Source: Flavobacteriia bacterium
GTDB lineage: Bacteria; Bacteroidota; Bacteroidia; Flavobacteriales_D; Crocinitomicaceae
Length of the DNA: 64,000 nt
NCBI GenBank assembly: GCA_947490145.1
Contig: CANLGD010000007.1
Span: forward strand, 1 to 64,000
Reading direction: 5' to 3'
The translations under genes were made by a program, and so were the position numbers. Every line of letters starts with the position of its first letter. Position 1 is the first letter of the stretch. The notes below the pieces were generated by a model that did no database searches, had not been told where the DNA came from, and worked only from the letters and a program-made list of their open reading frames with translations. Positions 1 through 64,000 of this stretch are shown here, piece by piece.

Positions 1-2
1 CA

Positions 3-818
3 AATTTAGATTTTCAAGGTTTTGGTTCTTGGGACTTAATTCGAAATGATGAAAATTCAACGTTGGAAAAATGCTTGGAAAAGTTGCCTTATTTGAATCA
101 AAGAATTGCAACAATTACTGGTGTTCAAAATGTATATTCTTTAGATAATAATGTCAAGGAAAAGTTTGGTTTTAATACCATTCAATCAGCTTTTCACAAC
201 AAACTGGAAGGTCAAATTGATACTGGAAAAATGATGGTTAGATTCCATCAATTACTCTCTGAACAAGGAATATATTTATTGACTGGAATTGATGTTTTGG
301 AACTTTCATCAACTGAAAAGCAAGTTGAAATTCAATCAAATATTGGGCCTTTTTATGCTTCGAAAGTTGCCATTTGTGTCAATGGTTTTGCACAAAGATT
401 TCTCCCGAAAAATGACATTTTGCCAGCAAGGGCGCAAGTAATTATTACTAAGAAAATTGACAATTTACCCTTTAAAGGAACTTTTCATTACCAAGATGGA
501 TATTACTATTTCAGAAATATTAATGACCGTGTACTTTTTGGTGGCGGAAGAAATTTAGATTTTCAGGGAGAAACAACTACAGAAATTGACAATTCAGATG
601 TCATTCTTAATCAATTGGAAAAATTATTAAAGGAAATTATCTTGCCCAAAACACCCTTTGAAATTGAATACGCTTGGGCAGGAATCATGGGCGTTGGCAA
701 ATCCAAAAAGCCAATAATTGAATTGGTAAAACCAAACATTGCTGTTGGTGTGCGAATGGGCGGAATGGGCGTTGCGATAGGAACAATTGTCGGTAAAAAT
801 GTTGCTGAACTGCTTTAA
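3..818 (+). CDS. FAD-dependent amino-acid oxidoreductase (DAO family), 5' truncated
   Basis: The frame is open from the first bases of the window, so the N-terminal part, including the Rossmann GxGxxG motif, lies upstream. The visible 272 residues show the second half of a DadA/glycine-oxidase-like flavoprotein: a substrate-domain segment with FHYQDGYYYFR and the FGGGRNLDFQGE strand, then a C-terminal FAD-binding loop ending GVRMGGMGVAIGTIVGKNVAELL-like, where the GMG..IG pattern contacts the flavin in this family. The family oxidises amines or amino acids with FAD. The substrate cannot be told from this part. A TTG at 63 is in frame but internal. The gene ends 7 bp before the converging glycosyltransferase. 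Family assignment is firm; the specific activity is unknown. Confidence 0.82.
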   Translation, partial: NLDFQGFGSWDLIRNDENSTLEKCLEKLPYLNQRIATITGVQNVYSLDNNVKEKFGFNTIQSAFHNKLEGQIDTGKMMVRFHQLLSEQGIYLLTGIDVLELSSTEKQVEIQSNIGPFYASKVAICVNGFAQRFLPKNDILPARAQVIITKKIDNLPFKGTFHYQDGYYYFRNINDRVLFGGGRNLDFQGETTTEIDNSDVILNQLEKLLKEIILPKTPFEIEYAWAGIMGVGKSKKPIIELVKPNIAVGVRMGGMGVAIGTIVGKNVAELL

Positions 819-825
819 AATCAAT

Positions 826-2070
826 TTATTTCTTATTCTTTTCTTCAATCCATTTGGACATATATTTGGTGCTTGAAACTGTATGATGTTTGAGGATTTC
901 TCCAATGAAATTGTTTTGTCGGCGCTGAGTTTTATTCTTCTCAATTTGATTTATTAGTTCACCAAAATCGCTTTCAAAGATTTTTTTCAAATATCTTTTA
1001 TCACAAATTTCGAATCCATTTGTTTGTGCTTGTTTCCATGAAATTTTATTGGTGTATAATTCAACCGCATTGGCGACGAAATCGTCAATATCATCTGAAA
1101 CAAATCCACTCCAAGGCAATTTTCCATGCATAGATTCTGCACCGATTGAAGTTGTTCCATTGGGCGTGCCTGCAATCATTGCATCTAGAAGCTTTCCCTT
1201 TATTCCTGCGCCAAATCTCAAAGGAGCCAGACAAACTTTTGCAGTTTTCATAACTTCATAAACTTCCTCTGCCCTATTTTTAACTATAAAACCTTGAGAT
1301 TGATTATGCAAATTCAATACTTTTTGAGATGAATAGGCACCGTAAATATGCAGTTCGGATTCTGGTAATTTTTCTCTGATTTTAGGCCAAATTGATTCTT
1401 TCAAATACAAAACAGCATTCCAGTTTGGTTCATGCAAAAAATTACCAATAAATATGAAATGCTTTCTTTCGTCGAAAGTTGGCAAATCGTGACTTTTATT
1501 CAGTAATTGTTCATCAATAAAAAGCGGTAAATAGTGCAAAATAAAAGGCGGAATTTGAAATACATTTTGCAAAATATCCATTTCAAATTCGGAAATTATT
1601 AAACTCAAATCGCACCTTAAAATACTTGCTAATTCTCTCTTTGCAACTTCCGAATAAAGCATTCCATTCTCAAAAGGCACCTTTAATTTCCATGCGTTTT
1701 GTCTAGCCAATCGCAAACAATGTAAATCTTCAGTATCTAATATTCTGGTTGCATTTGGGCAATTTTCAGAAACGCGCCAGCCAAATTGTTCCTCCATCAT
1801 AAAGCGATCAAACAACACAATTTCGGGATTCAATTCGATTACAAAATCATCAAAAGAAGCATCATTTAAAATGATAGAAACTTTTTTAATTCCAATATTT
1901 TCAATGTCACAAGCAAATTCACTGTCTGAAGCAGGACTGGCGAAAGTTATTTGAAATCCTTGCGATTTAAACAAATCAATTAATTGCATCATTCTAGTAC
2001 CGGCAGCAGATGAAGCTGGCTCTGGAAAAACGAATCCGATAATGAGTAAATGCTTAGATTTTTCGATCAT
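826..2070 (-). CDS. Glycosyltransferase, GT4-like (GT-B fold)
   Basis: 414 residues. The N-terminus (HLLIIGFVFPEPASSAAGTR) is the typical first Rossmann strand and glycine/serine loop of GT-B glycosyltransferases. The C-terminal half has the strand FIFIGNFLHEPNWNAV, which opens the nucleotide-sugar domain, and the donor-binding stretch APLRFGAGIKGKLLDAM followed by GTPNGTTSIGAE. In the family these residues grip the nucleotide diphosphate; the sugar and acceptor cannot be deduced. No signal peptide or membrane segment, so probably cytoplasmic or peripheral. It stands alone: it converges with the FAD oxidoreductase and lies downstream of the M13 peptidase behind a terminator hairpin, so it probably has its own promoter. 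Start chosen at the only early ATG (2070). Confidence 0.86.
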   Translation of the reverse strand: MIEKSKHLLIIGFVFPEPASSAAGTRMMQLIDLFKSQGFQITFASPASDSEFACDIENIGIKKVSIILNDASFDDFVIELNPEIVLFDRFMMEEQFGWRVSENCPNATRILDTEDLHCLRLARQNAWKLKVPFENGMLYSEVAKRELASILRCDLSLIISEFEMDILQNVFQIPPFILHYLPLFIDEQLLNKSHDLPTFDERKHFIFIGNFLHEPNWNAVLYLKESIWPKIREKLPESELHIYGAYSSQKVLNLHNQSQGFIVKNRAEEVYEVMKTAKVCLAPLRFGAGIKGKLLDAMIAGTPNGTTSIGAESMHGKLPWSGFVSDDIDDFVANAVELYTNKISWKQAQTNGFEICDKRYLKKIFESDFGELINQIEKNKTQRRQNNFIGEILKHHTVSSTKYMSKWIEEKNKK

Positions 2071-2092
2071 TTTAGTAATTGGACAACATTAA

Positions 2093-2118
2093 AAAAGACG
2101 CCATTGCTGACGTCTTTT
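2093..2118 (-). terminator. Intrinsic terminator after the M13 peptidase
   Basis: Perfect 8-bp inverted repeat AAAAGACG / CGTCTTTT with a 10-nt loop, starting 11 bp beyond the peptidase stop codon. Read on the minus strand the stem is followed directly by further T residues, as expected for Rho-independent termination. Confidence 0.75.
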
Positions 2119-2129
2119 CTTTGCTTTAT

Positions 2130-4208
2130 TTACCAGATTTTGGCAATTTTCACCGTTGAATTCCTCATTTTGTCACCTTCTTTTATATTGAAAGCTTCAA
2201 AAAATTCTGGACAGTTCATCAGTGGGCCATTGACCCTATACATTCCAGGAGAATGAGGATCATTGGCAATTCTGTTTTTCAATTCTGCTTCCGTGTAATT
2301 AATTTTCCAAAGTTGTGCGAAAGAGATGAAAAATCTTTGCGCTGGTGAATAACCTTCCACCACTTTTCCAGATTTAAACTCAGGTGTTTTGGCATAAGCG
2401 TAATATGCCAGAGTGATTCCTCCTAAATCTGCAATATTTTCTCCCATTGTCAAATCAGGATTGACACAGTGACCATCAATTGGACAAAAACCGGCAAAAG
2501 TTGCACCCAATAATGCTGTTCTTTCTTCGAATAATTTTCTATCGCTTTCTGACCACCAATTCGTAAAACTTCCATCGGCAGCAAATTTAGAACCCATATC
2601 ATCAAATCCATGCGTAAATTCATGGCCAATCACCATTCCAATTCTACCATAATTTACAGCATCTTCAGCATTTACATCAAAAAATGGCGCTTGCATAATT
2701 CCAGCAGGAAAGGCAATTTCATTTAATAATGGATGATAATATGCATTAATCATGTGTGCTGGCATTCCCCATTTTGCTTTATCAATTGGTTGAGATAATT
2801 CCTCAAAATTCTTTTTAACATCTCTTACTGCACACATTTTTATATTGGCGACATAATCTGTTTTAGACAATTTCAAATCACTAAAATTTTCCCATTTAGA
2901 TGGAAAACCTAATTTTCTTCCAATCGATTTCAATTTATTCAATGCTTCTTTTTTTGTTTCGGAAGACATCCAAGGCAAAGCTTTGATTCTTTCTTCAAAA
3001 GTCAAAAGTAAATTATCAACCATCGTATTTACTCTTTCTTGAGATTTCTCAGAATAATATTGATCCACAAATAATTTCCCTAAACCTTCGCCAATTGTCA
3101 TTTGAGTGATTTCATTCACAGCCCTTTCTTCAATCGGTTTCATTTGGGTTTTTCCGGTTAAAACTTTTTGGTAAAAGTTAAAATTCAACTTCACAAATGA
3201 TTCATCTAAATGTCCAGCGTAATGATTCAATGTTTTCCATGTCAAATAGCTTTTCCAAAATTTGACATCTACATTAATCAATAAATCATTTAATAATTTT
3301 GGATAATCTTTCTGTCCAACAACAATTTCTGAAAAATCTTGACTTCCGACAGATTTCAAATAAACTTCAAAATCAAAAGCAGGGAAAAGTTTTTTCAATT
3401 CGTCTTTGGACATTTTATTGTAGCTATTTTCTGGAACCCTTAATTCTGAAGGCGACATCATTTTTTCTGCCAACATTGTTTCAAATTTGATCACATTTTC
3501 AGCTGCTAAAACAGATTCTTCTGGTGAATTTCCAATTTTTTGAAACATTTTAGAAATGTGTTCTTTGTAAGCTGCCACAATATCTTTTTTGTCATCTTGA
3601 AAGTAGTAATCCTTGTTGGGTAATCCCAAACCACCTTGACCAAAATACGAAATATTACTGTTCACATCTTTTAAATCTTGTCCAACACCAAAACCAAAAA
3701 GACTGTTGACACCATATTTATGTTGGTTAGCGACCACCTCAACAATTTGTTTGAAATGTGCAATTTCATTGATTTTATATAAATCACCTTTGATTGGTGA
3801 CCAAGCCAATTTATTTCTGCCTTCCATGTTAATATAAGAAGCATAATAATTCCCTAAAATTTGGGCAGTGGTATCATTGGCATAACCACCATCATTGGCT
3901 TTATTTAAAATCCCAATTAGCTTTGATTGATTGGCTTTTTCAAGTTCATTGAAACTTCCCCAGCGAGATTCACTCGGAGGAATCGGATTATTTTTAACCC
4001 AAGTTCCATTTGAAAAATTAAAGAAATCATCTTGTGGTTTGATTGTTTTGTCTAAATAGGACAAATCGATGGTTTTGGCCCCAGTTTTAACTTCTTGATG
4101 CGCAACAGACAAAGCATCGTTGTCGCTCTCTGCATTTTTGGAAGTCGTGCATGCATAAGCGATTCCTAAAACCAGCACTGACTGAAAAATTCTATTTATC
4201 TTCATCAT
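2130..4208 (-). CDS. M13 family zinc metallopeptidase (neprilysin/PepO-like), lipoprotein
   Basis: 692 residues, the usual M13 length. The signal peptide ends in a lipobox (GIAYAC, Cys20), so the protein is predicted to be lipid-anchored in the envelope. M13_N domain about residues 55-430, catalytic M13 domain about 490-690. The zinc signature is visible: HEFTH at 529-533 and the third ligand in ENIAD (E590, with D594 as the second-shell Asp); NAYYHPLLNEIAFPAG precedes it and the C-terminus ends in W, both typical. The family cleaves oligopeptides on the amino side of hydrophobic residues. It is last in a probable operon: acyl-CoA carboxylase beta, acetyltransferase (20 bp upstream), this gene, then a terminator. 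ATG codons at 4208 and 4205 are equally possible. Confidence 0.95.
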   Translation of the reverse strand: MMKINRIFQSVLVLGIAYACTTSKNAESDNDALSVAHQEVKTGAKTIDLSYLDKTIKPQDDFFNFSNGTWVKNNPIPPSESRWGSFNELEKANQSKLIGILNKANDGGYANDTTAQILGNYYASYINMEGRNKLAWSPIKGDLYKINEIAHFKQIVEVVANQHKYGVNSLFGFGVGQDLKDVNSNISYFGQGGLGLPNKDYYFQDDKKDIVAAYKEHISKMFQKIGNSPEESVLAAENVIKFETMLAEKMMSPSELRVPENSYNKMSKDELKKLFPAFDFEVYLKSVGSQDFSEIVVGQKDYPKLLNDLLINVDVKFWKSYLTWKTLNHYAGHLDESFVKLNFNFYQKVLTGKTQMKPIEERAVNEITQMTIGEGLGKLFVDQYYSEKSQERVNTMVDNLLLTFEERIKALPWMSSETKKEALNKLKSIGRKLGFPSKWENFSDLKLSKTDYVANIKMCAVRDVKKNFEELSQPIDKAKWGMPAHMINAYYHPLLNEIAFPAGIMQAPFFDVNAEDAVNYGRIGMVIGHEFTHGFDDMGSKFAADGSFTNWWSESDRKLFEERTALLGATFAGFCPIDGHCVNPDLTMGENIADLGGITLAYYAYAKTPEFKSGKVVEGYSPAQRFFISFAQLWKINYTEAELKNRIANDPHSPGMYRVNGPLMNCPEFFEAFNIKEGDKMRNSTVKIAKIW

Positions 4209-4228
4209 AATTATTTATTGAACTTTAT

Positions 4229-4687
4229 CTATTTTACTAATTCGCATAACATTTCAACATGCGGAATATCATCTTCGAGGTATCTTTTTCCTGTTGATTC
4301 AAATCCGTGTTTTTGGTAATATTTCTCCAAATGACTTTGTGCGGAAAGACGGACATTTGATGGTCCAAATTTTGCATCGATATATTCCATGCATTTTTCC
4401 ATTAGCACATGTCCATTGCCTTTGTCTCTTGCACTTTCATCAATGGCCACCCTACCGATTGAAACTTCTTTGTAAGAAATTCCCGCTGGTAAAATTCTTG
4501 CTGTAGCAACAATATTCCCTAAATCATCACGACCTATTAAATGGTGCGATTTTAAATCTTTCCCATCAATTTCTTGGTAAGGACAATTTTGTTCGACAAC
4601 AAAAATCTTAATTCTAAGTGCCATCAAATCATGAAATTCAACAATAGAGATTTCACTAAAATGTTTTATTTGCCAATCTATTATCAT
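4229..4687 (-). CDS. GNAT N-acyltransferase, ElaA family
   Basis: 152 residues, the normal ElaA size. Family features in order: LMALRIKIFVVEQNCPYQEIDG near the N-terminus, TARILP in the central strand, IGRVAIDESARDKGNG (motif A, acetyl-CoA pyrophosphate loop, about residues 78-93), LSAQSHLEKYYQKHGF and the C-terminal YLEDDIPHVEM. These identify the ElaA branch of GNAT acetyltransferases; the acceptor is not established for the family. No signal peptide, so cytoplasmic. It sits 7 bp downstream of the acyl-CoA carboxylase gene and 20 bp upstream of the M13 peptidase, so probably in one transcript, although the three functions have no obvious link. Confidence 0.9.
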   Translation of the reverse strand: MIIDWQIKHFSEISIVEFHDLMALRIKIFVVEQNCPYQEIDGKDLKSHHLIGRDDLGNIVATARILPAGISYKEVSIGRVAIDESARDKGNGHVLMEKCMEYIDAKFGPSNVRLSAQSHLEKYYQKHGFESTGKRYLEDDIPHVEMLCELVK

Positions 4688-4694
4688 CTGAAAA

Positions 4695-6338
4695 TTAAGT
4701 TTGAATTACACCAACATTGTAGGGTTTCTCGGCCCTTTTATTATTGGCCATTTCAATTCCCATAGAGATAATTTTTTTTGTTTCAATAGGATCAATGATT
4801 GCATCAACCCACAATCTTGAACCCGCATAGTATGGTGAAATTTGAGAATCGTAGCGGTCTTTGATTTTGTTATACAATTCTGTTTCGCGCTCTTTTGTAA
4901 TTTCTTCTCCTTTGGCTTGCAAAGAGGCTATTTCAATTGACAGCAATGTTTTAGCAGCAGCAGCGCCACTCATCACAGCGATTTCAGCTGTTGGCCAACC
5001 TACAATCAAGCGTGGATCATATGCTTTTCCACACATGGCATAATTTCCTGCGCCATAAGAATTACCCATGATGATGGAGAATTTTGGAACTACAGAATTT
5101 GCCATCGCGTTAACCATTTTCGCACCGTCTTTTATAATCCCAGCGTGCTCTGATTTTGAACCAACCATAAATCCGCTCACATCCGTTAAAAAAACCAATG
5201 GAATATTTTTTTGATTGCAATTCATAATAAAACGAGCAGCTTTGTCAGCAGAATCATTGTATATCACTCCACCCATTTGCATTTCACCTTTGGCGCTTTT
5301 AACAATTTCTCTTTGATTGGCCACAATTCCAACGCTCCAGCCATCCACTCTGGCATAGGCACAAACAATGGTTTTTCCATAATCGGCTTTGTATTCCGTA
5401 AATTTGGAATCATCAACCAACCATTTTATAATTTCTTTTACATTGTACGTTTTTCCTCTTTCAGCAGGGAAAAGTCCGTGAATATCTCTTTCATTTACTT
5501 GCGAAGGAATACTTTCTTTTCTGTCAAATCCAGCATTTTCAGAATGACCAATTTTATCAATTAATTCACGAATTGTGGCCAAACATTCTTGATCATTTTC
5601 AGTCTTATAATCACAAACACCTGAAATTTCCGTGTGTGTGTGTGCGCCACCCAAAGTTTCATTGTCAATATTTTCGCCAATCGCTGCTTTTACCAAATAA
5701 GAACCCGCTAAAAAAATTGTTCCCGTGCCGTTTACAATCAAGGATTCGTCAGACATAATTGGCAAATAAGCGCCCCCAGCTACACAACTACCCATTACTG
5801 CAGCAATTTGAACAATTCCTTGAGAGCTCATCATTGCATTGTTTCTGAAAATGCGACCAAAATGTTCTTTATCAGGAAAAATTTCATCTTGCATTGGCAA
5901 ATAAACACCAGCAGAATCCACTAAATAAATGATTGGCAGGCGATTTTCCATCGCGATTTCTTGTGCACGAAGATTTTTCTTTCCTGTAATTGGAAACCAA
6001 GCCCCTGCTTTCACTGTTGCATCATTGGCAACCACAATGCATTGTTTACCAGAAACAAAACCAATAACAACCACTACACCACCGGCAGGACAACCGCCTT
6101 CAGCTTCGTACATTCCATAACCAGCTAAAGCACCAATTTCAATGCGTTTACTGTTTTTATCAAGCAGCAATTCAATGCGTTCACGAGCAGAAAGCTTTCC
6201 TTTTTCATGAAGTTTATCAATGCGTTTTTTTCCGCCTCCTTCATAAATCTTTGCCAATTCTTGATCCAAACGAGAAATTTTCAATCTCATTTGGTCTTCA
6301 TTCATATTGAATTCGAGTTCTTTCGAAGTTATTGCCAT
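4695..6338 (-). CDS. Acyl-CoA carboxylase carboxyltransferase (beta) subunit, methylcrotonyl-CoA carboxylase-like
   Basis: 547 residues from the ATG at 6338. The frame stays open to 6395, but the extra 19 residues (KSNVLLIIFENLKF) match nothing typical and lie in AT-rich leader, so 6338 is preferred. Two crotonase-like halves: biotin-proximal half with GKLSARERIELLLD, the LPMQDEIFPDKEHFGRIF segment and GSCVAGGAYLPIMSDE; acyl-CoA half with LVFLTDVSGFMVGSKSEHAGIIKDGAK and GNSYGAGNYAMCGKAYDPR. The HFGRIF/GAYLPIMSDES wording resembles methylcrotonyl-CoA carboxylase beta more than propionyl-CoA carboxylase. It transfers CO2 from carboxybiotin to an acyl-CoA, here probably in leucine breakdown, which fits the leucine dehydrogenase and fused E1 elsewhere in the window. 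The biotin-carboxylase alpha partner is not in this window. Substrate call is inference. Confidence 0.9.
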   Translation of the reverse strand: MAITSKELEFNMNEDQMRLKISRLDQELAKIYEGGGKKRIDKLHEKGKLSARERIELLLDKNSKRIEIGALAGYGMYEAEGGCPAGGVVVVIGFVSGKQCIVVANDATVKAGAWFPITGKKNLRAQEIAMENRLPIIYLVDSAGVYLPMQDEIFPDKEHFGRIFRNNAMMSSQGIVQIAAVMGSCVAGGAYLPIMSDESLIVNGTGTIFLAGSYLVKAAIGENIDNETLGGAHTHTEISGVCDYKTENDQECLATIRELIDKIGHSENAGFDRKESIPSQVNERDIHGLFPAERGKTYNVKEIIKWLVDDSKFTEYKADYGKTIVCAYARVDGWSVGIVANQREIVKSAKGEMQMGGVIYNDSADKAARFIMNCNQKNIPLVFLTDVSGFMVGSKSEHAGIIKDGAKMVNAMANSVVPKFSIIMGNSYGAGNYAMCGKAYDPRLIVGWPTAEIAVMSGAAAAKTLLSIEIASLQAKGEEITKERETELYNKIKDRYDSQISPYYAGSRLWVDAIIDPIETKKIISMGIEMANNKRAEKPYNVGVIQT

Positions 6339-6408
6339 GAATTTTTCAAATTTTAAGTTTTCAAATATAATCAATAAAACATTGCTTTTTTTCATTTTAG
6401 TTGATAGA

Positions 6409-6810
6409 GGGTCTTATTTATTTTGAGGTGCTGACTAAAAATTTACGTTAAATATCAAAATGGTCTTTCCATCCAAGATTTTTACTTTTCTTTCCTTGAT
6501 GAAAGTAAAGTAACAAAAGAAAATCAAGTCTTCGCGATTGAACTTGCTTCCGTAAACTACAGCATTTTTAAAACTTCTAAAAAGTGACTTCTATCGATGA
6601 GCTATCGCTATCTCTTTCGTTTACACTTTTCAGCGCGTTTCAAAAACCGTCCAATCACTAGGACGGCTATCTTCTTCAATATCCACTTTTTTTTAAACGC
6701 TTCGATTTAAGTTCTGTTAATTCAGTCGATCAATTACAGAACTATAAATTAGTACCTTTAAATTTTCTGAACTAAAAAATGGTCTCAGCACCTCAAAATA
6801 AGTTTTACCC
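6409..6810. repeat. Non-coding structured element with terminal inverted repeats (MITE-like)
   Basis: This fills most of the gene-free stretch 6339-6961. Its ends are a perfect 16-bp inverted repeat, TATTTTGAGGTGCTGA at 6419-6434 and its complement at 6785-6800; both arms extend outward to a shared GGGT (6409 and 6810), giving imperfect 28-bp termini. Inside are further palindromes: TTTACTTT..AAAGTAAA around 6479-6507, CCGTCC/GGACGG at 6647-6666, and GTTCTGT..ACAGAAC at 6711-6742. No reading frame of useful length. The architecture resembles a non-autonomous mobile or palindromic repeat. I see no clear target-site duplication and no second copy in the window, so mobility is inference. Confidence 0.65.
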
Positions 6811-6916
6811 TTTAGAGAAGTTCTAATTAATTTATCATTTGTAAAAGTGCTAAAAAAATAGGCTTTAAGGTGAGAAAGAAAGCAAGATTAAAACCGCAAA
6901 ATCTTATTATTATTTC

Positions 6917-6924
6917 TAAATTTG
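6917..6924 (+). promoter_or_regulatory. Putative -7 element for gcvT
   Basis: TAAATTTG matches the Bacteroidota sigma-A -7 consensus TAnnTTTG exactly and lies 37 nt before the gcvT ATG. No good -33 TTTG is visible at the usual distance. The match is short, so the call rests on position plus the same pattern at many other starts in the window. Confidence 0.5.
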
Positions 6925-6961
6925 TTGCGCTAAGAATTCGAACAAAAAAATAATTATAGAA

Positions 6962-8044
6962 ATGAAAAACACAGCATTATCAGAAAAACACATTGCGCTT
7001 GGTGCAAAAATGGTTCCTTTTGCAGGATATAATATGCCGGTTCAATACGAGGGTGTGAATGCGGAACATGAGACAGTTAGGAATGCTGTAGGCGTTTTTG
7101 ATGTGTCTCACATGGGAGAATTTTTATTAACTGGACCAAATGCTTTGGCTTTGATTCAAAAAGTCACAACAAATGACGCTTCAACTTTGACAATTGGAAG
7201 AGCACAATACAGCTGCTTGCCAAATGGAAAAGGAGGAATTGTAGATGATTTGATTGTTTATAGGATGAAAGAAGAGCAATATTTATTGGTAGTAAATGCT
7301 TCAAATATTGAAAAAGATTGGAACTGGATTTCTTCTCACAATTCATTTGGTGTTGAAATGCGCAATTTATCTGATGATTATTCACTGTTAGCAATTCAAG
7401 GCCCCAAGGCTGTTGAGGCTATGCAATCATTGACTACCGTTCAGTTAGCGGACATAAAATACTACCATTTTGAGGTAGCAGAATTTGCTGGAATTGAGAA
7501 TGTTATTATTTCTGCAACTGGATATACAGGAAGTGGAGGTTTTGAAATTTACTGCAAAAACAGTGAAGTAGAACAAATTTGGGACAAAGTTTTTGAAGCT
7601 GGATCAAGTTATGGAATCAAACCAATTGGTTTGGCTGCTCGAGATACTTTGAGATTAGAAATGGGATTCTGTTTGTATGGAAATGACATTGACGATAGTA
7701 CTTCTCCGTTGGAAGCAGGTTTGGGATGGATTACAAAATTCAACAAAGAATTCATCGATTCAGTATTTTTGCAAAACCAAAAAGAAGTTGGAGTTTCCAA
7801 AAAACTTGTTGCTTTTGAAATGGTTGACCGCGGAATTCCGCGTCACGATTACCGAATTATCGATGCGGCAGGAAATGTGATTGGAAAAGTTACTTCAGGA
7901 ACTCAATCACCATCTATGAAAATAGCTATTGGAATGGGATATGTAAACACTGAATTTACAGCTGTAGATTCTGAAATCTTTGTAGAAATCAGAGAAAAAG
8001 GTATCAAAGCAAAAGTGGTTAAATTGCCATTTTACAAGAAATAA
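6962..8044 (+). CDS. gcvT: Aminomethyltransferase, glycine cleavage system T protein
   Basis: 360 residues, full length for GcvT. It transfers the methylene group from the aminomethyl-lipoyl H protein to tetrahydrofolate and releases ammonia, in the cytoplasm. Characteristic stretches in order: [20 protein letters not shown] at the N-terminus, [12 protein letters not shown] (folate-binding region, Asp and His conserved), NDDxS-like [46 protein letters not shown] and the C-terminal barrel with [17 protein letters not shown]. The H and P proteins are not in the window, so this is a detached gcvT, common in Bacteroidota. It has its own -7 box upstream and a terminator hairpin downstream, so it is probably monocistronic. 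Confidence 0.97.
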
Positions 8045-8064
8045 TAATTGCAAGAAATATGATG

Positions 8065-8096
8065 AAGGCTTTGAGGAAACTTGAAGCCTTTTTATT
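8065..8096 (+). terminator. Terminator between gcvT and a converging lipoprotein gene
   Basis: Inverted repeat AAGGCTT (8065-8071) / AAGCCTT (8084-8090) followed on the plus strand by TTTATTTTTT. It ends gcvT and overlaps the stop codon of the minus-strand gene, so it may serve both directions, but the T-run is on the gcvT side. Confidence 0.72.
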
Positions 8097-8523
8097 TTTT
8101 AGCACTTTTCAAACACTTTGCTACTTTCTTCTCATGTAATTCTCGTTCTTCTGGCGTGCGATTGGGATTGGTGAGAAATTCTTTGCATTTAATTTCAATT
8201 ACTTCCCAACGTTTGATTAACCGTTCAGCTTGTTTTTCACTCAAGCCTTTTTGTGAAGCACTATTGATTGAATCATTTGCCCGAACGCAGGAACAGAAAT
8301 CCCATTGTTCTCCATATTTAGAAACGATTTTTTCGTGATTCACCTGCTTTTCTTTCAGGTTTCTTTTGGGTTTTTCTTTGACATTCAATAATTGATCCCC
8401 AGTAACTTCTGCCACTTTCTCTTTTTTTACGGGGCGTTTTTCTTTGGGTGTTGAATCAGTGTTATTTGAATCACAACTCGAAAAAATCAAGCAACAAATA
8501 AATAAGACTTTCAGTTTTTTCAT
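8092..8523 (-). CDS. Small lipoprotein of unknown function with CxC motif
   Basis: 143 residues from the ATG at 8523 (the frame is open a little further upstream, but only this start gives a clean signal peptide). MKKLKVLFICCLIFSSC is a lipoprotein signal with the lipid Cys at 17. A charged Lys/Glu-rich linker follows (about 20-60), then a compact domain with WDFCSCVRANDSIN, KQAERLIKRW, CKEFLTNPNRTPEERELHEKKV and a last Cys in KCLKS. The four domain cysteines and the NPNRTPEER stretch recall small Bacteroidota lipoproteins of unknown role, but I cannot name a family. It converges with gcvT. Predicted location: inner- or outer-membrane-anchored, periplasm-facing. Confidence 0.75.
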   Translation of the reverse strand: MKKLKVLFICCLIFSSCDSNNTDSTPKEKRPVKKEKVAEVTGDQLLNVKEKPKRNLKEKQVNHEKIVSKYGEQWDFCSCVRANDSINSASQKGLSEKQAERLIKRWEVIEIKCKEFLTNPNRTPEERELHEKKVAKCLKSAKK

Positions 8524-8616
8524 TAATAAAGAATAAAATGGCAATATCTTTGCTAAAATAACAAAGATTTTTGGTTCATTTAAATTAATTAAGCGATATC
8601 ATTTATTTTTAGTCAA

Positions 8617-9309
8617 ATGAAATATACATTTTTACTCGTCGGATTTCTATTGATTTGCAGCGCGAACATTTTCGCTCAAGTGCAAGATACATTGCACATC
8701 CAGCGATTGAGTGAATTGACTGTTTTCCAAAATAAGTGGGCTTTTGAACGACAAGTCGAAAAAATCAGAAAATTATATCCTTACGCTTTGCATGCGGCGA
8801 GTTTATTGAAAAAATTTGATGCTGAACTTATAGAAATTGATTCTAAAAGAAAAAAGAAAAAATACAATAAAAAGGCACATGAAAAACTTAAGGAAGATTA
8901 CACTTATGTAATCAGAGATTTATACCGGCAAGATGGCGTTTTGTTGATGAAATTAATCCACAGAGAAACGGGATTGACAGCCAGTGAAATTATTCAAAAA
9001 TACCGCGGGAAATTTCAGGCTGAATGGTTTGAGCAGATAGGGAAAATCTGGGAACAAAATTTCAATGTAAAATATGAACCAGCAGGTGAAGATTATATGA
9101 CTGAGCAAATAATATTGCAAATTCAAGATGATTTATTGGAATTTAATCCAAATCCACAAATGATTGACAAAAAACAATATAAAATCAATATGGCAGCGTA
9201 TCGCGAAGATGTCAAAGAATCCAGAAAAAGAGTGCAAGAGATTAGGCAAAAGCAAAAAGAAATTCAGAAACAAAGTAAAATAATCAAAAAAGCCAACTCA
9301 GTAAAATAG
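8617..9309 (+). CDS. DUF4294 family exported protein
   Basis: 230 residues with a type I signal peptide (LLVGFLLICSANIFAQ, cleavage after about residue 20). The body matches what I recall of DUF4294: KIRKLYPYALHAASLLKKFDAELIEI, a Lys-rich segment, DLYRQDGVLLMKLIHRETGLTASEIIQKYRGKFQAEWFEQIG. Function of the family is unknown. The C-terminal 45 residues are a charged, probably helical tail rich in Lys, Gln and Arg. Its 3' end faces the yajC operon across a shared hairpin at 9319-9350. Predicted periplasmic. Confidence 0.82.
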   Translation: MKYTFLLVGFLLICSANIFAQVQDTLHIQRLSELTVFQNKWAFERQVEKIRKLYPYALHAASLLKKFDAELIEIDSKRKKKKYNKKAHEKLKEDYTYVIRDLYRQDGVLLMKLIHRETGLTASEIIQKYRGKFQAEWFEQIGKIWEQNFNVKYEPAGEDYMTEQIILQIQDDLLEFNPNPQMIDKKQYKINMAAYREDVKESRKRVQEIRQKQKEIQKQSKIIKKANSVK

Positions 9310-9318
9310 CAAAAAAAA

Positions 9319-9350
9319 AATCGGATCACATTTCTGCAACCCGATTCAAT
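9319..9350 (-). terminator. Terminator of the leucine dehydrogenase-nusB-yajC operon
   Basis: Inverted repeat AATCGG / CCGATT with a loop of about 20 nt. On the minus strand the stem is followed by a run of T residues, so it best terminates yajC; it may also act on the converging DUF4294 gene, where the T-run is weaker. Confidence 0.65.
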
Positions 9351-9366
9351 TTTTAAAAAAAAGAAA

Positions 9367-9639
9367 TTAAGCTTCTAATTGATCACTAGCTGTTTGAGCG
9401 ATTGCTGATTTAGCAAAACGGATTTTACTTCCTTCGCAATTCAACAACACTGTAGCATCAGAAACTTCTAAAATTTTACCATGGATTCCTCCAATTGTAA
9501 CTACTTTATCTCCTGGAGCTAAATTCGCTCTGAAATTTTTCTGCTCTTTTTGTTTTTTCTGTTGTGGTCTGATCATGAAAAAGTAGAAAACTACTACAAT
9601 CATCAACAACATTACTATTTGACCTGCGCCGTCTTTCAT
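9367..9639 (-). CDS. yajC: Preprotein translocase subunit YajC
   Basis: 90 residues. One N-terminal membrane segment (about residues 6-22, IVMLLMIVVVFYFFMIRPQ), immediately followed by the hallmark RPQQKKQKEQ and the soluble KOW-like domain with LAPGDKVVTIGGIHGKI. YajC associates with SecDF and the Sec translocon in the inner membrane and supports protein export. Last gene of a minus-strand operon, 41 bp after the DUF1573 gene. The order nusB-DUF1573-yajC is a recurring Bacteroidota arrangement. Confidence 0.96.
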   Translation of the reverse strand: MKDGAGQIVMLLMIVVVFYFFMIRPQQKKQKEQKNFRANLAPGDKVVTIGGIHGKILEVSDATVLLNCEGSKIRFAKSAIAQTASDQLEA

Positions 9640-9680
9640 TTTATTTGATTTAAATTATTGTTTTATTTTTGGTTATATAT

Positions 9681-10076
9681 TTATTTTCTGACTACGTTCG
9701 CTTTGATTAGAACTGGAGTAATCGAAGGATCTGTGTTTGCAACAATTCTCACTTCTTTACTCAAAGTTCCTGGTGATGCTCTATCTGTTTTTATATTTGC
9801 TTTGATTGTGGCGCTTTCACCGGGAGTAATAGGATCTTTTGGATACTCAGCTACTGTGCAAGTACAAGAACCTTTCACTTCCGCTAAAATCAAAGGATAA
9901 TCTCCAGTATTTTTCACAGTAAATGATGCGTGAACGATTTCACCTAACATCACTTTTCCTGCATCCACAACAGATTGAACTTCCATTTCTGTTTTATTTC
10001 CAACTTCAACATTTTCACTATCGCTGCAAGCAAACAATAGGAATGACATACAAATACTTGCTAAAATATTATTCAT
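9681..10076 (-). CDS. DUF1573 domain lipoprotein
   Basis: 131 residues. The signal peptide ends in a lipobox (LLFAC, Cys17). The rest is a single Ig-like DUF1573 domain: GEIVHASFTVKNTGDYPLIL, the conserved GSCTCTVAEYPKDPITPGES (two cysteines, then the Pro-Gly turn) and a C-terminal strand with VRIVANTDPSITPVLIKANV. DUF1573 proteins are envelope proteins of unknown function. It lies between nusB (11 bp) and yajC (41 bp), so it is co-transcribed with them; position next to yajC suggests, but does not show, an envelope or export role. Confidence 0.9.
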   Translation of the reverse strand: MNNILASICMSFLLFACSDSENVEVGNKTEMEVQSVVDAGKVMLGEIVHASFTVKNTGDYPLILAEVKGSCTCTVAEYPKDPITPGESATIKANIKTDRASPGTLSKEVRIVANTDPSITPVLIKANVVRK

Positions 10077-10087
10077 AATCCTTGGTA

Positions 10088-11035
10088 TTATTCCATTAAA
10101 CCTCTTCCAATTTTGGAAATTTTATTTTCTTTTTCTAATCTATCAACCGCTTTATCTAAAATTCCATTGATAAATCCGTTACTTTTTGGAGTGCTATAAT
10201 ATTTCGAAATTTCGATATATTCGTTCAAAGTCACTTTTACGGGAATATTATTGAATTCTTGCAATTCGGTAATGGCCATTTTCATTAAAATGATATCCAT
10301 TTTTGCAATCCTATCTACATCCCAATTTTTTGTTAAATCTTCAATTAATGCCAAATTTTCTTGGTCTTTGTCGATTGTTTTTCTCAACAAAATTCTGACA
10401 AACTCTTTTTCGTCTTCTGGATCTTTAAACAATGCTAAAATCTCATTGTTCCCTTCCATTGAAAAAGTTTTCATTGTCTTCAAAACCATTGAACAAGCTA
10501 AATCAATATCATCTAACCATTGAATACTTTTCTCTTCAAAGAAATTATAAATCAATGGTGAATTGGCAATTTCTGCTTTGAAAAGCGCACACGCAAATTC
10601 CATATCACTTTCGAAATTACTTTCTTCTTGGCTCATATATGCAAAGTAAGTTTCGCTTTCACGAATTTGAGCCATCACTTTTCTGAACATTTCTTGGTGT
10701 TCATCGCCTAACCAATTTACCTTATTTTCTTCAGAAGCTCTTCTTAATGGACCATTTGTATCAATCAAATCGAAAACTTTATTTTCTATGAACTTTAAAT
10801 TTGGATTCAAATCAGTTGAAGTTGGTCGGATTTTAGATTTCAACTCCTCTAATCTTCTCAACTCCATCTCCTTCAGTTCTCCGAATGATAAAAATAAGAA
10901 TAAATACAAATCAAAAATTCGATCTATATTGTCCATCATTTCATTCTCAGTACGTCTATAATTTTCTTCATCGGACTGAAAATAAGCATATAGCGCTTGC
11001 AATACTTTGATTCTTAAATGTCTTCTATTTAGCAT
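10088..11035 (-). CDS. nusB: Transcription antitermination factor NusB, long Bacteroidota form
   Basis: 315 residues, roughly twice the size of E. coli NusB. It begins MLNRRHLRIKVLQALYAYFQ, the arginine-rich helix that contacts boxA RNA in NusB. The helical NusB fold is completed by the C-terminal half (DIDLACSMVLKTMKTF, LRKTIDKDQENLALIEDLTKNWDVDRIAKMDIILMKMAITEL, then VKVTLNEYIEISKYYSTPKSNGFINGILD). The middle stretch, about residues 45-170, is an insertion typical of the long Bacteroidota proteins. Role: with NusE and boxA, antitermination of rRNA operons. Nine bp after leucine dehydrogenase and 11 bp before DUF1573, in one operon. Confidence 0.93.
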   Translation of the reverse strand: MLNRRHLRIKVLQALYAYFQSDEENYRRTENEMMDNIDRIFDLYLFLFLSFGELKEMELRRLEELKSKIRPTSTDLNPNLKFIENKVFDLIDTNGPLRRASEENKVNWLGDEHQEMFRKVMAQIRESETYFAYMSQEESNFESDMEFACALFKAEIANSPLIYNFFEEKSIQWLDDIDLACSMVLKTMKTFSMEGNNEILALFKDPEDEKEFVRILLRKTIDKDQENLALIEDLTKNWDVDRIAKMDIILMKMAITELQEFNNIPVKVTLNEYIEISKYYSTPKSNGFINGILDKAVDRLEKENKISKIGRGLME

Positions 11036-11044
11036 ATCAGTTTT

Positions 11045-12142
11045 TTACATCGGTAATTTAACATTTCCGATTGCGGCAATCCTCTCTTCTGCCAATTTAT
11101 TTGCGATTTGGTACGTTGGGATATTTTCCGACTTAGAACGACGAACAATATTTTGAATTGTAGTATATATTTCTTCTGCTTTACCCATTGCCCATTCAGC
11201 AGATAAAGATTTAACTTCAGAATAACAGTTGATTACACCGCCAGAATTCAAAGCATAATCTGGTGCATAAATGATTCCTTTGTCCATTACGGCTTGTCCG
11301 TGTAAATTTTCGATTGCCAACTGATTGTTTGCAGCGCCAGCAATAATTGAGCATTTCAATCTAGACAACGTCTCATCATTTACAGTAGCACCCAGTGCGC
11401 AAGGAGCGTAGATATCCATTTCTAAATCGTAGATATCATCCAATCCAACAATTTTTGCACCATATTTCTGTGCTACTCTATTTAAAGTTTCTTGGTGAAT
11501 ATCAGTAATGTAAATTTCAGCGCCTTCTTTGGCAAGCGATGCAACCAAATATTCACCTACGTGACCAACACCTTGCACAGCGATTTTCTTTCCGGCCAAT
11601 GAATCTGAGCCAAATTGTTCTTTCGCACAAGCTTTCATTCCAACATAAACACCGTGCGCTGTAACAGGAGAAGGATCTCCACTTTTGCCTGCTAAACCAA
11701 CAACGTGATCGGTTTCCATGTTCACCCAAGACATATCTGAAGTTCCAATACCAACGTCTTCAGCCGTAATATATTTACCACCCAAACTGTTGACAAATTT
11801 ACCAAAACGTCTCATGAAAGCTTCGGTTTTCATGGTACGAGAATCGCCGATTATTACCGCTTTTCCACCGCCTAAATTCAATCCTGCAAGAGAATTTTTG
11901 TAAGTCATTCCGCGAGATAAGCGTAAAACATCATTTAACGCTTCTAACTCATTATTGTAAGCCCACATTCTTGTACCTCCAAGAGCTGGACCTAATACGG
12001 TGTTATGAACTGCAATGATTGCTTTTAAACCTGTGGCATTGTCATTACAGAACAACAATTGCTCGTGGTTGTATTTACTCATTTGAGCAATAACTGGATT
12101 TTCAGCCAGATTTGTGTCTTTGATGTCTTTAACCTCAAACAT
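11045..12142 (-). CDS. Leucine dehydrogenase (Glu/Leu/Phe/Val dehydrogenase family)
   Basis: 365 residues, the length of leucine/valine dehydrogenases rather than the longer glutamate enzymes. LGPALGGTRMW and the catalytic lysine in LGGGKAVIIGD sit in the substrate domain; ITAEDVGIGTSDM follows; the NAD domain has the Rossmann loop VQGVGHVGEYLV (about residue 180). It interconverts branched-chain L-amino acids and their 2-oxo acids using NAD+. The product feeds the fused branched-chain E1 enzyme encoded at 15558-18002, so the two probably act in one pathway. First gene of the operon with nusB, DUF1573 and yajC; its promoter overlaps that of the divergent ABC exporter. Confidence 0.93.
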   Translation of the reverse strand: MFEVKDIKDTNLAENPVIAQMSKYNHEQLLFCNDNATGLKAIIAVHNTVLGPALGGTRMWAYNNELEALNDVLRLSRGMTYKNSLAGLNLGGGKAVIIGDSRTMKTEAFMRRFGKFVNSLGGKYITAEDVGIGTSDMSWVNMETDHVVGLAGKSGDPSPVTAHGVYVGMKACAKEQFGSDSLAGKKIAVQGVGHVGEYLVASLAKEGAEIYITDIHQETLNRVAQKYGAKIVGLDDIYDLEMDIYAPCALGATVNDETLSRLKCSIIAGAANNQLAIENLHGQAVMDKGIIYAPDYALNSGGVINCYSEVKSLSAEWAMGKAEEIYTTIQNIVRRSKSENIPTYQIANKLAEERIAAIGNVKLPM

Positions 12143-12183
12143 ATTCTCGATAAATATTAAGAACGAAAATTCATTACTATTTG

Positions 12184-12224
12184 CTACTTTTGCCTTTCAA
12201 ATCAAAAGAGCGTTGCAAAAGTAG
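12184..12224. promoter_or_regulatory. Face-to-face -7 elements between leucine dehydrogenase and ABC exporter
   Basis: TACTTTTG on the plus strand (12185-12192) and the same octamer on the minus strand (12216-12223) form a perfect 10-bp inverted repeat, CTACTTTTGC / GCAAAAGTAG. Each matches TAnnTTTG. The plus box is 43 nt before the exporter ATG, the minus box 73 nt before the dehydrogenase ATG. They point towards each other, so the two transcripts would overlap at their 5' ends. The symmetry could equally be an operator. Confidence 0.5.
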
Positions 12225-12235
12225 GAATTTATCGC

Positions 12236-13993
12236 ATGAAGTCTTTAAGCTATCTCAACAAATATTTAATTAAATATAAATGGCGCCTCCTTTTTGGTGT
12301 ACTTTGTATCATTATTTCCAATTATTTTGGTGTTGAAATGCCTAAAATTGTCAAGGGAGCTGTCAATGATTTCATTGGGAAAATCAATCCTAACGAGACT
12401 TTTAACAACATTGCATACCTCAGTTTAAAATTATTTGGCTTCTACATGCTTCTTTCTATAGGAAAAGGATTTTTTCTTTTTTTAACAAGACAGTCAATTA
12501 TTATTGTTTCAAGATTTATTGAATTTGACCTCAAAAATGAAGTTTACGAGCAATATCAAAAGCTCAATTTTTCTTTCTACAAGAAATCTAAAACCGGCGA
12601 CTTGATGAATAGAATTTCTGAAGATGTATCTCAAGTCAGAATGTATTTAGGGCCAGGACTTATGTACACGATTAATTTGGTGGTTTTATTTGCTTTGTGT
12701 GTCACAACAATGCTAAGAATTAATGTTAGCTTGACATTAATTGTATTGGCCCCATTGCCCGTTTTATCTTTTTTGATTTACAAAGTTTCAAGCAAAATGA
12801 ATGCTTACAGTAAATCTGTACAAATTGAACAATCATTGATGTCAACCATTGTGCAAGAAACATTTTCTGGAATTCGCGTGATCAAGGCATATTTGCGAGA
12901 AAAGGAAATGAATCAAAAATTCAATGATTCTGCAGATAATTACAAGGCGAAGACAATGAAATTGGTTATTGTAAATGCACTTTTCATGCCTACAATCGTT
13001 TTTTTAATTGGATTAAGTAACTTATTGGCAATTTATTACGGCGGACTTCTCACCTATTCAAAACAAATTACACCGGGAGACGTTGTCGCTTTTGTTTATT
13101 TTATCAATATGTTGACCTGGCCATTTGCCAGTGTTGGGTGGGTTACATCAATTAATCAACGTGCAGCAGCATCTCAGGAACGAATCAATGAATTTCTACG
13201 AATTCAACCAGAAATTATCAATACAAATGAAAATTCGTTGGATCAAATTGTATCGATTGAATTCAAGAATGTTTCTTTCAAACATGATAACGCTGGTATT
13301 GAAGCAATATCTAATTTGAGTTTTTCCATAAAATCGGGCGAAACATTAGGAATTGTTGGCAGAACTGGAAGTGGCAAAAGCACTTTGTTGAATTTGATTA
13401 TGCGACAGCTTGATGCAACTTCGGGTGAAATTTTGGTAAATAAGGAAAATCTAAAAAACATCAATTTAGATGCCTTTAGAAGACAATCAGGCGTTGTACC
13501 TCAAGAGGTGTTTTTGTTTTCTGATACGATCGGAAACAACATCAAATTTGGCGTAAACGAAAGAGAAGTCGACGAAAGTGAATTGATTGAAGTCACAAAA
13601 AAAGCCCATGTTTACCACAATATTCAAGAATTTAGCACTGGTTTTGAAACCATTTTAGGTGAAAGAGGTGTGAATTTAAGTGGCGGTCAAAAACAGCGAA
13701 TTAGCATTGCGCGCGCTTTGTTACGAAAACCAAATTTACTTCTGCTTGATGATTGTCTGTCAGCCGTCGATACAGAAACTGAGGACATCATTTTGCGCTC
13801 TTTGGCTGAAGAAGCCAAGGAGAATATGGCCATTATTGTGAGTCATCGAATTTCGTCTTTGCGCTTTGCTGATAAAATAATCGTGCTTGAAAACGGCGCT
13901 AAAATCGAAGAAGGAACGCATGAAGAATTGATTTCCAAAGCTGGGATTTATTCTGAAATGTATGAAAAACAATTGGCTGATTCTGAGAAATAA
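12236..13993 (+). CDS. ABC exporter, fused permease and ATPase (MsbA-like)
   Basis: 585 residues. Permease domain about 1-320 with six predicted membrane segments (first at about 15-35, with further ones near 60-85, 140-160, 165-185, 245-270 and 275-300). ATPase domain about 340-575: Walker A GRTGSGKS at 375-382, Q-loop VVPQEVFLF, signature LSGGQ at 481-485, Walker B LLLLDDCLSAVD, and H-loop in VSHRISS. As a half-transporter it should work as a homodimer in the inner membrane; this subfamily moves lipids, drugs or peptides outward, and the substrate here is unknown. Divergent from the leucine dehydrogenase operon; the neighbouring mtaB has its own promoter. Confidence 0.94.
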   Translation: MKSLSYLNKYLIKYKWRLLFGVLCIIISNYFGVEMPKIVKGAVNDFIGKINPNETFNNIAYLSLKLFGFYMLLSIGKGFFLFLTRQSIIIVSRFIEFDLKNEVYEQYQKLNFSFYKKSKTGDLMNRISEDVSQVRMYLGPGLMYTINLVVLFALCVTTMLRINVSLTLIVLAPLPVLSFLIYKVSSKMNAYSKSVQIEQSLMSTIVQETFSGIRVIKAYLREKEMNQKFNDSADNYKAKTMKLVIVNALFMPTIVFLIGLSNLLAIYYGGLLTYSKQITPGDVVAFVYFINMLTWPFASVGWVTSINQRAAASQERINEFLRIQPEIINTNENSLDQIVSIEFKNVSFKHDNAGIEAISNLSFSIKSGETLGIVGRTGSGKSTLLNLIMRQLDATSGEILVNKENLKNINLDAFRRQSGVVPQEVFLFSDTIGNNIKFGVNEREVDESELIEVTKKAHVYHNIQEFSTGFETILGERGVNLSGGQKQRISIARALLRKPNLLLLDDCLSAVDTETEDIILRSLAEEAKENMAIIVSHRISSLRFADKIIVLENGAKIEEGTHEELISKAGIYSEMYEKQLADSEK

Positions 13994-14073
13994 AATGGTA
14001 AGAAAATTGATTTTAAAGCATTTTTAATTCGTGATAAAATCCAATTAAAATTTCCTCTTTCAAATTTTCTAAA

Positions 14074-14081
14074 TAACTTTG
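14074..14081 (+). promoter_or_regulatory. Putative -7 element for mtaB
   Basis: TAACTTTG, an exact TAnnTTTG match, ends 10 nt before the mtaB ATG. The expected transcript leader would be only a few nucleotides. Confidence 0.5.
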
Positions 14082-14091
14082 CAACCGCATT

Positions 14092-15396
14092 ATGATTCAA
14101 TATAAAAAAGTAGCTTTTTACACGCTAGGTTGTAAATTAAATTTTTCAGAAACTTCCACTATTTCACGTCTTTTTGAAGACGCTGGATTTGCCAAAGTTG
14201 ATTTTGAAGACACGCCTGATATTTATGTTATCAACACTTGTTCTGTCACTGAAAATGCAGACAAGAAATGCAAACAATTAGTCAAAAAAGCACTCAAAAT
14301 CAATCCAAATGCATTCATTGCGATTATCGGATGTTTTGCGCAGTTGAAACCAGTTGAAATTGGTCAAATTCCCGGTGTTGACTTGGTTCTAGGCGCCAAT
14401 GAGAAATTTGACATTCTCAAATATATTACTGAATCTGACAAAAAGGAAGAAGCACAAATTTCTTTTAAAAACATCAAAGAAACCAAAGAATTCATTCCAT
14501 CTTTTAGTTTTGGCGACAGAACACGTTCTTTTCTAAAAATTCAAGATGGATGCGACTATTTCTGCTCATTTTGTACCATTCCGTTAGCGAGAGGAAAAAG
14601 CAGAAATGCAAGCATTGCCTCCACATTAATTGAAGCCGAAAAAATTGCCAAAACGGACATCAAAGAAGTTGTTTTAACTGGTGTAAATATTGGAGATTTT
14701 GGTCAAGGTGGTGAAGAGAATTTTTATCAATTGGTGCAAAAATTAGATGAAATTACAGGAATTGATCGATTTAGAATTTCATCGATTGAACCGAATTTAT
14801 TGAGTAACGAAATTATTGATTTTTGTCTATCAAAAGCGGAACGATTTGTGCCACATTTTCACATTCCCTTGCAAGTTGGAAACGACAGAATTTTGAAGGC
14901 GATGCGCAGAAAATATGAGCGTAGTTTGTATGCTGAAAGAGTTGCTCAAATCAAATCATTAAGACCAGATTGTTGCATCGGAGTAGATGTAATTGTTGGA
15001 TTCCCAGGAGAAACAGATGAAGAATTCATGGATTCAATGAATTTCATTAAAGATTTAGATATTTCATATTTACATGTTTTCACTTATTCGGAAAGAGCCA
15101 ATACAGGTGCTCCAAAATTGGGCGAATTTGTTCCAATGGAAAAGAGAAAAGAGCGCAGTAAAATGTTGCACATCTTATCGGACAAGAAAAAAAGAGCATT
15201 TTACGAGCATAATTTAGGATCTGAGCGAACAGTATTATTTGAATCAGAAGAAGAAAACGGCGTGATGCATGGTTTTACTGAAAATTATGTCAAAGTTAAA
15301 ATTCCATTTAACGAAAATTTAATCAATCAATTTCAAAAAGTTCGCTTAACAGAAATCGACAGAGATGGAATTGTTAAAGTCGAATTAATAAACTGA
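14092..15396 (+). CDS. mtaB: tRNA (N6-L-threonylcarbamoyladenosine(37)-C2)-methylthiotransferase MtaB
   Basis: 434 residues. N-terminal UPF0004 domain with AFYTLGCKLNFSE, VINTCSVTENADKKC and IIGCFAQ (three Cys for the auxiliary cluster), radical-SAM domain with DGCDYFCSFC (C154, C158, C161 bind the 4Fe-4S cluster), and a C-terminal TRAM-like end. The motif TLGCKLNFSET separates MtaB from MiaB and RimO. The enzyme converts t6A37 of ANN-decoding tRNAs to ms2t6A. The gene that makes the t6A substrate, tsaD, is also in this window (35997-37019) but not linked. Cytoplasmic. A -7 box lies directly upstream. Confidence 0.94.
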   Translation: MIQYKKVAFYTLGCKLNFSETSTISRLFEDAGFAKVDFEDTPDIYVINTCSVTENADKKCKQLVKKALKINPNAFIAIIGCFAQLKPVEIGQIPGVDLVLGANEKFDILKYITESDKKEEAQISFKNIKETKEFIPSFSFGDRTRSFLKIQDGCDYFCSFCTIPLARGKSRNASIASTLIEAEKIAKTDIKEVVLTGVNIGDFGQGGEENFYQLVQKLDEITGIDRFRISSIEPNLLSNEIIDFCLSKAERFVPHFHIPLQVGNDRILKAMRRKYERSLYAERVAQIKSLRPDCCIGVDVIVGFPGETDEEFMDSMNFIKDLDISYLHVFTYSERANTGAPKLGEFVPMEKRKERSKMLHILSDKKKRAFYEHNLGSERTVLFESEEENGVMHGFTENYVKVKIPFNENLINQFQKVRLTEIDRDGIVKVELIN

Positions 15397-15507
15397 TTAA
15401 AAGAAACTTAAACCAATTTTATTTAGCAATATCACGCCCCTATAAAATCATTTCTCAAGCTAGTTTTTATAAACAAAAAATCATTGATAACAATCTAGGT
15501 TTTGGAC

Positions 15508-15538
15508 TTGAAAAAAAGAGTCGAAAATAGTATATTTG
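15508..15538 (+). promoter_or_regulatory. Putative promoter of the fused E1 gene
   Basis: TTG (15508-15510), 20-nt spacer, then TATATTTG (15531-15538), a good fit to the Bacteroidota -33/-7 pattern TTTG-N19-21-TAnnTTTG. It ends 19 nt before the ATG. Confidence 0.6.
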
Positions 15539-15557
15539 CAATTCATTATTTTAAGCT

Positions 15558-18002
15558 ATGGCAAAAGAATCGACTGAAGTTGAAGTTACCCCTGTAGATT
15601 TTGAAACATTCAAAAATGAAGTACTTGCAGACTACAAATTAGCTTGTTTATCGCGAGAAGCCTCTTTGTTAGGAAGACGTGAAGTTTTATCAGGAAAGGC
15701 CAAATTTGGAATTTTTGGTGACGGAAAAGAATTAGCTCAAATCGCCTTAGCAAAACAATTCAGAAATGGAGACTTCCGTTCTGGTTACTATAGAGATCAA
15801 ACGTTGATGATGGCCATTGGTCAACTCAACATTCAACAATATTTTGCAGGATTGTATGGTGAAACAAACCTTGAATTAGAGCCACAATCAGCAGGTAGAC
15901 AAATGGGTGGGCATTATTCATCTAGAAATTTGGACGAAAATGGCAATTGGCTAAATTTGATGGAACAAAAAAACAGTTCTGCTGATATTTCCCCAACTGC
16001 TGGCCAAATGCCTCGTTTGCTAGGATTAGCTCAAGCATCAAAAGTGTACAGAAATCATCCTGAATTGAAGGATTTAGCTGATTTTCAAAAATTCACCAAT
16101 GGTGGAAATGAAGTCGCTTTTGGAACGATTGGCGATGCGAGCACTTCTGAAGGACCATTTTGGGAAACAATCAATGCTGCAGGCGTTTTGCAAGTTCCGA
16201 TGGTCATGTCCGTTTGGGATGATGGATTTGGAATTTCAGTTTCAAGAGACAAACAAACGACCAAAGGAAGTATTTCAGAAGCCTTGGCAGGAATGCAAAG
16301 AACAGCGGACAAACCTGGTTATGAAATTTTCACAACAAAAGGTTGGGATTATGCACATTTGGTAGAAACTTATGAAAAAGCTGTAGCCATTGCCCGTGAA
16401 GAGCATGTTCCAGTTTTAGTTCACGTTCAAGAAGTGAATCAACCGCAAGGACATTCGACTTCTGGTTCTCACGAGCGTTACAAGTCTGAAGAAAGATTGA
16501 AATGGGAAACTGAATTCGATTGTATTACTAAATTCAAAGAATGGATTTTAAGTTTCAATGCTGAAGGAAACGCAATCGCCACTGCAGAAGAACTTGAAAA
16601 TATTGAGAAAGATTCGAAAAAAGAAGTCCGCGATTTTAAATCAATTGCCTGGAAAGATTTCACCAATGGATTGAAAAATGACTTAAATGAGGTAATTCAA
16701 TTGTTTCAAGGGATTGAACTAGAAACTTCACACAAGACATTTATTCAAGCTGAAATTCTTGCATTGCAAAAAGCGATGGATCCTATTCGCAAGGATATTT
16801 TGTCAGCAGCAAGAAAAGTTTTACGAACTATCAAATCGGAAAATATTTCATCAAAATCTATGCTTTCCGCTTGGATTCAATTACAAATAGAACACAATAA
16901 ATCAAGATATAGTTCACACTTATATTCTGAATCTGCTTTCAATGCGGTAAAGATCGAAGGAATTGACCCACAATATGCAGACGAAGTAAAAATGGAAGAT
17001 GGAAGAATTATCTTGCGTGATAACTTCAGAGAAATCTTCAAAAAGTATCCCCAAACGCTCGTTTTCGGCGAGGATGCTGGTAAAATCGGCGGTGTAAACC
17101 AAAGTTTGGAAGGCATGCAAGAGGAATTTGGCGAATTGCGTGTTTCTGATGTTGGAATTAGAGAATGTACGATTATTGGTCAAGGAATTGGAATGGCGAT
17201 GAGAGGTTTGAGACCAATCGCTGAAATTCAATATTTAGACTATTTATTGTACGCGATTCAAATTATGTCTGACGATTTGTCAACTGTTCAATACAGAACC
17301 AAAGGCGGACAAAAAGCACCTTTGATTGTGAGTACCCGCGGACACCGTTTGGAAGGAATTTGGCACAGTGGTAGTCCAATGGGAATGATTATCAATTCAT
17401 TGCGAGGCATGTATGTTTGTGTACCAAGAAACATGACAAAAGCTGCAGGATTTTACAATACATTATTGATTGGTGACGAGCCAGCATTGGTGATTGAGCC
17501 TTTGAATGGTTATAGAACCAAAGAAAGAAACCCAACAAATATAGGTGAATTTAGAACGCCCTTGGGAATTCCTGAAATTGTGCAAGAAGGAACAGATATC
17601 ACTTTGGTTTCTTATGGTTCAACTTTCAACTTATGTGAACAAGCTTGTAAATTATTGGCTGAACACGATATTTCAGTAGAATTGATTGATGCACAAACAT
17701 TAATTCCTTTTGATATCAACCATTTAATTGGCAAATCTTTGCAAAAAACAAATCGTTTGTTGATTGTGGACGAAGATGTTAGTTCAGGAGCTACTGGTTA
17801 CATGTTGGATAAAATTTTAGTTGAACAAAAAACATACTTTACTTTAGATTCTGCACCGGAAACATTGAGTGCAAAAGATCACAGACCGCCTTATGGCTCA
17901 GATGGTGATTATTTTTCGAAACCAAGTATTGACGATATTTTTGAAAAAGTTTATGGAATGATGAGCGAGGTTTCTCCCTCAAAATATCCAGCTTTATATT
18001 GA
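15558..18002 (+). CDS. Fused branched-chain 2-oxoacid dehydrogenase E1 (alpha and beta in one chain)
   Basis: 814 residues. Alpha part about 1-400: QMGGHYSSRNLDENGNW, then the thiamine-diphosphate motif GDASTSEG..., closing with WDDGFGIS where many relatives have NN. Beta part about 475-814: GEDAGKIGGVNQ, GIRECTIIGQGIGMAMRGLRPIAEIQYLDY, then LEGIWHSGSP, EPALVIEPLNGY, and LIDAQTLIPFD with LLIVDEDVSSGATG. The E1 complex decarboxylates branched-chain 2-oxo acids and passes the acyl group to lipoyl-E2. The fusion is common in Bacteroidota. E2 and E3 are not in this window. The substrate is inferred from the family and from leucine dehydrogenase nearby; a pyruvate-type E1 is less likely. It has a promoter upstream and a hairpin downstream. 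Confidence 0.92.
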   Translation: MAKESTEVEVTPVDFETFKNEVLADYKLACLSREASLLGRREVLSGKAKFGIFGDGKELAQIALAKQFRNGDFRSGYYRDQTLMMAIGQLNIQQYFAGLYGETNLELEPQSAGRQMGGHYSSRNLDENGNWLNLMEQKNSSADISPTAGQMPRLLGLAQASKVYRNHPELKDLADFQKFTNGGNEVAFGTIGDASTSEGPFWETINAAGVLQVPMVMSVWDDGFGISVSRDKQTTKGSISEALAGMQRTADKPGYEIFTTKGWDYAHLVETYEKAVAIAREEHVPVLVHVQEVNQPQGHSTSGSHERYKSEERLKWETEFDCITKFKEWILSFNAEGNAIATAEELENIEKDSKKEVRDFKSIAWKDFTNGLKNDLNEVIQLFQGIELETSHKTFIQAEILALQKAMDPIRKDILSAARKVLRTIKSENISSKSMLSAWIQLQIEHNKSRYSSHLYSESAFNAVKIEGIDPQYADEVKMEDGRIILRDNFREIFKKYPQTLVFGEDAGKIGGVNQSLEGMQEEFGELRVSDVGIRECTIIGQGIGMAMRGLRPIAEIQYLDYLLYAIQIMSDDLSTVQYRTKGGQKAPLIVSTRGHRLEGIWHSGSPMGMIINSLRGMYVCVPRNMTKAAGFYNTLLIGDEPALVIEPLNGYRTKERNPTNIGEFRTPLGIPEIVQEGTDITLVSYGSTFNLCEQACKLLAEHDISVELIDAQTLIPFDINHLIGKSLQKTNRLLIVDEDVSSGATGYMLDKILVEQKTYFTLDSAPETLSAKDHRPPYGSDGDYFSKPSIDDIFEKVYGMMSEVSPSKYPALY

Positions 18003-18008
18003 TATTTA

Positions 18009-18036
18009 AAGTCCGAAGATGAATTTTTTCGGACTT
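18009..18036 (+). terminator. Hairpin at the end of the E1 gene
   Basis: Perfect 9-bp inverted repeat AAGTCCGAA / TTCGGACTT, 6 bp after the E1 stop codon, followed by AATTTTAG. The T-run is poor, so termination may be partial and allow read-through into the next genes. An ATG at 18019 lies inside the loop, which argues against it as a start codon. Confidence 0.6.
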
Positions 18037-18051
18037 AATTTTAGAAGTTTA

Positions 18052-18441
18052 ATGAGAACATTGATTGTCATTTTTTGTATTTCCAGTTTCTTAGCGAAAG
18101 ACATTGCTCGCTTGGGTTGGGAAATATGGTTTAAAGTAAATCAGGAACAGATAATCGCCGAAAAATGTGAAAATAAAGCTACACCTATGCTTCTCTGTAA
18201 TGGGAAATGCTACCTTTCAAAGCAACTGCAAAAACTGGAACAAAAAGAGCAAAATCACAATTCGAAAACCAATCCTTTCAACAACAATCTAAAATTTGAG
18301 TACATCCCTACTCCACTTGAAATAAATATGCTTTTTGTTGAAATTGAATCAAACAAAAAGGATTTTTTTAAAAATAAAATTCAAGCTATTAAAGAATTTT
18401 CAGGTTACATTTTCCATCCGCCATCGCAAATAATAATTTGA
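18052..18441 (+). CDS. Small exported protein with CNGKCYL motif, unknown function
   Basis: 129 residues from ATG 18052. An in-frame ATG at 18019 would add 11 residues encoded by the upstream terminator stem, so it is rejected. One N-terminal hydrophobic segment (LIVIFCISSFLAKDIARLGW) acts as signal or membrane anchor. The hallmark is AEKCENKATPMLLCNGKCYL with three cysteines, followed by KQLQKLEQKEQNH, a hydrophilic stretch and an aromatic C-terminus (FSGYIFHPPSQI). Small proteins of this look occur in Bacteroidota beside outer-membrane metal-uptake genes; I recall the pattern but cannot name a family. It heads a three-gene group with the CDVCGC protein (56 bp on) and a lipoprotein, and I infer a shared, possibly metal-related, envelope role. 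Confidence 0.7.
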   Translation: MRTLIVIFCISSFLAKDIARLGWEIWFKVNQEQIIAEKCENKATPMLLCNGKCYLSKQLQKLEQKEQNHNSKTNPFNNNLKFEYIPTPLEINMLFVEIESNKKDFFKNKIQAIKEFSGYIFHPPSQIII

Positions 18442-18497
18442 TTATTAAATAAATTGTTCAATTGACAATTTAAGTTTTCAATTTTATTATTTAAATC

Positions 18498-19412
18498 ATG
18501 CACAAAATCATCTTGTTTTTCGGTTTGATTATATTGGCAAATCAATCAATGGCGTGCGATGTTTGTGGCTGTGCTGCAAGTTCATTTTCCTTGGGATTAT
18601 TGCCAAGTTCAAACCATCATTTTATCGGCATTAGATCCAATATTCGATCTTTTCAAACAACTCATCCGCCACTTTTTGGTTTTCAGGAACCATCAACGGA
18701 TGAAGTATTTACATCAAGTGACTTGATCGGAAGGTGGAAAATCAATCATCGTTTTCAATTAATGGCGGTAATTCCTTATGTTTATAATTCGCAGAAAACG
18801 ACAGAAACAACCATCAACAATCAAGGTTTAGGAGATATCACCTTGATGGGTAATTATGTTTTTATTCAAAACACTGATTCGCTTGCAAGAAAATTCAAAC
18901 AAGCGGGAACATTTGGAATTGGCGCAAAACTTCCTACTGGCAAATTTGACAATACAAATGTCAACAATCGAAATATGCTTCCAGGCACAGGGACAGTTGA
19001 TTTCATTGCATCTTTGAATTATTCGATTCAAAAAGGAAGTTGGGGATATTTGACAGAATCTAGTTTTACTTACAAGACTGAAAACAAATATGATTACCAG
19101 TTTGGGCATGCATTAGTAACCACAAATTTGGTATTTTATCGCTGGGTTTTGAACGAAAATCTGAGAATTCTTCCGCAAGTGGGATTCAACTATAACCAAA
19201 ATTTTCGAGATCGAATCAAAGGAAAAATTACCAATGATTCTTACAACGGAGGAACAATTTTAAACGCACAATTTACTTTGGCTACTATTTACAAAAATTG
19301 GATGTTTTCAGCCAATTACTTTGCACCAATTTATCAAGATTTAGGAAATGGATATGTTGATCAACAAACAGCATTCCGTTTTGGTATTAATTATTTTATT
19401 ACAAAAAAATGA
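18498..19412 (+). CDS. Exported beta-barrel-like protein with N-terminal CDVCGCA motif
   Basis: 304 residues. The signal peptide (IILFFGLIILANQSMA) is cleaved just before CDVCGCAASSFSLGLLP, leaving three cysteines at the mature N-terminus; Cys20 could alternatively be lipidated (SMAC is a poor lipobox). The rest has alternating strands with aromatic ends (HHFIGIRSNIRSF, FQLMAVIPYVYNSQKT, GLGDITLMGNYVFIQ, GTFGIGAKLPTGKFDN, WMFSANYFAPIYQDL, FRFGINYFITKK), which suggests an outer-membrane beta barrel of the kind annotated as transporter or phenol-pathway MetA-like protein. The C-terminal F..GINYFIT fits a barrel end. It overlaps the next gene by 4 nt (ATGA), so the two are translationally coupled. 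The Cys cluster suggests metal binding, which is inference. Confidence 0.78.
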   Translation: MHKIILFFGLIILANQSMACDVCGCAASSFSLGLLPSSNHHFIGIRSNIRSFQTTHPPLFGFQEPSTDEVFTSSDLIGRWKINHRFQLMAVIPYVYNSQKTTETTINNQGLGDITLMGNYVFIQNTDSLARKFKQAGTFGIGAKLPTGKFDNTNVNNRNMLPGTGTVDFIASLNYSIQKGSWGYLTESSFTYKTENKYDYQFGHALVTTNLVFYRWVLNENLRILPQVGFNYNQNFRDRIKGKITNDSYNGGTILNAQFTLATIYKNWMFSANYFAPIYQDLGNGYVDQQTAFRFGINYFITKK

Positions 19413-19810
19413 AAAAAACACTTATTATATTTTTAGGAATCATCTCATTGACAGTATTTTCATGTAAAAAAGAAACATCTGAACCAACGGTGATTTCGGA
19501 TCCAACATTCAATTTAACTTCACCTGTCTTGAACGAAATCTACAATTTCGGAGATACAATCAAAGTAATTGGAAGTATATCAGCTGACTACGACTTGCAT
19601 GGTTACAATGTGATTATTAAAAACTTGAAAACTGGGATGAATGTCTTAAATCAAGGATATCACTTGCATCAATCTTCTTATACAATTGACGAAGCTTGGA
19701 AAAATACTGTGGTTGATACTTCTGAAATGAAAATAACTGTAGATGTAGCAATTGATCATGATGGAACTTTGAAAAGTTTTGAAAGAATTGTAACTTGTTA
19801 TCCTCAATAA
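19409..19810 (+). CDS. Lipoprotein, possibly DUF4625-like
   Basis: 133 residues. The lipoprotein signal ends TVFSC with lipid Cys19. The mature part is one small Ig-like domain: DPTFNLTSPVLNEIYNFGDT, IKVIGSISADYDLHGYNVII, MNVLNQGYHLHQSSYTI, ITVDVAIDHDGTLKSFERIV. The strand pattern and the G-D-x-I/IKVxG feature recall DUF4625 lipoproteins, but I cannot confirm this. Four His residues (Leu-His-Gly, Tyr-His-Leu-His, Asp-His-Asp) could bind metal. Its start overlaps the stop of the CDVCGC barrel protein as ATGA. Likely anchored in the outer or inner membrane facing the periplasm. Confidence 0.75.
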   Translation: MKKTLIIFLGIISLTVFSCKKETSEPTVISDPTFNLTSPVLNEIYNFGDTIKVIGSISADYDLHGYNVIIKNLKTGMNVLNQGYHLHQSSYTIDEAWKNTVVDTSEMKITVDVAIDHDGTLKSFERIVTCYPQ

Positions 19811-19815
19811 ATCAG

Positions 19816-19823
19816 TATCTTTG
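19816..19823 (+). promoter_or_regulatory. Putative -7 element for the thioredoxin-like gene
   Basis: TATCTTTG is an exact TAnnTTTG match, 29 nt before the ATG at 19853 and just after the stop of the preceding lipoprotein gene, so the thioredoxin-like gene is probably transcribed separately. Confidence 0.5.
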
Positions 19824-19852
19824 GTCCTCTCAAACAAGTACAAATTGACAAC

Positions 19853-20410
19853 ATGAAATGGACTGAATACAACAATTACTTCGAGGAAATTTTACAAAAC
19901 ACAAATCCAAAAGCACCTTACGATAATCCTGATTTTTTAGATTACACTAAAATGAATCAGACTAGAAGTAAACGCTGGATAAAACATGGTGAAATTTTAG
20001 TTTCAATTCAAGAAACTATGAAACAAATCAAAAATCCACAAAAATGGATATTGATTACTGAACCGTGGTGTGGAGACGCTGCACACAGTGTTCCTTTTAT
20101 CCACTTAATCAGCGAATTGAGTGAATATGTAAATCTAGAAATTCAACTTCGTGATGATGATTCTGAAATTGAAAAATATTTAACAAGGGGCGGAAAATCA
20201 ATTCCGATTTTGGTCATCAGAAATGATAATGGGAAAGATTTAGCAGTTTGGGGTCCACGACCCGCAGATTGTCAAGTAATCTTTAACCAACTAAAAGCTG
20301 ACGGTGCTGAGTTTGGGGAAACGAAAATCGCTTTGCAGAATTGGTATAATCAAGATGCTGGAGTGAGTTTGCAAGAAGAACTAAACGAGAAGATTAAAAT
20401 TACATTATAA
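19853..20410 (+). CDS. Thioredoxin-family protein with a single active-site cysteine
   Basis: 185 residues, no signal peptide, so probably cytoplasmic. The central region has the thioredoxin strand KWILITEPWCGDAAHSVP, in which the usual WCxxC is WCGDA: only the first cysteine remains. The cis-Pro loop is present (GGKSIPILVIRND) followed by WGPRP. The family is the thioredoxin-like group found in Firmicutes and Bacteroidota in which a lone Cys or a bacillithiol-type mechanism has been suggested; the biochemical role is unknown. It is the last gene before a strong plus-strand terminator. Confidence 0.85.
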   Translation: MKWTEYNNYFEEILQNTNPKAPYDNPDFLDYTKMNQTRSKRWIKHGEILVSIQETMKQIKNPQKWILITEPWCGDAAHSVPFIHLISELSEYVNLEIQLRDDDSEIEKYLTRGGKSIPILVIRNDNGKDLAVWGPRPADCQVIFNQLKADGAEFGETKIALQNWYNQDAGVSLQEELNEKIKITL

Positions 20411-20416
20411 CAGATT

Positions 20417-20443
20417 AAAAGCGGTGAAATTCATCGCTTTTTT
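20417..20443 (+). terminator. Strong terminator after the thioredoxin-like gene
   Basis: Nine-bp stem AAAAGCGGT / ATCGCTTTT with a 7-nt loop and TTTTTT. One pair is G-U on the plus strand but A-C on the minus strand, so it works mainly for plus-strand transcription. It abuts the 3' end of converging trmN6. Confidence 0.8.
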
Positions 20444-21147
20444 CATTTCAAGTCGTTAAAATGATATTCAACTGTTAGTTTTTTATATTCATCGGTGTAA
20501 TTCCCTTCACTATTTCGAATAATCAAATTGGAATGTTCGAGTGCAATATTAATCTTGGAAAACGCACCAATTTTTCTAACCAATTGATTTTCTTTGCCGA
20601 AGATTTCAATTTGTTTCACTAATTGAAGTCCTATTTCTTTTGCAAATTCCAAATAAGTATCAAATGTCAAATTGGGAAGAATTACCCAAAAATGACCTTC
20701 TTGAGTTAATAAATCTCTTGCTTTTTCAAAGAGTTTATCTAATGGCAAACTGTCATCATGCCTTGCTAAATTCTTTTCTTGATTTAAAGATTTAGACGCA
20801 TTTTCAAAATAAGGCGGATTTGAAAAAATAAGGTCAAACTTTGTTTCTAGATGGTAGTCTAAAAAGTCAACATGCAATGCCGCTAATTGACTGTCAAATT
20901 TTGAATTTTTGAAGTTTAATCTGGCTTCTTGAAAAGCATTTGCTTCAATCTCAATGGCAGTAATTTTTAGTTGATGATTTCTTTGTGCTGTCATCAAACT
21001 CAAAACACCGGTGCCAGTTCCAATATCTAAAGCATTTGATTTTCCTTCAACATCAATCAAAGAACCAAAAACCATAGAATCAGTTCCAATTTTCATGGCT
21101 GAAATGGTTTGATTGACTTCGAAATGTTTGAATTTGAAAATGGACAT
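20443..21147 (-). CDS. trmN6: tRNA1(Val) (adenine(37)-N6)-methyltransferase
   Basis: 234 residues. SAM motif I ALDIGTGTGVLSL at about 40-52 and the catalytic amino-methylase motif SNPPYF at about 109-114, placing it in the YfiC/TrmN6 group that methylates N6 of A37 in tRNA1(Val). The N-terminal FKHFEVNQTISAMKIGTDSM is also typical. The start codon overlaps the last base of rimM, and rpsP lies upstream: rpsP-rimM-trmN6 form one minus-strand operon. Cytoplasmic. Confidence 0.9.
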   Translation of the reverse strand: MSIFKFKHFEVNQTISAMKIGTDSMVFGSLIDVEGKSNALDIGTGTGVLSLMTAQRNHQLKITAIEIEANAFQEARLNFKNSKFDSQLAALHVDFLDYHLETKFDLIFSNPPYFENASKSLNQEKNLARHDDSLPLDKLFEKARDLLTQEGHFWVILPNLTFDTYLEFAKEIGLQLVKQIEIFGKENQLVRKIGAFSKINIALEHSNLIIRNSEGNYTDEYKKLTVEYHFNDLK

Positions 21148-21677
21148 TAGCCCAAATAAATAGCGATTAATCCATCAGGAGCATGTACCCTCAAAATTCG
21201 ATTTTTTCGATCGACTTCTTGCACTAAATTTTTCACGAAAGGAATCAAAACTTCTTTCCCGTTTGGATTTTTGATTTGAATCAAAGGATTTACTGGCAAA
21301 TCTACAATTGTTTCTAAAATTCCAACTGGTCCAAAATTATCATCAACAACTTCAAAACCGACAACTTCGTGGTCATAAAATTGAATTCCTGTCAATTCTG
21401 GTAATTCTGTTAAAGGCAAGTATAAATTCTTTCTCATCAACACTTTTGCGTCGTTTTCAGAATCTACACCTTCTAGTTTTACAGCAGCAAAACCACGTGG
21501 TTTGAGTTGAAAAGATTGAACGAAGAAAGGGGTTAGTTGTTCGTTAATGTCAATGAAAACTGAATCTAATTTAGTGTATTCATTTGGATCAGTAACGTCT
21601 AAAAAAAACGAAACTTCACCTTTGAATCCGTGAAGTTTCGCTACATATCCTAAATGATAGCAATCTGCTTTTTTCAT
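21147..21677 (-). CDS. rimM: Ribosome maturation factor RimM
   Basis: 176 residues with the two RimM domains: N-terminal barrel with LGYVAKLHGFKGEVSFFLD, KLEGVDSENDAKVLMRKNLYLP, and C-terminal PRC-barrel domain with YDHEVVGFEVVDDNFGPVGIL, then LIQIKNPNGKEVLIPFV. RimM binds ribosomal protein S19 and assists 16S rRNA head maturation. It lies 16 bp after rpsP, the order found in most bacteria, and overlaps trmN6 by one base. Confidence 0.96.
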   Translation of the reverse strand: MKKADCYHLGYVAKLHGFKGEVSFFLDVTDPNEYTKLDSVFIDINEQLTPFFVQSFQLKPRGFAAVKLEGVDSENDAKVLMRKNLYLPLTELPELTGIQFYDHEVVGFEVVDDNFGPVGILETIVDLPVNPLIQIKNPNGKEVLIPFVKNLVQEVDRKNRILRVHAPDGLIAIYLG

Positions 21678-21693
21678 TTATATATTTTAATTC

Positions 21694-22266
21694 TTAAGCT
21701 TCGTCTGAAGTCTCTTCAGTTGTACCTGCTTCTGAAGTACCTTCTGCTTCTTCTGAAATTGGAGTCTCTTCAGCAACAACTTCTTCTTCTATAATCTCTT
21801 CAACAACTGGAGCATTTTTGGCTTCAATTGCAGCTGCTTTAGCATTTTTTACTTCTGCTTCAACTTTTAAAGCTGCTGCTTTTGCCGTTGCATCTGATTT
21901 AGATAAACCATCTTTTTTAGAATCGATTTTTGAATCTTTTTCAGCTAACCAAGCAGCGAATTTAGTTTCAACATCAGCTTCTGTTAAAGCTCCTTTTTTG
22001 ATACCATTAATTAAATGGTTTTTGTACAAAACTCCTTTGTAAGATAAAATTGCACGTGCTGTATCAGACATTTCTGCACCTGTACGAACCCATTTCAATG
22101 TCTCTTCAAATTTAATGTCGATTGTTGCTGGATTAGTGTTTGGATTATAAACTCCTAATTTTTCGATGAATTTACCATCTCTTCTTGCTCTTGAATCAGC
22201 TGCTACAAGGTGAAAAATTGCATTTCCTTTTTTACCGTGTCTTTGTAATCTAATGCGTGTTGCCAT
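21694..22266 (-). CDS. rpsP: 30S ribosomal protein S16 with long C-terminal extension
   Basis: 190 residues. The first 80 are S16 proper: MATRIRLQRHGKKGN, HLVAADSRARRDGKFIEKLGVYNPN, and a closing segment with TARAILSYKGVLY. The remaining 110 residues are a low-complexity tail rich in Ala, Glu, Lys and Thr, as often seen in Bacteroidota S16; its role is unknown. First gene of rpsP-rimM-trmN6. The leader contains a -7 box and a small hairpin. Confidence 0.96.
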   Translation of the reverse strand: MATRIRLQRHGKKGNAIFHLVAADSRARRDGKFIEKLGVYNPNTNPATIDIKFEETLKWVRTGAEMSDTARAILSYKGVLYKNHLINGIKKGALTEADVETKFAAWLAEKDSKIDSKKDGLSKSDATAKAAALKVEAEVKNAKAAAIEAKNAPVVEEIIEEEVVAEETPISEEAEGTSEAGTTEETSDEA

Positions 22267-22283
22267 TACTTTTTGTTTATTGT

Positions 22284-22330
22284 TGAGGTACGAAACCTCG
22301 ATTAATAATTATTTATTGGGTGCAAAGATA
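22284..22330 (-). promoter_or_regulatory. rpsP promoter -7 box and leader hairpin
   Basis: On the minus strand TATCTTTG (22323-22330) matches TAnnTTTG, about 57 nt before the rpsP ATG. Between them lies a hairpin GAGGT-TTCGT-ACCTC (22285-22299). A -33 TTTG is not evident. The hairpin could be a leader structure for ribosomal-protein autoregulation; that is inference. Confidence 0.5.
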
Positions 22331-22408
22331 GTTATTTTTTCTTTAATTGAATGAAAGTGATGCTTTTATTTTTAATACAACGTTCAAAAATACAAACTTA
22401 TAAGATAA

Positions 22409-24424
22409 TCAAAGCATTTTTTCCAAATCTTTCATTTCGTCCCGCAACCTGGCTGCTTCAACGAAATCTAACTCTTTTGCTGCTTTTTCCATTTGCTTTT
22501 TAGTTCTTTCCAACAGTTTTTTCAATTGATCTTTTGGCATATATTGAACAATTGGATCAGCTGCAATACTTGGCTTCGCACTAAAATCAATGTCATATTC
22601 TTTCAAGGTTCCATCGCTATCAGCAACTTTTGTGGATTCTAAAATTCTTTCCTTAGATTTATTTAGTGCAGTTGGAACAATACCATTTTCTAAATTATAA
22701 GCAATTTGCATGCTTCTACGTCTAGCAGTTTCCTCAATCGTTTTTTCCATTGATTTCGTGATTTTGTCAGCGTACATTATCACCATTCCATTTACATTTC
22801 TCGCTGCTCGACCTGTAGTTTGAACCAAACTTCTTTCGTCACGTAAAAAACCTTCTTTGTCCGCATCCAAAATTGCAACCAATGAAACTTCTGGTAGATC
22901 CAATCCTTCACGTAATAAATTTACTCCTATCAACACATCAAATTCGCCCAAACGCAATTGCCTTAATATTTCAACCCGTTCAATTGTCAAAACTTCACTG
23001 TGAATATAACGACAAGGAATACCTAATTTATCCAAATATTTCTGCAGTTCCTCAGCCATTCTTTTTGTTAAAGTTGTTATCAGAACACGCTCATCTCGCT
23101 CTCTTCTTAGTTGGATTTCTTCAATTAAATTATCAATTTGATTGATGCTTGGACGCACTTCAATAATTGGATCCAATAAACCTGTTGGACGAATCAATTG
23201 CTCAACAATTATTCCTTCTGATTTTTCCAATTCATAAATCGCGGGTGTCGCCGAAACATAAATCATTTGATTAACAACAGTTTCAAATTCTTCAAACTTC
23301 AGCGGTCGATTATCCATCGCGGCCTGCAGACGAAAACCATAATCTACCAAATTTATTTTTCTTGCCCGATCTCCGCCATACATCGCTCTAATTTGCGGCA
23401 ATGTAACGTGACTTTCGTCCACAATCATCAAAAAATCTTTTGGAAAATAATCAATCAAACAAAAAGGTCTTGTTCCAGTTTCTCTCTGATCAAAATACCT
23501 TGAATAATTTTCAATTCCTGAACAATAACCAAGTTCACGAATCATCTCCATATCATAAGAAACACGTTCTTCCAGGCGTTTTGCTTCAATAATTTTTCCC
23601 TCTCGTTTGAAAGCCTCCACTTGCAAAACCATGTCTTCGCCAATCTGATTGATAGCTTGCTGCTGTGTTTCGGGACTTGAAACAAAAATATTTGCAGGAT
23701 AAACATTTATGGATTCCAACGATTCTATCCTTGAGTTATTAATAGGATCAATAGTATAAATATTTTCAATATCATCTCCAAAAAACTCTACGCGCAAAGC
23801 ATAATCAGCATAGGCTAAGTAAATATCAATTGTATCACCTTTTACACGAAATGTTCCCCGTTTGAAATCTTCAACAGCACGAGAATAAAGATTTACAACT
23901 AATCTATGTAAAAATTTATTGCGCGAAATAACTTGTCCTTTGTGAATTTCAATGATACTTTCTTGAAAAGCATTCGGATTTCCAATACCATAAATACACG
24001 AAACAGAAGAAACTACGATGACATCTTTTCTGCCAGAAAGCAAAGATGAAGTAGCAGATAAACGCAATTTTTCTAATTCATCATTTATCGCTAAATCTTT
24101 TTCAATAAAAGTATCAGTCGTTGGCAAATATGCTTCTGGTTGATAATAATCATAGTACGAAACAAAATATTCCACTGCATTATTTGGAAAAAACTGCTTA
24201 AATTCTCCATACAATTGCGCAGCCAGGGTTTTATTATGCGATAAAATCAAGGTTGGACGATTAATTTCTTTGATAACATTTGCAACGGTAAACGTCTTTC
24301 CACTTCCAGTAACACCAAGTAAGGTTTGATGTTGAACTTCATTTTTCAATCCTTGAACTAGCTGTTTAATTGCAGATGGTTGATCTCCAGTAGGTTTAAA
24401 ATCAGAAATAAGTTCAAAATCCAT
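22409..24424 (-). CDS. uvrB: Excinuclease ABC subunit UvrB
   Basis: 671 residues, full length. Walker A GVTGSGKT at 37-44, the beta-hairpin region YYDYYQPEAYLP that clamps damaged DNA, helicase motifs FLMIVDESHVTLPQI, ATPAIYE, VLITTLTKRMAEEL, LREGLDLPEVSLV and QTTGRAARN, and the C-terminal UVR domain (LERTKKQMEKAAKELDF...AARLRDEMKDLEKML) that binds UvrC. Role: damage verification in nucleotide-excision repair. The -7 box sits only 5 nt before the ATG, so the transcript may be leaderless. No neighbours in the same operon are evident. Confidence 0.98.
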   Translation of the reverse strand: MDFELISDFKPTGDQPSAIKQLVQGLKNEVQHQTLLGVTGSGKTFTVANVIKEINRPTLILSHNKTLAAQLYGEFKQFFPNNAVEYFVSYYDYYQPEAYLPTTDTFIEKDLAINDELEKLRLSATSSLLSGRKDVIVVSSVSCIYGIGNPNAFQESIIEIHKGQVISRNKFLHRLVVNLYSRAVEDFKRGTFRVKGDTIDIYLAYADYALRVEFFGDDIENIYTIDPINNSRIESLESINVYPANIFVSSPETQQQAINQIGEDMVLQVEAFKREGKIIEAKRLEERVSYDMEMIRELGYCSGIENYSRYFDQRETGTRPFCLIDYFPKDFLMIVDESHVTLPQIRAMYGGDRARKINLVDYGFRLQAAMDNRPLKFEEFETVVNQMIYVSATPAIYELEKSEGIIVEQLIRPTGLLDPIIEVRPSINQIDNLIEEIQLRRERDERVLITTLTKRMAEELQKYLDKLGIPCRYIHSEVLTIERVEILRQLRLGEFDVLIGVNLLREGLDLPEVSLVAILDADKEGFLRDERSLVQTTGRAARNVNGMVIMYADKITKSMEKTIEETARRRSMQIAYNLENGIVPTALNKSKERILESTKVADSDGTLKEYDIDFSAKPSIAADPIVQYMPKDQLKKLLERTKKQMEKAAKELDFVEAARLRDEMKDLEKML

Positions 24425-24429
24425 AGTTG

Positions 24430-24437
24430 CAAATTTA
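24430..24437 (-). promoter_or_regulatory. -7 element abutting uvrB
   Basis: TAAATTTG on the minus strand ends 5 nt before the uvrB ATG, predicting a leaderless or nearly leaderless mRNA. Confidence 0.5.
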
Positions 24438-24536
24438 AGAATAAACTTGATGAGAATTAGAGTAGTTGTGAAATTTTATTTTTCTCCAAATCGAACAAAT
24501 AACTTAATTCATATCATGTAATTCAAAAAATCGCTT

Positions 24537-24544
24537 TACTTTTG
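24537..24544 (+). promoter_or_regulatory. Putative -7 element for the TerC-family gene
   Basis: TACTTTTG, an exact TAnnTTTG match, lies 17 nt before the ATG at 24562. No -33 element is evident. Confidence 0.5.
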
Positions 24545-24561
24545 TAATTCAATAATTAGAT

Positions 24562-25521
24562 ATGATTTGGATAATTTTTATAGCAGTAATATTTGGGCTT
24601 TTAGCATTAGACTTAGGTGTATTCCACAAACAAAACAAAGTTGTAAGCATAAAGGAATCAATTGCTTGGACAATAGTTTGGATAGCCTTAGCACTTTCTT
24701 TTGGAGGCGTTTTATACTGGCTTTATGATAATAATATTTTAGGCGTTAACCCAGCGGATATTTCAGCTTCAAAAGCAATGATGGAATTTTACACAGGCTA
24801 TATTATTGAAGAATCATTAAGTATGGACAATATTTTTGTCATCGCCATGATTTTTAGTTTCTTTAAAATTGCAGGTAAATTTCAACATAAAATATTATTT
24901 TGGGGAATTATCGGAGCAATTTTCTTTCGCTTAGTCATGATTTATTTAGGAGCAACTTTTGTTGAGAAATTTGAATGGGCGACTTACGTTTTTGGTGCAA
25001 TTTTAATCTATTCTGCCCTAAAAATGTTAAAATCAGAAGATGAAGAAACAAATTTTAAAGAAAATATTGGAGTAAAATTATTGTCAAAAATCTATCCAAT
25101 AGATTGGGAAGAAAAAAGTGGAAAATATTTTATTAAGAAAAATGGTAAAAAAATTGCTACAGGACTTTTTGCTACCCTTGTTGTTGTGGAATTTTCTGAT
25201 ATTCTTTTTGCTGTTGACTCAATTCCTGCTATTTTTTCCATAACCAAAGATCCATTCATTGTTTTCACTTCAAATATCTTTGCTATTTTAGGATTGCGAA
25301 ACTTGTTCTTCTTCCTTTCAGGAATGATGGATAAATTTCAATACATCAAATATTCGCTTGTTGGAATATTACTTTTTGTTGGATTAAAAATGATTTTAGT
25401 TGATTTTGAATGGATCAAAATCACACCTATGATTTCCCTTTCAGTAATACTTGGATTTTTAACTTTCGGTGTAATTTATTCGATTTACAAGAACAGTAAA
25501 GAGGAAAAAATAAATAATTAG
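24562..25521 (+). CDS. TerC family integral membrane protein
   Basis: 319 residues with about eight to nine membrane segments. Family signatures: IWIIFIAVIFGLLALDLGVF at the start, GYIIEESLSMDNIFVIAMIF with the acidic E-x-SLSxDN motif, and VVVEFSDILFAVDSIPAIF with the repeated FSDxxFAxDS motif; these paired acidic residues are conserved in TerC proteins. The family is linked to tellurite resistance and, in several bacteria, to manganese export or metalation of secreted proteins. Specific role here is unknown. No tellurite-resistance partner genes are nearby. Its stop is followed directly by heptamer repeats. Confidence 0.94.
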   Translation: MIWIIFIAVIFGLLALDLGVFHKQNKVVSIKESIAWTIVWIALALSFGGVLYWLYDNNILGVNPADISASKAMMEFYTGYIIEESLSMDNIFVIAMIFSFFKIAGKFQHKILFWGIIGAIFFRLVMIYLGATFVEKFEWATYVFGAILIYSALKMLKSEDEETNFKENIGVKLLSKIYPIDWEEKSGKYFIKKNGKKIATGLFATLVVVEFSDILFAVDSIPAIFSITKDPFIVFTSNIFAILGLRNLFFFLSGMMDKFQYIKYSLVGILLFVGLKMILVDFEWIKITPMISLSVILGFLTFGVIYSIYKNSKEEKINN

Positions 25522-25523
25522 AA

Positions 25524-25570
25524 GTTATGAATTATGTGTTATGAATTATGAGTTATGAATTATGAATTAT
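25524..25570 (+). repeat. TTATGAN heptanucleotide tandem repeat, block 1
   Basis: Six consecutive heptamers of the form TTATGAA/TTATGTG/TTATGAG plus a partial one, beginning 2-3 bp after the TerC stop. The downstream stretch 25617-25668 has several copies of GTCTTA-like words. No gene lies between 25522 and 25671. Confidence 0.85.
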
Positions 25571-25671
25571 TTTGAATAAATAAAGATAAACCAATAAAAC
25601 TATAGCTAATTAATTCAAAGTCTTATTGTCTTAATATCTAAATTGTCTTACCTTCTTAAAGTCTATAAAAA

Positions 25672-26586
25672 CTATCTTCTAAATTTCTTCGTTTTTCTTT
25701 TTCCAAAACCATTGTATTTTAACGATTTTGCATAGCTCAGGGACAATTCATGCGAAACACCTGTAGTTTGATTGGCCGGAAAAAATCTATTGTCAATCGT
25801 ATATACAATTCTAAAACCACTTATTAAAAATAATCCCATTGTAGCATTTACAGTATATTCTGTATCTATACCTGCACCAAACCAAATAAATTGATTTGAT
25901 AAAAAGTTAACATTAAAAGATCCGTGAAATTTAGTTCCACCAACGAAATAAAACATTGCAGAAGGATAAATTATAAACCAATCATTTTTCCTAATTTTAT
26001 AGCCAATACTTGAATACAACGTATTACTTTTAAATTTGTAGTTTTTACTTGGATTCAAAAAATTATTCCCAAATAAAAAAGGTAAAGCAACATGAATATT
26101 TAGTGATTTGGACGTCAAAGAAACACCAGTTCCAAAATTCAAATATTTATTTGTGAAATTTCCATCCAGCAAAGGTTCATTTGGATCAAAATAGGTTAAA
26201 TCATTTTTGATTAAATTTTGCTCATTAAATCCAGCTTTTACTCCTAATCCTAAATTAAAATCATTTCCCAAATCAATATTATAGACATAAGAACCTGAAA
26301 TCTCAAGTTGATTATATCTATCTACCAAATCATTTGAAATTAACCCAGTCACACTATGCTTCTTGTCAAAATTATAATGACCATAGAGAAAAAAAGTTTC
26401 AGGATAATTTTCTTGACGCAACCATTGTCTTCTATAAAGCGAATTAATTGAATATTTTGATTCAGGATCAGCAAATCCAGGATTATAAATGGTGGGATGA
26501 AGTATGTATTGTTTTATCTTATACCTTGTTTGAGTAGAAGCAAATAAAATAATCGTTAAAGAAATTAGAGTGAAAAAATACTTCAT
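25672..26586 (-). CDS. PorP/SprF family type IX secretion membrane protein
   Basis: 304 residues with a signal peptide (ISLTIILFASTQT) and a beta-barrel body. PorP/SprF features: YILHPTIYNPGFADPESKYSIN with the NPA/NPG element near the N-terminus, YRRQWLRQENYPETFFLYGHYNF, GLISNDLVDRYNQLEISGSYVYNI, and glycine/aromatic strands to the C-terminus. In the family these outer-membrane proteins are needed for secretion or anchoring of cargo with type-B sorting domains. The gene overlaps the upstream type-B domain gene by 4 nt (ATGA), so the two are translationally coupled and likely partners. Confidence 0.93.
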   Translation of the reverse strand: MKYFFTLISLTIILFASTQTRYKIKQYILHPTIYNPGFADPESKYSINSLYRRQWLRQENYPETFFLYGHYNFDKKHSVTGLISNDLVDRYNQLEISGSYVYNIDLGNDFNLGLGVKAGFNEQNLIKNDLTYFDPNEPLLDGNFTNKYLNFGTGVSLTSKSLNIHVALPFLFGNNFLNPSKNYKFKSNTLYSSIGYKIRKNDWFIIYPSAMFYFVGGTKFHGSFNVNFLSNQFIWFGAGIDTEYTVNATMGLFLISGFRIVYTIDNRFFPANQTTGVSHELSLSYAKSLKYNGFGKRKTKKFRR

Positions 26587-26999
26587 CTTTTCAAGATTAT
26601 TTTACCATTTGCTTGAGTAAGGAAATCTCCAATGATATATTCAAACCTATAAAAATAAATTCCTTCAGGCAAAACCTTTCCAAACCATTGATTTTCAACA
26701 TTCATAGTTCCATCCCAATCATTTTTATATGGCTCAGAAGTGAACACAATTTCTCCCCAACGATTGAAAACATGCATTTTATTTATCGGATATTCGTTGA
26801 TATTTTTAACAACAAAAGTATCGTTATGACCATCGCCATTTGGGCTGAAAAAATCCGCAAAAATTAATTCCTCCTTTGATTTTATTCCTTCTGTGATTTT
26901 TTTTAAATATATAGAATCAAGGATTTCTGAATTCATTTCACTTATGAAAATTGCTGAAAAGAAAAGAAAAACGTTAAAAATGGTAATCTTTAAAATCAT
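26583..26999 (-). CDS. Minimal T9SS type-B sorting-domain protein
   Basis: 138 residues. A signal peptide (FNVFLFFSAIFISEMNS), a linker of only about 30 residues, then a complete gliding-motility-associated C-terminal domain: FFSPNGDGHNDTFVVKNI, MHVFNRWGEIVFTSEPYKNDWDGT, and VLPEGIYFYRFEYI, ending ANGKIILKR. Such domains direct large adhesins through type IX secretion; here there is almost no passenger. It is upstream of and overlaps the PorP/SprF gene. Either the domain itself is functional, or it is the remainder of a shortened adhesin. The start is the first ATG of an intact signal peptide, so truncation by a missed start is unlikely. Confidence 0.9.
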   Translation of the reverse strand: MILKITIFNVFLFFSAIFISEMNSEILDSIYLKKITEGIKSKEELIFADFFSPNGDGHNDTFVVKNINEYPINKMHVFNRWGEIVFTSEPYKNDWDGTMNVENQWFGKVLPEGIYFYRFEYIIGDFLTQANGKIILKR

Positions 27000-27129
27000 A
27001 CTTAAATTATATGTTCCACAAAAATCGTAAATTTACAGCAATAAATTGTAAATAATTCGTAAAAATTATTCACTAGAATCTAAAATACGTCTTTTTAATT
27101 AAAATTTTTGATAAATTTTAAATTTTTAA

Positions 27130-28206
27130 ATGGAAAATCGAAAAATAATTCACGTTGATATGGATGCATTTTTTGCTTCCGTGGAACAATTAGATTTTCC
27201 TGAATACAGAAACAAACCTTTAGCTGTTGGCGGAAATAGCGAACGTGGGGTAATCGCAGCTGCAAGTTATGAAGCGAGAAAATTTGGAGTTAAATCTGCT
27301 ATGAGTTCAAAAATGGCCGCTAAAATGTGTCCAAATTTAATTTTTGCTAAACCTCGATTTGAACGTTACAAAGAAATTTCAAAAGAAATTAGGTTAATTT
27401 TTGCACGATATACTGACATCATCGAACCACTTTCGTTGGATGAAGCATTTTTAGATGTTACAGAAAATAAATTAAACATAAAGTCAGCAACTTTTATAGC
27501 ACAAGCAATAAAAAACGACATTAAAAATGAGTTGAATTTAATTGCATCCGCTGGAGTTTCATTCAATAAATTTTTAGCAAAAATGGCTTCGGACCAAGAA
27601 AAGCCAGATGGCTTATTCATCATTAGAGAAAATGAAGCAATGGATTTTATTTTTAAACTACCAATTCATCGCTTTTTTGGTGTTGGAAAAGTAACTGCCG
27701 ATAAAATGATTAAGCTTGGAATACCCACAGGAAAGCAACTAAATCAGCAAAGTATAGAATTTTTGAATTCCCATTTTGGAAAATCTGGTACTTATTTTTA
27801 CAATATTTCTAGAGGACAAGATTTTCGTCCGGTTGAATCTTTGAGAGAAAGAAAAAGTATAGCGGTAGAAAGTACATTTATTATTGACATTTTCGATAAA
27901 TATTCTTTCGAAAAAGAAGCTACAAAAATCACCAAAAATTTATGGATTCGCTACTCAAAGCAAAGACAATTTGGCAAGACTTTGAGCTTGAAAATTAAAT
28001 TCAATGACTTTTCAGTAAATTCTAAATCTAAGACAACAACTCAAGAAATTAATTCTGAAAAAATTCTTTTGCAAATGTCTACTGATTTAATTGATTCTAT
28101 TTTTCCGCTTAAAAAACCTATTCGTTTAATTGGATTTCAAATTTCGGGTTTTAAAAAAGAATCTATTGAAAGAAATAACTATTTTCAAAGTGAAATGGAT
28201 TTTTAA
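27130..28206 (+). CDS. dinB: DNA polymerase IV (Y family)
   Basis: 358 residues. Catalytic motifs: IIHVDMDAFFASVEQ (metal-binding Asp), SYEARKFGVKSAM, and EPLSLDEAFLDVT (second acidic pair). Helix-hairpin-helix region FFGVGKVTADKMIKLGI, then the little-finger domain (about 240-350). Pol IV performs error-prone translesion synthesis. No SOS box can be asserted by eye. Flanking upstream sequence is very AT-rich with several poly-T tracts. It stands alone on the plus strand between the T9SS pair and cyclophilin. Confidence 0.96.
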   Translation: MENRKIIHVDMDAFFASVEQLDFPEYRNKPLAVGGNSERGVIAAASYEARKFGVKSAMSSKMAAKMCPNLIFAKPRFERYKEISKEIRLIFARYTDIIEPLSLDEAFLDVTENKLNIKSATFIAQAIKNDIKNELNLIASAGVSFNKFLAKMASDQEKPDGLFIIRENEAMDFIFKLPIHRFFGVGKVTADKMIKLGIPTGKQLNQQSIEFLNSHFGKSGTYFYNISRGQDFRPVESLRERKSIAVESTFIIDIFDKYSFEKEATKITKNLWIRYSKQRQFGKTLSLKIKFNDFSVNSKSKTTTQEINSEKILLQMSTDLIDSIFPLKKPIRLIGFQISGFKKESIERNNYFQSEMDF

Positions 28207-28367
28207 ATAATTTTAAAATTATTTAATTTTTTTTTTACTTGTAAATTTCGATTAATTTACCATTTTTTGGCCCCCAAAACTTACTATTACTGGACATTTG
28301 AATCCTTATTGTAAAATAAAAGTGAAAAATAATTTTTCATTTCAGAAATTTCAACTAAAAATAAAAT

Positions 28368-28388
28368 CCTCCAATTAAAAATTGGAGG
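28368..28388 (-). terminator. Terminator after the cyclophilin gene
   Basis: Perfect 9-bp inverted repeat CCTCCAATT / AATTGGAGG with a 3-nt loop. On the minus strand it is followed by ATTTTATTTTT, so it terminates the cyclophilin transcript; it lies 22 bp past its stop. Confidence 0.8.
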
Positions 28389-28410
28389 ATCAAAATAAAA
28401 AGTTTAAATA

Positions 28411-28845
28411 TTAATCTTCGATAATTTCGATTCCTAAAATTTTATCGCCTTCAACAATGTCATCTACAAAGTCAACTCCTTCAATGACCTTACCAAAACA
28501 AGTATGATTTCTATCTAAGTGCGAAGTTTGTTTTCTTGAATGACAAACGAAAAATTGAGACCCACCCGTATTTCTTCCAGCGTGGGCCATTGAAAGTACA
28601 CCTCTATCATGAAATTGATTTTCTCCTGTTAATTCACAATCGATTTTGTATCCTGGACCACCAGCTCCAGTTCCATTTGGACAACCACCTTGAATTACAA
28701 AATTAGGTATCACACGATGAAAGGTTAAACCATCATAAAAACCTGATTTTGCTAATTTCACAAAATTTGCGACTGTATTTGGTGCATCTTTATCATAAAA
28801 AGTAACATGCATGTCACCTTTTGAAGTTTTAATTATTCCTTGCAT
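28411..28845 (-). CDS. Cyclophilin-type peptidyl-prolyl isomerase
   Basis: 144 residues, a minimal cyclophilin without signal peptide, so cytoplasmic. Core motifs: [22 protein letters not shown] (active-site Arg and Phe region), [32 protein letters not shown] and the loop [22 protein letters not shown]. The catalytic Arg in FHRV and the Gln in VIQGG are present. It catalyses cis-trans isomerisation of proline bonds. Its promoter has a -7 box at 28863-28870. Confidence 0.95.
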
Positions 28846-28862
28846 TATTTATATTTTAAACA

Positions 28863-28870
28863 CAAAAATA
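28863..28870 (-). promoter_or_regulatory. Putative -7 element for cyclophilin
   Basis: TATTTTTG on the minus strand fits TAnnTTTG, 17 nt before the ATG at 28845. Confidence 0.45.
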
Positions 28871-28917
28871 ATGAAAACATATTAAAAAAATGATCTTTGG
28901 TAAAAATAGAATTATTT

Positions 28918-29802
28918 CTATGCCATTTTCAAAGAAATAAAATTTATTAAATCAGCAAATTTCTCTTTCTTGCTTTTAATATAATCGTCTGTGACACGTG
29001 TCAATTTTTCCAGCTGATTTACTGAAAGAGAATCAGATAGAAATTCATTGTCTAATTCAGGTTGATACCTAAAATATATTAACTTTCTATTGAATTTAGC
29101 AATTTCTGCTAATTGATTATCAACTTCGATGCTTTGCTTCTGATTTAAACTTAAATTCTCAGGCTTAAATCCACCAGTTCCGATACTTACAAGTATTATT
29201 GGCTCATCTTGATAAAACATTCTTGCATAATCATATGCCATCAAGGCTGGATTTTGATAACAGAATTTCGCATCTATCAACTCATTTTTATCTAAAATGA
29301 GCGGAGGAAATACATTTTCTGTTGCCGAACAGGCTCTCATAACTTTTGACAAGGATAAATCACGGTATCTATCGGAAGAATTTGAAATTGTGCATGTTTC
29401 TTGATGCGTTTTATTATAACAAACAAATAAAAAATGATTTTTAAAACTGCCCATTTTGACTCCGCCAAAAAAATGTTCTAACACAAAAGATAAAGGAAAA
29501 GTGGAATTGCCTGCATCAATCCCTATATTTTTATTGAACATTTGATTACCTTTTCTTTCGTAAAAGTGCAATAAGTCACTTGGTTTGTATTTTGAAAATT
29601 CGTTTTGATCCTTGAGCATTAAGGCACCAGTGAAAATTGAACTGGTGCTCGTACTCGAGAAAACATCAACCCATGAAGTTACATCTAAATTATTATTACA
29701 TTCAGATAAAGAGCTGTGGAGATAATCCAGAATTTTTAGCGGAATTATACCTAATAAACCTCCACCATCAATCGATAATATTACTCTATATTTACAAACC
29801 AT
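28918..29802 (-). CDS. Patatin-like phospholipase with altered catalytic-loop glycines
   Basis: 294 residues, no signal peptide. The oxyanion-hole motif is intact (SIDGGGLLGIIP, DGGG at 12-15). The nucleophile elbow, usually GTSTGG, is SSTSTSS here: Ser52 stays, but both flanking glycines are serine. The dyad Asp is in LIDAKFCYQNPA (Asp177), where DGG or DGA is usual and here reads DAK, yet the NPA that follows is kept. Central strands such as FLFVCYN, ILVSIGTGG and the helix KVMRACSATENVFPP all match the patatin fold, close to the CapV/plant patatin branch. Activity is doubtful but not excluded. No nucleotide cyclase or other anti-phage partner gene flanks it. Neighbouring M23 gene is 75 bp upstream. 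Confidence 0.85.
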   Translation of the reverse strand: MVCKYRVILSIDGGGLLGIIPLKILDYLHSSLSECNNNLDVTSWVDVFSSTSTSSIFTGALMLKDQNEFSKYKPSDLLHFYERKGNQMFNKNIGIDAGNSTFPLSFVLEHFFGGVKMGSFKNHFLFVCYNKTHQETCTISNSSDRYRDLSLSKVMRACSATENVFPPLILDKNELIDAKFCYQNPALMAYDYARMFYQDEPIILVSIGTGGFKPENLSLNQKQSIEVDNQLAEIAKFNRKLIYFRYQPELDNEFLSDSLSVNQLEKLTRVTDDYIKSKKEKFADLINFISLKMA

Positions 29803-29876
29803 GCTGTAAGTTAAGCTAATTCATCGACAAAAAGAAACATTTAATCTATAAATGAATATTAAAGGCTTCTCATCGA

Positions 29877-30836
29877 TTATTTAACTCTTAAAGAACGACC
29901 TATTTGTATAGTTGTAGTTTGACGTATTCCGTTTAATTGACATATTTTAGAAATTGTCGTTCTATTTTTACCTGCAATTTCAGACAAAGTATCACCTGCT
30001 TTTACTTTATAGTACTTTTTAGTTGAAGTAACTGGCTTAGTTACTATTGCAACGGCTTCACCATGTTCATCAGAAGTTGAATAATAATCAGTTGGTTTTG
30101 CACCTGGTCTAAAAATCCCTTTGTGCACAAATAAATTTTGATCCTTGACATTTTTAGTGGCTACATCAATTATTTCCTCCGGATTTATTGGCGCATCATA
30201 AAAACGCACTTCAAAATGTAAGTGTGATCCTCTTGAACGACCTGTATTTCCTCCTAAACCTATTACATCACCTGCTTTTACTTCAGTATTCGGGGCAACC
30301 ATTAACTTACTTAAATGCGCATAAAATGTTTCCAAACCATTATAATGTCTGACGATTACCAAATTCCCAAAACCACCATCATTCCATTTTGCATACCTAA
30401 CTTTACCAGACCAACATGAGCGCACAGTATCTCCCGTATTCAAGTTAATGTCAATTCCATTGTGGTATCTTCCTTTTCTATACCCATATCTTGATGTAAC
30501 ATAACCATCAAAAGGCATAATAAATTTGGAATGAATACTGTCACCCAAACACAACCAAACGGTATCTTTTAATTTGGATAAGTCATTTACTTTTTCAGAT
30601 GTAAAACAAACCTCATTATCCCATGTTTGCACAAAATTCAACAAAGTGTCGTTGCTAAATCTATTGTAAATTTGTTCATTCAAAACGCCATCAAATCCAA
30701 TATCAGAGACTAATTCCCAAGTTCTATCTGAATAAATAATCATTCTTCCTTGAGATGTTTCTATGGTATCTAAGGCAAATTGACCAAAAGCAAAAAATTG
30801 GTAAAAAAAGGTAACAAGGAACAATATTTTTTTCAT
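29877..30836 (-). CDS. M23 family endopeptidase with C-terminal LysM domain
   Basis: 319 residues. Signal peptide ILFLVTFFYQFFAFGQ. N-terminal stretch about 20-110 without recognised domain. M23 peptidase domain about 115-220: GYVTSRYGYRKGRYHNGIDINLNTGDTV (zinc ligands His and Asp) and RGSHLHFEVRFYDAPINPEEII (HLH active-site pair). LysM domain at the C-terminus, about 272-318 (YYKVKAGDTLSEIAGKNR...ISKICQLNGIR). The enzyme should cut peptide cross-links in peptidoglycan, or act as a divisome/elongation factor, with LysM anchoring it to the wall. Periplasmic. It lies 85 bp downstream of the FKBP pair, so a separate promoter is possible. Confidence 0.95.
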   Translation of the reverse strand: MKKILFLVTFFYQFFAFGQFALDTIETSQGRMIIYSDRTWELVSDIGFDGVLNEQIYNRFSNDTLLNFVQTWDNEVCFTSEKVNDLSKLKDTVWLCLGDSIHSKFIMPFDGYVTSRYGYRKGRYHNGIDINLNTGDTVRSCWSGKVRYAKWNDGGFGNLVIVRHYNGLETFYAHLSKLMVAPNTEVKAGDVIGLGGNTGRSRGSHLHFEVRFYDAPINPEEIIDVATKNVKDQNLFVHKGIFRPGAKPTDYYSTSDEHGEAVAIVTKPVTSTKKYYKVKAGDTLSEIAGKNRTTISKICQLNGIRQTTTIQIGRSLRVK

Positions 30837-30921
30837 ATTTTATTTTTTGGAGCAAAAATTTGACACTAAATTATTGCTTTATTTTATCAAACAAACAAAA
30901 TTAATGAATATTTCCAATATA

Positions 30922-31791
30922 TCATCGAACATCCATGATAAAAATATCATAAAACAAATGTTCATTACTTTTCACTAAGTCCATCAAACCCTTTTCTCCA
31001 TAGGCTTCTGAGGGCGGAATCAATACCCACATTTTATCTGATCTTTTAGCATTTATTAACGATTTTTTTAATCCCTTTACAATTCCAAAATCTGAAAACC
31101 TGAAAACAAATGGATCTTTTCTTTTATAACTAATGTCGTATCTTGGATTTGAAGCTGTTCCAACCATATAGTGAAATTTAATTGCACTTTCTTCACTTGC
31201 CAGATTTTTTTCACCCTTATTTTCTTCCAAAAGCCAAGTTTTTGTTCCATCAATTTCTTTTGTTGGTTTAATTTTTCCAACAATTTTTACTCTAACACGG
31301 TTGTTTGAATTTGGGGGAATTAATCCTTTTACATAGGATTTCCCTCTAGCCATTTCACTTGGTAGATAAATCTCAACAAAATCGCCCACTTTTAGCGTTC
31401 GAAAGGCAATATCCCAGCCTGGAGTTTGCATCCCATAACCTACCAAAAATGGGAGCCAATCTTTTTTCAACAATTTATTGCCATCAACAAATGTATTATC
31501 ATCTAATAGAACTTCATAGTTAATCTGCGCTACTTCTCCATCTTTTAGGGTATTTCCCTCTCCGCGGATAAAATACTTAACCTTTATGCCATTACTTAGA
31601 TTTACTTCTGAAACTTTTTTTGTTGGTTTTAAACTTAAATTTGCCAATTCTTTTTTCAGTTCAGCTTTTTCTTTTGGTGACAATAGAACTTTATCAACTT
31701 TTAATCTGTCCTCTTTTGACTTCTTTACCCCATCAGGTTTACAAGAAATAAAAAGCAAACAAATTATAATACCTAAATATGTTATTTTCAT
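30922..31791 (-). CDS. Lipoprotein with two FKBP-like domains
   Basis: 289 residues with lipoprotein signal (CLLFISC, Cys17). After a Lys-rich linker two FKBP-type domains can be seen: first about 70-175 (FIRGEGNTLKDGEVAQINYEV, YGMQTPGWDIAFRTLKVGDFVEIYLPSEMARGKSYV), second about 190-289 (SAIKFHYMVG, FGIVKGLKKSLINAKRSDKMWVLIPPSEAYGEKG, ending HLFYDIFIMDV). The second domain has lost part of the aromatic pocket, so it may bind rather than isomerise. Prolyl isomerase or chaperone in the periplasm, likely membrane-anchored. Third in a minus-strand run nrnA-FKBP-FKBP (17 bp gap); GldI, a gliding-motility lipoprotein, is an FKBP in related bacteria, so gliding/secretion involvement is possible. Confidence 0.88.
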   Translation of the reverse strand: MKITYLGIIICLLFISCKPDGVKKSKEDRLKVDKVLLSPKEKAELKKELANLSLKPTKKVSEVNLSNGIKVKYFIRGEGNTLKDGEVAQINYEVLLDDNTFVDGNKLLKKDWLPFLVGYGMQTPGWDIAFRTLKVGDFVEIYLPSEMARGKSYVKGLIPPNSNNRVRVKIVGKIKPTKEIDGTKTWLLEENKGEKNLASEESAIKFHYMVGTASNPRYDISYKRKDPFVFRFSDFGIVKGLKKSLINAKRSDKMWVLIPPSEAYGEKGLMDLVKSNEHLFYDIFIMDVR

Positions 31792-31808
31792 GTATAAAAA
31801 ATTTAAAA

Positions 31809-32339
31809 TTATTTTGAAATCAACCCAACTAATTCAATATCAATTACTAAAACTGTTAATGGAGGAATTTTATCGTTGTCACCTAATAAGCCGTGCGCCA
31901 GATGACTTGGGACAATTAATTTTGCTTTGTCACCAATTCTCATTTTCTTAATTCCTTCCTGAACACCCGATTCAATATCACTTTTGTCGATTTCAAAGGT
32001 TTCTTTTTCATCTACTTTTGTTTCGTAACATAAAGTTCCGTCTAGTAAATTGATTTTATATTTAACTTCTGCAAATAAACCAGAAACAGCCTTCTCTCCA
32101 ATTCCATTTTTATATATAAAATATCTTAAACCCGAACCAGTTTTTGTTGTTTTCCAGGAAATACGATTTGCCAAATACATCTTAATATCTAATTCTTCTT
32201 CCAATGCAAAATTTTTATTCATTTCAGAAGATTGATCTTTTGACCAATTAATTTCTTTTTCTTTCAATTCTTCATCGAGAGAACAGGAGAAAAATGAAAA
32301 ACTAAAAATTAAAATAAAAAATACTTTTAATGCTCTCAT
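31809..32339 (-). CDS. FKBP-type peptidyl-prolyl isomerase lipoprotein, GldI-like
   Basis: 176 residues with lipoprotein signal (SFSFFSC, Cys19). One FKBP domain about 70-174: GSGLRYFIYKNGIGEKAVSGLFAEVKYKINLLDG, the GVQEGIKKMRIGDKAKLIVPSHLAHG segment with active-site aromatics, and PPLTVLVIDIELVGL. In gliding Bacteroidota, gldI encodes such a lipoprotein next to a DHH phosphoesterase gene; the match here is order and size, not proof of motility. Its start codon directly follows the nrnA stop (TGA then ATG), so it is translated with nrnA. Confidence 0.86.
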   Translation of the reverse strand: MRALKVFFILIFSFSFFSCSLDEELKEKEINWSKDQSSEMNKNFALEEELDIKMYLANRISWKTTKTGSGLRYFIYKNGIGEKAVSGLFAEVKYKINLLDGTLCYETKVDEKETFEIDKSDIESGVQEGIKKMRIGDKAKLIVPSHLAHGLLGDNDKIPPLTVLVIDIELVGLISK

Positions 32340-33335
32340 TCACATATAATTTGGAATTACTTTTTCAAACAATTCAATTGCATCAGTTAGCTTACCTTCA
32401 AATTTTCCTCCAGCTGCATTGGCATGTCCTCCACCTTGAAAATATTCGTTTGCTAACATATTAATTGGATGATCTATTCCTTTTGAACGAAAGGATATTT
32501 TTATCAATCCGTCTTTTTCAGCAAAAAACGCAGCAATTTTAACTCCTTTAATTGATAAGGCAACATTTACTAAACCTTCAGTATCTCCTTTATCATGCTT
32601 AAATTGATTTAATTCTTCTTCTGAAAGTGAAATATAGGCCACTTTGTCACCAAGAATTACCAATTTTTCGGAAGTTGCAAAACCTCTTAATTTTAATTTG
32701 TCTTGTGTGTTATCATCAAAGGTATTTTCATGAATTTCATCATTCTTAACTCCAACATCTAATAATTTAGCAATAATTAAATGTGTTTTTGCTTTTACAG
32801 AATTGAATCTAAAAGAACCAGTATCTGTCATTATTCCCACATAAATTGGTGTTCCAATTTGTGCATCTAGCAAATCTAAGTTTCCTGATTCTGCAATCAA
32901 TTCATAAATTAGTTGGCAAGTAGAGCAAGAACTGGTATCGCTCCAATTGATATTTGCAAAACCAGAAGGATTCAAATGATGATCTATCATGATTTTGAAA
33001 GCAGAAACTTTAGACAAGATTTCACCCATTTCATTTCCCATTCTTGATGGTTCATTATAATCAAGAGAAAAAATCAAATCAGCGGAATTTAACAATCGTT
33101 CAACTTCCTCTTTATTTTCTTCAAAATTTACGATTAAATTTACATCTTCAAGCCACGATAAAAATTTCGGACATGCATCTGGATGACAAATTGAAGCTGA
33201 TTTATTTAATTTTTTTAAAAATTGAAAAAGTGCTAAACTACTTCCGATTGAATCACCATCTGGAGATTTGTGAGAAGTAATGACAATTTTATTTGCGTTT
33301 TTTATTTGTTCAATTATTTGATTCGAAATATTCAT
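32340..33335 (-). CDS. nrnA: DHH/DHHA1 phosphoesterase, NrnA-like nanoRNase/PAP phosphatase
   Basis: 331 residues. DHH domain: ITSHKSPDGDSIGSSLAL (DGDS metal motif), SLDYNEPSRMG, DHHLNPSGFANI; DHHA1 domain at the C-terminus with GGGHANAAGGKF. These residues bind two Mn ions. The family degrades 2-5 nt RNAs and dephosphorylates 3'-phosphoadenosine-5'-phosphate. No signal peptide, cytoplasmic. Head of the group nrnA-FKBP-FKBP. A terminator-like hairpin ends 15 nt before its ATG, so it either belongs to the upstream unit or sits in the nrnA leader. Confidence 0.92.
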   Translation of the reverse strand: MNISNQIIEQIKNANKIVITSHKSPDGDSIGSSLALFQFLKKLNKSASICHPDACPKFLSWLEDVNLIVNFEENKEEVERLLNSADLIFSLDYNEPSRMGNEMGEILSKVSAFKIMIDHHLNPSGFANINWSDTSSCSTCQLIYELIAESGNLDLLDAQIGTPIYVGIMTDTGSFRFNSVKAKTHLIIAKLLDVGVKNDEIHENTFDDNTQDKLKLRGFATSEKLVILGDKVAYISLSEEELNQFKHDKGDTEGLVNVALSIKGVKIAAFFAEKDGLIKISFRSKGIDHPINMLANEYFQGGGHANAAGGKFEGKLTDAIELFEKVIPNYM

Positions 33336-33349
33336 ATCTGTATAACGTG

Positions 33350-33377
33350 AAAAGCCCCGTTTTGTTACGAGGCTTTT
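33350..33377 (-). terminator. Hairpin directly upstream of nrnA
   Basis: Eleven-bp stem AAAAGCCTCGT / ACGGGGCTTTT with a 6-nt loop, read on the minus strand. One pair is U-G on that strand but C-A on the plus strand, so it is an RNA structure of minus-strand transcription. The stem ends in TTTT, only 15 nt before the nrnA start. It may end transcription from dapA or form an attenuator in the nrnA leader. Confidence 0.65.
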
Positions 33378-33435
33378 TAAATTTATTATTCAACAAAGAA
33401 CTGTATTAATTACAATCCGATAATTGTCGTTTTTT

Positions 33436-33595
33436 TTATCTAAAATTAAAACTCCGATACACAGCTGGTTTTTCGTTTTCATCGTCTTGTAATGTAACAG
33501 TAATGTAATCATCATTTTTCGCGTTTTGTAAGCAATAAATTCAATTACGTGAGACTGCTCAACTGATGAAATAACTTTTTCTCTTTTTTGAAATT
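33436..33595 (-). other. Spacer with possible decayed small reading frame
   Basis: The 360-bp gap between dapA and nrnA (33336-33695) has no intact gene. One part reads like protein: 33436-33540 on the minus strand encodes KNDDYITVTLQDDENEKPA and a short end with VYRSFNFR before a stop, and just upstream, in a frame shifted by one base, EKVISSVEQSHVIEFIAYK. The two segments join if one A is restored in an A-run. No start codon or signal sequence is evident. It may be a remnant, an error in the assembly, or chance. The other parts of the gap show only AT-rich sequence and the hairpin at 33350. Confidence 0.35.
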
Positions 33596-33695
33596 ACTAG
33601 AACGGAAGCCAATAAAATAAAGAGAGTATTATTCGTATAACATGTATGTATAAAGCTTTAAAATAATTTTCACGAAATTAATGGAAATTATAGTT

Positions 33696-34571
33696 TTATT
33701 TTAATATGTTCATAATTTCATCCACAATACGTTTTTCTAATCCTTTTGACACTGGAAAAAGAGGTAATCTCATTTTGTCAGTCATAATGTTTCTCGCTGA
33801 TAATCCGACTTTCACTCCACCAGGGTTTCCTTCTTCGAAGAAATAACGAGTTATTAATAATAATTCATAATGAATTGCTCGTGCGGTTTTAAAATCATTT
33901 TCCAATGCAGCTTTTACCATTTTTGTGAATTTCTCAGGCAAGGCATTAGAAACAACAGAAATAACACCCGAAGCTCCAGCAGCGATTAATGGCAAAGTTA
34001 CCGCGTCATCTCCTGAAAGTAAATTAAAACCACTTGGTTTACAACGAATAATTTCCATCATTTGATCGAAATTTCCAGAAGCTTCTTTCATAGCAACAAT
34101 GTTAGAAATTTCAGCTAAACGCAAAGTCGTTTCAGCACTTACATTAGACCCTGTTCTTCCAGGTACATTATACAAAATTATCGGTAAATCTGTTGCTTCA
34201 GCCAAATATTTGTAGTGCTGGTAAATGCCTTCTTGAATTGGTTTGTTATAGTAAGGTGAAACTGACAGAATTCCATCTACTCCATTTGGAATTAATTTAA
34301 AATTTTCAGCCACTTTTTTAGTATCGTTCCCACCAACACCATAAACAATTGGTAATTTACCTTTATTAACCTCTGTAACACATGCTAAAACCTCTTCTTT
34401 TTCCTTTTGAGACAAAGTGGGAGATTCACCCGTAGTTCCTTGTACAACCAAAAAATCAACTCCTCCTTCAATTTGAAGGTTTACCAATCCTTTTAAGGCT
34501 TCAAAATCAATTGAATCATCTGCTTTAAATGGTGTCACCAAGGCTGTTCCCGTACCAGAAAAATTTTTCAT
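33696..34571 (-). CDS. dapA: 4-hydroxy-tetrahydrodipicolinate synthase
   Basis: 291 residues from ATG 34571 (an upstream ATG at 34580 would add MIK). TIM-barrel class I aldolase: GTGTALVTPFKADDSIDFEAL, QGTTGESPTLSQKEK, YGVGGNDTKK, IILYNVPGRTG (catalytic Tyr), IVAMKEASGNFDQM (Schiff-base Lys) and LSGDDAVTLPLIAAGASGVISV. It condenses pyruvate with aspartate semialdehyde at the entry to lysine and diaminopimelate synthesis. Cytoplasmic. Its own -7 box lies in the end of the upstream methylase gene. Downstream is a 360-bp gap. Confidence 0.97.
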   Translation of the reverse strand: MKNFSGTGTALVTPFKADDSIDFEALKGLVNLQIEGGVDFLVVQGTTGESPTLSQKEKEEVLACVTEVNKGKLPIVYGVGGNDTKKVAENFKLIPNGVDGILSVSPYYNKPIQEGIYQHYKYLAEATDLPIILYNVPGRTGSNVSAETTLRLAEISNIVAMKEASGNFDQMMEIIRCKPSGFNLLSGDDAVTLPLIAAGASGVISVVSNALPEKFTKMVKAALENDFKTARAIHYELLLITRYFFEEGNPGGVKVGLSARNIMTDKMRLPLFPVSKGLEKRIVDEIMNILK

Positions 34572-34593
34572 TTTAATCATTTATTATTTTCTA

Positions 34594-34601
34594 CAAAACT
34601 A
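34594..34601 (-). promoter_or_regulatory. Putative -7 element for dapA
   Basis: TAGTTTTG on the minus strand fits TAnnTTTG and overlaps the stop codon of the methylase gene, 22 nt before the dapA ATG. It could let dapA be expressed separately from tsaD and the methylase. Confidence 0.4.
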
Positions 34602-35960
34602 ATCAATTTTCATTCTAATCCTCCATTCTTTCGGAAATAAATTGTTGAAGCGAGAACCAATGTGTTTTATCCAACCAAGTGGAATATTTTGATACGTAAT
34701 TAAATTATATCCCTTTTTTCCATCCAAAGGAAATGTCTCTCCTTTTAGATATTTCAAGGCTTCTTCTTTTGTCAGTTCAATTTTTTGCTCAAAATTTAAC
34801 AAATATGAATTCATCGCTAAAGCATGATCTGGTATGATTTCATCTCGCATTAAGGTCCCAATTTCTGTACAAAATTTAACAATTCTCATTTCTTGTTGTA
34901 AGAGTTTAATCTCGTTTACAAACAATTCTGGCAGAGCAAATACTATAGTATTCCATGAGAAAAATTCAAAACCTGTAGTTTTTGAGAACTGAGAAATGGA
35001 TTTCAAATCTTTTATTCTTGTCAAGCTTTGCTGTTTCACTTTCGGAAGTTTAATCGTTTTTGAATCGGCACTTTTTTGCAAGACAGCAATGTAAAACCCT
35101 TCCGTTTCTACTAAATTTGGCAATGCATAAGCACCAGCTTTTTTTCTATCTTGCTGAAAAGGTGAGAAATCTAATTCCAGAATTTCAGCGTTCAATTCAT
35201 TGGCAAACCAAATAATATTGTCTTCATTTTCTTGTTCATTAAACGTGCACGTTGAATAAATTAAATATCCACCAGGCTTCAGTGAAACCCAAACATCCAT
35301 AACAATTCGCTTTTGACGCGCTGCACACAAATTTACATTTTCTTCTGACCATTCATTTCTTGAATCTATATCTTTTCGAAACATGCCTTCCCCAGAACAT
35401 GGAGCATCGACAACAATTACATCAAAAAAATGTGGTAAACGCAGAAAATCTTTTGGATCATTGTTTGTAACTACGGTATTTGAATTTCCCCATTTTATTA
35501 AATTCTCTTTCAGTATTTTAGACCTTGCATGTATAACTTCATTACTAATCAGTAAACCCTTTTCACTTAAAAATGAGGCGATTAAACCTGATTTACCTCC
35601 AGGAGCAGCACATAAATCTAATATTTTAGGACCTTTATCTAGTTCTAATTGACTTAAAACTTTAGCTAACATCATTGAACCAGCTTCCTGTGAATAATAT
35701 ACACCAGAATGATAAAGTGGATCTAAAGTGAAATTTGGTCTTTCTTCCAAATAAGTTCCATTTTCGCACCATTGAATTGGATTGCTGGATTGCTGGATTG
35801 TTGGATTGTTAGACGAATCGCTTGGAATCTTTTTAGATGGATTAAATCGAATACTTATTGGAGAAATTCCGTTCAACGATTCTAGTAATTCTTCACCTAA
35901 ATAAGAATCATTTTTAACGCGATTTTCAAAATTTAAAGGAAAGGATTTTTCTACCATCAT
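34599..35960 (-). CDS. rRNA (cytosine-C5)-methyltransferase, RsmF/NOL1-NOP2-Sun family
   Basis: 453 residues. RCMT catalytic domain about 25-310: SIRFNPSKK, then YYSQEAGSMMLAKVL, SAM motif ILDLCAAPGGKSG, DAPCSGEGMFRKD (first conserved Cys, releasing cysteine) and YSTCTFNEQENED (catalytic Cys). The C-terminal domain about 370-453 resembles the RNA-binding FAU-1/PUA end of RsmF (LKGETFPLDGKKGYNLITYQNIPLGWIKH...N.FPKEWRI). It makes m5C in 16S rRNA. Between FNPSKK and WCENGTYLEERP lies a Ser/Asn/Gln-rich insert encoded by an octanucleotide repeat. Second gene of tsaD-methylase-dapA, 36 bp after tsaD. Confidence 0.9.
   Translation of the reverse strand: MMVEKSFPLNFENRVKNDSYLGEELLESLNGISPISIRFNPSKKIPSDSSNNPTIQQSSNPIQWCENGTYLEERPNFTLDPLYHSGVYYSQEAGSMMLAKVLSQLELDKGPKILDLCAAPGGKSGLIASFLSEKGLLISNEVIHARSKILKENLIKWGNSNTVVTNNDPKDFLRLPHFFDVIVVDAPCSGEGMFRKDIDSRNEWSEENVNLCAARQKRIVMDVWVSLKPGGYLIYSTCTFNEQENEDNIIWFANELNAEILELDFSPFQQDRKKAGAYALPNLVETEGFYIAVLQKSADSKTIKLPKVKQQSLTRIKDLKSISQFSKTTGFEFFSWNTIVFALPELFVNEIKLLQQEMRIVKFCTEIGTLMRDEIIPDHALAMNSYLLNFEQKIELTKEEALKYLKGETFPLDGKKGYNLITYQNIPLGWIKHIGSRFNNLFPKEWRIRMKID
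35779..35810. repeat. Octanucleotide tandem repeat inside the rRNA methylase gene
   Basis: Four copies of GGATTGCT/GGATTGTT on the plus strand (32 bp), encoding NNPTIQQSSN on the minus strand. The unit length is not a multiple of three, so a change of one unit would shift the frame about 60 codons into the gene. Confidence 0.85.
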
Positions 35961-35996
35961 GTTTTTATTTAAAAAATATTTTTGTCCTTAATAAAT

Positions 35997-37019
35997 CTAA
36001 ATTGCCATGCGAGATTTCGCACTGATAGTTTGATTTGCAAATAATCCTTTTTGGAACATAAAATATCCTGTCATAGCAATCATTGCAGCATTATCAGTGC
36101 AATATTCAAATTTAGGAATAAATGTTTTCCAATTATTCTCTTTGCCCATTTTTTCCAAACGACTTCTCAATCCAGAGTTTGCGGAAACTCCCCCAGCAAT
36201 AGCAATTTGATTGATATTGAAATCTTTTGCAACTAATTCTAATTTATAAAAAAGTACATCTAAAATTGCTTTTTGAACCGATGCACATATATTTTCTAAT
36301 TCTTCTCGGATGAAATTGGGATTTACTTTCACTTGTTTCTGAATAAAATACAAAATTGATGTCTTTAAACCGCTGAAACTAAAATCATATTTCTCCATTC
36401 GGGGTTTTGCAAAAGTAAATTTATTTTCGTCACCTAATTTTGCATATTTATCAATTAATGGTCCACCAGGATAAGGAAGTCCTAAAATTTTTGCTGTTTT
36501 ATCAAAAGCTTCTCCCGCAGCATCATCAATTGTTGAACCCAAAACTTCCATTTCTAAATAATCTCTAACTAAGACCAATTGAGTATGGCCTCCAGAAACG
36601 GTCATGCAAATAAATGGAAAAGTCGGTTTTCCTTTCTTTTCATCGTCAATAAAATGTGCTAAGATATGACCATGCATGTGATTAACATCTATTAAAGGAA
36701 TATTTTTCCCCATAGCAAAAGCCTTAGCAAAAGAAGTCCCAACCAAAAGAGAACCTAGCAAACCTGGACCACAAGTAAATGCAACTGCATCAATTTCATC
36801 AGCAGAAATTCCAGCTTTTTTTATTGCAGCATCAACAACAGGTACAATATTTTGCTGATGAGCTCTAGAAGCTAGCTCTGGAACTACTCCACCATACAAT
36901 TCATGTACTTTTTGTCCGGCGATAATATTGGACAAAATGGCGTTATTTTTGATAATTGCTGCAGAAGTATCATCGCAGGAGGATTCAATTCCTAAAATTA
37001 TAGTTTGTTTTATGCTCAA
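35997..37019 (-). CDS. tsaD: tRNA threonylcarbamoyladenosine biosynthesis protein TsaD
   Basis: 340 residues from TTG 37019. The frame is open to 37088, but those extra 23 residues overlap the divergent tamB start and match nothing in the family, whereas relatives start about 5 residues before ILGIESSCDD. ASKHA fold: ILGIESSCDDTSAA, GVVPELASRAHQQ, VNHMHGHILAHF (metal His pair), TVSGGHTQLV, AAGEAFDKTAKILGLPYPGG, SFSGLKTSI, IAGGVSANSGLR, and CTDNAAMIAMTG. With TsaB/TsaC/TsaE it transfers the threonylcarbamoyl group to A37 of tRNA. First of tsaD-methylase-dapA. The gap to divergent tamB is only 34 bp. Confidence 0.95.
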   Translation of the reverse strand: MSIKQTIILGIESSCDDTSAAIIKNNAILSNIIAGQKVHELYGGVVPELASRAHQQNIVPVVDAAIKKAGISADEIDAVAFTCGPGLLGSLLVGTSFAKAFAMGKNIPLIDVNHMHGHILAHFIDDEKKGKPTFPFICMTVSGGHTQLVLVRDYLEMEVLGSTIDDAAGEAFDKTAKILGLPYPGGPLIDKYAKLGDENKFTFAKPRMEKYDFSFSGLKTSILYFIQKQVKVNPNFIREELENICASVQKAILDVLFYKLELVAKDFNINQIAIAGGVSANSGLRSRLEKMGKENNWKTFIPKFEYCTDNAAMIAMTGYFMFQKGLFANQTISAKSRMAI

Positions 37020-37033
37020 CTTTGTTATTTTTG
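37004..37033 (+). promoter_or_regulatory. Putative promoter of tamB
   Basis: TTTG (37004-37007), 18-nt spacer, TATTTTTG (37026-37033), fitting TTTG-N19-TAnnTTTG, ends 20 nt before the ATG at 37054. The -33 half lies inside the 5' end of divergent tsaD. Confidence 0.55.
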
Positions 37034-37053
37034 TATTCTGAATGGTAAATTGA

Positions 37054-40000
37054 ATGGTAAAATTACTCAAAATATTAATGCGTTTCATCGGGATTATTCT
37101 TGAATGGTCATTAATTTTATTGATTTTTATCTCATTTGCAATTAGAAGTAGTCAATTTCAAACTTTTTTAGGCCAAAAAGCCACTCAGTATTTTTCTAAA
37201 GAATTAAAAACTAAAATATCCATTGAAAAAGTTGACATTTATTTTTTCGATAAAGTTGCCTTAGATGGTGTTTTTGTGTTAGACCAAAAAAATGATACTT
37301 TAGCTGATTTAAAGTCAATTCATGTTGTTTTAAATAAATTTGATAGCAAGAATAAAATTATAGATTTAAAGGAAGTTGTCTTAAAAAATGGAAATGTTAA
37401 ATTAAATCGAGAAAAGAAAAAAGGTGAATTTAACTTTCAGTTTATTTCAGATTATTTTGCATCGACAGATACGACTGCTTCTGAACCATTTGAAATCAAA
37501 TTAAATACGATTCGTTTAAAACAAATTAATTTCAAATACGACGATAATCGATCAGCTTATACTCTTTATGGAATTGATTATGCGCATTTAAACTTCAAAA
37601 ACCTTTATTTAAATGCAAGTAATTTTAAAATATTAAAAAGCGGAGGATTAGAAACCTATGTAAAGCATATTTCATTTCGAGAGAAATCAGGCTTTAATTT
37701 AAATAAATTTTCTTCAAAAATTGCCTTCGACGACAAAGGATTGAGAATGAACTATTTGAGAATAATCACTCCAAAATCAAAAATATTCTTCTCAAAATTA
37801 AATCTAAACATTGAAAAACCAGAAGATTTTAGCGAATTTGTTGACAAAGTCGTTTTTGATGTTTCTATGAATAAAAGTATTATTTCTTTAGATGACATTT
37901 CAATTTTTGCTAATGCTTTAGAAGGAATGAAGCAAAAAATTGTAATGCAAGCAGAAATTACAAATCGCATAAAAGATTTAAAATTAGCTAACTTGGATAT
38001 ACAAACTGGAAAAAAGACAAAAATTCAAGGAACCTTCAATTTACCTGATTTCAGAGAATTAGACAAAGCATTTTTCAATGAACGGATAACCTATGCAAAC
38101 ATTGATTTAAAAGATATTGAAGCAATTTTACTTCCTGTTTCAAGTAAGGATCGTCACATTAAATTAGATGCTAGTGTTCAAAAATTAAAGCAAATTCGTA
38201 TAAAAGATTTCCGTTTGGATGGAATGTATTCGAATTTTGTAATTAAAAGTGATTTAATTGCTACAAATTTAGGTTCTATTGAAATGGATAATGGAATTAT
38301 GTTTACAGAACATAAAGATAGAAATTCATTTACTTTTGAAAAATCTTTTGGCAGTGATTATGATATTAAAATTGATTCATTTCAGTTAGGTGATTTTATT
38401 TCAAATAAAGAAATTGGGGCACTGACAGGCAACTTTTTTTTAGAGGGAGAATTATTTTCATCCGGAAAAGTGGATATAAATTCTATTCAAGGAGATTTGA
38501 AAAAATTTCATTTAATGGATTATACTTACAACGATATTATTATTAAAGAAGGATACTTTGTAAACAATGTTTTTGAAGGTAAAGTTGATATTGAGGATGA
38601 TAATTTGAATTTAACTTACAATGGTTTGCTAGATTTAAATAAAAATCAGCGCTTTATTTTTGATATTGATATTACAGAAGCAATTTTGGATAATTTGAAC
38701 TTAACAAAAGTTGAAAATAATGTCTTGAAATCAAAATTTTCAGTTGATATTTACGGTACTAATACCACTAATTATTCTGGAGAAATATCCTTAAATGGTT
38801 TATTTTATTCTGAAGGCGACAAAAACTTTGAAATACCTTCTATGAAAATTAAAATGGACCGCAGCGAGTCAATTGATATTTTAACAATCACAAGTCAAGC
38901 ATTAAATGCATTTGTGAAAGGAAAAATAGATTTTGCGACTGTTGGAGATGATATTAATAATCAATTTAACACAATTTTTCCTGCAATATTTAAACAGAAA
39001 GTTGTAAAACCAGCTAAACAAAAAAATAAATTTGAATACAGAATCGAATTTTTGGAAGTAAATAATTTTCTGAACATTTTTGTTCCTAGTTTAAAAATTG
39101 CAAACGGTTCAAAAATAGATGGTTATTATGATGCATATAAAAATGATTTTGCATTGAATTTAAATTCGAGTAAAATCAGTTACGATGAAATTGTTTTAAC
39201 AAATTTACAAGTTACACAATTGGTAAATAAAAATTCCTTAGACGCTCAATTTTCTGTTGAAAAGTTTAATGTAAATGATTCACTTTTTGTGAGCAATGCA
39301 ACTTTTACTGCCACGGGTGAAAAAGATGAAATTAATTCAGAATTAAAATGGAATCCAAATACAAGCAATGAAACCTTTTTCCATTGGAAAACAATTGTTA
39401 ATGATTTAAATAGTTATTTCTTCAATCTTAATCCCTCCTATTTTGTTATCAAAGGTCACAAATGGGATATTGTTGATAATTCTCAAATTTTATTAGCGCC
39501 AAAAGATATTCAAATTCAGAACTTTAAGATGCAAAGAGATAATCAGTTTTTAACAATTGACGGCTGTATTTCTGAGCAAAATAAAGACATTTTAAAACTT
39601 GAAATAAGTAACTTAGAATTAGAAGATTTCACTTCAGTTTTGGGTTTAGATATGAATATCCAAGGAGAATTAAATGGTGCAGCAACTATTTCTGATCCGT
39701 TTAATAATGTCAGTTTTACGAGCAATGCAGCAATACGAGATTTAGTTATTAATGGTGGTGAAGTTGGTGACATTAATCTAAATGGCGCTTGGGCAAAAGC
39801 ATCTCAAAGTATTGATTTGGATGGCGAATTATTTTATAAAAAGAATAAAAGTTTTAATTTTGATGGAAGTTATTACTTAAAAAAGGATAAAGACAATTTG
39901 AATTTCGATTTGGATTTTGATTATACAGATATTCAATTTGCAAATGCCTTTATGGATCCACTTGTAATTTCAGGAATTAGAGGTTTAATTGATGGTAAAT

Positions 40001-41613
40001 TAAAAATTACTGGTTCACCTGAAGAACCCGTAATAAATGGATTAATTGATTTAAAAGGTGGAAATGCAAAAGTCGAAATGTTTGGTGTAAACTTTGGCTT
40101 CAATGGAGAAATTGCACTTGACAAAGATGGAATTTACATCGATAATATGCCATTAATAGATGAAGATGGAAATACTGGAGCACTCGTTGGAACGGTATTT
40201 CACAATAATTTTGCCGATTGGAATTTTGATTTAGCATTCAATTTAATTGATGATGCGTACGCATTGAAAAATTTCCGTCGTGAACAAGCTTTAGAACGAT
40301 TTTTAGTTATGAATACAGTTCATAAAGAAGGTGATATATACAATGGTAAAGCTTATGTAACTGGAACAGCAAATATTTACGGATATGCAGACAATCTAAA
40401 CATTGATGTAGATTTAAAAACCGAAAAAGATACAAAAATTGAATTTCCAATGTATGGCGCAGGAGAAATTGGTGAAAATGATTGGATAAAATTCACACCA
40501 AAAGATAAATTAGCAGCAGTAATCCCCGACAAAATTGATTTTTCAGGAATAAATATGTCCTTAAACTTCAATGTCACTCCTGAAGCGGAATTGAAAATAA
40601 TTTTCAATCCAGATTTACATGATGAAATCATTGCTTTTGGTGAAGGAAATATCGCCATGGATATTAGTGGATTTGGAGATGTAAAAATGGATGGCGTTTT
40701 TAAAATTGCTGATGGAAGCTATTATAACTTTGTAATGCCGCCTGTTCCACCTCAAATATTTCAAATCGAGAAAGGTGGCACAATCTCCTGGTCAGGAGAT
40801 GTTTACGAAACCCAGTTAGATTTGAAAACATACAATGAAGTCACAACAACTTTAGCCAACATAATGCCTAATATTGAAGATTCAAAATCTTCGCAATCTA
40901 AAAGTGTTCGTTGTTACTTAAATTTAACTGGAAAATTATCTGATTCAGATATCATGAAATTTGATATTGAAATTCCAAAAGCAACAGATGGTGAAAGAAG
41001 TGCTTTAGCTAGAATTAAGAGTGTGCCAGATGAATTAAATAAGCAGTTCTTCTCTTTATTAATCTTCAAAAAATTCCAACCAACTGCTGGAAATGGAAAT
41101 GCTTCGGGAAGTTCTGATGCAGCTTTGGATATTGCTTCAAGTCAAATAAATGATGCTTTAAATAGCATGACCGATAAATTCAAAGTTAATGTCGGACTCA
41201 AAGAAACTGAACAGAAATTTGGCTTGGAGAAAAAATTGTTAAACGACAGATTAATTATAAAAGGAAGTTTAGGTGTTGAAAATTCAAGTGCACAAACTAG
41301 TTCATTTATTGGTGATATAAATTTAGAATATTTGATTAATGAAGATGGGACTTTTAGAATCAGTATTTTTAATGAATCGAATGAAAACTCAGTAATTCAA
41401 GAGAAAACTTCTGGCCAATTTACGCAAGGTGCAGGTTTAAACTACCAGGAAGATTTTAACAATTTTCAAGATTTTAAGATGGCTCAATATTTCTTGGATT
41501 TATTCAGAAAACAAGGTGCGAAAAAATATCCAATTAAAAAGAAAAGAAGACAGAAAAGTGTTCCAAAAAATGGAATTAGTTCTAATGCAATTAAACCTGA
41601 TGAAGTTGATTAG
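37054..41613 (+). CDS. tamB: TamB-type translocation and assembly module protein
   Basis: 1519 residues. One N-terminal membrane anchor (about 9-30, FIGIILEWSLILLIFISFAI), then a long repetitive beta-structure (AsmA/TamB taco-like groove) with many isoleucine/aspartate/asparagine strands, such as IDYAHLNFKNLYLNAS. The C-terminal DUF490 region about 1000-1470 carries GLIDGKLKITGSPEEPVINGLIDLK, and a conserved run with LDIASSQINDALNSMTDKFKVNVGL. TamB spans the periplasm and helps outer-membrane protein assembly and lipid transport. Final 40 residues are Lys/Arg-rich, which is usual here. Divergent from tsaD, a common Bacteroidota arrangement. The TamA partner is not in the window. Confidence 0.93.
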   Translation: MVKLLKILMRFIGIILEWSLILLIFISFAIRSSQFQTFLGQKATQYFSKELKTKISIEKVDIYFFDKVALDGVFVLDQKNDTLADLKSIHVVLNKFDSKNKIIDLKEVVLKNGNVKLNREKKKGEFNFQFISDYFASTDTTASEPFEIKLNTIRLKQINFKYDDNRSAYTLYGIDYAHLNFKNLYLNASNFKILKSGGLETYVKHISFREKSGFNLNKFSSKIAFDDKGLRMNYLRIITPKSKIFFSKLNLNIEKPEDFSEFVDKVVFDVSMNKSIISLDDISIFANALEGMKQKIVMQAEITNRIKDLKLANLDIQTGKKTKIQGTFNLPDFRELDKAFFNERITYANIDLKDIEAILLPVSSKDRHIKLDASVQKLKQIRIKDFRLDGMYSNFVIKSDLIATNLGSIEMDNGIMFTEHKDRNSFTFEKSFGSDYDIKIDSFQLGDFISNKEIGALTGNFFLEGELFSSGKVDINSIQGDLKKFHLMDYTYNDIIIKEGYFVNNVFEGKVDIEDDNLNLTYNGLLDLNKNQRFIFDIDITEAILDNLNLTKVENNVLKSKFSVDIYGTNTTNYSGEISLNGLFYSEGDKNFEIPSMKIKMDRSESIDILTITSQALNAFVKGKIDFATVGDDINNQFNTIFPAIFKQKVVKPAKQKNKFEYRIEFLEVNNFLNIFVPSLKIANGSKIDGYYDAYKNDFALNLNSSKISYDEIVLTNLQVTQLVNKNSLDAQFSVEKFNVNDSLFVSNATFTATGEKDEINSELKWNPNTSNETFFHWKTIVNDLNSYFFNLNPSYFVIKGHKWDIVDNSQILLAPKDIQIQNFKMQRDNQFLTIDGCISEQNKDILKLEISNLELEDFTSVLGLDMNIQGELNGAATISDPFNNVSFTSNAAIRDLVINGGEVGDINLNGAWAKASQSIDLDGELFYKKNKSFNFDGSYYLKKDKDNLNFDLDFDYTDIQFANAFMDPLVISGIRGLIDGKLKITGSPEEPVINGLIDLKGGNAKVEMFGVNFGFNGEIALDKDGIYIDNMPLIDEDGNTGALVGTVFHNNFADWNFDLAFNLIDDAYALKNFRREQALERFLVMNTVHKEGDIYNGKAYVTGTANIYGYADNLNIDVDLKTEKDTKIEFPMYGAGEIGENDWIKFTPKDKLAAVIPDKIDFSGINMSLNFNVTPEAELKIIFNPDLHDEIIAFGEGNIAMDISGFGDVKMDGVFKIADGSYYNFVMPPVPPQIFQIEKGGTISWSGDVYETQLDLKTYNEVTTTLANIMPNIEDSKSSQSKSVRCYLNLTGKLSDSDIMKFDIEIPKATDGERSALARIKSVPDELNKQFFSLLIFKKFQPTAGNGNASGSSDAALDIASSQINDALNSMTDKFKVNVGLKETEQKFGLEKKLLNDRLIIKGSLGVENSSAQTSSFIGDINLEYLINEDGTFRISIFNESNENSVIQEKTSGQFTQGAGLNYQEDFNNFQDFKMAQYFLDLFRKQGAKKYPIKKKRRQKSVPKNGISSNAIKPDEVD

Positions 41614-41665
41614 AATGAAGAGTGAAAAACCTAAAATGAAGAGTGATAAATGAAGAATGAAAAAT
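41614..41665 (+). repeat. Short direct repeats after tamB
   Basis: Three copies of AATGAAGARTGA (41614, 41635, 41649) directly after the tamB stop, in a 172-bp gap with no gene. Confidence 0.6.
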
Positions 41666-41785
41666 TTGGTGCCTAAATAAACCTTAATTCTTAATTCGCA
41701 AATGTTTGTTCAGAATCATCAATATACATGACCTTTTGAGAAAATAAATTAAAACTGGCAAATAAGATTGTTATTATAAAATAGT

Positions 41786-43285
41786 TTACCTTTCTGGTTT
41801 TCTTTTTGATTTGATGAATTTTAATCCAGTTTTTAGGTAATTATTAATTTCTGGTTCCAAATTTAGAACATAAATTGTACCCAAAAAACTAATGGTCACA
41901 AAAAGTGAATTAAAAATTAATTCTACAAATCTGTTTTGGAAAATTTGTCCACTAAATTCAAAGGCAAGGCAAATTATAGAAAACAAGACAATTACTTTAA
42001 TTTGTTTCCAATTAAAAGGATGAATTTCATAAGCAAAATAAACAAAAATCAAGCGACAAAGATTATATGCCAATAAACCAAAACTTGTTGCAATTGCAGC
42101 CCCGATAATTCCACATTTTGGTATTAACAAATAGTTTAAAACAAAAACAGAAAACAATAACACAAATGTAAAAATGATGTCGTATTTGAATTTTTTAGAA
42201 GTAATTAAGATTGTTCCATTCAAACCAAAATACATATCAACCAAACGACCAATCATTAAAAATAAAAATACTAAAATTCCTGCTTGGTATTCTTGTGGCA
42301 AAAATGAAAATAATTCAACTCGATTTACCCAAACCAACAAAAACATAAACAAGCCAATTACCAAGGAAATAGAACTTACTTTTTGATATAATTCGCTCAT
42401 TTTATCCATTGCTTTTTCTTTCCAATACTGCGGAATCAATGGATTTGTAATGCGCATCAAAGATTTATAAGGAATTTGCATTGCGCTTGTCAAATAAATA
42501 ATCGTTGTGTAAACTCCAGTTTCCTTTAAACCAATAAAATAGGCAATCATCAAAGCATCCATTGTTATAACTGTCAAAGAGCCAATCGTATTTGTGTAAC
42601 TAAAAAGACTGAATGAAAAAATGATTTTTTTAAACTTTCTTGAAATTTTTAATGTACTACGATTGAATTTTATTTCATTCGATTTATACAAATAAATTAA
42701 TAAAACGAAAGAAGGTACAAAATAAATCAATGCATGAATTATGAAAAATTGGTTGAAATTTATCCAATCAAATGCCAAAATTGTCAGAAGAATTGTAATT
42801 AATATCCGTAAAATAAACTCATACAAAAAAACAGATAAAATATTCTTAAAAAGTGACCTTAAATAGGCTTCAAAAACCAAGAAAAAAACATTTGCAATTC
42901 CGATTGGTAAAATCCAATAATAATAATCAACAAAAAGTGCCGATTTTTCAGAATAATAGTCCACAATTTGACTTTGCAATAAAACAACGATTGAAGAAAA
43001 TAATAATATCCCAGCGAAAACAAAAATCAAATTAAGGACAAAAAAGTTTTGCTTCTGTTCATTATTTTCTCTAAAAAAGGGCAAAAATTTTGCGATAGCA
43101 TTTATAGCTCCTAAATTTGAAAGTTGAGCAAACAAAAGTCCAACACTCAAAATTAGGTTTATCAATCCAATTTCTTCTGTACTCAAAATTAAAACAAAAA
43201 GAATTCCTTTGTTTAAATAACCTAATAATAAACCCAAATAGGTTATTATCATTGTACGTAAAGCATCTTTTTGTATAAAGCCCAT
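41786..43285 (-). CDS. Polysaccharide flippase-like membrane protein (Wzx/MATE family)
   Basis: 499 residues, about 12-14 membrane segments, no signal peptide. Start MGFIQKDALRTMIITYLGLLLGYLNKGILFVLI is typical of Bacteroidota O-antigen flippases, with long hydrophobic helices every 25-35 residues and a central polar loop with PQYWKEKAMDKMSELYQKV. The family moves undecaprenyl-linked sugar units across the inner membrane. Neighbours on the plus strand, a methyltransferase and a glycosyltransferase, suggest a small surface-glycan locus. No polymerase or priming transferase is in the window. The 172-bp gap downstream and 214-bp gap upstream have no genes. Confidence 0.88.
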   Translation of the reverse strand: MGFIQKDALRTMIITYLGLLLGYLNKGILFVLILSTEEIGLINLILSVGLLFAQLSNLGAINAIAKFLPFFRENNEQKQNFFVLNLIFVFAGILLFSSIVVLLQSQIVDYYSEKSALFVDYYYWILPIGIANVFFLVFEAYLRSLFKNILSVFLYEFILRILITILLTILAFDWINFNQFFIIHALIYFVPSFVLLIYLYKSNEIKFNRSTLKISRKFKKIIFSFSLFSYTNTIGSLTVITMDALMIAYFIGLKETGVYTTIIYLTSAMQIPYKSLMRITNPLIPQYWKEKAMDKMSELYQKVSSISLVIGLFMFLLVWVNRVELFSFLPQEYQAGILVFLFLMIGRLVDMYFGLNGTILITSKKFKYDIIFTFVLLFSVFVLNYLLIPKCGIIGAAIATSFGLLAYNLCRLIFVYFAYEIHPFNWKQIKVIVLFSIICLAFEFSGQIFQNRFVELIFNSLFVTISFLGTIYVLNLEPEINNYLKTGLKFIKSKRKPER

Positions 43286-43457
43286 GAGGGGAAGTCAAAA
43301 TTTAATTTTTAATTATTCTCAAATTTGAATTAGCGCCAAATCATATTTAAAAATCGATGAATAACTTAGTTGAGCATTCACTTTATAAAATCTAAAAAAA
43401 GAGGCAAATGAGAATGGAGTTTTCAAAAAAAATATTCATCAAATATATAGATTTTTT

Positions 43458-43487
43458 TTTGATAAATCAAACAAATAATTAAATTTG
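43458..43487 (+). promoter_or_regulatory. Putative promoter of the FkbM-glycosyltransferase pair
   Basis: TTTG (43458-43461), 18 nt, TAAATTTG (43480-43487), ends 12 nt before the FkbM ATG. It fits the Bacteroidota pattern. Confidence 0.5.
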
Positions 43488-43499
43488 TAAAAATAAATT

Positions 43500-44396
43500 A
43501 TGAAAATTATTTACAAAATTATTTATAATCATTTTATAAATTCACTTCTGAGGCCTATCGCAAAAATTATTTTTCATTTATCTGGAAAAAAATTGATGTC
43601 CATCTCTGGTATTTTAAAATTGTCTTACAATGAATTTAATTTTAAATTGCAAACGAATCAAACTTGTTCAGTAACACATGATTTATTTTATAATGGTACT
43701 GAAAATTATGAGTTTACAATTTTATTTGAAGATTTAATTAAAGATTCAAAAGTTTTTTTTGATGTAGGAGCAAATATAGGATATTTTTCCGTTTTAGGAG
43801 AAAAAATTAATTCAAATTTAAAAACATTTTCCTTTGAACCCTCATTTGGACCCTCATTTTTCATTGAAAAAAACATAAAATTAAACAATTTAAGAAATGT
43901 AAAACTAATTAAAAAAGCCGTTTCACATATTAATGGAGAATTACTTTTTCACGACGTCATCAATACTAAATATCCATGGATTGTTCATAATTTAAACGGC
44001 TCTAATAGTTTACAAAACCAATATGGTAGAGAGAAGTCTAAATCATATAATGTTTCCGTAGTAACATTAGAAACAGTTATAAATGAAAATAATTTAACTC
44101 AACTTGATTTTTTAAAATTAGACACAGAATGCACTGAACATTTAATTTTAGAATCCAGTTTATCAGTTATAAATAAATTTGAGCCAATTATTATCTGTGA
44201 GGTTTTTGATATCATTGAAAAAGAAGTTCAAAATGTGTTAGATCAGATGAATAATTATGAAATTTATCAATATCGAGATAACTATATAGTTAAAATTTCA
44301 AATTTATTTGAAGCTTCAAAAGATATTGAATTTAGAAATTTTATTTTTTGTCCAAAAAATAAAACCCAAAAAATAACAAAGTTTTTGAAAGCTTAA
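43500..44396 (+). CDS. FkbM family methyltransferase
   Basis: 298 residues. SAM motif I FFDVGANIGYFSV at about 82-94, then SFEPSFGPSFFIEKNIKLNN (motif II acidic region), LDFLKLDTECTEHLIL, in which the KxDxEG of the family is KLDTEC. FkbM-type enzymes methylate hydroxyls of sugars or polyketides; here the neighbours suggest a glycan. A weak N-terminal hydrophobic part (residues 1-30) could be an amphipathic helix. Its stop overlaps the next start (TAATG), so it is translated with the glycosyltransferase. Very AT-rich codon use compared with the rest of the window. Confidence 0.85.
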   Translation: MKIIYKIIYNHFINSLLRPIAKIIFHLSGKKLMSISGILKLSYNEFNFKLQTNQTCSVTHDLFYNGTENYEFTILFEDLIKDSKVFFDVGANIGYFSVLGEKINSNLKTFSFEPSFGPSFFIEKNIKLNNLRNVKLIKKAVSHINGELLFHDVINTKYPWIVHNLNGSNSLQNQYGREKSKSYNVSVVTLETVINENNLTQLDFLKLDTECTEHLILESSLSVINKFEPIIICEVFDIIEKEVQNVLDQMNNYEIYQYRDNYIVKISNLFEASKDIEFRNFIFCPKNKTQKITKFLKA

Positions 44397-45445
44397 TGAA
44401 AAAAATTCTATATATTCACAATGGTTATTCAACTTTTGTAGAAAAAGATATTTTAATTTTCAAAGAAGAATTTCTAGTTGAGGTATTTTATTTTCAAGTT
44501 TCAAAAAAATATTTATTACCAGTAAGTTTCTTAAAAGAATTATTTTTTATTTTAAGGCATTGTTTTTCTACAAAAAAAATAGTAATACAATTTGGTGGAT
44601 TTCATTCCTTCTTACCAGTTTATTTAGGCAAACTTTTTTCTATTAAAACCGCTATAATTTTAAGCGGTACAGATTGTGTTAGTTTTCCATCAATTAATTA
44701 TGGAAATTTCAATAGAACTTTTTTGAAGTTTTTCACTAAAATTAGTTTAAGAAGTGTAAATATGCTTATTCCTGTTGATAATTCTCTTGTGAAATATAAT
44801 TATACATATCAAAATGAAGATTATCCGCAACAGGGTTATTTATTTCATGATCCAAAAATTAAAACTAAGTTCGAGGTTGTATATTATGGCTATGACTCTG
44901 CGTTATGGAATTCTAAACATCCAAAGGAGAAAAACTCATTTGTTACAATTGCTGCCAATCTGAGCTCTCGTTTTGGCTTGAAACTGAAGGGAATAGATTT
45001 GATTTTAGAAACAGCTCCATTACTACCTGACTATAAATTTTATATAATTGGCGGAAAATCAATTCATAAAAGTATTAATATTCCGCCAAATGTAATTTTA
45101 ATTGATAGAATTCCCAACAGTGAATTAAGTGACTTCATTGGCAACAAACAATTTTATTTACAATTATCAATGAGTGAAGGATTTCCAAACGCACTTTGTG
45201 AGGCAATGTTATGTGAATGTATTCCAATCGTTTCGAACGTGGCATCAATGCCCAAAATTGTAGGATATGACCAAGATTTAATTTTATTAAAAAAAGATTC
45301 TTCAATGTTAAAAGAATTGATTCTAAATCTAACTAATCTATCATCCAAAACTGAAAAAGAAATAGCAGCAAGAGATCAAATTAAAAATAATTTTTCCTAT
45401 TCAAACAGAAAATCGAGTTTGCTGCGAATTTTAAAAGATCTCTAA
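44396..45445 (+). CDS. Glycosyltransferase, GT4 family
   Basis: 349 residues, GT-B fold. N-terminal acceptor domain (ILYIHNGYSTFVEKDILIF), C-terminal donor domain with FVTIAANLSSRFGLKLKGIDLIL, FYIIGG, IPNSELSDFIGNKQFYLQLSMSEGFPNALCEAML, where the SEGFPNALCEAM has the EX7E-type acidic pair. Donor and acceptor unknown. It is coupled to FkbM (one shared base) and ends 65 bp before the DEAD-box helicase. With the flippase it makes a three-gene glycan islet. AT-rich like FkbM, which suggests acquired or fast-evolving DNA. Confidence 0.88.
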   Translation: MKKILYIHNGYSTFVEKDILIFKEEFLVEVFYFQVSKKYLLPVSFLKELFFILRHCFSTKKIVIQFGGFHSFLPVYLGKLFSIKTAIILSGTDCVSFPSINYGNFNRTFLKFFTKISLRSVNMLIPVDNSLVKYNYTYQNEDYPQQGYLFHDPKIKTKFEVVYYGYDSALWNSKHPKEKNSFVTIAANLSSRFGLKLKGIDLILETAPLLPDYKFYIIGGKSIHKSINIPPNVILIDRIPNSELSDFIGNKQFYLQLSMSEGFPNALCEAMLCECIPIVSNVASMPKIVGYDQDLILLKKDSSMLKELILNLTNLSSKTEKEIAARDQIKNNFSYSNRKSSLLRILKDL

Positions 45446-45510
45446 TTTCCAAACTATATTTTCAAACCCAATTTCTTCATCTCATCAATTATATCTAACT
45501 TTACTGCATT

Positions 45511-46728
45511 ATGAAATTTGAAGATTTAAAATTAAACGAACAAATATTAGAGGCAATTTCTCATATGGGATTTGTTAATGCAACTCCAATTCAAGAATTA
45601 GCTATCCCAAAAATACTTAATAGTCAAGATATTATTGCTTGTGCACAGACTGGAACAGGAAAAACTGCCGCTTTCATTTTGCCTATTTTACATAAGTTAA
45701 CTGGAAAAGAAGATAATTCAATTGATACGTTAATTATTGTTCCAACACGTGAATTGGCAGTTCAAATTGAACAAGAAATACAAGGCTTATCCTATTTTGT
45801 CTCTGTTGGTTCAAAAGCAATTTATGGCGGTGGTGATGGTAAAAATTGGGACGATCAAAAAGAAGCTTTAAAGGATGGAACTGATATAATTGTTGCAACA
45901 CCGGGAAAATTATTGTCACACATAAATCAAGGATATGTTGATTTTTCGAAAGTAAAACACTTGGTTTTAGATGAGGCTGACAAAATGTTAGACATGGGTT
46001 TTGCGCAAGACTTGGACACAATTATTAGTAAATTGCCCCAAAATAGACAAACTTTGCTTTTTAGTGCTACCATGGCAACAAAAATAAGAGATTTAGCTCG
46101 AAAAATTCTTAAAAATCCAGAGGAAATTACTTTGTCAATTTCAAAACCTGCTGAAGGAGTAAAACAATCAGTTTATTTATGTCACGACAATCAAAAAATT
46201 TCTTTGATTAAACATATTTTAAGCGAAAGAACAGAATATACAAGTATCATTATTTTCACTTCTTCGAAAATGAAAGTGAATGAAATTGTAACTGGTTTGA
46301 GGAAAAACGGCTTCAAATCAACTGGTGTTTCTTCAAATTTAGACCAAGAGGAAAGAGAAGAAGTTTTAAGAGGTTTTCGTTCAAAAAGAATCAGAATCAT
46401 TGTTGCAACGGATGTTATGAGTCGCGGAATTGATATCAAAGAAATAAACTTGGTTATCAATTACGACACTCCATTTGATGCAGAAGATTATGTTCATCGT
46501 GTTGGCAGAACTGCAAGAGCAAACACAAAAGGTGAAGCAATTACGCTCGTAAACGAAAAAGACATGCGCAAACTTGCTTCGATTCAAAAATTAATTGAAG
46601 CACAAATTCCGCAAGTAAAACTTCCTGAAGAGTTGGGTGCTGGTCCTGAATTTAGCGCAAGTACAGTAAAAACTAAGAAAAAAAGTTGGAAAAAGAAAGT
46701 GAAAAAAGTTGTGAGTACTGAGTTATGA
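45511..46728 (+). CDS. DEAD-box RNA helicase
   Basis: 405 residues. Motifs in order: Q motif FVNATPIQELAIP, I AQTGTGKT, Ia PTRELA, Ib TPGKLL, II VLDEADKMLD, III SAT, IV IIIFTSS, V ATDVMSRGIDI, VI HRVGRTARA, with a basic C-terminal tail (KKKSWKKKVKKV) that can bind RNA. ATP-dependent RNA remodelling, possibly ribosome assembly or cold response. Its last two codons and its stop, GAG-TTA-TGA, come from the start of a heptamer repeat block. No adjacent gene in the same operon: rpoD has its own promoter. Confidence 0.95.
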   Translation: MKFEDLKLNEQILEAISHMGFVNATPIQELAIPKILNSQDIIACAQTGTGKTAAFILPILHKLTGKEDNSIDTLIIVPTRELAVQIEQEIQGLSYFVSVGSKAIYGGGDGKNWDDQKEALKDGTDIIVATPGKLLSHINQGYVDFSKVKHLVLDEADKMLDMGFAQDLDTIISKLPQNRQTLLFSATMATKIRDLARKILKNPEEITLSISKPAEGVKQSVYLCHDNQKISLIKHILSERTEYTSIIIFTSSKMKVNEIVTGLRKNGFKSTGVSSNLDQEEREEVLRGFRSKRIRIIVATDVMSRGIDIKEINLVINYDTPFDAEDYVHRVGRTARANTKGEAITLVNEKDMRKLASIQKLIEAQIPQVKLPEELGAGPEFSASTVKTKKKSWKKKVKKVVSTEL

Positions 46729-46820
46729 ATTATGAATTATGAGTTATGAGTTATGAATTATGAGTTATGAATTATGAGTTATGAATTATGAGTTATGAAT
46801 TATGAATTATGAATTCTGAA
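46723..46820 (+). repeat. TTATGAN heptanucleotide tandem repeat, block 2 (14 copies)
   Basis: 98 bp, exactly 14 heptamers of the form TTATGAA/TTATGAG with one TTCTGAA at the end. The first unit gives the last codon and the TGA stop of the helicase. The remainder of the 278-bp gap holds the rpoD promoter. Confidence 0.9.
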
Positions 46821-46915
46821 TTTTTAGTTACATTTTTATATCCAAAACTCTATTTTAGGTACGATTATTGAGGAGTAAAATTTCTTTAAAAAAGATTAAA
46901 AAAACGAAAAATATA

Positions 46916-46948
46916 TTTGGAAACAAAAGATTTTTCGTCGTACCTTTG
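46916..46948 (+). promoter_or_regulatory. rpoD promoter
   Basis: TTTG (46916-46919), a 21-nt spacer, TACCTTTG (46941-46948): a complete match to the Bacteroidota sigma-A promoter TTTG-N19-21-TAnnTTTG. It lies 58 nt before the rpoD ATG, and is the best promoter in the window. Confidence 0.7.
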
Positions 46949-47006
46949 TACTCAATTTCGGATAAATTCAGCAATGGCTGATACAAAAAAGGGATAATAA
47001 GTAAGC

Positions 47007-47873
47007 ATGAGACAACTTAAAATTACCAAGTCGATTACAAATCGCGAAAGTCAATCATTAGATAAATATTTACAGGATATTGGTCGTGAGGAACTTATTA
47101 CAGCTGAAGAAGAAGTAGAATTAGCGCGCAAGATTAAGGCTGGAGATCAAAAAGCCTTAGAAAAATTAACTCGTGCGAATTTACGTTTCGTGGTTTCAGT
47201 TGCAAAACAATACCAAAATCAAGGTTTAACATTACCAGATTTAATCAACGAAGGTAATTTAGGTTTGATAAAAGCAGCACAAAAATTTGATGAAACACGC
47301 GGATTTAAATTCATTTCATACGCTGTTTGGTGGATTCGTCAATCAATTCTTCAAGCCTTAGCTGAACAAGCTCGTATTGTTCGTCTACCTTTGAATCAAG
47401 TTGGTTCATTAAACAAAATCAATAAAGCTTTCTCAAAATTAGAACAAGAATTTGAAAGACCTCCTTCAGCTGAAGAATTAGCTGAAGCACTTGAAGTTCC
47501 TGAAGATAAAATCAAGGAAAGTATGAGTGTTTCAGGTCGTCACGTATCAATGGATGCTCCTTTATCTTCCAATGAAGATGGTGGAACTTTAATGGACGTA
47601 ATGGCAAATGCTGATGCTCCAAAAGCCGATCACGCTTTAATGGCTGAATCTTTACAAAAAGAAATTGAACGTTCATTAAGCACTTTGACTGATAAAGAAA
47701 GAGAAATTATTCGTTTATTTTTCGGAATTGGAATGAATCACGGATTAACTTTAGAGGAAATTGGTTCTAAATTTAATTTAACACGTGAACGTGTGAGGCA
47801 AATAAAAGAAAAAGCAATCAGAAGACTTCGACATACTTCGAGAAATAAGTTGTTGAAATCTTATTTAGGATAA
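47007..47873 (+). CDS. rpoD: Primary sigma factor RpoD (short Bacteroidota sigma-A)
   Basis: 288 residues, about half the E. coli sigma-70 length, because region 1.1 and the long non-conserved region are missing. Region 1.2 ([29 protein letters not shown]), region 2 ([59 protein letters not shown]), region 3 ([17 protein letters not shown]), and region 4 with [29 protein letters not shown], the helix-turn-helix that reads the -33 element. Its promoter is ideal and a terminator follows, so it is monocistronic. It is the likely factor reading the TAnnTTTG boxes across the window. Confidence 0.97.
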
Positions 47874-47881
47874 TATATTTT

Positions 47882-47912
47882 GGGCTGCAAGTAATTTGCG
47901 GCCCTTTTTTTT
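47882..47912 (+). terminator. rpoD terminator
   Basis: GGGCTGCAA / TTGCGGCCC, 9-bp stem with one U-G pair on the plus strand, 5-nt loop, and eight T residues. It starts 9 bp after the rpoD stop. Confidence 0.88.
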
Positions 47913-47989
47913 ATTTTTTTGACAGAAATTATTATACATATATAAAGATGATTAATATCAATTTTTAACTTAAATTTATAAACAAACAA

Positions 47990-49441
47990 ATGGAAACTGT
48001 ATTGGGTTACGAAAAAGAATTAAATGCACACGTAAAAAAAGAACGTGCTGCGGTATTGTTAGCTAGTAAAACGGGAGAATTACTTTATGACAAAGGTGTT
48101 GAATTAGTATTGTTTAGAAATCATTTATTGGATATCACCATTTCTGAAATTTTAAATTTACACGAATATGCCAAAAAAGTTGTAAACAGACCAATTGATA
48201 TTTTTACAACATCTGAATTAGCTGAAGAAATCTACAAAATGGATTTGGCTCCTTCAAAATTAGACATTGGAAAACTTGCAAGTGAATGGCTTGCTGAAGA
48301 ATCAAAATATGCTTCTAAAAAAGATTTTTTAATCAATAAATTATCTACTTATTTCTCTAACGAAACAAATAACATCGAACCTAAAGACGTTGTTCTTTAT
48401 GGTTTTGGTCGCATTGGTCGTTTGGCTGCTCGTGAGTTAATCAAACAAGCAGGAAAAGGACAACAGTTGCGTTTAAGAGCAATCGTTACAAGAGGTTCAA
48501 CAGACAAAGATATCATCAAAAGAGCATCATTATTAAGAAATGATTCTGTTCACGGAGCTTTTAAAGGAAGTGTTATCGAAGATTTAGAAAATAAATCATT
48601 AATTATTAACGGACAAAGAGTTCAAATGATTGATGCTTCAAACCCTGAAGATATTGATTATACTTCATACGGCATAAACAATGCATTAATTATTGATAAT
48701 ACTGGAGTTTTTACAGACAGAACTGCTTTATCAAGACATTTAAGTGCAAAAGGAGTTTCTAATGTTTTATTGACAGCTCCAGGAAAAGAAATTCCAAATG
48801 TTGTTTATGGAATCAATCAAGAAGATTTAGATTTGGAAAATGAAACCATTTTTTCAGCAGCTTCTTGTACAACAAATGCCATTTCTCCAATTTTGAAAGT
48901 TATTAACGATAAATTTGGCGTTGTTAGAGGACACATTGAAACGGTTCATGCATACACAAATGACCAAAATTTATTGGATAACATGCACAAAAGTCACCGT
49001 AGAGGTAGATCTGCTGCAATTAACATGGTAATTACTTCAACTGGTGCAGGTGCAGCGGTTACAAAAGTAATTCCAGATTTAAAAGATAAATTAACTGCAA
49101 ATGCAGTTCGTGTGCCAACTCCAAATGGTTCTTTGGCAATTTTAAGTTTGAATTTAAACAAAAAAACAAATGTTGCTGAAATTAATGCAGTAATTAAAGA
49201 TGCGGCATTAAATGGTGAATTGGTTAACCAAATTTATTATTCTTTGGATCCAGAATTGGTTTCAAGTGATATCGTTGGAAATTCTTGTTGTTCAGTATTT
49301 GATTCAAATGCTACAATCGCAGCAGAAGATGGTCAAAACGTAGTTTTATATGCTTGGTATGATAACGAATTCGGATATACGAAACAAGTTATTCGTTTGG
49401 CAAAGTATGTTTCGAAAGTGAGACGTAAAATCTACTATTAA
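47990..49441 (+). CDS. gap: Glyceraldehyde-3-phosphate dehydrogenase, long form
   Basis: 483 residues, about 145 longer than usual. The N-terminal extension (1-135) is helical and of unknown role, then VLYGFGRIGRLAAREL begins the NAD domain. Catalytic Cys293 in SAASCTTNAISP; His in ETVHAYTNDQNLLD; NMVITSTGAGAA, RVPTPNGSLAIL, and SCCSVFDSNATIAAEDGQNVVLYAWYDNEFGYTKQ complete the fold. Converts G3P and phosphate with NAD to 1,3-bisphosphoglycerate. Flavobacteria usually have such an extended form. Own terminator follows. Confidence 0.95.
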   Translation: METVLGYEKELNAHVKKERAAVLLASKTGELLYDKGVELVLFRNHLLDITISEILNLHEYAKKVVNRPIDIFTTSELAEEIYKMDLAPSKLDIGKLASEWLAEESKYASKKDFLINKLSTYFSNETNNIEPKDVVLYGFGRIGRLAARELIKQAGKGQQLRLRAIVTRGSTDKDIIKRASLLRNDSVHGAFKGSVIEDLENKSLIINGQRVQMIDASNPEDIDYTSYGINNALIIDNTGVFTDRTALSRHLSAKGVSNVLLTAPGKEIPNVVYGINQEDLDLENETIFSAASCTTNAISPILKVINDKFGVVRGHIETVHAYTNDQNLLDNMHKSHRRGRSAAINMVITSTGAGAAVTKVIPDLKDKLTANAVRVPTPNGSLAILSLNLNKKTNVAEINAVIKDAALNGELVNQIYYSLDPELVSSDIVGNSCCSVFDSNATIAAEDGQNVVLYAWYDNEFGYTKQVIRLAKYVSKVRRKIYY

Positions 49442-49592
49442 TTAATTTTGTTTTAAAAAATCGCTTGTGTCGTTATTTTTAGCAATAAATTTATCATTAG
49501 CCTCAGCTAACTCAAAATTTATCACTTTTAAAAATGCCTAACAAGCAAATGTTTTAAAATCAAAATTAGATTCTTAATAAAATATTTTAAAA

Positions 49593-49624
49593 AAAAATCT
49601 TCCAGAAATGGGAGATTTTTTTTG
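49593..49624 (+). terminator. gap terminator
   Basis: AATCTTCC / GGGAGATT stem with a 6-nt loop (one U-G pair on the plus strand), followed by TTTTTTTG, about 150 bp after the gap stop. The intervening sequence 49442-49592 shows no gene. Confidence 0.75.
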
Positions 49625-49693
49625 TTTTAAAGACTTGACAAATAGATTAATTAAGTGGTGAAGACCTACTTAAAATTAAAATTTTTCGATGTT

Positions 49694-50797
49694 TTATTTA
49701 TACAGAACCCGTTCTTTCCATTCTGGTTTCACAAACAACGAACTAACAGCAATAAAGAAAATATAAAACGGATAAATAATTGAAAAAAGTGGAACGAAAA
49801 CCAATAGTAAAGAGTGCTTTATTTTGAATAAAAATGAAGTTAAAACAATTACATCTAAAAGCATTTTCAATAAAATTACTGCAAAACTATAATCAATTAA
49901 AATGAATAAAAGTAAAAAACCAATATGATATAAAATTCCGAGAATTCCGATAAAATTTGCAAATGAATCCCCTACTCGATTTGTTTTTTTGATCCAGCGT
50001 AATCTTTGCATCACAAATTCATTAAAATCGGATGGAGCATTTGTGTCAACAATTAAATTTCGATCCAAACTCATTGAAACAGATTTTTTATCTCTTTTAA
50101 AATCATTAAGAATAAAAACATCATCTCCACTGGTAATTTGTCCATGTTTTTGAATCGAGTCATTTTTTAAAAAAGAATTTTTGTTAAAAAGTAAATTTGC
50201 TCCGTTTGCTAAAATTGGTTTAAATAAACCGAAACAAGAAACATTCAAATTATTGATATAATAAAAATCAATTTCAGCAAAAAAAGACAACAAATTTTTA
50301 CCCTTCATTTTTACCGGTAAAAGTAAAATTTCTGAAATTGCCGTTTTTTCAAGAGAGGCAAAAAAATCTTTTTTTACTTTTATATCAGCATCCCAACATA
50401 AAATAAAGTCACCGCTACAAAAGTTAATTCCTTGACGTAAGGCTTTTTTCTTTCCAAAATCACTTTCTTCCAAGTTTAAAACAACTTTTGGAAATTCTAA
50501 ATCAAAATTTTCAATCATATTTACTGAATTATCATCGGAATGATCGTTCACGAAAATAATTTCTTTTGGTATTGGATGTAATTTTGAAATACTTTCTAGC
50601 AAAATTTGCAGATTTTTTTCTTCATTTCGAAAGGGAATTACGACAGAAATAGTAGAAGAATCATAAAATTGTTTACTCGATTTTTTGACTTTAGATTTAG
50701 TCCAAATCTTCATCAAACTTAATTTCCAACCAACAAAAAATAATATTGATAGAGCAAAAGAAAAATCAATAAAAGTATATAAATAAATATTAATCAT
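49694..50797 (-). CDS. Family 2 glycosyltransferase, membrane-bound
   Basis: 367 residues. One N-terminal membrane segment (INIYLYTFIDFSFALSILFFVGWKLSL), then GT-A domain: ISVVIPFRNEEKNLQILLESI, FVNDHSDDNSVNMI, FCSGDFILCWDADIKVKKDFF (DxD motif) and MQRLRWIKKTNRVGDS (QxxRW acceptor motif), followed by two or three C-terminal membrane segments (about 285-360). It should transfer a sugar to a lipid or glycan at the inner membrane. Its start overlaps the UPF0104 gene end by 8 bp, so they are translated together; a joint glycolipid function is inference. Confidence 0.9.
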   Translation of the reverse strand: MINIYLYTFIDFSFALSILFFVGWKLSLMKIWTKSKVKKSSKQFYDSSTISVVIPFRNEEKNLQILLESISKLHPIPKEIIFVNDHSDDNSVNMIENFDLEFPKVVLNLEESDFGKKKALRQGINFCSGDFILCWDADIKVKKDFFASLEKTAISEILLLPVKMKGKNLLSFFAEIDFYYINNLNVSCFGLFKPILANGANLLFNKNSFLKNDSIQKHGQITSGDDVFILNDFKRDKKSVSMSLDRNLIVDTNAPSDFNEFVMQRLRWIKKTNRVGDSFANFIGILGILYHIGFLLLFILIDYSFAVILLKMLLDVIVLTSFLFKIKHSLLLVFVPLFSIIYPFYIFFIAVSSLFVKPEWKERVLYK

Positions 50798-51740
50798 TTT
50801 TTTTTGTTGCTAATTTAAAAAACGGAAAGGCAATTATTGCAGTAATTCCTTGATTAACGAACCATAAAATAAGTGACGAACATAAAACAATTTCCAATTG
50901 ATTTGTATAAGTTCCTAAAATCCAGAGCGCCATCGACTCTCTAATTCCTAATTTCCCAAGCCATAAGGAAGGAATCAAGGTTGACCAAAAAAACACTTGC
51001 CAAATTAATAAAATTAAAACAAAATCAGCTTTTATTCCAAAAGAAGTTAACATCAAAAAATACTGAAAGGAAAAAACTCCATGTCTTAAAAAACTAATAA
51101 TTAATTGTTTAAATTGAAAATTAAAATTAAAAGCAGTACTTTCTTCATTGAAATTAATTCGAGAAAACCATTTTTTATTTTTGAAAAAGATTGAACATAA
51201 AGAACCTAAATTAAAATAAAAAATTAGACAAATTAAAATCAGCAGGGAAATAAAAGAAACTATAATTCCCGATAAATCAATTTCAAAATCAGCAGGAAAT
51301 CCGATAATTAAAATAGAAATTAATCCAAAAATGATACTTGCAAAAAATTGTGCTGCATTTGAAAAAAATGTCAAGTAAACGATTTCTATTCTTTCTCTTC
51401 GGGGAAAATAATAAATTCTTCCTATGAAATTCCCCAATAAATTTGGAGTTAAAAATCCAGTTAATATTCCTGCTAAAAATGACTTGACCTTTATTTTTCG
51501 TTCAACTTTAATTTTGGTAATTTGAATTATTTCATTCCACTTTAGAAATTCAAAAAACCAATTTAAAACTAAAAGTATAATTCCTAAAATAAAAAAAGAG
51601 ATATTTATAATTTTAAGTGATTTAAACTTATCAAAATCAAACTTTTGAACTTGGACATACAAAAAATAAACAACTAGAGCGAAAAGAAATATTTTCACTA
51701 AAAACTGAATTAAACGCTTATTTTTTATACTTTTAAACAA
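50790..51740 (-). CDS. UPF0104 / lysylphosphatidylglycerol-synthase-like membrane protein
   Basis: 316 residues from TTG 51740. The frame is open to 51806, but those residues overlap ruvC in reverse and have no family match; FKSIKNKRLIQFLVKIFLFALVVYFLY is the expected opening. About seven membrane helices. LKWNEIIQITKI, LAGILTGFLTPNLLGNFIGRIYYFPRR, WSTLIPSLWLGKLGIRESMALWIL are typical of UPF0104 proteins, which include glycosyltransferase-associated flippase-like proteins. Function not known. It is coupled to the GT2 gene (8-bp overlap) and divergent from ruvC with a 16-bp gap, so the two promoters must overlap the genes. Confidence 0.85.
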   Translation of the reverse strand: MFKSIKNKRLIQFLVKIFLFALVVYFLYVQVQKFDFDKFKSLKIINISFFILGIILLVLNWFFEFLKWNEIIQITKIKVERKIKVKSFLAGILTGFLTPNLLGNFIGRIYYFPRRERIEIVYLTFFSNAAQFFASIIFGLISILIIGFPADFEIDLSGIIVSFISLLILICLIFYFNLGSLCSIFFKNKKWFSRINFNEESTAFNFNFQFKQLIISFLRHGVFSFQYFLMLTSFGIKADFVLILLIWQVFFWSTLIPSLWLGKLGIRESMALWILGTYTNQLEIVLCSSLILWFVNQGITAIIAFPFFKLATKKND

Positions 51741-51756
51741 AATTTCTCCCTTAAAA

Positions 51757-52311
51757 ATGCTTGAAGATAAAATAATTCTTGGAATTGACCCTGGCACAAC
51801 CGTCATGGGTTACGGATTAATTCATATAAAAGGCAAAAAAATTGAACTTATTAACTTCGGAATCATACAGTTATCTAAATTGGCAAGTCATCCAGATAAA
51901 TTAAAAAGAATTTTTGATCGAGTTGATGGAATTATTGCAGAATTTAAACCAGACGAGATGGCGATTGAAGCGCCATTTTTTGGTAAAAACGTGCAATCCA
52001 TGTTAAAACTTGGTCGAGCGCAGGGTGTTGCGATTGCCACAGCACTGAAAAGTAATATTCCATTTGAAGAATATACGCCAAGAAGAATAAAACAAGCTGT
52101 TACAGGAAATGGAAATGCATCAAAAGAACAAGTTGCGGCAATGTTACAGACAATTTTAAATTTTGAAGAAATGCCCAAATATTTGGATGCAACAGATGCT
52201 TTAGGTGTTGCAGTTTGCCATCATTTCTCCAAAGGAATCGGTGAACACAACAAAGCTGGCGGAAATACCTGGTCTGCTTTTATTAAGAAAAATCCGGAGA
52301 GGAAGGTTTGA
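51757..52311 (+). CDS. ruvC: Holliday junction endodeoxyribonuclease RuvC
   Basis: 184 residues. Catalytic acidic residues of the RNase-H-like fold are visible: IILGIDPGTTVMGYG (first Asp, about 11), MAIEAPFFGKN (second, Glu), DATDALGVAVCHH (closing Asp pair). TPRRIKQAVTGNGNASKEQVAAM is the family junction-binding part. Resolves Holliday junctions with RuvAB. Divergent from the UPF0104 gene. Followed by a heptamer repeat block. Confidence 0.96.
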   Translation: MLEDKIILGIDPGTTVMGYGLIHIKGKKIELINFGIIQLSKLASHPDKLKRIFDRVDGIIAEFKPDEMAIEAPFFGKNVQSMLKLGRAQGVAIATALKSNIPFEEYTPRRIKQAVTGNGNASKEQVAAMLQTILNFEEMPKYLDATDALGVAVCHHFSKGIGEHNKAGGNTWSAFIKKNPERKV

Positions 52312-52317
52312 AATAAT

Positions 52318-52345
52318 TATGAATTATGAACGATGAGTTATGAAT
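52318..52345 (+). repeat. TTATGAN heptanucleotide repeat, block 3
   Basis: Four heptamers: two TTATGAA, CGATGAG, TTATGAA, starting 7 bp after the ruvC stop. Confidence 0.75.
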
Positions 52346-52428
52346 AAAATAGTATATTTTTCAATTTTATTTTTTTTCACATTTATACTTTTGCTTTTTA
52401 TGTCCAAAATTGTCTCAAAAAAATAATT

Positions 52429-52466
52429 AAAAGTCTTTTGTCTTTCCTCTAAAAGTCTTTTGTCTT
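52429..52466 (+). repeat. 16-bp direct repeat upstream of the 3-hydroxyacyl-CoA dehydrogenase gene
   Basis: AAAAGTCTTTTGTCTT occurs at 52429-52444 and 52451-52466, period 22 bp (about two helix turns), ending 12 bp before the -7 box. It could be an operator or an ordinary intergenic repeat. Confidence 0.6.
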
Positions 52467-52478
52467 CAAAAAAATACG

Positions 52479-52486
52479 TACATTTG
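52479..52486 (+). promoter_or_regulatory. Putative -7 element for the hydroxyacyl-CoA dehydrogenase gene
   Basis: TACATTTG, exact TAnnTTTG match, 23 nt before the ATG. The TTTG inside the second direct repeat lies 16 nt upstream, shorter than the usual spacer. Confidence 0.5.
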
Positions 52487-52509
52487 CTCTGCAAAAAAAC
52501 AGATAAAAA

Positions 52510-53400
52510 ATGAAAAAAGTAGCAGTAATCGGAGCTGGAACCATGGGAAATGGTATAGCACATACTTTCGCACAATTTGGATATAGCGTTTCTTTAATTG
52601 ACGTTGCTCAAAGTTCTTTAGACAAAGGAATGGCGACAATTGCCAAAAACTTAGATCGTCAAGTTAGCAAGGAAGCAATAACTGAAGCCCAAAAAAATGA
52701 AACTTTAGCTAATATTACAACTTTTACTTCAGTTGCTGAAGGTATTAAAAATGTTGAATTGGTTGTCGAAGCTGCAACTGAAAATGTTGATTTAAAATTA
52801 AAAATATTCAAGGAATTAAGTGATTTGACGGATGAAAATGTTATTTTGGCTTCAAACACTTCTTCTATTTCAATTACAAAAATTGCTTCTGTAACAAATC
52901 GTCCTGAAAAAGTAATCGGAATGCACTTCATGAATCCAGTTCCAGTTATGAAATTGGTTGAAATAATTCGAGGATATTCAACTTCTGATGAAGTAACAAA
53001 TATCATCATGGAAACGTCCAGAAAATTGAACAAAGTTCCAGTTGAGGTAAACGATTATCCAGGATTTGTAGCAAATAGAATTTTAATGCCAATGATTAAC
53101 GAAGCAATTTACACCTTGTATGAAGGTGTTGCTGGAGTATATGAAATTGATACGGTAATGAAATTAGGAATGGCTCATCCAATGGGACCTTTACAATTAG
53201 CTGATTTTATTGGACTTGACGTTTGTTTAGCTATTCTTGAAGTTTTACACGCTGGTTTCGGAAATCCAAAATATGCACCATGTCCATTGTTAGTAAACAT
53301 GGTAACAGCAGGAAAAAAAGGGGTTAAATCTGGAGAAGGTTTTTACCACTGGGGAAAAGGAACAAAAGAATTAATTGTTGCTCCAGCTTTGTTGAAGTAA
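52510..53400 (+). CDS. 3-hydroxybutyryl-CoA / 3-hydroxyacyl-CoA dehydrogenase
   Basis: 296 residues. NAD Rossmann motif VIGAGTMGNGIAHTFA (GAGTMG at 8-13), LVVEAATENVDLK, SNTSSISITKIA, and the catalytic GMHFMNPVPVMKLVEII (His), EVNDYPGFVANRILMPMINEA. C-terminal 3HCDH domain about 185-296, with MKLGMAHPMGPLQLADFIGLD. The single-domain size matches 3-hydroxybutyryl-CoA dehydrogenase. It oxidises L-3-hydroxyacyl-CoA with NAD(P). Cytoplasmic. It could take part in branched-chain or fatty-acid breakdown with other genes here, but they are not in the same operon. Confidence 0.95.
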   Translation: MKKVAVIGAGTMGNGIAHTFAQFGYSVSLIDVAQSSLDKGMATIAKNLDRQVSKEAITEAQKNETLANITTFTSVAEGIKNVELVVEAATENVDLKLKIFKELSDLTDENVILASNTSSISITKIASVTNRPEKVIGMHFMNPVPVMKLVEIIRGYSTSDEVTNIIMETSRKLNKVPVEVNDYPGFVANRILMPMINEAIYTLYEGVAGVYEIDTVMKLGMAHPMGPLQLADFIGLDVCLAILEVLHAGFGNPKYAPCPLLVNMVTAGKKGVKSGEGFYHWGKGTKELIVAPALLK

Positions 53401-53471
53401 TTAAATTCAAAAAATATATTTAGATATAAATTTAAAATCATCGGTGTCAGCTGGTGATTTTTTTTGAAAAT

Positions 53472-54251
53472 ATGGCAAAAAAACGCAGTCCAATAAGAGT
53501 TGTAAATACTAAAAGCCGAACAAAAAAGACAAGTTCTAAAAAGAAAAAATCTTACGTTTGGATTATTATTTCGTTAGCTGTAATAATTGCCATTGCGAGT
53601 TTTTTTATTGTTACTCAAAAAAATAAGCCAATTCCATCGGCCTCTTTTAGGAAATTTATTCCAAAAGGTTTTCCAACAATTGGAATTGATGTTTCACATC
53701 ACCAAGGTGAAATGGACTGGGACAAATTATTCAATAAAAGTGGTTATGATTCACTCATTCATTTTGTTTATTGTAAAGCAACTGAAGGAAATACTCACTA
53801 TGACACACAATGGAAACGAAATCGTAGAATCTTAAATAATCTTGGGATTCCAAATGGGGCTTATCACTTTTTTATCACAAAAGACGAACCAAAACCGCAA
53901 GCTGATCATTTTCTCAAATATTGGAAAAAAAGAGACATTGATTTACCTCCCGTTTTAGATGTCGAAACAGAAGGTTTTTCAGATAAAGATTTGATAGCAA
54001 AAATGAAAATTTGGCTCGAATTAATTGAGAAAAAAACGGGAATGCGGCCAATAATTTACACTTCTTTGAATTTTTATGAAACGAAATTCCAAAATGATTT
54101 TAAAAATTATAAATTTTGGATTGCAGCATATTCAAGAAAACCAGGATGTATAAAAGATGAAAGAATCATTCATTGGCAATTTTCAGAAACAGGAAATATT
54201 CCTGGAACAAAAGAAAAAGTTGATTTAAATGTGAGTAAATTGACTTTTTAG
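53472..54251 (+). CDS. Glycoside hydrolase family 25 lysozyme-like protein
   Basis: 259 residues from ATG 53472; an in-frame ATG at 53454 would only add MIFFEN. N-terminal basic cytoplasmic stub (KKRSPIRVVNTKSRTKKTSSKKKK) and one membrane anchor (YVWIIISLAVIIAIASFFIV), then GH25 domain about 65-259: GIDVSHHQGEMDWDKLF (catalytic-site Asp), FVYCKATEGNTHYD, GAYHFF, LPPVLDVETEG (Asp and Glu), IYTSLNFYE, FWIAAYSRKPG, IHWQFSETGNIPG. It should cut the beta-1,4 muramic bond of peptidoglycan, from the periplasmic face of the inner membrane. Monocistronic; a repeat block follows. Confidence 0.93.
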   Translation: MAKKRSPIRVVNTKSRTKKTSSKKKKSYVWIIISLAVIIAIASFFIVTQKNKPIPSASFRKFIPKGFPTIGIDVSHHQGEMDWDKLFNKSGYDSLIHFVYCKATEGNTHYDTQWKRNRRILNNLGIPNGAYHFFITKDEPKPQADHFLKYWKKRDIDLPPVLDVETEGFSDKDLIAKMKIWLELIEKKTGMRPIIYTSLNFYETKFQNDFKNYKFWIAAYSRKPGCIKDERIIHWQFSETGNIPGTKEKVDLNVSKLTF

Positions 54252-54256
54252 ATAGT

Positions 54257-54458
54257 TATGAATGTTGAGTTCTGAGTTATGAATAATATTTATGTAACTA
54301 TCAATATTTTTTAACCTTATCAATCCTCTTTTTAAACTCAATCTTTAATTAATAAATTAACTTTACTTTTATGTGTTTACCTATTTAATAGAAAATTTTA
54401 ACCTAAATTTGTTTTTAAGTAATTTAAAAATTCATAACTCAACATTTATAACTCATAA
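54257..54458. repeat. Inverted pair of TTATGAN heptamer blocks around a 146-bp AT-rich spacer
   Basis: Plus-orientation block at 54257-54284 (TTATGAA, TGTTGAG, TTCTGAG, TTATGAA) and inverted block at 54431-54458 (TTCATAA, CTCAACA, TTTATAA, CTCATAA). Each is 28 bp; they share TTATGA, TGTTGAG and TTATGAA words. No gene lies in 54252-54466. The second block is in the predicted leader of the CoA transferase. Confidence 0.7.
54404..54411 (+). promoter_or_regulatory. Putative -7 element for the CoA transferase gene
   Basis: TAAATTTG, exact TAnnTTTG match, 55 nt before the ATG, with the inverted repeat block between. Confidence 0.45.
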
Positions 54459-54466
54459 CTAAAAAA

Positions 54467-55519
54467 ATGTTTTCAAAATTAAAAATAATTGATGCTTCGA
54501 CCGTTCTTGCTGGACCATCAACGGCGACATTTTTCGCAGAATTGGGTGCAAAAGTTATCAAAATTGAAAATCCAAATTATCCTGATGTTACTCGTTCTTG
54601 GAAATTGAGCTCAGAAGATGAAAATTCGAATATTTCGGCTTATTTTTCTAGCGTAAATTATAAGAAAGAATACTTAAAATTAGATTTAAAAAATGCTGAA
54701 AATAGAATTTCATTTTTAGATTTAATAAAAGACGCAGATATTTTAATTACCAATTTTAAAAAAGGCGATGTCGAAAAATTTTCTTTGACTGATTCCGTTT
54801 TATTTCAATTAAATCCCAAATTAATTCACGGAAAAATTAGCGGTTTTGGCATTGATTCAGATCGTGTGGCTTATGATTTGATTCTACAAGCTGAAAGTGG
54901 TTTTATGTCGATGAATGGCACAAAAGATAGCGGTCCTGTAAAAATGCCCGTTGCCTTAATTGATGTTTTGGCGGCTCATCATTTGAAAGAAGGAATTTTA
55001 TTGGCTTTATTGGAAAGAACGCAAACAAACAAAGGTAAATCAATTCATGTTTCGCTTTACGATGCGGCGATTTGTAGTTTGGTAAATCAAGCTTCAAATT
55101 ATTTAATGGCTGGAAAAATTCCACAAAGAATTGGGAGTTTACATCCAAATATTGCTCCTTATGGTGAGATTTTCGAAACTTTGGACAAAAAGCAAGTAAC
55201 TTTTGCAATTGGAAGCGACAAACATTTTGTAAAGTTGTGTCATTTTTTAGGTGTTGAATATTTACCTGATAATCCAAAGTTTGAGACAAATCAAAAAAGA
55301 GTTGAAAACAGAAAAGAATTGTTTCATATTTTACAAAATGAAATTGAAAAAATCGATGCAGATGATATTTTAGAATGGACACAAGAATATTTTGTTCCTT
55401 GCGGAAAAATTAGAGATTTAAAAGAAGTTTTTGAAGATTCTGAAGCTAAGAATTTCATTCGTGAAGAAGAAATAAACGGAATTTTGACAAAAAGAATTAG
55501 TTCAATTGCTTTTTCATAA
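54467..55519 (+). CDS. CaiB/BaiF family (class III) CoA transferase
   Basis: 350 residues. LKIIDASTVLAGPSTATFFAELGAKVIKIENP at the N-terminus, DLKNAENRISFLDLIKDADILITNFKKGDVEKF, HGKISGFG, YDLILQAESGFMSMNGTKD (catalytic Asp is expected in this stretch), and PVALIDVLAAHH. This is a short form relative to the 400-residue family members. It moves CoA between an acyl-CoA and a carboxylate (or racemises 2-methyl-acyl-CoA in the AMACR branch); substrate unknown. Six bp before an acetyltransferase gene, probably co-transcribed. Confidence 0.88.
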   Translation: MFSKLKIIDASTVLAGPSTATFFAELGAKVIKIENPNYPDVTRSWKLSSEDENSNISAYFSSVNYKKEYLKLDLKNAENRISFLDLIKDADILITNFKKGDVEKFSLTDSVLFQLNPKLIHGKISGFGIDSDRVAYDLILQAESGFMSMNGTKDSGPVKMPVALIDVLAAHHLKEGILLALLERTQTNKGKSIHVSLYDAAICSLVNQASNYLMAGKIPQRIGSLHPNIAPYGEIFETLDKKQVTFAIGSDKHFVKLCHFLGVEYLPDNPKFETNQKRVENRKELFHILQNEIEKIDADDILEWTQEYFVPCGKIRDLKEVFEDSEAKNFIREEEINGILTKRISSIAFS

Positions 55520-55525
55520 CCTTTT

Positions 55526-55966
55526 ATGGATATAGAAATTAGAAAACCAAATTCTGATAAAGAATGGCTAGATTATTATGATTTACGCTATCGGATTTTA
55601 CGAAAACCTTTAAATCAGCCTTTAGGCTCTGAAAAAAATGAGGGAGATGAAGCTGGAATTCACTTTGCATTATATGATCATAAAATTCTAAAAGCAATTG
55701 CCAGATTAGATTTACAAGAAAATAAAATTGCACAAGTGAGATTTGTTGCTGTTGAAGAAAATCAACAAGGATTTGGTTTTGGAAAAAAAATCATGCTTGA
55801 AATTGAAAATTATTGCAAAGAAATCGGAAGAGAAAAAATCATTTTACACGCTAGAGATTATGCAGTTGATTTTTATATGAAATTAGATTACAAAGTAGTT
55901 GAAAAATCGTATAAATTATTTGATGTTTTGCAACATTTTTTGATGGAGAAACAATTAGCAAATTAA
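55526..55966 (+). CDS. GNAT N-acetyltransferase
   Basis: 146 residues. EIRKPNSDKEWLDYYDLRYRILRKPLNQPLGSEKNEGDEA opening, IARLDLQENKIAQVRFVAVEENQQGFGFGKKIMLEIENYC with the acetyl-CoA loop Q-x-x-G-x-G (QGFGFGK), LHARDYAVDFYMKLDYKVVEKSYKL. No signal peptide; cytoplasmic. Acceptor unknown. Its gene follows the CoA transferase by 6 bp and converges with the membrane protein at 55979. Confidence 0.88.
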   Translation: MDIEIRKPNSDKEWLDYYDLRYRILRKPLNQPLGSEKNEGDEAGIHFALYDHKILKAIARLDLQENKIAQVRFVAVEENQQGFGFGKKIMLEIENYCKEIGREKIILHARDYAVDFYMKLDYKVVEKSYKLFDVLQHFLMEKQLAN

Positions 55967-55978
55967 CTAATTGGCTAA

Positions 55979-56536
55979 TTAACGTTTTCTCAACTGATCT
56001 TCAATTCTTTTAGCAATTAAATTCAATAAAATTTTGCTGTCTTTTTCACTTAATTTTCTACCAAAACGAACAGTTTTTCCTTTGTAATCAAATTCTAAAC
56101 GTTCTCCACCACGAATCCAAGGAGAAGCCTCCCAAATTGCTTGAATTGATGTTTCTTTTGGTTGTTCAACTCTCATTTTTTCTATATTCTCCAAGAAAAA
56201 TGAATGTGCTTTGCCATAACCTTTAATTCCCTTTTTGATAGAAAAAGCTGATTCGTTGATTTTCAAATATTCCTTTCCCCAAAGCAACCAGAAAAATTGT
56301 CTTCCAACACGATAAGCATAATAAGACCAAAAAACTAAAAATATAACTACAATTATTGTTTCCTGCTGAGAGAAACCAAGTGTTAAAGACCAAAACATAA
56401 TCGCTCCAATGGTTATCCACATGGCGAACCAAGCGCCCATTAAAGATTTTTGCCAACCAATATTTTCCGCATCAATTACGATTGTTGTTTTTGTTTTGTC
56501 ATCAACAAAGGAAGTTCTATCTCCAATCCATTTCAT
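55979..56536 (-). CDS. Membrane protein of unknown function with PH-like C-terminus
   Basis: 185 residues. Two membrane segments about 28-48 (SLMGAWFAMWITIGAIMFWSL) and 53-74 (TIIVVIFLVFWSYYAYRVGRQFF), then a cytoplasmic part with GKEYLKINESAFSIKKGIKGYG, WIRGGERLEFDYKGKTVRFGRKLSEKDSKILLNLI, which looks like a bacterial PH-like or DUF-type domain. I cannot name the family. The -7 box sits 4 nt before the ATG, so the mRNA may be leaderless. Confidence 0.75.
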   Translation of the reverse strand: MKWIGDRTSFVDDKTKTTIVIDAENIGWQKSLMGAWFAMWITIGAIMFWSLTLGFSQQETIIVVIFLVFWSYYAYRVGRQFFWLLWGKEYLKINESAFSIKKGIKGYGKAHSFFLENIEKMRVEQPKETSIQAIWEASPWIRGGERLEFDYKGKTVRFGRKLSEKDSKILLNLIAKRIEDQLRKR

Positions 56537-56540
56537 GCCA

Positions 56541-56548
56541 CAAAGTTA
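56541..56548 (-). promoter_or_regulatory. -7 element abutting the membrane protein gene
   Basis: TAACTTTG on the minus strand ends 4 nt before the ATG at 56536; predicts a leaderless mRNA, like uvrB. Confidence 0.5.
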
Positions 56549-56698
56549 CTTAGAGTTTGTTTATAAAATCCACTTTTGTCTTTATTTTTAGTGATATTTT
56601 TTTCATCCCGATTATCGAGACTCAAAAATTATCACGTTAAAAATATCTAAAAACTGAAATTTCTAAATCAAACTCTGAATTGTTAATTTTTCAAACGC

Positions 56699-56731
56699 AA
56701 AAAAAGCACCAACCGAGGCTGATGCTTTTTT
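56699..56731 (-). terminator. Terminator after the Omp28-like gene
   Basis: Minus-strand stem AGCATCAGC / GTTGGTGCT, 9 bp with G-U pairs allowed only on that strand, tetraloop CTCG, flanked by A-run and T-run. Lies about 25 bp beyond the stop at 56751. Confidence 0.85.
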
Positions 56732-56750
56732 CAATAAATTTATTATTATT

Positions 56751-58988
56751 TTATTCTTTGATAAATCTTTGAGAAGAAATTGTTCCATTCTCTAAAGTGA
56801 ATTCTACGTTATACAAACCATTATTTAAATTAGAAACAGAAATAACTCCAGACTTCAAATTTGAATTTTGTTTGAAAACTTCTTTTCCGTCAATTGTCAA
56901 GATTCTAATATTTTTAACAGAATTGCTTTTAGCAGAGAAATTCAACAAATTAGTCGTTGGATTTGGGAATAATGAAATTAAGTTTTCAATGTCATTTTCA
57001 GTTAAACTTGCATTATCTGAATAATTAACTGTTTTAAAACATACTTGTTTATTACCGCAAGCATCAGTTGAAAGAATAATTACATTATTTGCTCCAACTT
57101 GCAAAGGACTTCCAGCCAAGGGAGTTTGAGCAACTGTCGTTGTTCCAGCGCACGTTGTTGAATTTACAAGCGAAGTTGTAAAATCTGGAATTGTTGTAAT
57201 TCCAGAATTTGTCATGATATTAACCATTGATCCACAATCCAATGTGATTTCAGAAGTAGAAGCCAATTGTGCAGCATCAAAAGTTGATTTCCCTGCATTA
57301 TTAATTACACCAGATGGTTCGATTAACATTGAAATTACATGAATTTTCGTTTCGTCATAAGTTGCTGGTAGAGTAAATGTATAAGTTGACATAAATTCTT
57401 CACCAATAGCAACAACAGATGGAATAACTCCACTTTCCCCTGCAAAAGATGGCAAAATCTCTCTTGCAACGTGATTATAAACCATTTGCGCAGCAGGAAC
57501 AGAGGATGGTAAACTTTCATAACCTCCCATTACACCGTTAGCACCTCCTGCATAATAATTTGTCTGCTTGTATCCTGCTACAGTTCCAGTTACATCATCT
57601 TCAGAAATTACACAAGCCAATTTATAATTTCCAGTTGTTGCTTGAATAAACTTTGCTTTTACAGTAACTGTTAAAACACGCGTTGTACTGTTCCAAGTTG
57701 CCTCATTTTTCATTACAGCGTCAGGTAATATTTGAATATTTGTTAAGAATTTTTCTTCCATTGCAGATGGATCATCTTCAGGACCTCTATCAACTAAAGA
57801 TGTTGGGTATCCAGCAATTAATGCTCCAATTCCAGTATCGTAAACCGTATTTGTCATCGGATCACCATTGTGGACAGCAATTCCTGCCCAATATTCAGCA
57901 TATGTATTATCCATCATATCCATAAAAACTGCTCCTCTTGGACACCAACCGCACCAAGTTCCTGTCCCTTCCTCACCTACTACCATTTTACCCAAAGCAG
58001 GAATAATTGGGTTCACATTCAATGTTGCAACATTATCATTTGCATCACCATCAACCGTTCCGTTTACATTTGAAATTGTTGCAGTTAAGTCATTAGAACC
58101 TGCAATTAATATCATTGGAGAAGTGATTGTTATTGTTGTTTCAGCTAAAGAAGCCAAATTAATTCCTGTTACATTCTGAACAATATCTGAACCATTATAA
58201 TTGCATGTTATATCAAAACTTGTTATAGCGGTTGTTCCCAAATTTCTAACTTTAACTTCTCTAGAAACTGAACTTCCAACCAGATTTGATCCTGTGAAAG
58301 AAACTAAATTTGCAGCAGCATTAATTGTTGGCAAAACATAAGGATTAACTGTATATTGAAAATCATCTACATAAAATCCAGATGCATAAGGAGTATTTTG
58401 ATCAACGGGAAAAATATCAATTGAAGCAATTTGATTTACAGCACTGGAAAAAATTCCTTTCGATACATCATCAATAAAAACTTCCCATGTATTTGTATTG
58501 AAATTAATGTCTAATCTGAAATTAAACCAAACATTTTGTAAAAATGTTGAACTAAAATTTGTAGTTACCCCATCGTCAAAGGCCATTGTCCCATCATCAT
58601 TAAAGTTCGCATTTAAAGCATAAACCTGACCAATAGTGGCCGTTTTTTGCAAATTAAAATAGGCTGCCTTTCCAGTTTCAACAAACATATTCCATTCTAA
58701 TGAAAAACTTCCAGTATTTTGCACACCAAATACTTTTACTTGATCGACTGGTCCACCAGTTTGAAGATTCGATGAAAAATACATTGAATTTGAAGGACTT
58801 ACTGAATTTGCGTTTGAAACCAAACCATCTTCTGTACCTCCTGGCGCATTACTCCAAGTTGTCCATGCTCCGGCACTCTGTTGAGCTAACTTTTGACCAG
58901 CTATATAGGAGTCAAAATTATCACTAAAAGTTTGAGCAGTCATATAAGCTGAAACACAAAGTGAACATATTAAAGTGATTTTTTTCAT
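56751..58988 (-). CDS. Omp28-related secreted protein with T9SS type-A sorting domain
   Basis: 745 residues from ATG 58988; upstream in-frame ATG at 59003 would add MLKKL. Signal peptide ITLICSLCVSAYMTAQ. Domains: an N-terminal concanavalin-like part about 18-215 (FSDNFDSYIAGQKLAQQ..AWTTWSNAPGGTE), an Ig-like part about 220-320, an Omp28-like thioredoxin domain about 325-580 with GEEGTGTWCGWCPRG (Cys346, Cys349), an Ig-like strand region about 590-670, then the Por_Secre_tail about 675-745 (LISLFPNPTTNLLNFSA, IDGKEVFKQNSNLKSG, LNNGLYNVEF, QRFIKE). T9SS would export it to the surface. The WCGWC motif suggests a redox or disulphide role on the outside of the cell. -7 box TAACTTTG lies upstream. 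Confidence 0.92.
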   Translation of the reverse strand: MKKITLICSLCVSAYMTAQTFSDNFDSYIAGQKLAQQSAGAWTTWSNAPGGTEDGLVSNANSVSPSNSMYFSSNLQTGGPVDQVKVFGVQNTGSFSLEWNMFVETGKAAYFNLQKTATIGQVYALNANFNDDGTMAFDDGVTTNFSSTFLQNVWFNFRLDINFNTNTWEVFIDDVSKGIFSSAVNQIASIDIFPVDQNTPYASGFYVDDFQYTVNPYVLPTINAAANLVSFTGSNLVGSSVSREVKVRNLGTTAITSFDITCNYNGSDIVQNVTGINLASLAETTITITSPMILIAGSNDLTATISNVNGTVDGDANDNVATLNVNPIIPALGKMVVGEEGTGTWCGWCPRGAVFMDMMDNTYAEYWAGIAVHNGDPMTNTVYDTGIGALIAGYPTSLVDRGPEDDPSAMEEKFLTNIQILPDAVMKNEATWNSTTRVLTVTVKAKFIQATTGNYKLACVISEDDVTGTVAGYKQTNYYAGGANGVMGGYESLPSSVPAAQMVYNHVAREILPSFAGESGVIPSVVAIGEEFMSTYTFTLPATYDETKIHVISMLIEPSGVINNAGKSTFDAAQLASTSEITLDCGSMVNIMTNSGITTIPDFTTSLVNSTTCAGTTTVAQTPLAGSPLQVGANNVIILSTDACGNKQVCFKTVNYSDNASLTENDIENLISLFPNPTTNLLNFSAKSNSVKNIRILTIDGKEVFKQNSNLKSGVISVSNLNNGLYNVEFTLENGTISSQRFIKE

Positions 58989-59000
58989 AAGTTTTTTTAA

Positions 59001-59008
59001 CAAAGTTA
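59001..59008 (-). promoter_or_regulatory. Putative -7 element for the Omp28-like gene
   Basis: TAACTTTG on the minus strand, 12 nt before the ATG at 58988; exact TAnnTTTG match. Confidence 0.45.
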
Positions 59009-59212
59009 ATTTAATTTTTAAAATATAGTTCTTGAATTGAGGGCTATTATTGTAATCCTAAATTAAGGACATTAGACCCGCTTCGCTGTAAGATGAAAGA
59101 CATAAGACTATGATTGATTTAGAAACAAAATTAGATTATTGAATTTTGATATTATGACTTTTTACGGGTTGGATATTTTCAACCCTTTATAAACTACTCA
59201 TTACTATTAAAT

Positions 59213-62200
59213 TTATTTCAAAATCGTCACATTTCCTTTGAAGATTTCAGTATTTCCTTCAATGCAGGTAACTTCAACGTAATAATCAAAAACATCAGGA
59301 TCTAATTTTCTTCCTTTAAATGTTCCATCCCAACCAATTAATGGATCTGTAGATTCAAAAACCATTTCTCCCCAGCGGTCAAAAACGCGAAGCAACATTT
59401 TTGTTATTTGCGGACCTCTGACATAAAAAACTTCATTCTTACCTTTTTGATTTGGAGAAAAAGCATTTGGAATAAAAATATTTGGTGGTTTGCATTCATT
59501 ATTGTAGCAATAAATTGAAATGGTATCACTTGCAGAACAAGTTCCATCAGTTATCGTAACTTCAAAAGTTGTTTTTTCAGAAACTGTTGCTAATGTAGAT
59601 TGAAAATTGGGACTTGTCAAGGCATTAGTTGGTGTCCAAGAATAGATGTAATTTCCACTTGGAGAAGCGAATAATGTCGTTTGAGTTCCCTCTAAAATTA
59701 AGGTATCACTTGCAGAAGCATTTATTAATATGGAATTTACAGGACTTACATTAATTAATATTGAATCAGTAAAATTGCAGCCATTAGATGAAATTACATC
59801 TACAAAAAGATAAGCTGCTTGTGTTGTTATTGCAGAAACTGATGTTTGGGAAATCTGCGTTTCAATCAAAGAACTTGGATACCAAGAATATGTGTAAATA
59901 AAACCACTATTGTTTACAGCATTTGCAATAAAATCTTCATTTTGACAGACATAAGCAGAACCAATTAAATCAAAACCAGCACTAGTCAAACTGACGACAA
60001 CACTGTCAATTTTTGAACAACCGAAATTGCTCATTTTAACATAAAAAGTCTGAACTTGATTTACTGGAAAGACTGAAAAGATCGAATCTGCTGAATTTGC
60101 ATTCAAAGTATCAGTAAAGTTTCGATTTGAAGACCAAATAAAATTATCAGCAATTCCTCCTGTCAAAGCAAGAAGTTCTATAAAGTTTGATTCACACATT
60201 AAGGTATCGTTTGAAACAATATGATTAAAAGGTGAACCAACGACAATGGTAGTTTTCGCTGTGTCAACTAATAAACAAACACTGTCTTTAGAAACTAAAA
60301 AAACATTATAAATTCCTGCAGAATCAAAAATAATTGTAGGACTAAAAATAACTGACGAAGTATCACCATTACCAAAAACCCAAAAATATTCATCGGATGC
60401 AATCGTATTATTTTGAAAAGTAACACTTAAAGGCGCACAGCCAATTTCTATACTAGCTGTAAAATCAGCATCTAAGACAAGCTGAAAATCAAATTTAAAA
60501 ATGAGGTTATTACAATTTGAACTTAAATTTTGATTAGACCAAGCATTATTTGAAGTAGGAAAATCACTATTTCCGCCACAACCGCCACAAACAGATTGAT
60601 AAACCACGCCATTTTTATCAAAACGAGAAGTTCCTCCATCTACATGCTCTTGCGCTTGATTTCCTCCTAAATAACTTCCGTACTTTAAGCCTGTAAAATC
60701 TCGTTCAACAACCATTAAATAGAAATCAAAACCATTAGGAGAATTTGATAAAAATGCATCAGGTGAAATTGGCATTCCACTCAATTGAACTCCTTGTAAA
60801 ATATTTGCTCCCCAACCAGAAACATACATATTTCCGCAAATATCAACCAAAAATGCTGAAGGAGAAATATTAACTGCTGCATTTCCATTTCCAAAAACAG
60901 TTGAATTTTGTAGAGTAGTTAAATCTGGACTTAATTTACAAATAAACTGACCACTATTTGGATTGACAAAAGCTGCATTTAAAACTTCAAATGTTCCGCC
61001 TCTGGATTGTCCTAAAAGGAAAACGTTGTCATTTCTATCAATTTCAACAAATAGAGCTTGGTCATAATCAGCCTCTCCGAGATAAGAAATTCTTTGTAAA
61101 ATACTTCCAGCAGGATTTAATTTTCCAACAAAACCGTCTGCCACTCCCCCATTATACGCATTTTGCCATGCTCCAACAGTTTGCGGCAAATCATTAGAGG
61201 AAGTTCCTCCGGCAAAAACCATATTAAAACTCGAGTCAATTTTTATAGAATAAATAGCATCATTATTTGTTCCACCCATGTAAGTTGAAAACAATAAAGC
61301 TGAAAAATCAGGATTTAATTTAAAAATTACGCCATCTTGCATTCCAGCATTTGCATTTTGTATAGCATTTAATGTAGGGAAATTAGTAGAGCGAGTGCAG
61401 GATCCAATTAAAACGTTATTTAACGAATCTAACATAATTTCTCCTCGAAACTGATCACCGTAATTAGAAGTTAAAGAATCATAGTAAATTACATTGCCAT
61501 AATTCCCCGCTCTTCCAAATTCTGAATAATTAACTCCATCATTCTCGCTACCACCAACATAAGTTGAAGCTAAAAGATTTTGTCCATTTGAACTAATTTT
61601 CGCTACATAAATATCTGTTCCTTGTGCACCAAAATTTGAACCATTGAAAGCAACAGACAAAAACTGTCCACCGCCATGCGTTCCCTGAAAACCACCTTGA
61701 ATTGGGAAATCCACGCTAGATGTTGCTCCGTAAATGTATAAATTATTTTGCTTATCGCAGATTAAACTGTGCGCCGTCTCTGTTCCTTGATTGTCATCAC
61801 CTCCACCTAAAAAAGTTGTCCAAATCATTGTTGTTCCATCAGCCGAATACTTTGAAATAAAAGCATCAGTTGTCACTGAATTAGAAACATTTGGAATGGT
61901 GAAATTTGAATTCACATCATATGCAGAATTATTCGGAGTTGGATAAGCATTTCCATAAACTGTTCCCGCAGAATAAGCTGTTCCATCGTGACCATAAGTT
62001 GCTGTCATGCCGAAATTGTCTGTAACCGACCCGCAATAGGTTGCAAAAACTAAAACTGGATCGATGATTAATTGAAAATCTGCATTGTATTTACCTAATT
62101 CAAAGGATATTTTATTTCCTTTGAGAGCAAAATCGCATTTTACTTCAACAATTTTTCCATTTATTATTTGATAGGAATAAGGCTTATTTTCTTGAATAAT

Positions 62201-62785
62201 TCCATTCTTAGTTTCAATAATTAAATTTCCTGCTTTGTTAATTTGAATTCTTTTTTGTCCAACATATTCCAACTGAATCAAAGCTGGATTTATATTTGCT
62301 TGAACATGAAATTCATATTTTAATTGCTCTTTTTCTTCAATTAATTTTAAATCAATTCCCGAATATAAATCTTTTAAAGTTGCTTCATGATAGGCTTTAA
62401 CATTTCCTTGCCATTTTGATTTATCCTTACCAAGAAAAAAATTATAATAGGAATCAATAGTTTTTTCTTTTTGAATTGATTTTATTTCATTTGAACCTAA
62501 AAAATTTAAGTGAATTGCGTCTTGAGTATATTTTTGAGAATTTTCGTTACTTTCTTTGAAATTTGCGTGTGCTTTTTGATAATTGGAATAATCAGCTAAA
62601 TGAAATAACATTTTGTGTTGCTGAATCCATAAATTTCCTCCTTGGAATTGACTTTTAAAAAGTATTTCTTTCTCCCATTGTCCATTATTTTCAATAAAAG
62701 CGTGATGTATGGAATGTTTGTGTTCAATTTCTTGCGAAAAAGAAAGCAAGTCAAAAATTAAAAATAATCCTAATAAAATTCTCAT
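59213..62785 (-). CDS. Large surface protein: SBBP repeats, PKD-like domain, T9SS type-B sorting domain
   Basis: 1190 residues. Signal peptide LLGLFLIFDLLSFSQ. About 25-250: DUF7948-like part (HHAFIENNGQWEKEILFKSQ..). About 250-760: SBBP-type beta-propeller repeats, with DAFISKYSADGTTMIWTTFLGG, IYVAKISSNGQNLLASTYVGG, DGVIFKLNPDFSALLFSTYMGG and so on. About 770-870: PKD domain (FWVFGNGDTSSVIFSP). About 870-1100: Ig-like repeats with paired cysteines. Last 85 residues: gliding-motility-type C-terminal domain (IFIPNAFSPNQKGKNEVFYVRG, VFDRWGEMVFESTD, GRKLDPDVFDYYVEV). Exported by T9SS to the surface; likely adhesin or structural. No PorP/SprF partner beside it. Confidence 0.93.
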   Translation of the reverse strand: MRILLGLFLIFDLLSFSQEIEHKHSIHHAFIENNGQWEKEILFKSQFQGGNLWIQQHKMLFHLADYSNYQKAHANFKESNENSQKYTQDAIHLNFLGSNEIKSIQKEKTIDSYYNFFLGKDKSKWQGNVKAYHEATLKDLYSGIDLKLIEEKEQLKYEFHVQANINPALIQLEYVGQKRIQINKAGNLIIETKNGIIQENKPYSYQIINGKIVEVKCDFALKGNKISFELGKYNADFQLIIDPVLVFATYCGSVTDNFGMTATYGHDGTAYSAGTVYGNAYPTPNNSAYDVNSNFTIPNVSNSVTTDAFISKYSADGTTMIWTTFLGGGDDNQGTETAHSLICDKQNNLYIYGATSSVDFPIQGGFQGTHGGGQFLSVAFNGSNFGAQGTDIYVAKISSNGQNLLASTYVGGSENDGVNYSEFGRAGNYGNVIYYDSLTSNYGDQFRGEIMLDSLNNVLIGSCTRSTNFPTLNAIQNANAGMQDGVIFKLNPDFSALLFSTYMGGTNNDAIYSIKIDSSFNMVFAGGTSSNDLPQTVGAWQNAYNGGVADGFVGKLNPAGSILQRISYLGEADYDQALFVEIDRNDNVFLLGQSRGGTFEVLNAAFVNPNSGQFICKLSPDLTTLQNSTVFGNGNAAVNISPSAFLVDICGNMYVSGWGANILQGVQLSGMPISPDAFLSNSPNGFDFYLMVVERDFTGLKYGSYLGGNQAQEHVDGGTSRFDKNGVVYQSVCGGCGGNSDFPTSNNAWSNQNLSSNCNNLIFKFDFQLVLDADFTASIEIGCAPLSVTFQNNTIASDEYFWVFGNGDTSSVIFSPTIIFDSAGIYNVFLVSKDSVCLLVDTAKTTIVVGSPFNHIVSNDTLMCESNFIELLALTGGIADNFIWSSNRNFTDTLNANSADSIFSVFPVNQVQTFYVKMSNFGCSKIDSVVVSLTSAGFDLIGSAYVCQNEDFIANAVNNSGFIYTYSWYPSSLIETQISQTSVSAITTQAAYLFVDVISSNGCNFTDSILINVSPVNSILINASASDTLILEGTQTTLFASPSGNYIYSWTPTNALTSPNFQSTLATVSEKTTFEVTITDGTCSASDTISIYCYNNECKPPNIFIPNAFSPNQKGKNEVFYVRGPQITKMLLRVFDRWGEMVFESTDPLIGWDGTFKGRKLDPDVFDYYVEVTCIEGNTEIFKGNVTILK

Positions 62786-62809
62786 AATTTGAAAAGCAAT
62801 AAAAAAATG

Positions 62810-62817
62810 TAAATTTG
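62810..62817 (+). promoter_or_regulatory. Putative -7 element for the FAD-linked oxidase
   Basis: TAAATTTG, exact TAnnTTTG, 40 nt before the ATG at 62858. Confidence 0.45.
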
Positions 62818-62857
62818 TATAAAAATAGCAAAAAAATTAAATCAAAATCCGTTTTAG

Positions 62858-64000
62858 ATGAATTTTAAAAAAATTAATGCTCAAGATATTTCCTTTTTCG
62901 AAAAAAATTTTCCAAATAGATGTTTCTATGATGCTGATTCCATAAAAGAATATGGACATGATGAAACAGAAGATTTAAATTTTCCACCAGATGTTGTTTT
63001 GAAACCAGAAAACACTTTGGAAGTTTCTGAAATCATGAAATATTGTTTTGAAAATAATATTTGTGTCACTCCAGCTGGCGCTAGAACGGGATTAAGCGGT
63101 GGAATGTTACCAATTTTTGGAGGTGTTTTACTTTCTATGGAAAAATTCAATAAAATCTTAGATATTGACGAAAAAAATCATCAAGTAACAACTGAGCCTG
63201 GTGTAATTACGCAAGTTTTGCAAAATACTGTGAAAGAAAAAGGCTTGTTTTATCCGCCAGATCCTGCGAGCAAAGGAAGTTGTTTTATTGGTGGAAATGT
63301 TTCAGAAAATTCGGGTGGACCGAAAGCTGTAAAATACGGTGTAACAAAAGATTATGTTTTAAATTTAGAAATTGTGTTGCCAAATGGCGAAATTATGTGG
63401 ACTGGAGCAAATGTTATTAAAAATGCAACTGGTTATAATTTAACGCAATTAATTACAGGAAGTGAAGGAACTTTGGCTATAATTACCAAAATTGTTTTAA
63501 GGTTAATACCTCATCCGACCCAAGATTTATTGATGCTAGTGCCTTTTTATGATGCACAAAAAGCTTGTGAAGCTGTTGCTGCAATTTTTCAAGCAGGAAT
63601 CACACCAAGTGGTTTGGAATTTATGGAGCGAGACGCCATTTTATGGACCTTACCTTATGAACCTGAAACAGTTATCGAAGTGAAAGATTCACACCAAGCG
63701 CATTTATTGATTGAAGTAGATGGCTTTGATCAAGAAGTCTTAATGAAGGAATGTGAAAAAATAATGGATGTTTTAGCGAATTTTGATACATATGAAATTT
63801 TATTTGCGGAAAATCAAGCGCAAAAAGATCAATTGTGGAAATTAAGACGAAAAGTTGGTGAAGCAGTAAAATCACATTCAATTTACAAAGAAGAAGACAC
63901 TGTTGTGCCAAGATTTGCCTTGCCAAAATGTTTGGAAGCTGTTAAAACTATCGGAGCAAAATATGGTTTTAAATCTGTTTGCTACGGTCACGCTGGCGAC
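62858..64000 (+). CDS. FAD-linked oxidase, GlcD/lactate dehydrogenase type, 3' truncated
   Basis: 381 codons are visible; the frame is open to the window end, so the C-terminus is missing. FAD_binding_4 (PCMH) domain: DVVLKPENTLEVSEIMKYCFE, CVTPAGARTGLSGG, TEPGVITQVLQNTVKEKGLFYPPDPASKGSC, GNVSENSGGPKAVKYG, KNATGYNLTQLITGSEGTLAI. The C-terminal oxidase domain starts about residue 215 and the last bases encode GHAGD, the start of the GHAGDGNLH motif. The family oxidises 2-hydroxy acids such as glycolate or D-lactate with FAD. Substrate unknown. Divergent from the 1190-residue surface protein with about 70 bp between. Confidence 0.92.
   Translation, partial: MNFKKINAQDISFFEKNFPNRCFYDADSIKEYGHDETEDLNFPPDVVLKPENTLEVSEIMKYCFENNICVTPAGARTGLSGGMLPIFGGVLLSMEKFNKILDIDEKNHQVTTEPGVITQVLQNTVKEKGLFYPPDPASKGSCFIGGNVSENSGGPKAVKYGVTKDYVLNLEIVLPNGEIMWTGANVIKNATGYNLTQLITGSEGTLAIITKIVLRLIPHPTQDLLMLVPFYDAQKACEAVAAIFQAGITPSGLEFMERDAILWTLPYEPETVIEVKDSHQAHLLIEVDGFDQEVLMKECEKIMDVLANFDTYEILFAENQAQKDQLWKLRRKVGEAVKSHSIYKEEDTVVPRFALPKCLEAVKTIGAKYGFKSVCYGHAGD

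Follow-up and report, generated by a model that had tools for sequence, protein, structure and literature searches.

Organization of the locus

The 64,000-nucleotide stretch of DNA analysed here, which we refer to as the window, contains three co-directional genes, A, B and C, whose N-termini are on inspection compatible with export of all three products (Table 1). In the window A and B are separated by 56 nt, and C overlaps B through an ATGA at 19409-19412. The three reading frames, the ATGA coupling of C and the CDVCGC start of mature B had been described in the original prediction, and each was found as claimed. Searches against Pfam and NCBIfam matched none of the three window proteins above cut-off. 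Gene A accordingly belongs to no family of either collection at cut-off; a DAN-domain match lies below cut-off and was judged spurious.

Gene A starts at the ATG at 18052. A longer reading frame from 18019 was rejected, its start falling within a terminator-like hairpin and its extension being unconserved in relatives. This hairpin folds as RNA with -14.8 kcal/mol (z -4.4 relative to shuffles) and is likewise present in the relatives L010-L012. The gene on its other side, a fused E1 dehydrogenase (15558-18002), is 80 % identical to another in this genome, at 9612-12077 of locus L013, and each of the two lies 5′ of an A-B-C block. Downstream, 42 nt 3′ of C, the window encodes a Thioredoxin_9 protein (PF14595, E 2.9e-34; 19853-20410). 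A related gene trails the block in several other loci as well and may be either a neighbour or an operon member.

Table 1. Genes and predicted features of the A-B-C locus (window coordinates)
Feature	Position	Strand	Description
Gene A	18052..18441	+	129 aa; small, putatively exported protein with CxGKC; uORF resembling CutF/CruR, putative leader peptide that senses copper
Gene B	18498..19412	+	304 aa; predicted outer-membrane beta-barrel, FapF/Phenol_MetA_deg type, by family-profile match
Gene C	19409..19810	+	133 aa; lipoprotein, weakly DUF4625/bacterial-Ig like
Terminator-like hairpin	18009..18036	+	interval between E1 dehydrogenase gene and gene A; 11-bp stem, 6-nt loop
Putative metal-sensing motif of A, C39-x9-C49-N-G-K-C53	18166..18210	+	C39, C49, G51 and C53 invariant
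Putative arrest motif of A, F121-H-P-P124	18412..18423	+	five residues before stop
Predicted stem, 3′ end of A and A-B gap	18426..18501	+	last codons of A pair with bases preceding the start codon of B
Mature N-terminus of B, CDVCGC	18555..18572	+	from alignment of 41 homologues

The three genes form a conserved operon with a second copy in the same genome

A paralogous block on contig C20 of the same genome has the order E1 - A′ - B′ - C′ - MbnP - MauG, and its identity to the window copy is 80 % for E1, 49 % for A, 50 % for B and 38 % for C. The MbnP protein of this sister block matches PF20243 (E 1.9e-46, 158.8 bits against a gathering score of 27), and its MauG-like protein passes the CCP_MauG model (PF03150, E 4.9e-51). 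MbnP and MbnH are encoded in methanobactin operons and are similar to the copper systems MopE/SACCP and CorA/CorB (PMC3621798). The likeness of A-B-C to these systems lies in the MbnP- and MauG-like genes that are present in many sister operons, including the one in this genome. The differences are that both genes are missing from the window copy and that the homologues score below the NCBIfam equivalog cut-offs, with 36.8 bits against 140 for the sister MbnP (TIGR04052) and 211 bits against 362.85 for the sister MbnH (TIGR04039). Three further MbnP homologues of this genome (contigs C84, C107 and C83; loci L145, L146 and L147) lie outside A-B-C blocks.

Homologues of B were found in 87 of 200 genomes sampled from the family and in 100 of 295 sampled from the class. 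Across 41 wide neighbourhoods the common gene orders are A-B-C, A-B-C-MbnP-MauG, A-B-MbnP-MauG and A-MbnP-MauG-B. Nearly every B operon is headed by A, C is present in about 30 of the 41 loci, and the linkage of E1 to A-B is seen again in about 15 loci of the family. Since B occurs with A and C in this neighbourhood analysis, the possibility that the three genes do not co-occur is excluded. The cysteines are conserved as well: C39, C49 and C53 of A are invariant, as are C20 and C23 of B in 41 of 41 homologues. Because B homologues are frequent, A heads nearly all of their operons, C accompanies most of them and the cysteines are conserved, the A-B-C association is not due to chance, and the three genes are confirmed as real and conserved.

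Genes B and C

Window B on its own has no Pfam match. Its family profile matches FapF structures (E 1.3e-6), and 4 of 41 family members match Phenol_MetA_deg (PF13557). While B resembles these barrels in both respects, it differs from them in bearing a mature N-terminal CDxCG, of which the two cysteines are invariant whereas a third, C25, is not, and in having, in the loci examined, neighbours of the MbnP/MauG type rather than amyloid genes. Window C reaches 16.9 bits against a Pfam gathering score of 27 for DUF4625, a domain matched at E<=0.01 by 9 of 28 C family members. Structure models of B and C have a mean pLDDT of 26 and 35, respectively, each built on an alignment limited to near-identical relatives. 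The histidines of C (HGY, HxH, DHDG) are frequent without being invariant.

Gene A ends in a Pro-Pro motif at a fixed distance from its cysteines

The A protein consists of a hydrophobic N-terminal segment, a C-x9-CxGKC motif, a variable linker and an F-[H/R]-P-P motif placed 1 to 7 residues before the stop; the window protein ends FHPPSQIII-stop. Its conserved columns form two islands, the cysteine motif near the hydrophobic segment and FHPP at the extreme end, with a mean top-residue frequency of 0.63 and 0.64, respectively, compared to 0.23 in the linker.

To avoid circularity, the model used to choose homologues was restricted to the N-terminal part and left out the C-terminus. This selection yielded 63 homologues distinct at 60 % identity, 61 of which have a hydrophobic N-terminus as judged by hydropathy. 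A PP occurs within the last 9 residues of 62 of the 63; the same holds for 3 of 540 control ORFs and for 3.5 % of shuffled sequences. The sole exception has its FHPP farther from the end. P124 was invariant and P123 nearly so in one alignment of A; both reach 100 % in another. A PP end is also found in 23 of 23 further loci from across the phylum. As these loci were retrieved with the full-length A profile, they confirm the result without testing it fully independently. The distance from CxGxC to PP is 67±3 residues. The residue preceding PP varies (H, R, Q, K or S), and 15 of the 16 possible CCN-CCN codon pairs are used, so that selection acts on the peptide and not on the DNA.

It is very unlikely that the prolines near the stop, together with the intergenic RNA pairing described below, reflect composition or shared descent with no regulatory role. 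The small RNA signal and the A+T-rich genome would suit such an explanation, which is nevertheless disfavoured for the peptide motif by the contrast with control ORFs, the near-full synonymous codon freedom and the recurrence across much of the phylum; the RNA structure taken alone is still compatible with it.

Gene A precedes varied outer-membrane genes

At 30 loci from the class search, the gene right after A encodes a B-type barrel in 15 cases, MbnP in 6, a TonB receptor in 5 and a YtkA lipoprotein in 2. At the 23 further loci it encodes a TonB receptor in 9 cases, MbnP in 7, and a B-type barrel and a YtkA lipoprotein in 1 each. None of the TonB receptors downstream of A reaches the cut-off of a copper-specific model. 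Gene A thus heads varied outer-membrane operons, as is expected of a regulator rather than of a fixed partner.

This variety bears on whether A could act as a finished protein, a small periplasmic copper chaperone or sensor subunit working with B and C. Three invariant cysteines, a hydrophobic export-type N-terminus and the steady co-occurrence with B are what such a subunit would display. We consider it unlikely, as the linker is free in sequence yet held in length, the prolines are invariant at the C-terminus while the changeable residue before them offers no conserved metal ligand, and A lies ahead of many unrelated targets, among them TonB receptors at loci that lack a directly downstream B. 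The original prediction of three exported metal-binding parts of one machine therefore stands in that the genes belong together and have a link to metal; A itself is probably a regulatory leader, given a cysteine motif and an F[H/R]PP at fixed distance that also occur 5′ of MbnP and TonB-receptor genes. The metal is most likely copper, as homologous operons hold MbnP-like and MauG/MbnH-like genes.

Comparison with known metal-sensing leader peptides

CutF of Rhodobacter capsulatus is an exported nascent chain that carries a CxxxC and, at its C-terminus, a Pro motif; it pauses for longer in the presence of copper, and this pausing opens a stem-loop over cutO (PMC9973294). The protein is reported to be degraded right after export. 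A large share of CutF-like proteins was found in Bacteroidota (Ozturk et al., PMC9973294), and the A family may be among the clusters of that study, the main text of which makes no mention of MbnP or Phenol_MetA_deg barrels. Of the features by which CutF-like proteins were defined, A has a length under 150 aa (129 aa), a CxxxC (CNGKC, with invariant cysteines), a PP in the last 15 residues and a co-directional neighbour no more than 1000 nt downstream (56 nt away in the window); with respect to the Sec signal peptide, another of these features, it has a hydrophobic N-terminus. Conversely, the spacing from CxxxC to PP is 45 residues in CutF and about 67 in A, the Pro-rich motif of CutF is replaced by F[H/R]PP, A has a third conserved cysteine ten residues upstream, and the target of CutF is a multicopper oxidase, while those of A are outer-membrane barrels, MbnP and TonB receptors.

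The second precedent is CruR (DUF2946) of Bordetella pertussis, which carries CXXC and RAPP and in which copper relieves the pause, whereupon Rho ends transcription; in some cases its operons include MbnPH genes (PMC9426467). CruR resembles A, in its probable role, as an exported leader that combines a cysteine motif with a C-terminal PP motif and heads copper operons, A likewise being the first gene of copper-related operons. They differ in the cysteine motif (CXXC in CruR, CxxxC in A), the terminal motif (RAPP, FHPP), the spacing (45, 67) and the gap to the next gene (162 nt, 56 nt in the window). A was found not to belong to DUF2946: none of 30 A proteins matches PF11162, and instead of CXXC and RAPP some 45 residues apart they have CxGKC and F[H/R]PP at 67±3. 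PF11162 is nearly absent from the class (2 of 99 genomes, one of them on an unusually G+C-rich contig). One DUF2946 match, at L142 1399-1794, is a His-rich exported protein ending RGPPSYFLAV and is possibly another metal-sensing leader; the Bacteroidia genome that encodes it contains an A-type leader too. Another, in the region L143 1538-1861, lies next to a gene of the outer-membrane efflux type; the contig, from a Bacteroidia genome, is G+C-rich, and the match looks like contamination or horizontal transfer.

A 2025 survey of arrest peptides demonstrated that CruR stalls in vitro and found copper-related RAPP/RGPP uORFs to be missing in Bacteroidota (PMC12992588). Like A in its proposed role, RAPP/RGPP peptides (PMC12992588, PMC10987492) are exported products of small uORFs, carry a PP motif at the C-terminus and lie 5′ of the genes under their control; the F[H/R]PP of the A family sets it apart and outside the reach of the motif search of that survey. 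Given CutF and CruR as described precedents for such leaders, the earlier statement that no described function was known proves too pessimistic. While metal-sensing nascent leaders as such are already known, what differs here is that a family spread over the phylum Bacteroidota has a C-terminal motif of its own and a spacing that is longer and kept within narrow limits. Different, too, is the operon that it heads in the window, a CDxCG outer-membrane barrel and a lipoprotein, joined by MbnP and MauG-like genes in sister copies.

In place of copper, a leader of this type could sense export, the redox state or a different thiophilic metal (zinc, silver). Other classes of arrest peptides monitor export, some Bacteroidota uORFs end in Pro (PMC10987492), and cysteines also bind zinc or form disulphides. 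We regard this as doubtful since the targets of A include MbnP/MauG-like genes, found elsewhere in copper systems, and its motif matches the CxxxC of CutF.

Predicted RNA structure at the A-B junction

The last codons of window A fold with the bases preceding the B start at z -1.9, and the fold around A-B in the window alone is unremarkable (z -1.2 to -1.9). Across A-B pairs with gaps of up to 130 nt, the start region of B is more occluded by the natural end of A than by shuffled ends; in a set of 113 control gene pairs, too, the occlusion is lower. The effect persists, at a modest size, when 23 non-redundant loci are considered, with p = 0.04 for native versus shuffled upstream sequence and p = 0.006 for stalled versus full and with only small differences in pairing. 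In the close relatives L011 and L012, the C-terminus of A and the A-B gap have changed by 2-8 %, compared to 10-16 % for most of A and 8 % for B; L010 is too near the window copy to inform this comparison.

Intrinsic terminators in the A-B gap are found at 1 of 33 loci, with 0.7 expected. Attenuation through a classical terminator is thus unsupported, the gap showing no terminator enrichment. Matches to E. coli-type promoters are overall no commoner than in shuffles. At 18462-18490, the A-B gap of the window contains a near-perfect match to TTGACA-17-TATTAT that overlaps an AAATTGT/ACAATTT inverted repeat. As the gaps of 52 A-B pairs range from 24 to 359 nt, one RNA mechanism may not suit all A loci, and members with long gaps may differ.

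A model for copper-responsive control by gene A

We propose that A-B-C is an outer-membrane operon for the handling of copper, with A, the first gene, acting as a regulatory leader, a reading to which we assign a probability of about 0.6. Anatomy, conservation and gene linkage are directly established; from them we infer stalling, the role of copper, the RNA switch and the direction of transport. A nascent chain needs about 65-70 residues to reach from the peptidyl-transferase centre across the membrane. If A is made and exported co-translationally, a ribosome positioned at F-H-P-P near the stop would have C-x9-CxGKC some 69 residues behind it, past the tunnel and the Sec channel, where the motif could sample the periplasm. 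Binding of metal, most likely Cu(I), to the cysteine motif would alter the length of a pause at PP, and this pause would control B and C. The simplest route in the window would be for the paused ribosome to cover the last codons of A that otherwise pair with the bases preceding the B start. The B protein would form a channel in the outer membrane, its periplasmic N-terminus bearing a CDxCG site, and C would be its lipoprotein partner; in sister operons MbnP and a MauG-like di-haem enzyme replace or follow C.

The likeliest role of the operon appears to be copper acquisition, turned down when copper is plentiful. Acquisition is preferred because MbnP and TonB receptors are among the targets of A, and by analogy with MbnP, CruR and TonB-receptor operons. 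It stands ahead of detoxification by no wide margin. Detoxification, in which B and C would export or sequester copper and A would raise their expression at high copper as CutF does for CutO, is possible though less probable. FapF is an exporter, and the cysteine and histidine ligands could sequester metal. CutF raises CutO in the presence of copper (PMC9973294), but homologues of A lie mostly 5′ of uptake-type genes (TonB receptors, MbnP) and not of efflux pumps.

Beyond copper acquisition in this one operon, A may typify a class of arrest peptides that extends throughout the Bacteroidota and senses metal in the periplasm. Its hallmarks would be F[H/R]PP and a fixed 67-residue ruler spanning ribosome tunnel and Sec channel, and the class would act as a general means of switching outer-membrane genes for copper uptake (CDxCG barrels, MbnP and TonB receptors); for this broader claim we consider the odds to be even. 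Literature searches on the A, B and C genes found nothing, and there seem to be few descriptions of how Bacteroidota acquire copper and control its acquisition. If the claim is true, the A-type leader, which about half of the sampled Bacteroidia genomes contain, would make candidate operons for copper uptake recognizable from their sequence and allow a clean test of metal sensing by a nascent chain on the periplasmic side, and arrest-peptide surveys limited to RAPP/RGPP would miss a major lineage version.

The A gene occurs in 80 of 149 genomes of the class and, at a stricter threshold, in 56 of 148 genomes of the phylum. Some neighbourhoods hold two A-type leaders, apparently each with a different target, as at L111 (2317-2706 and 4494-4859) and L097 (5054-5335 and 7965-8291).
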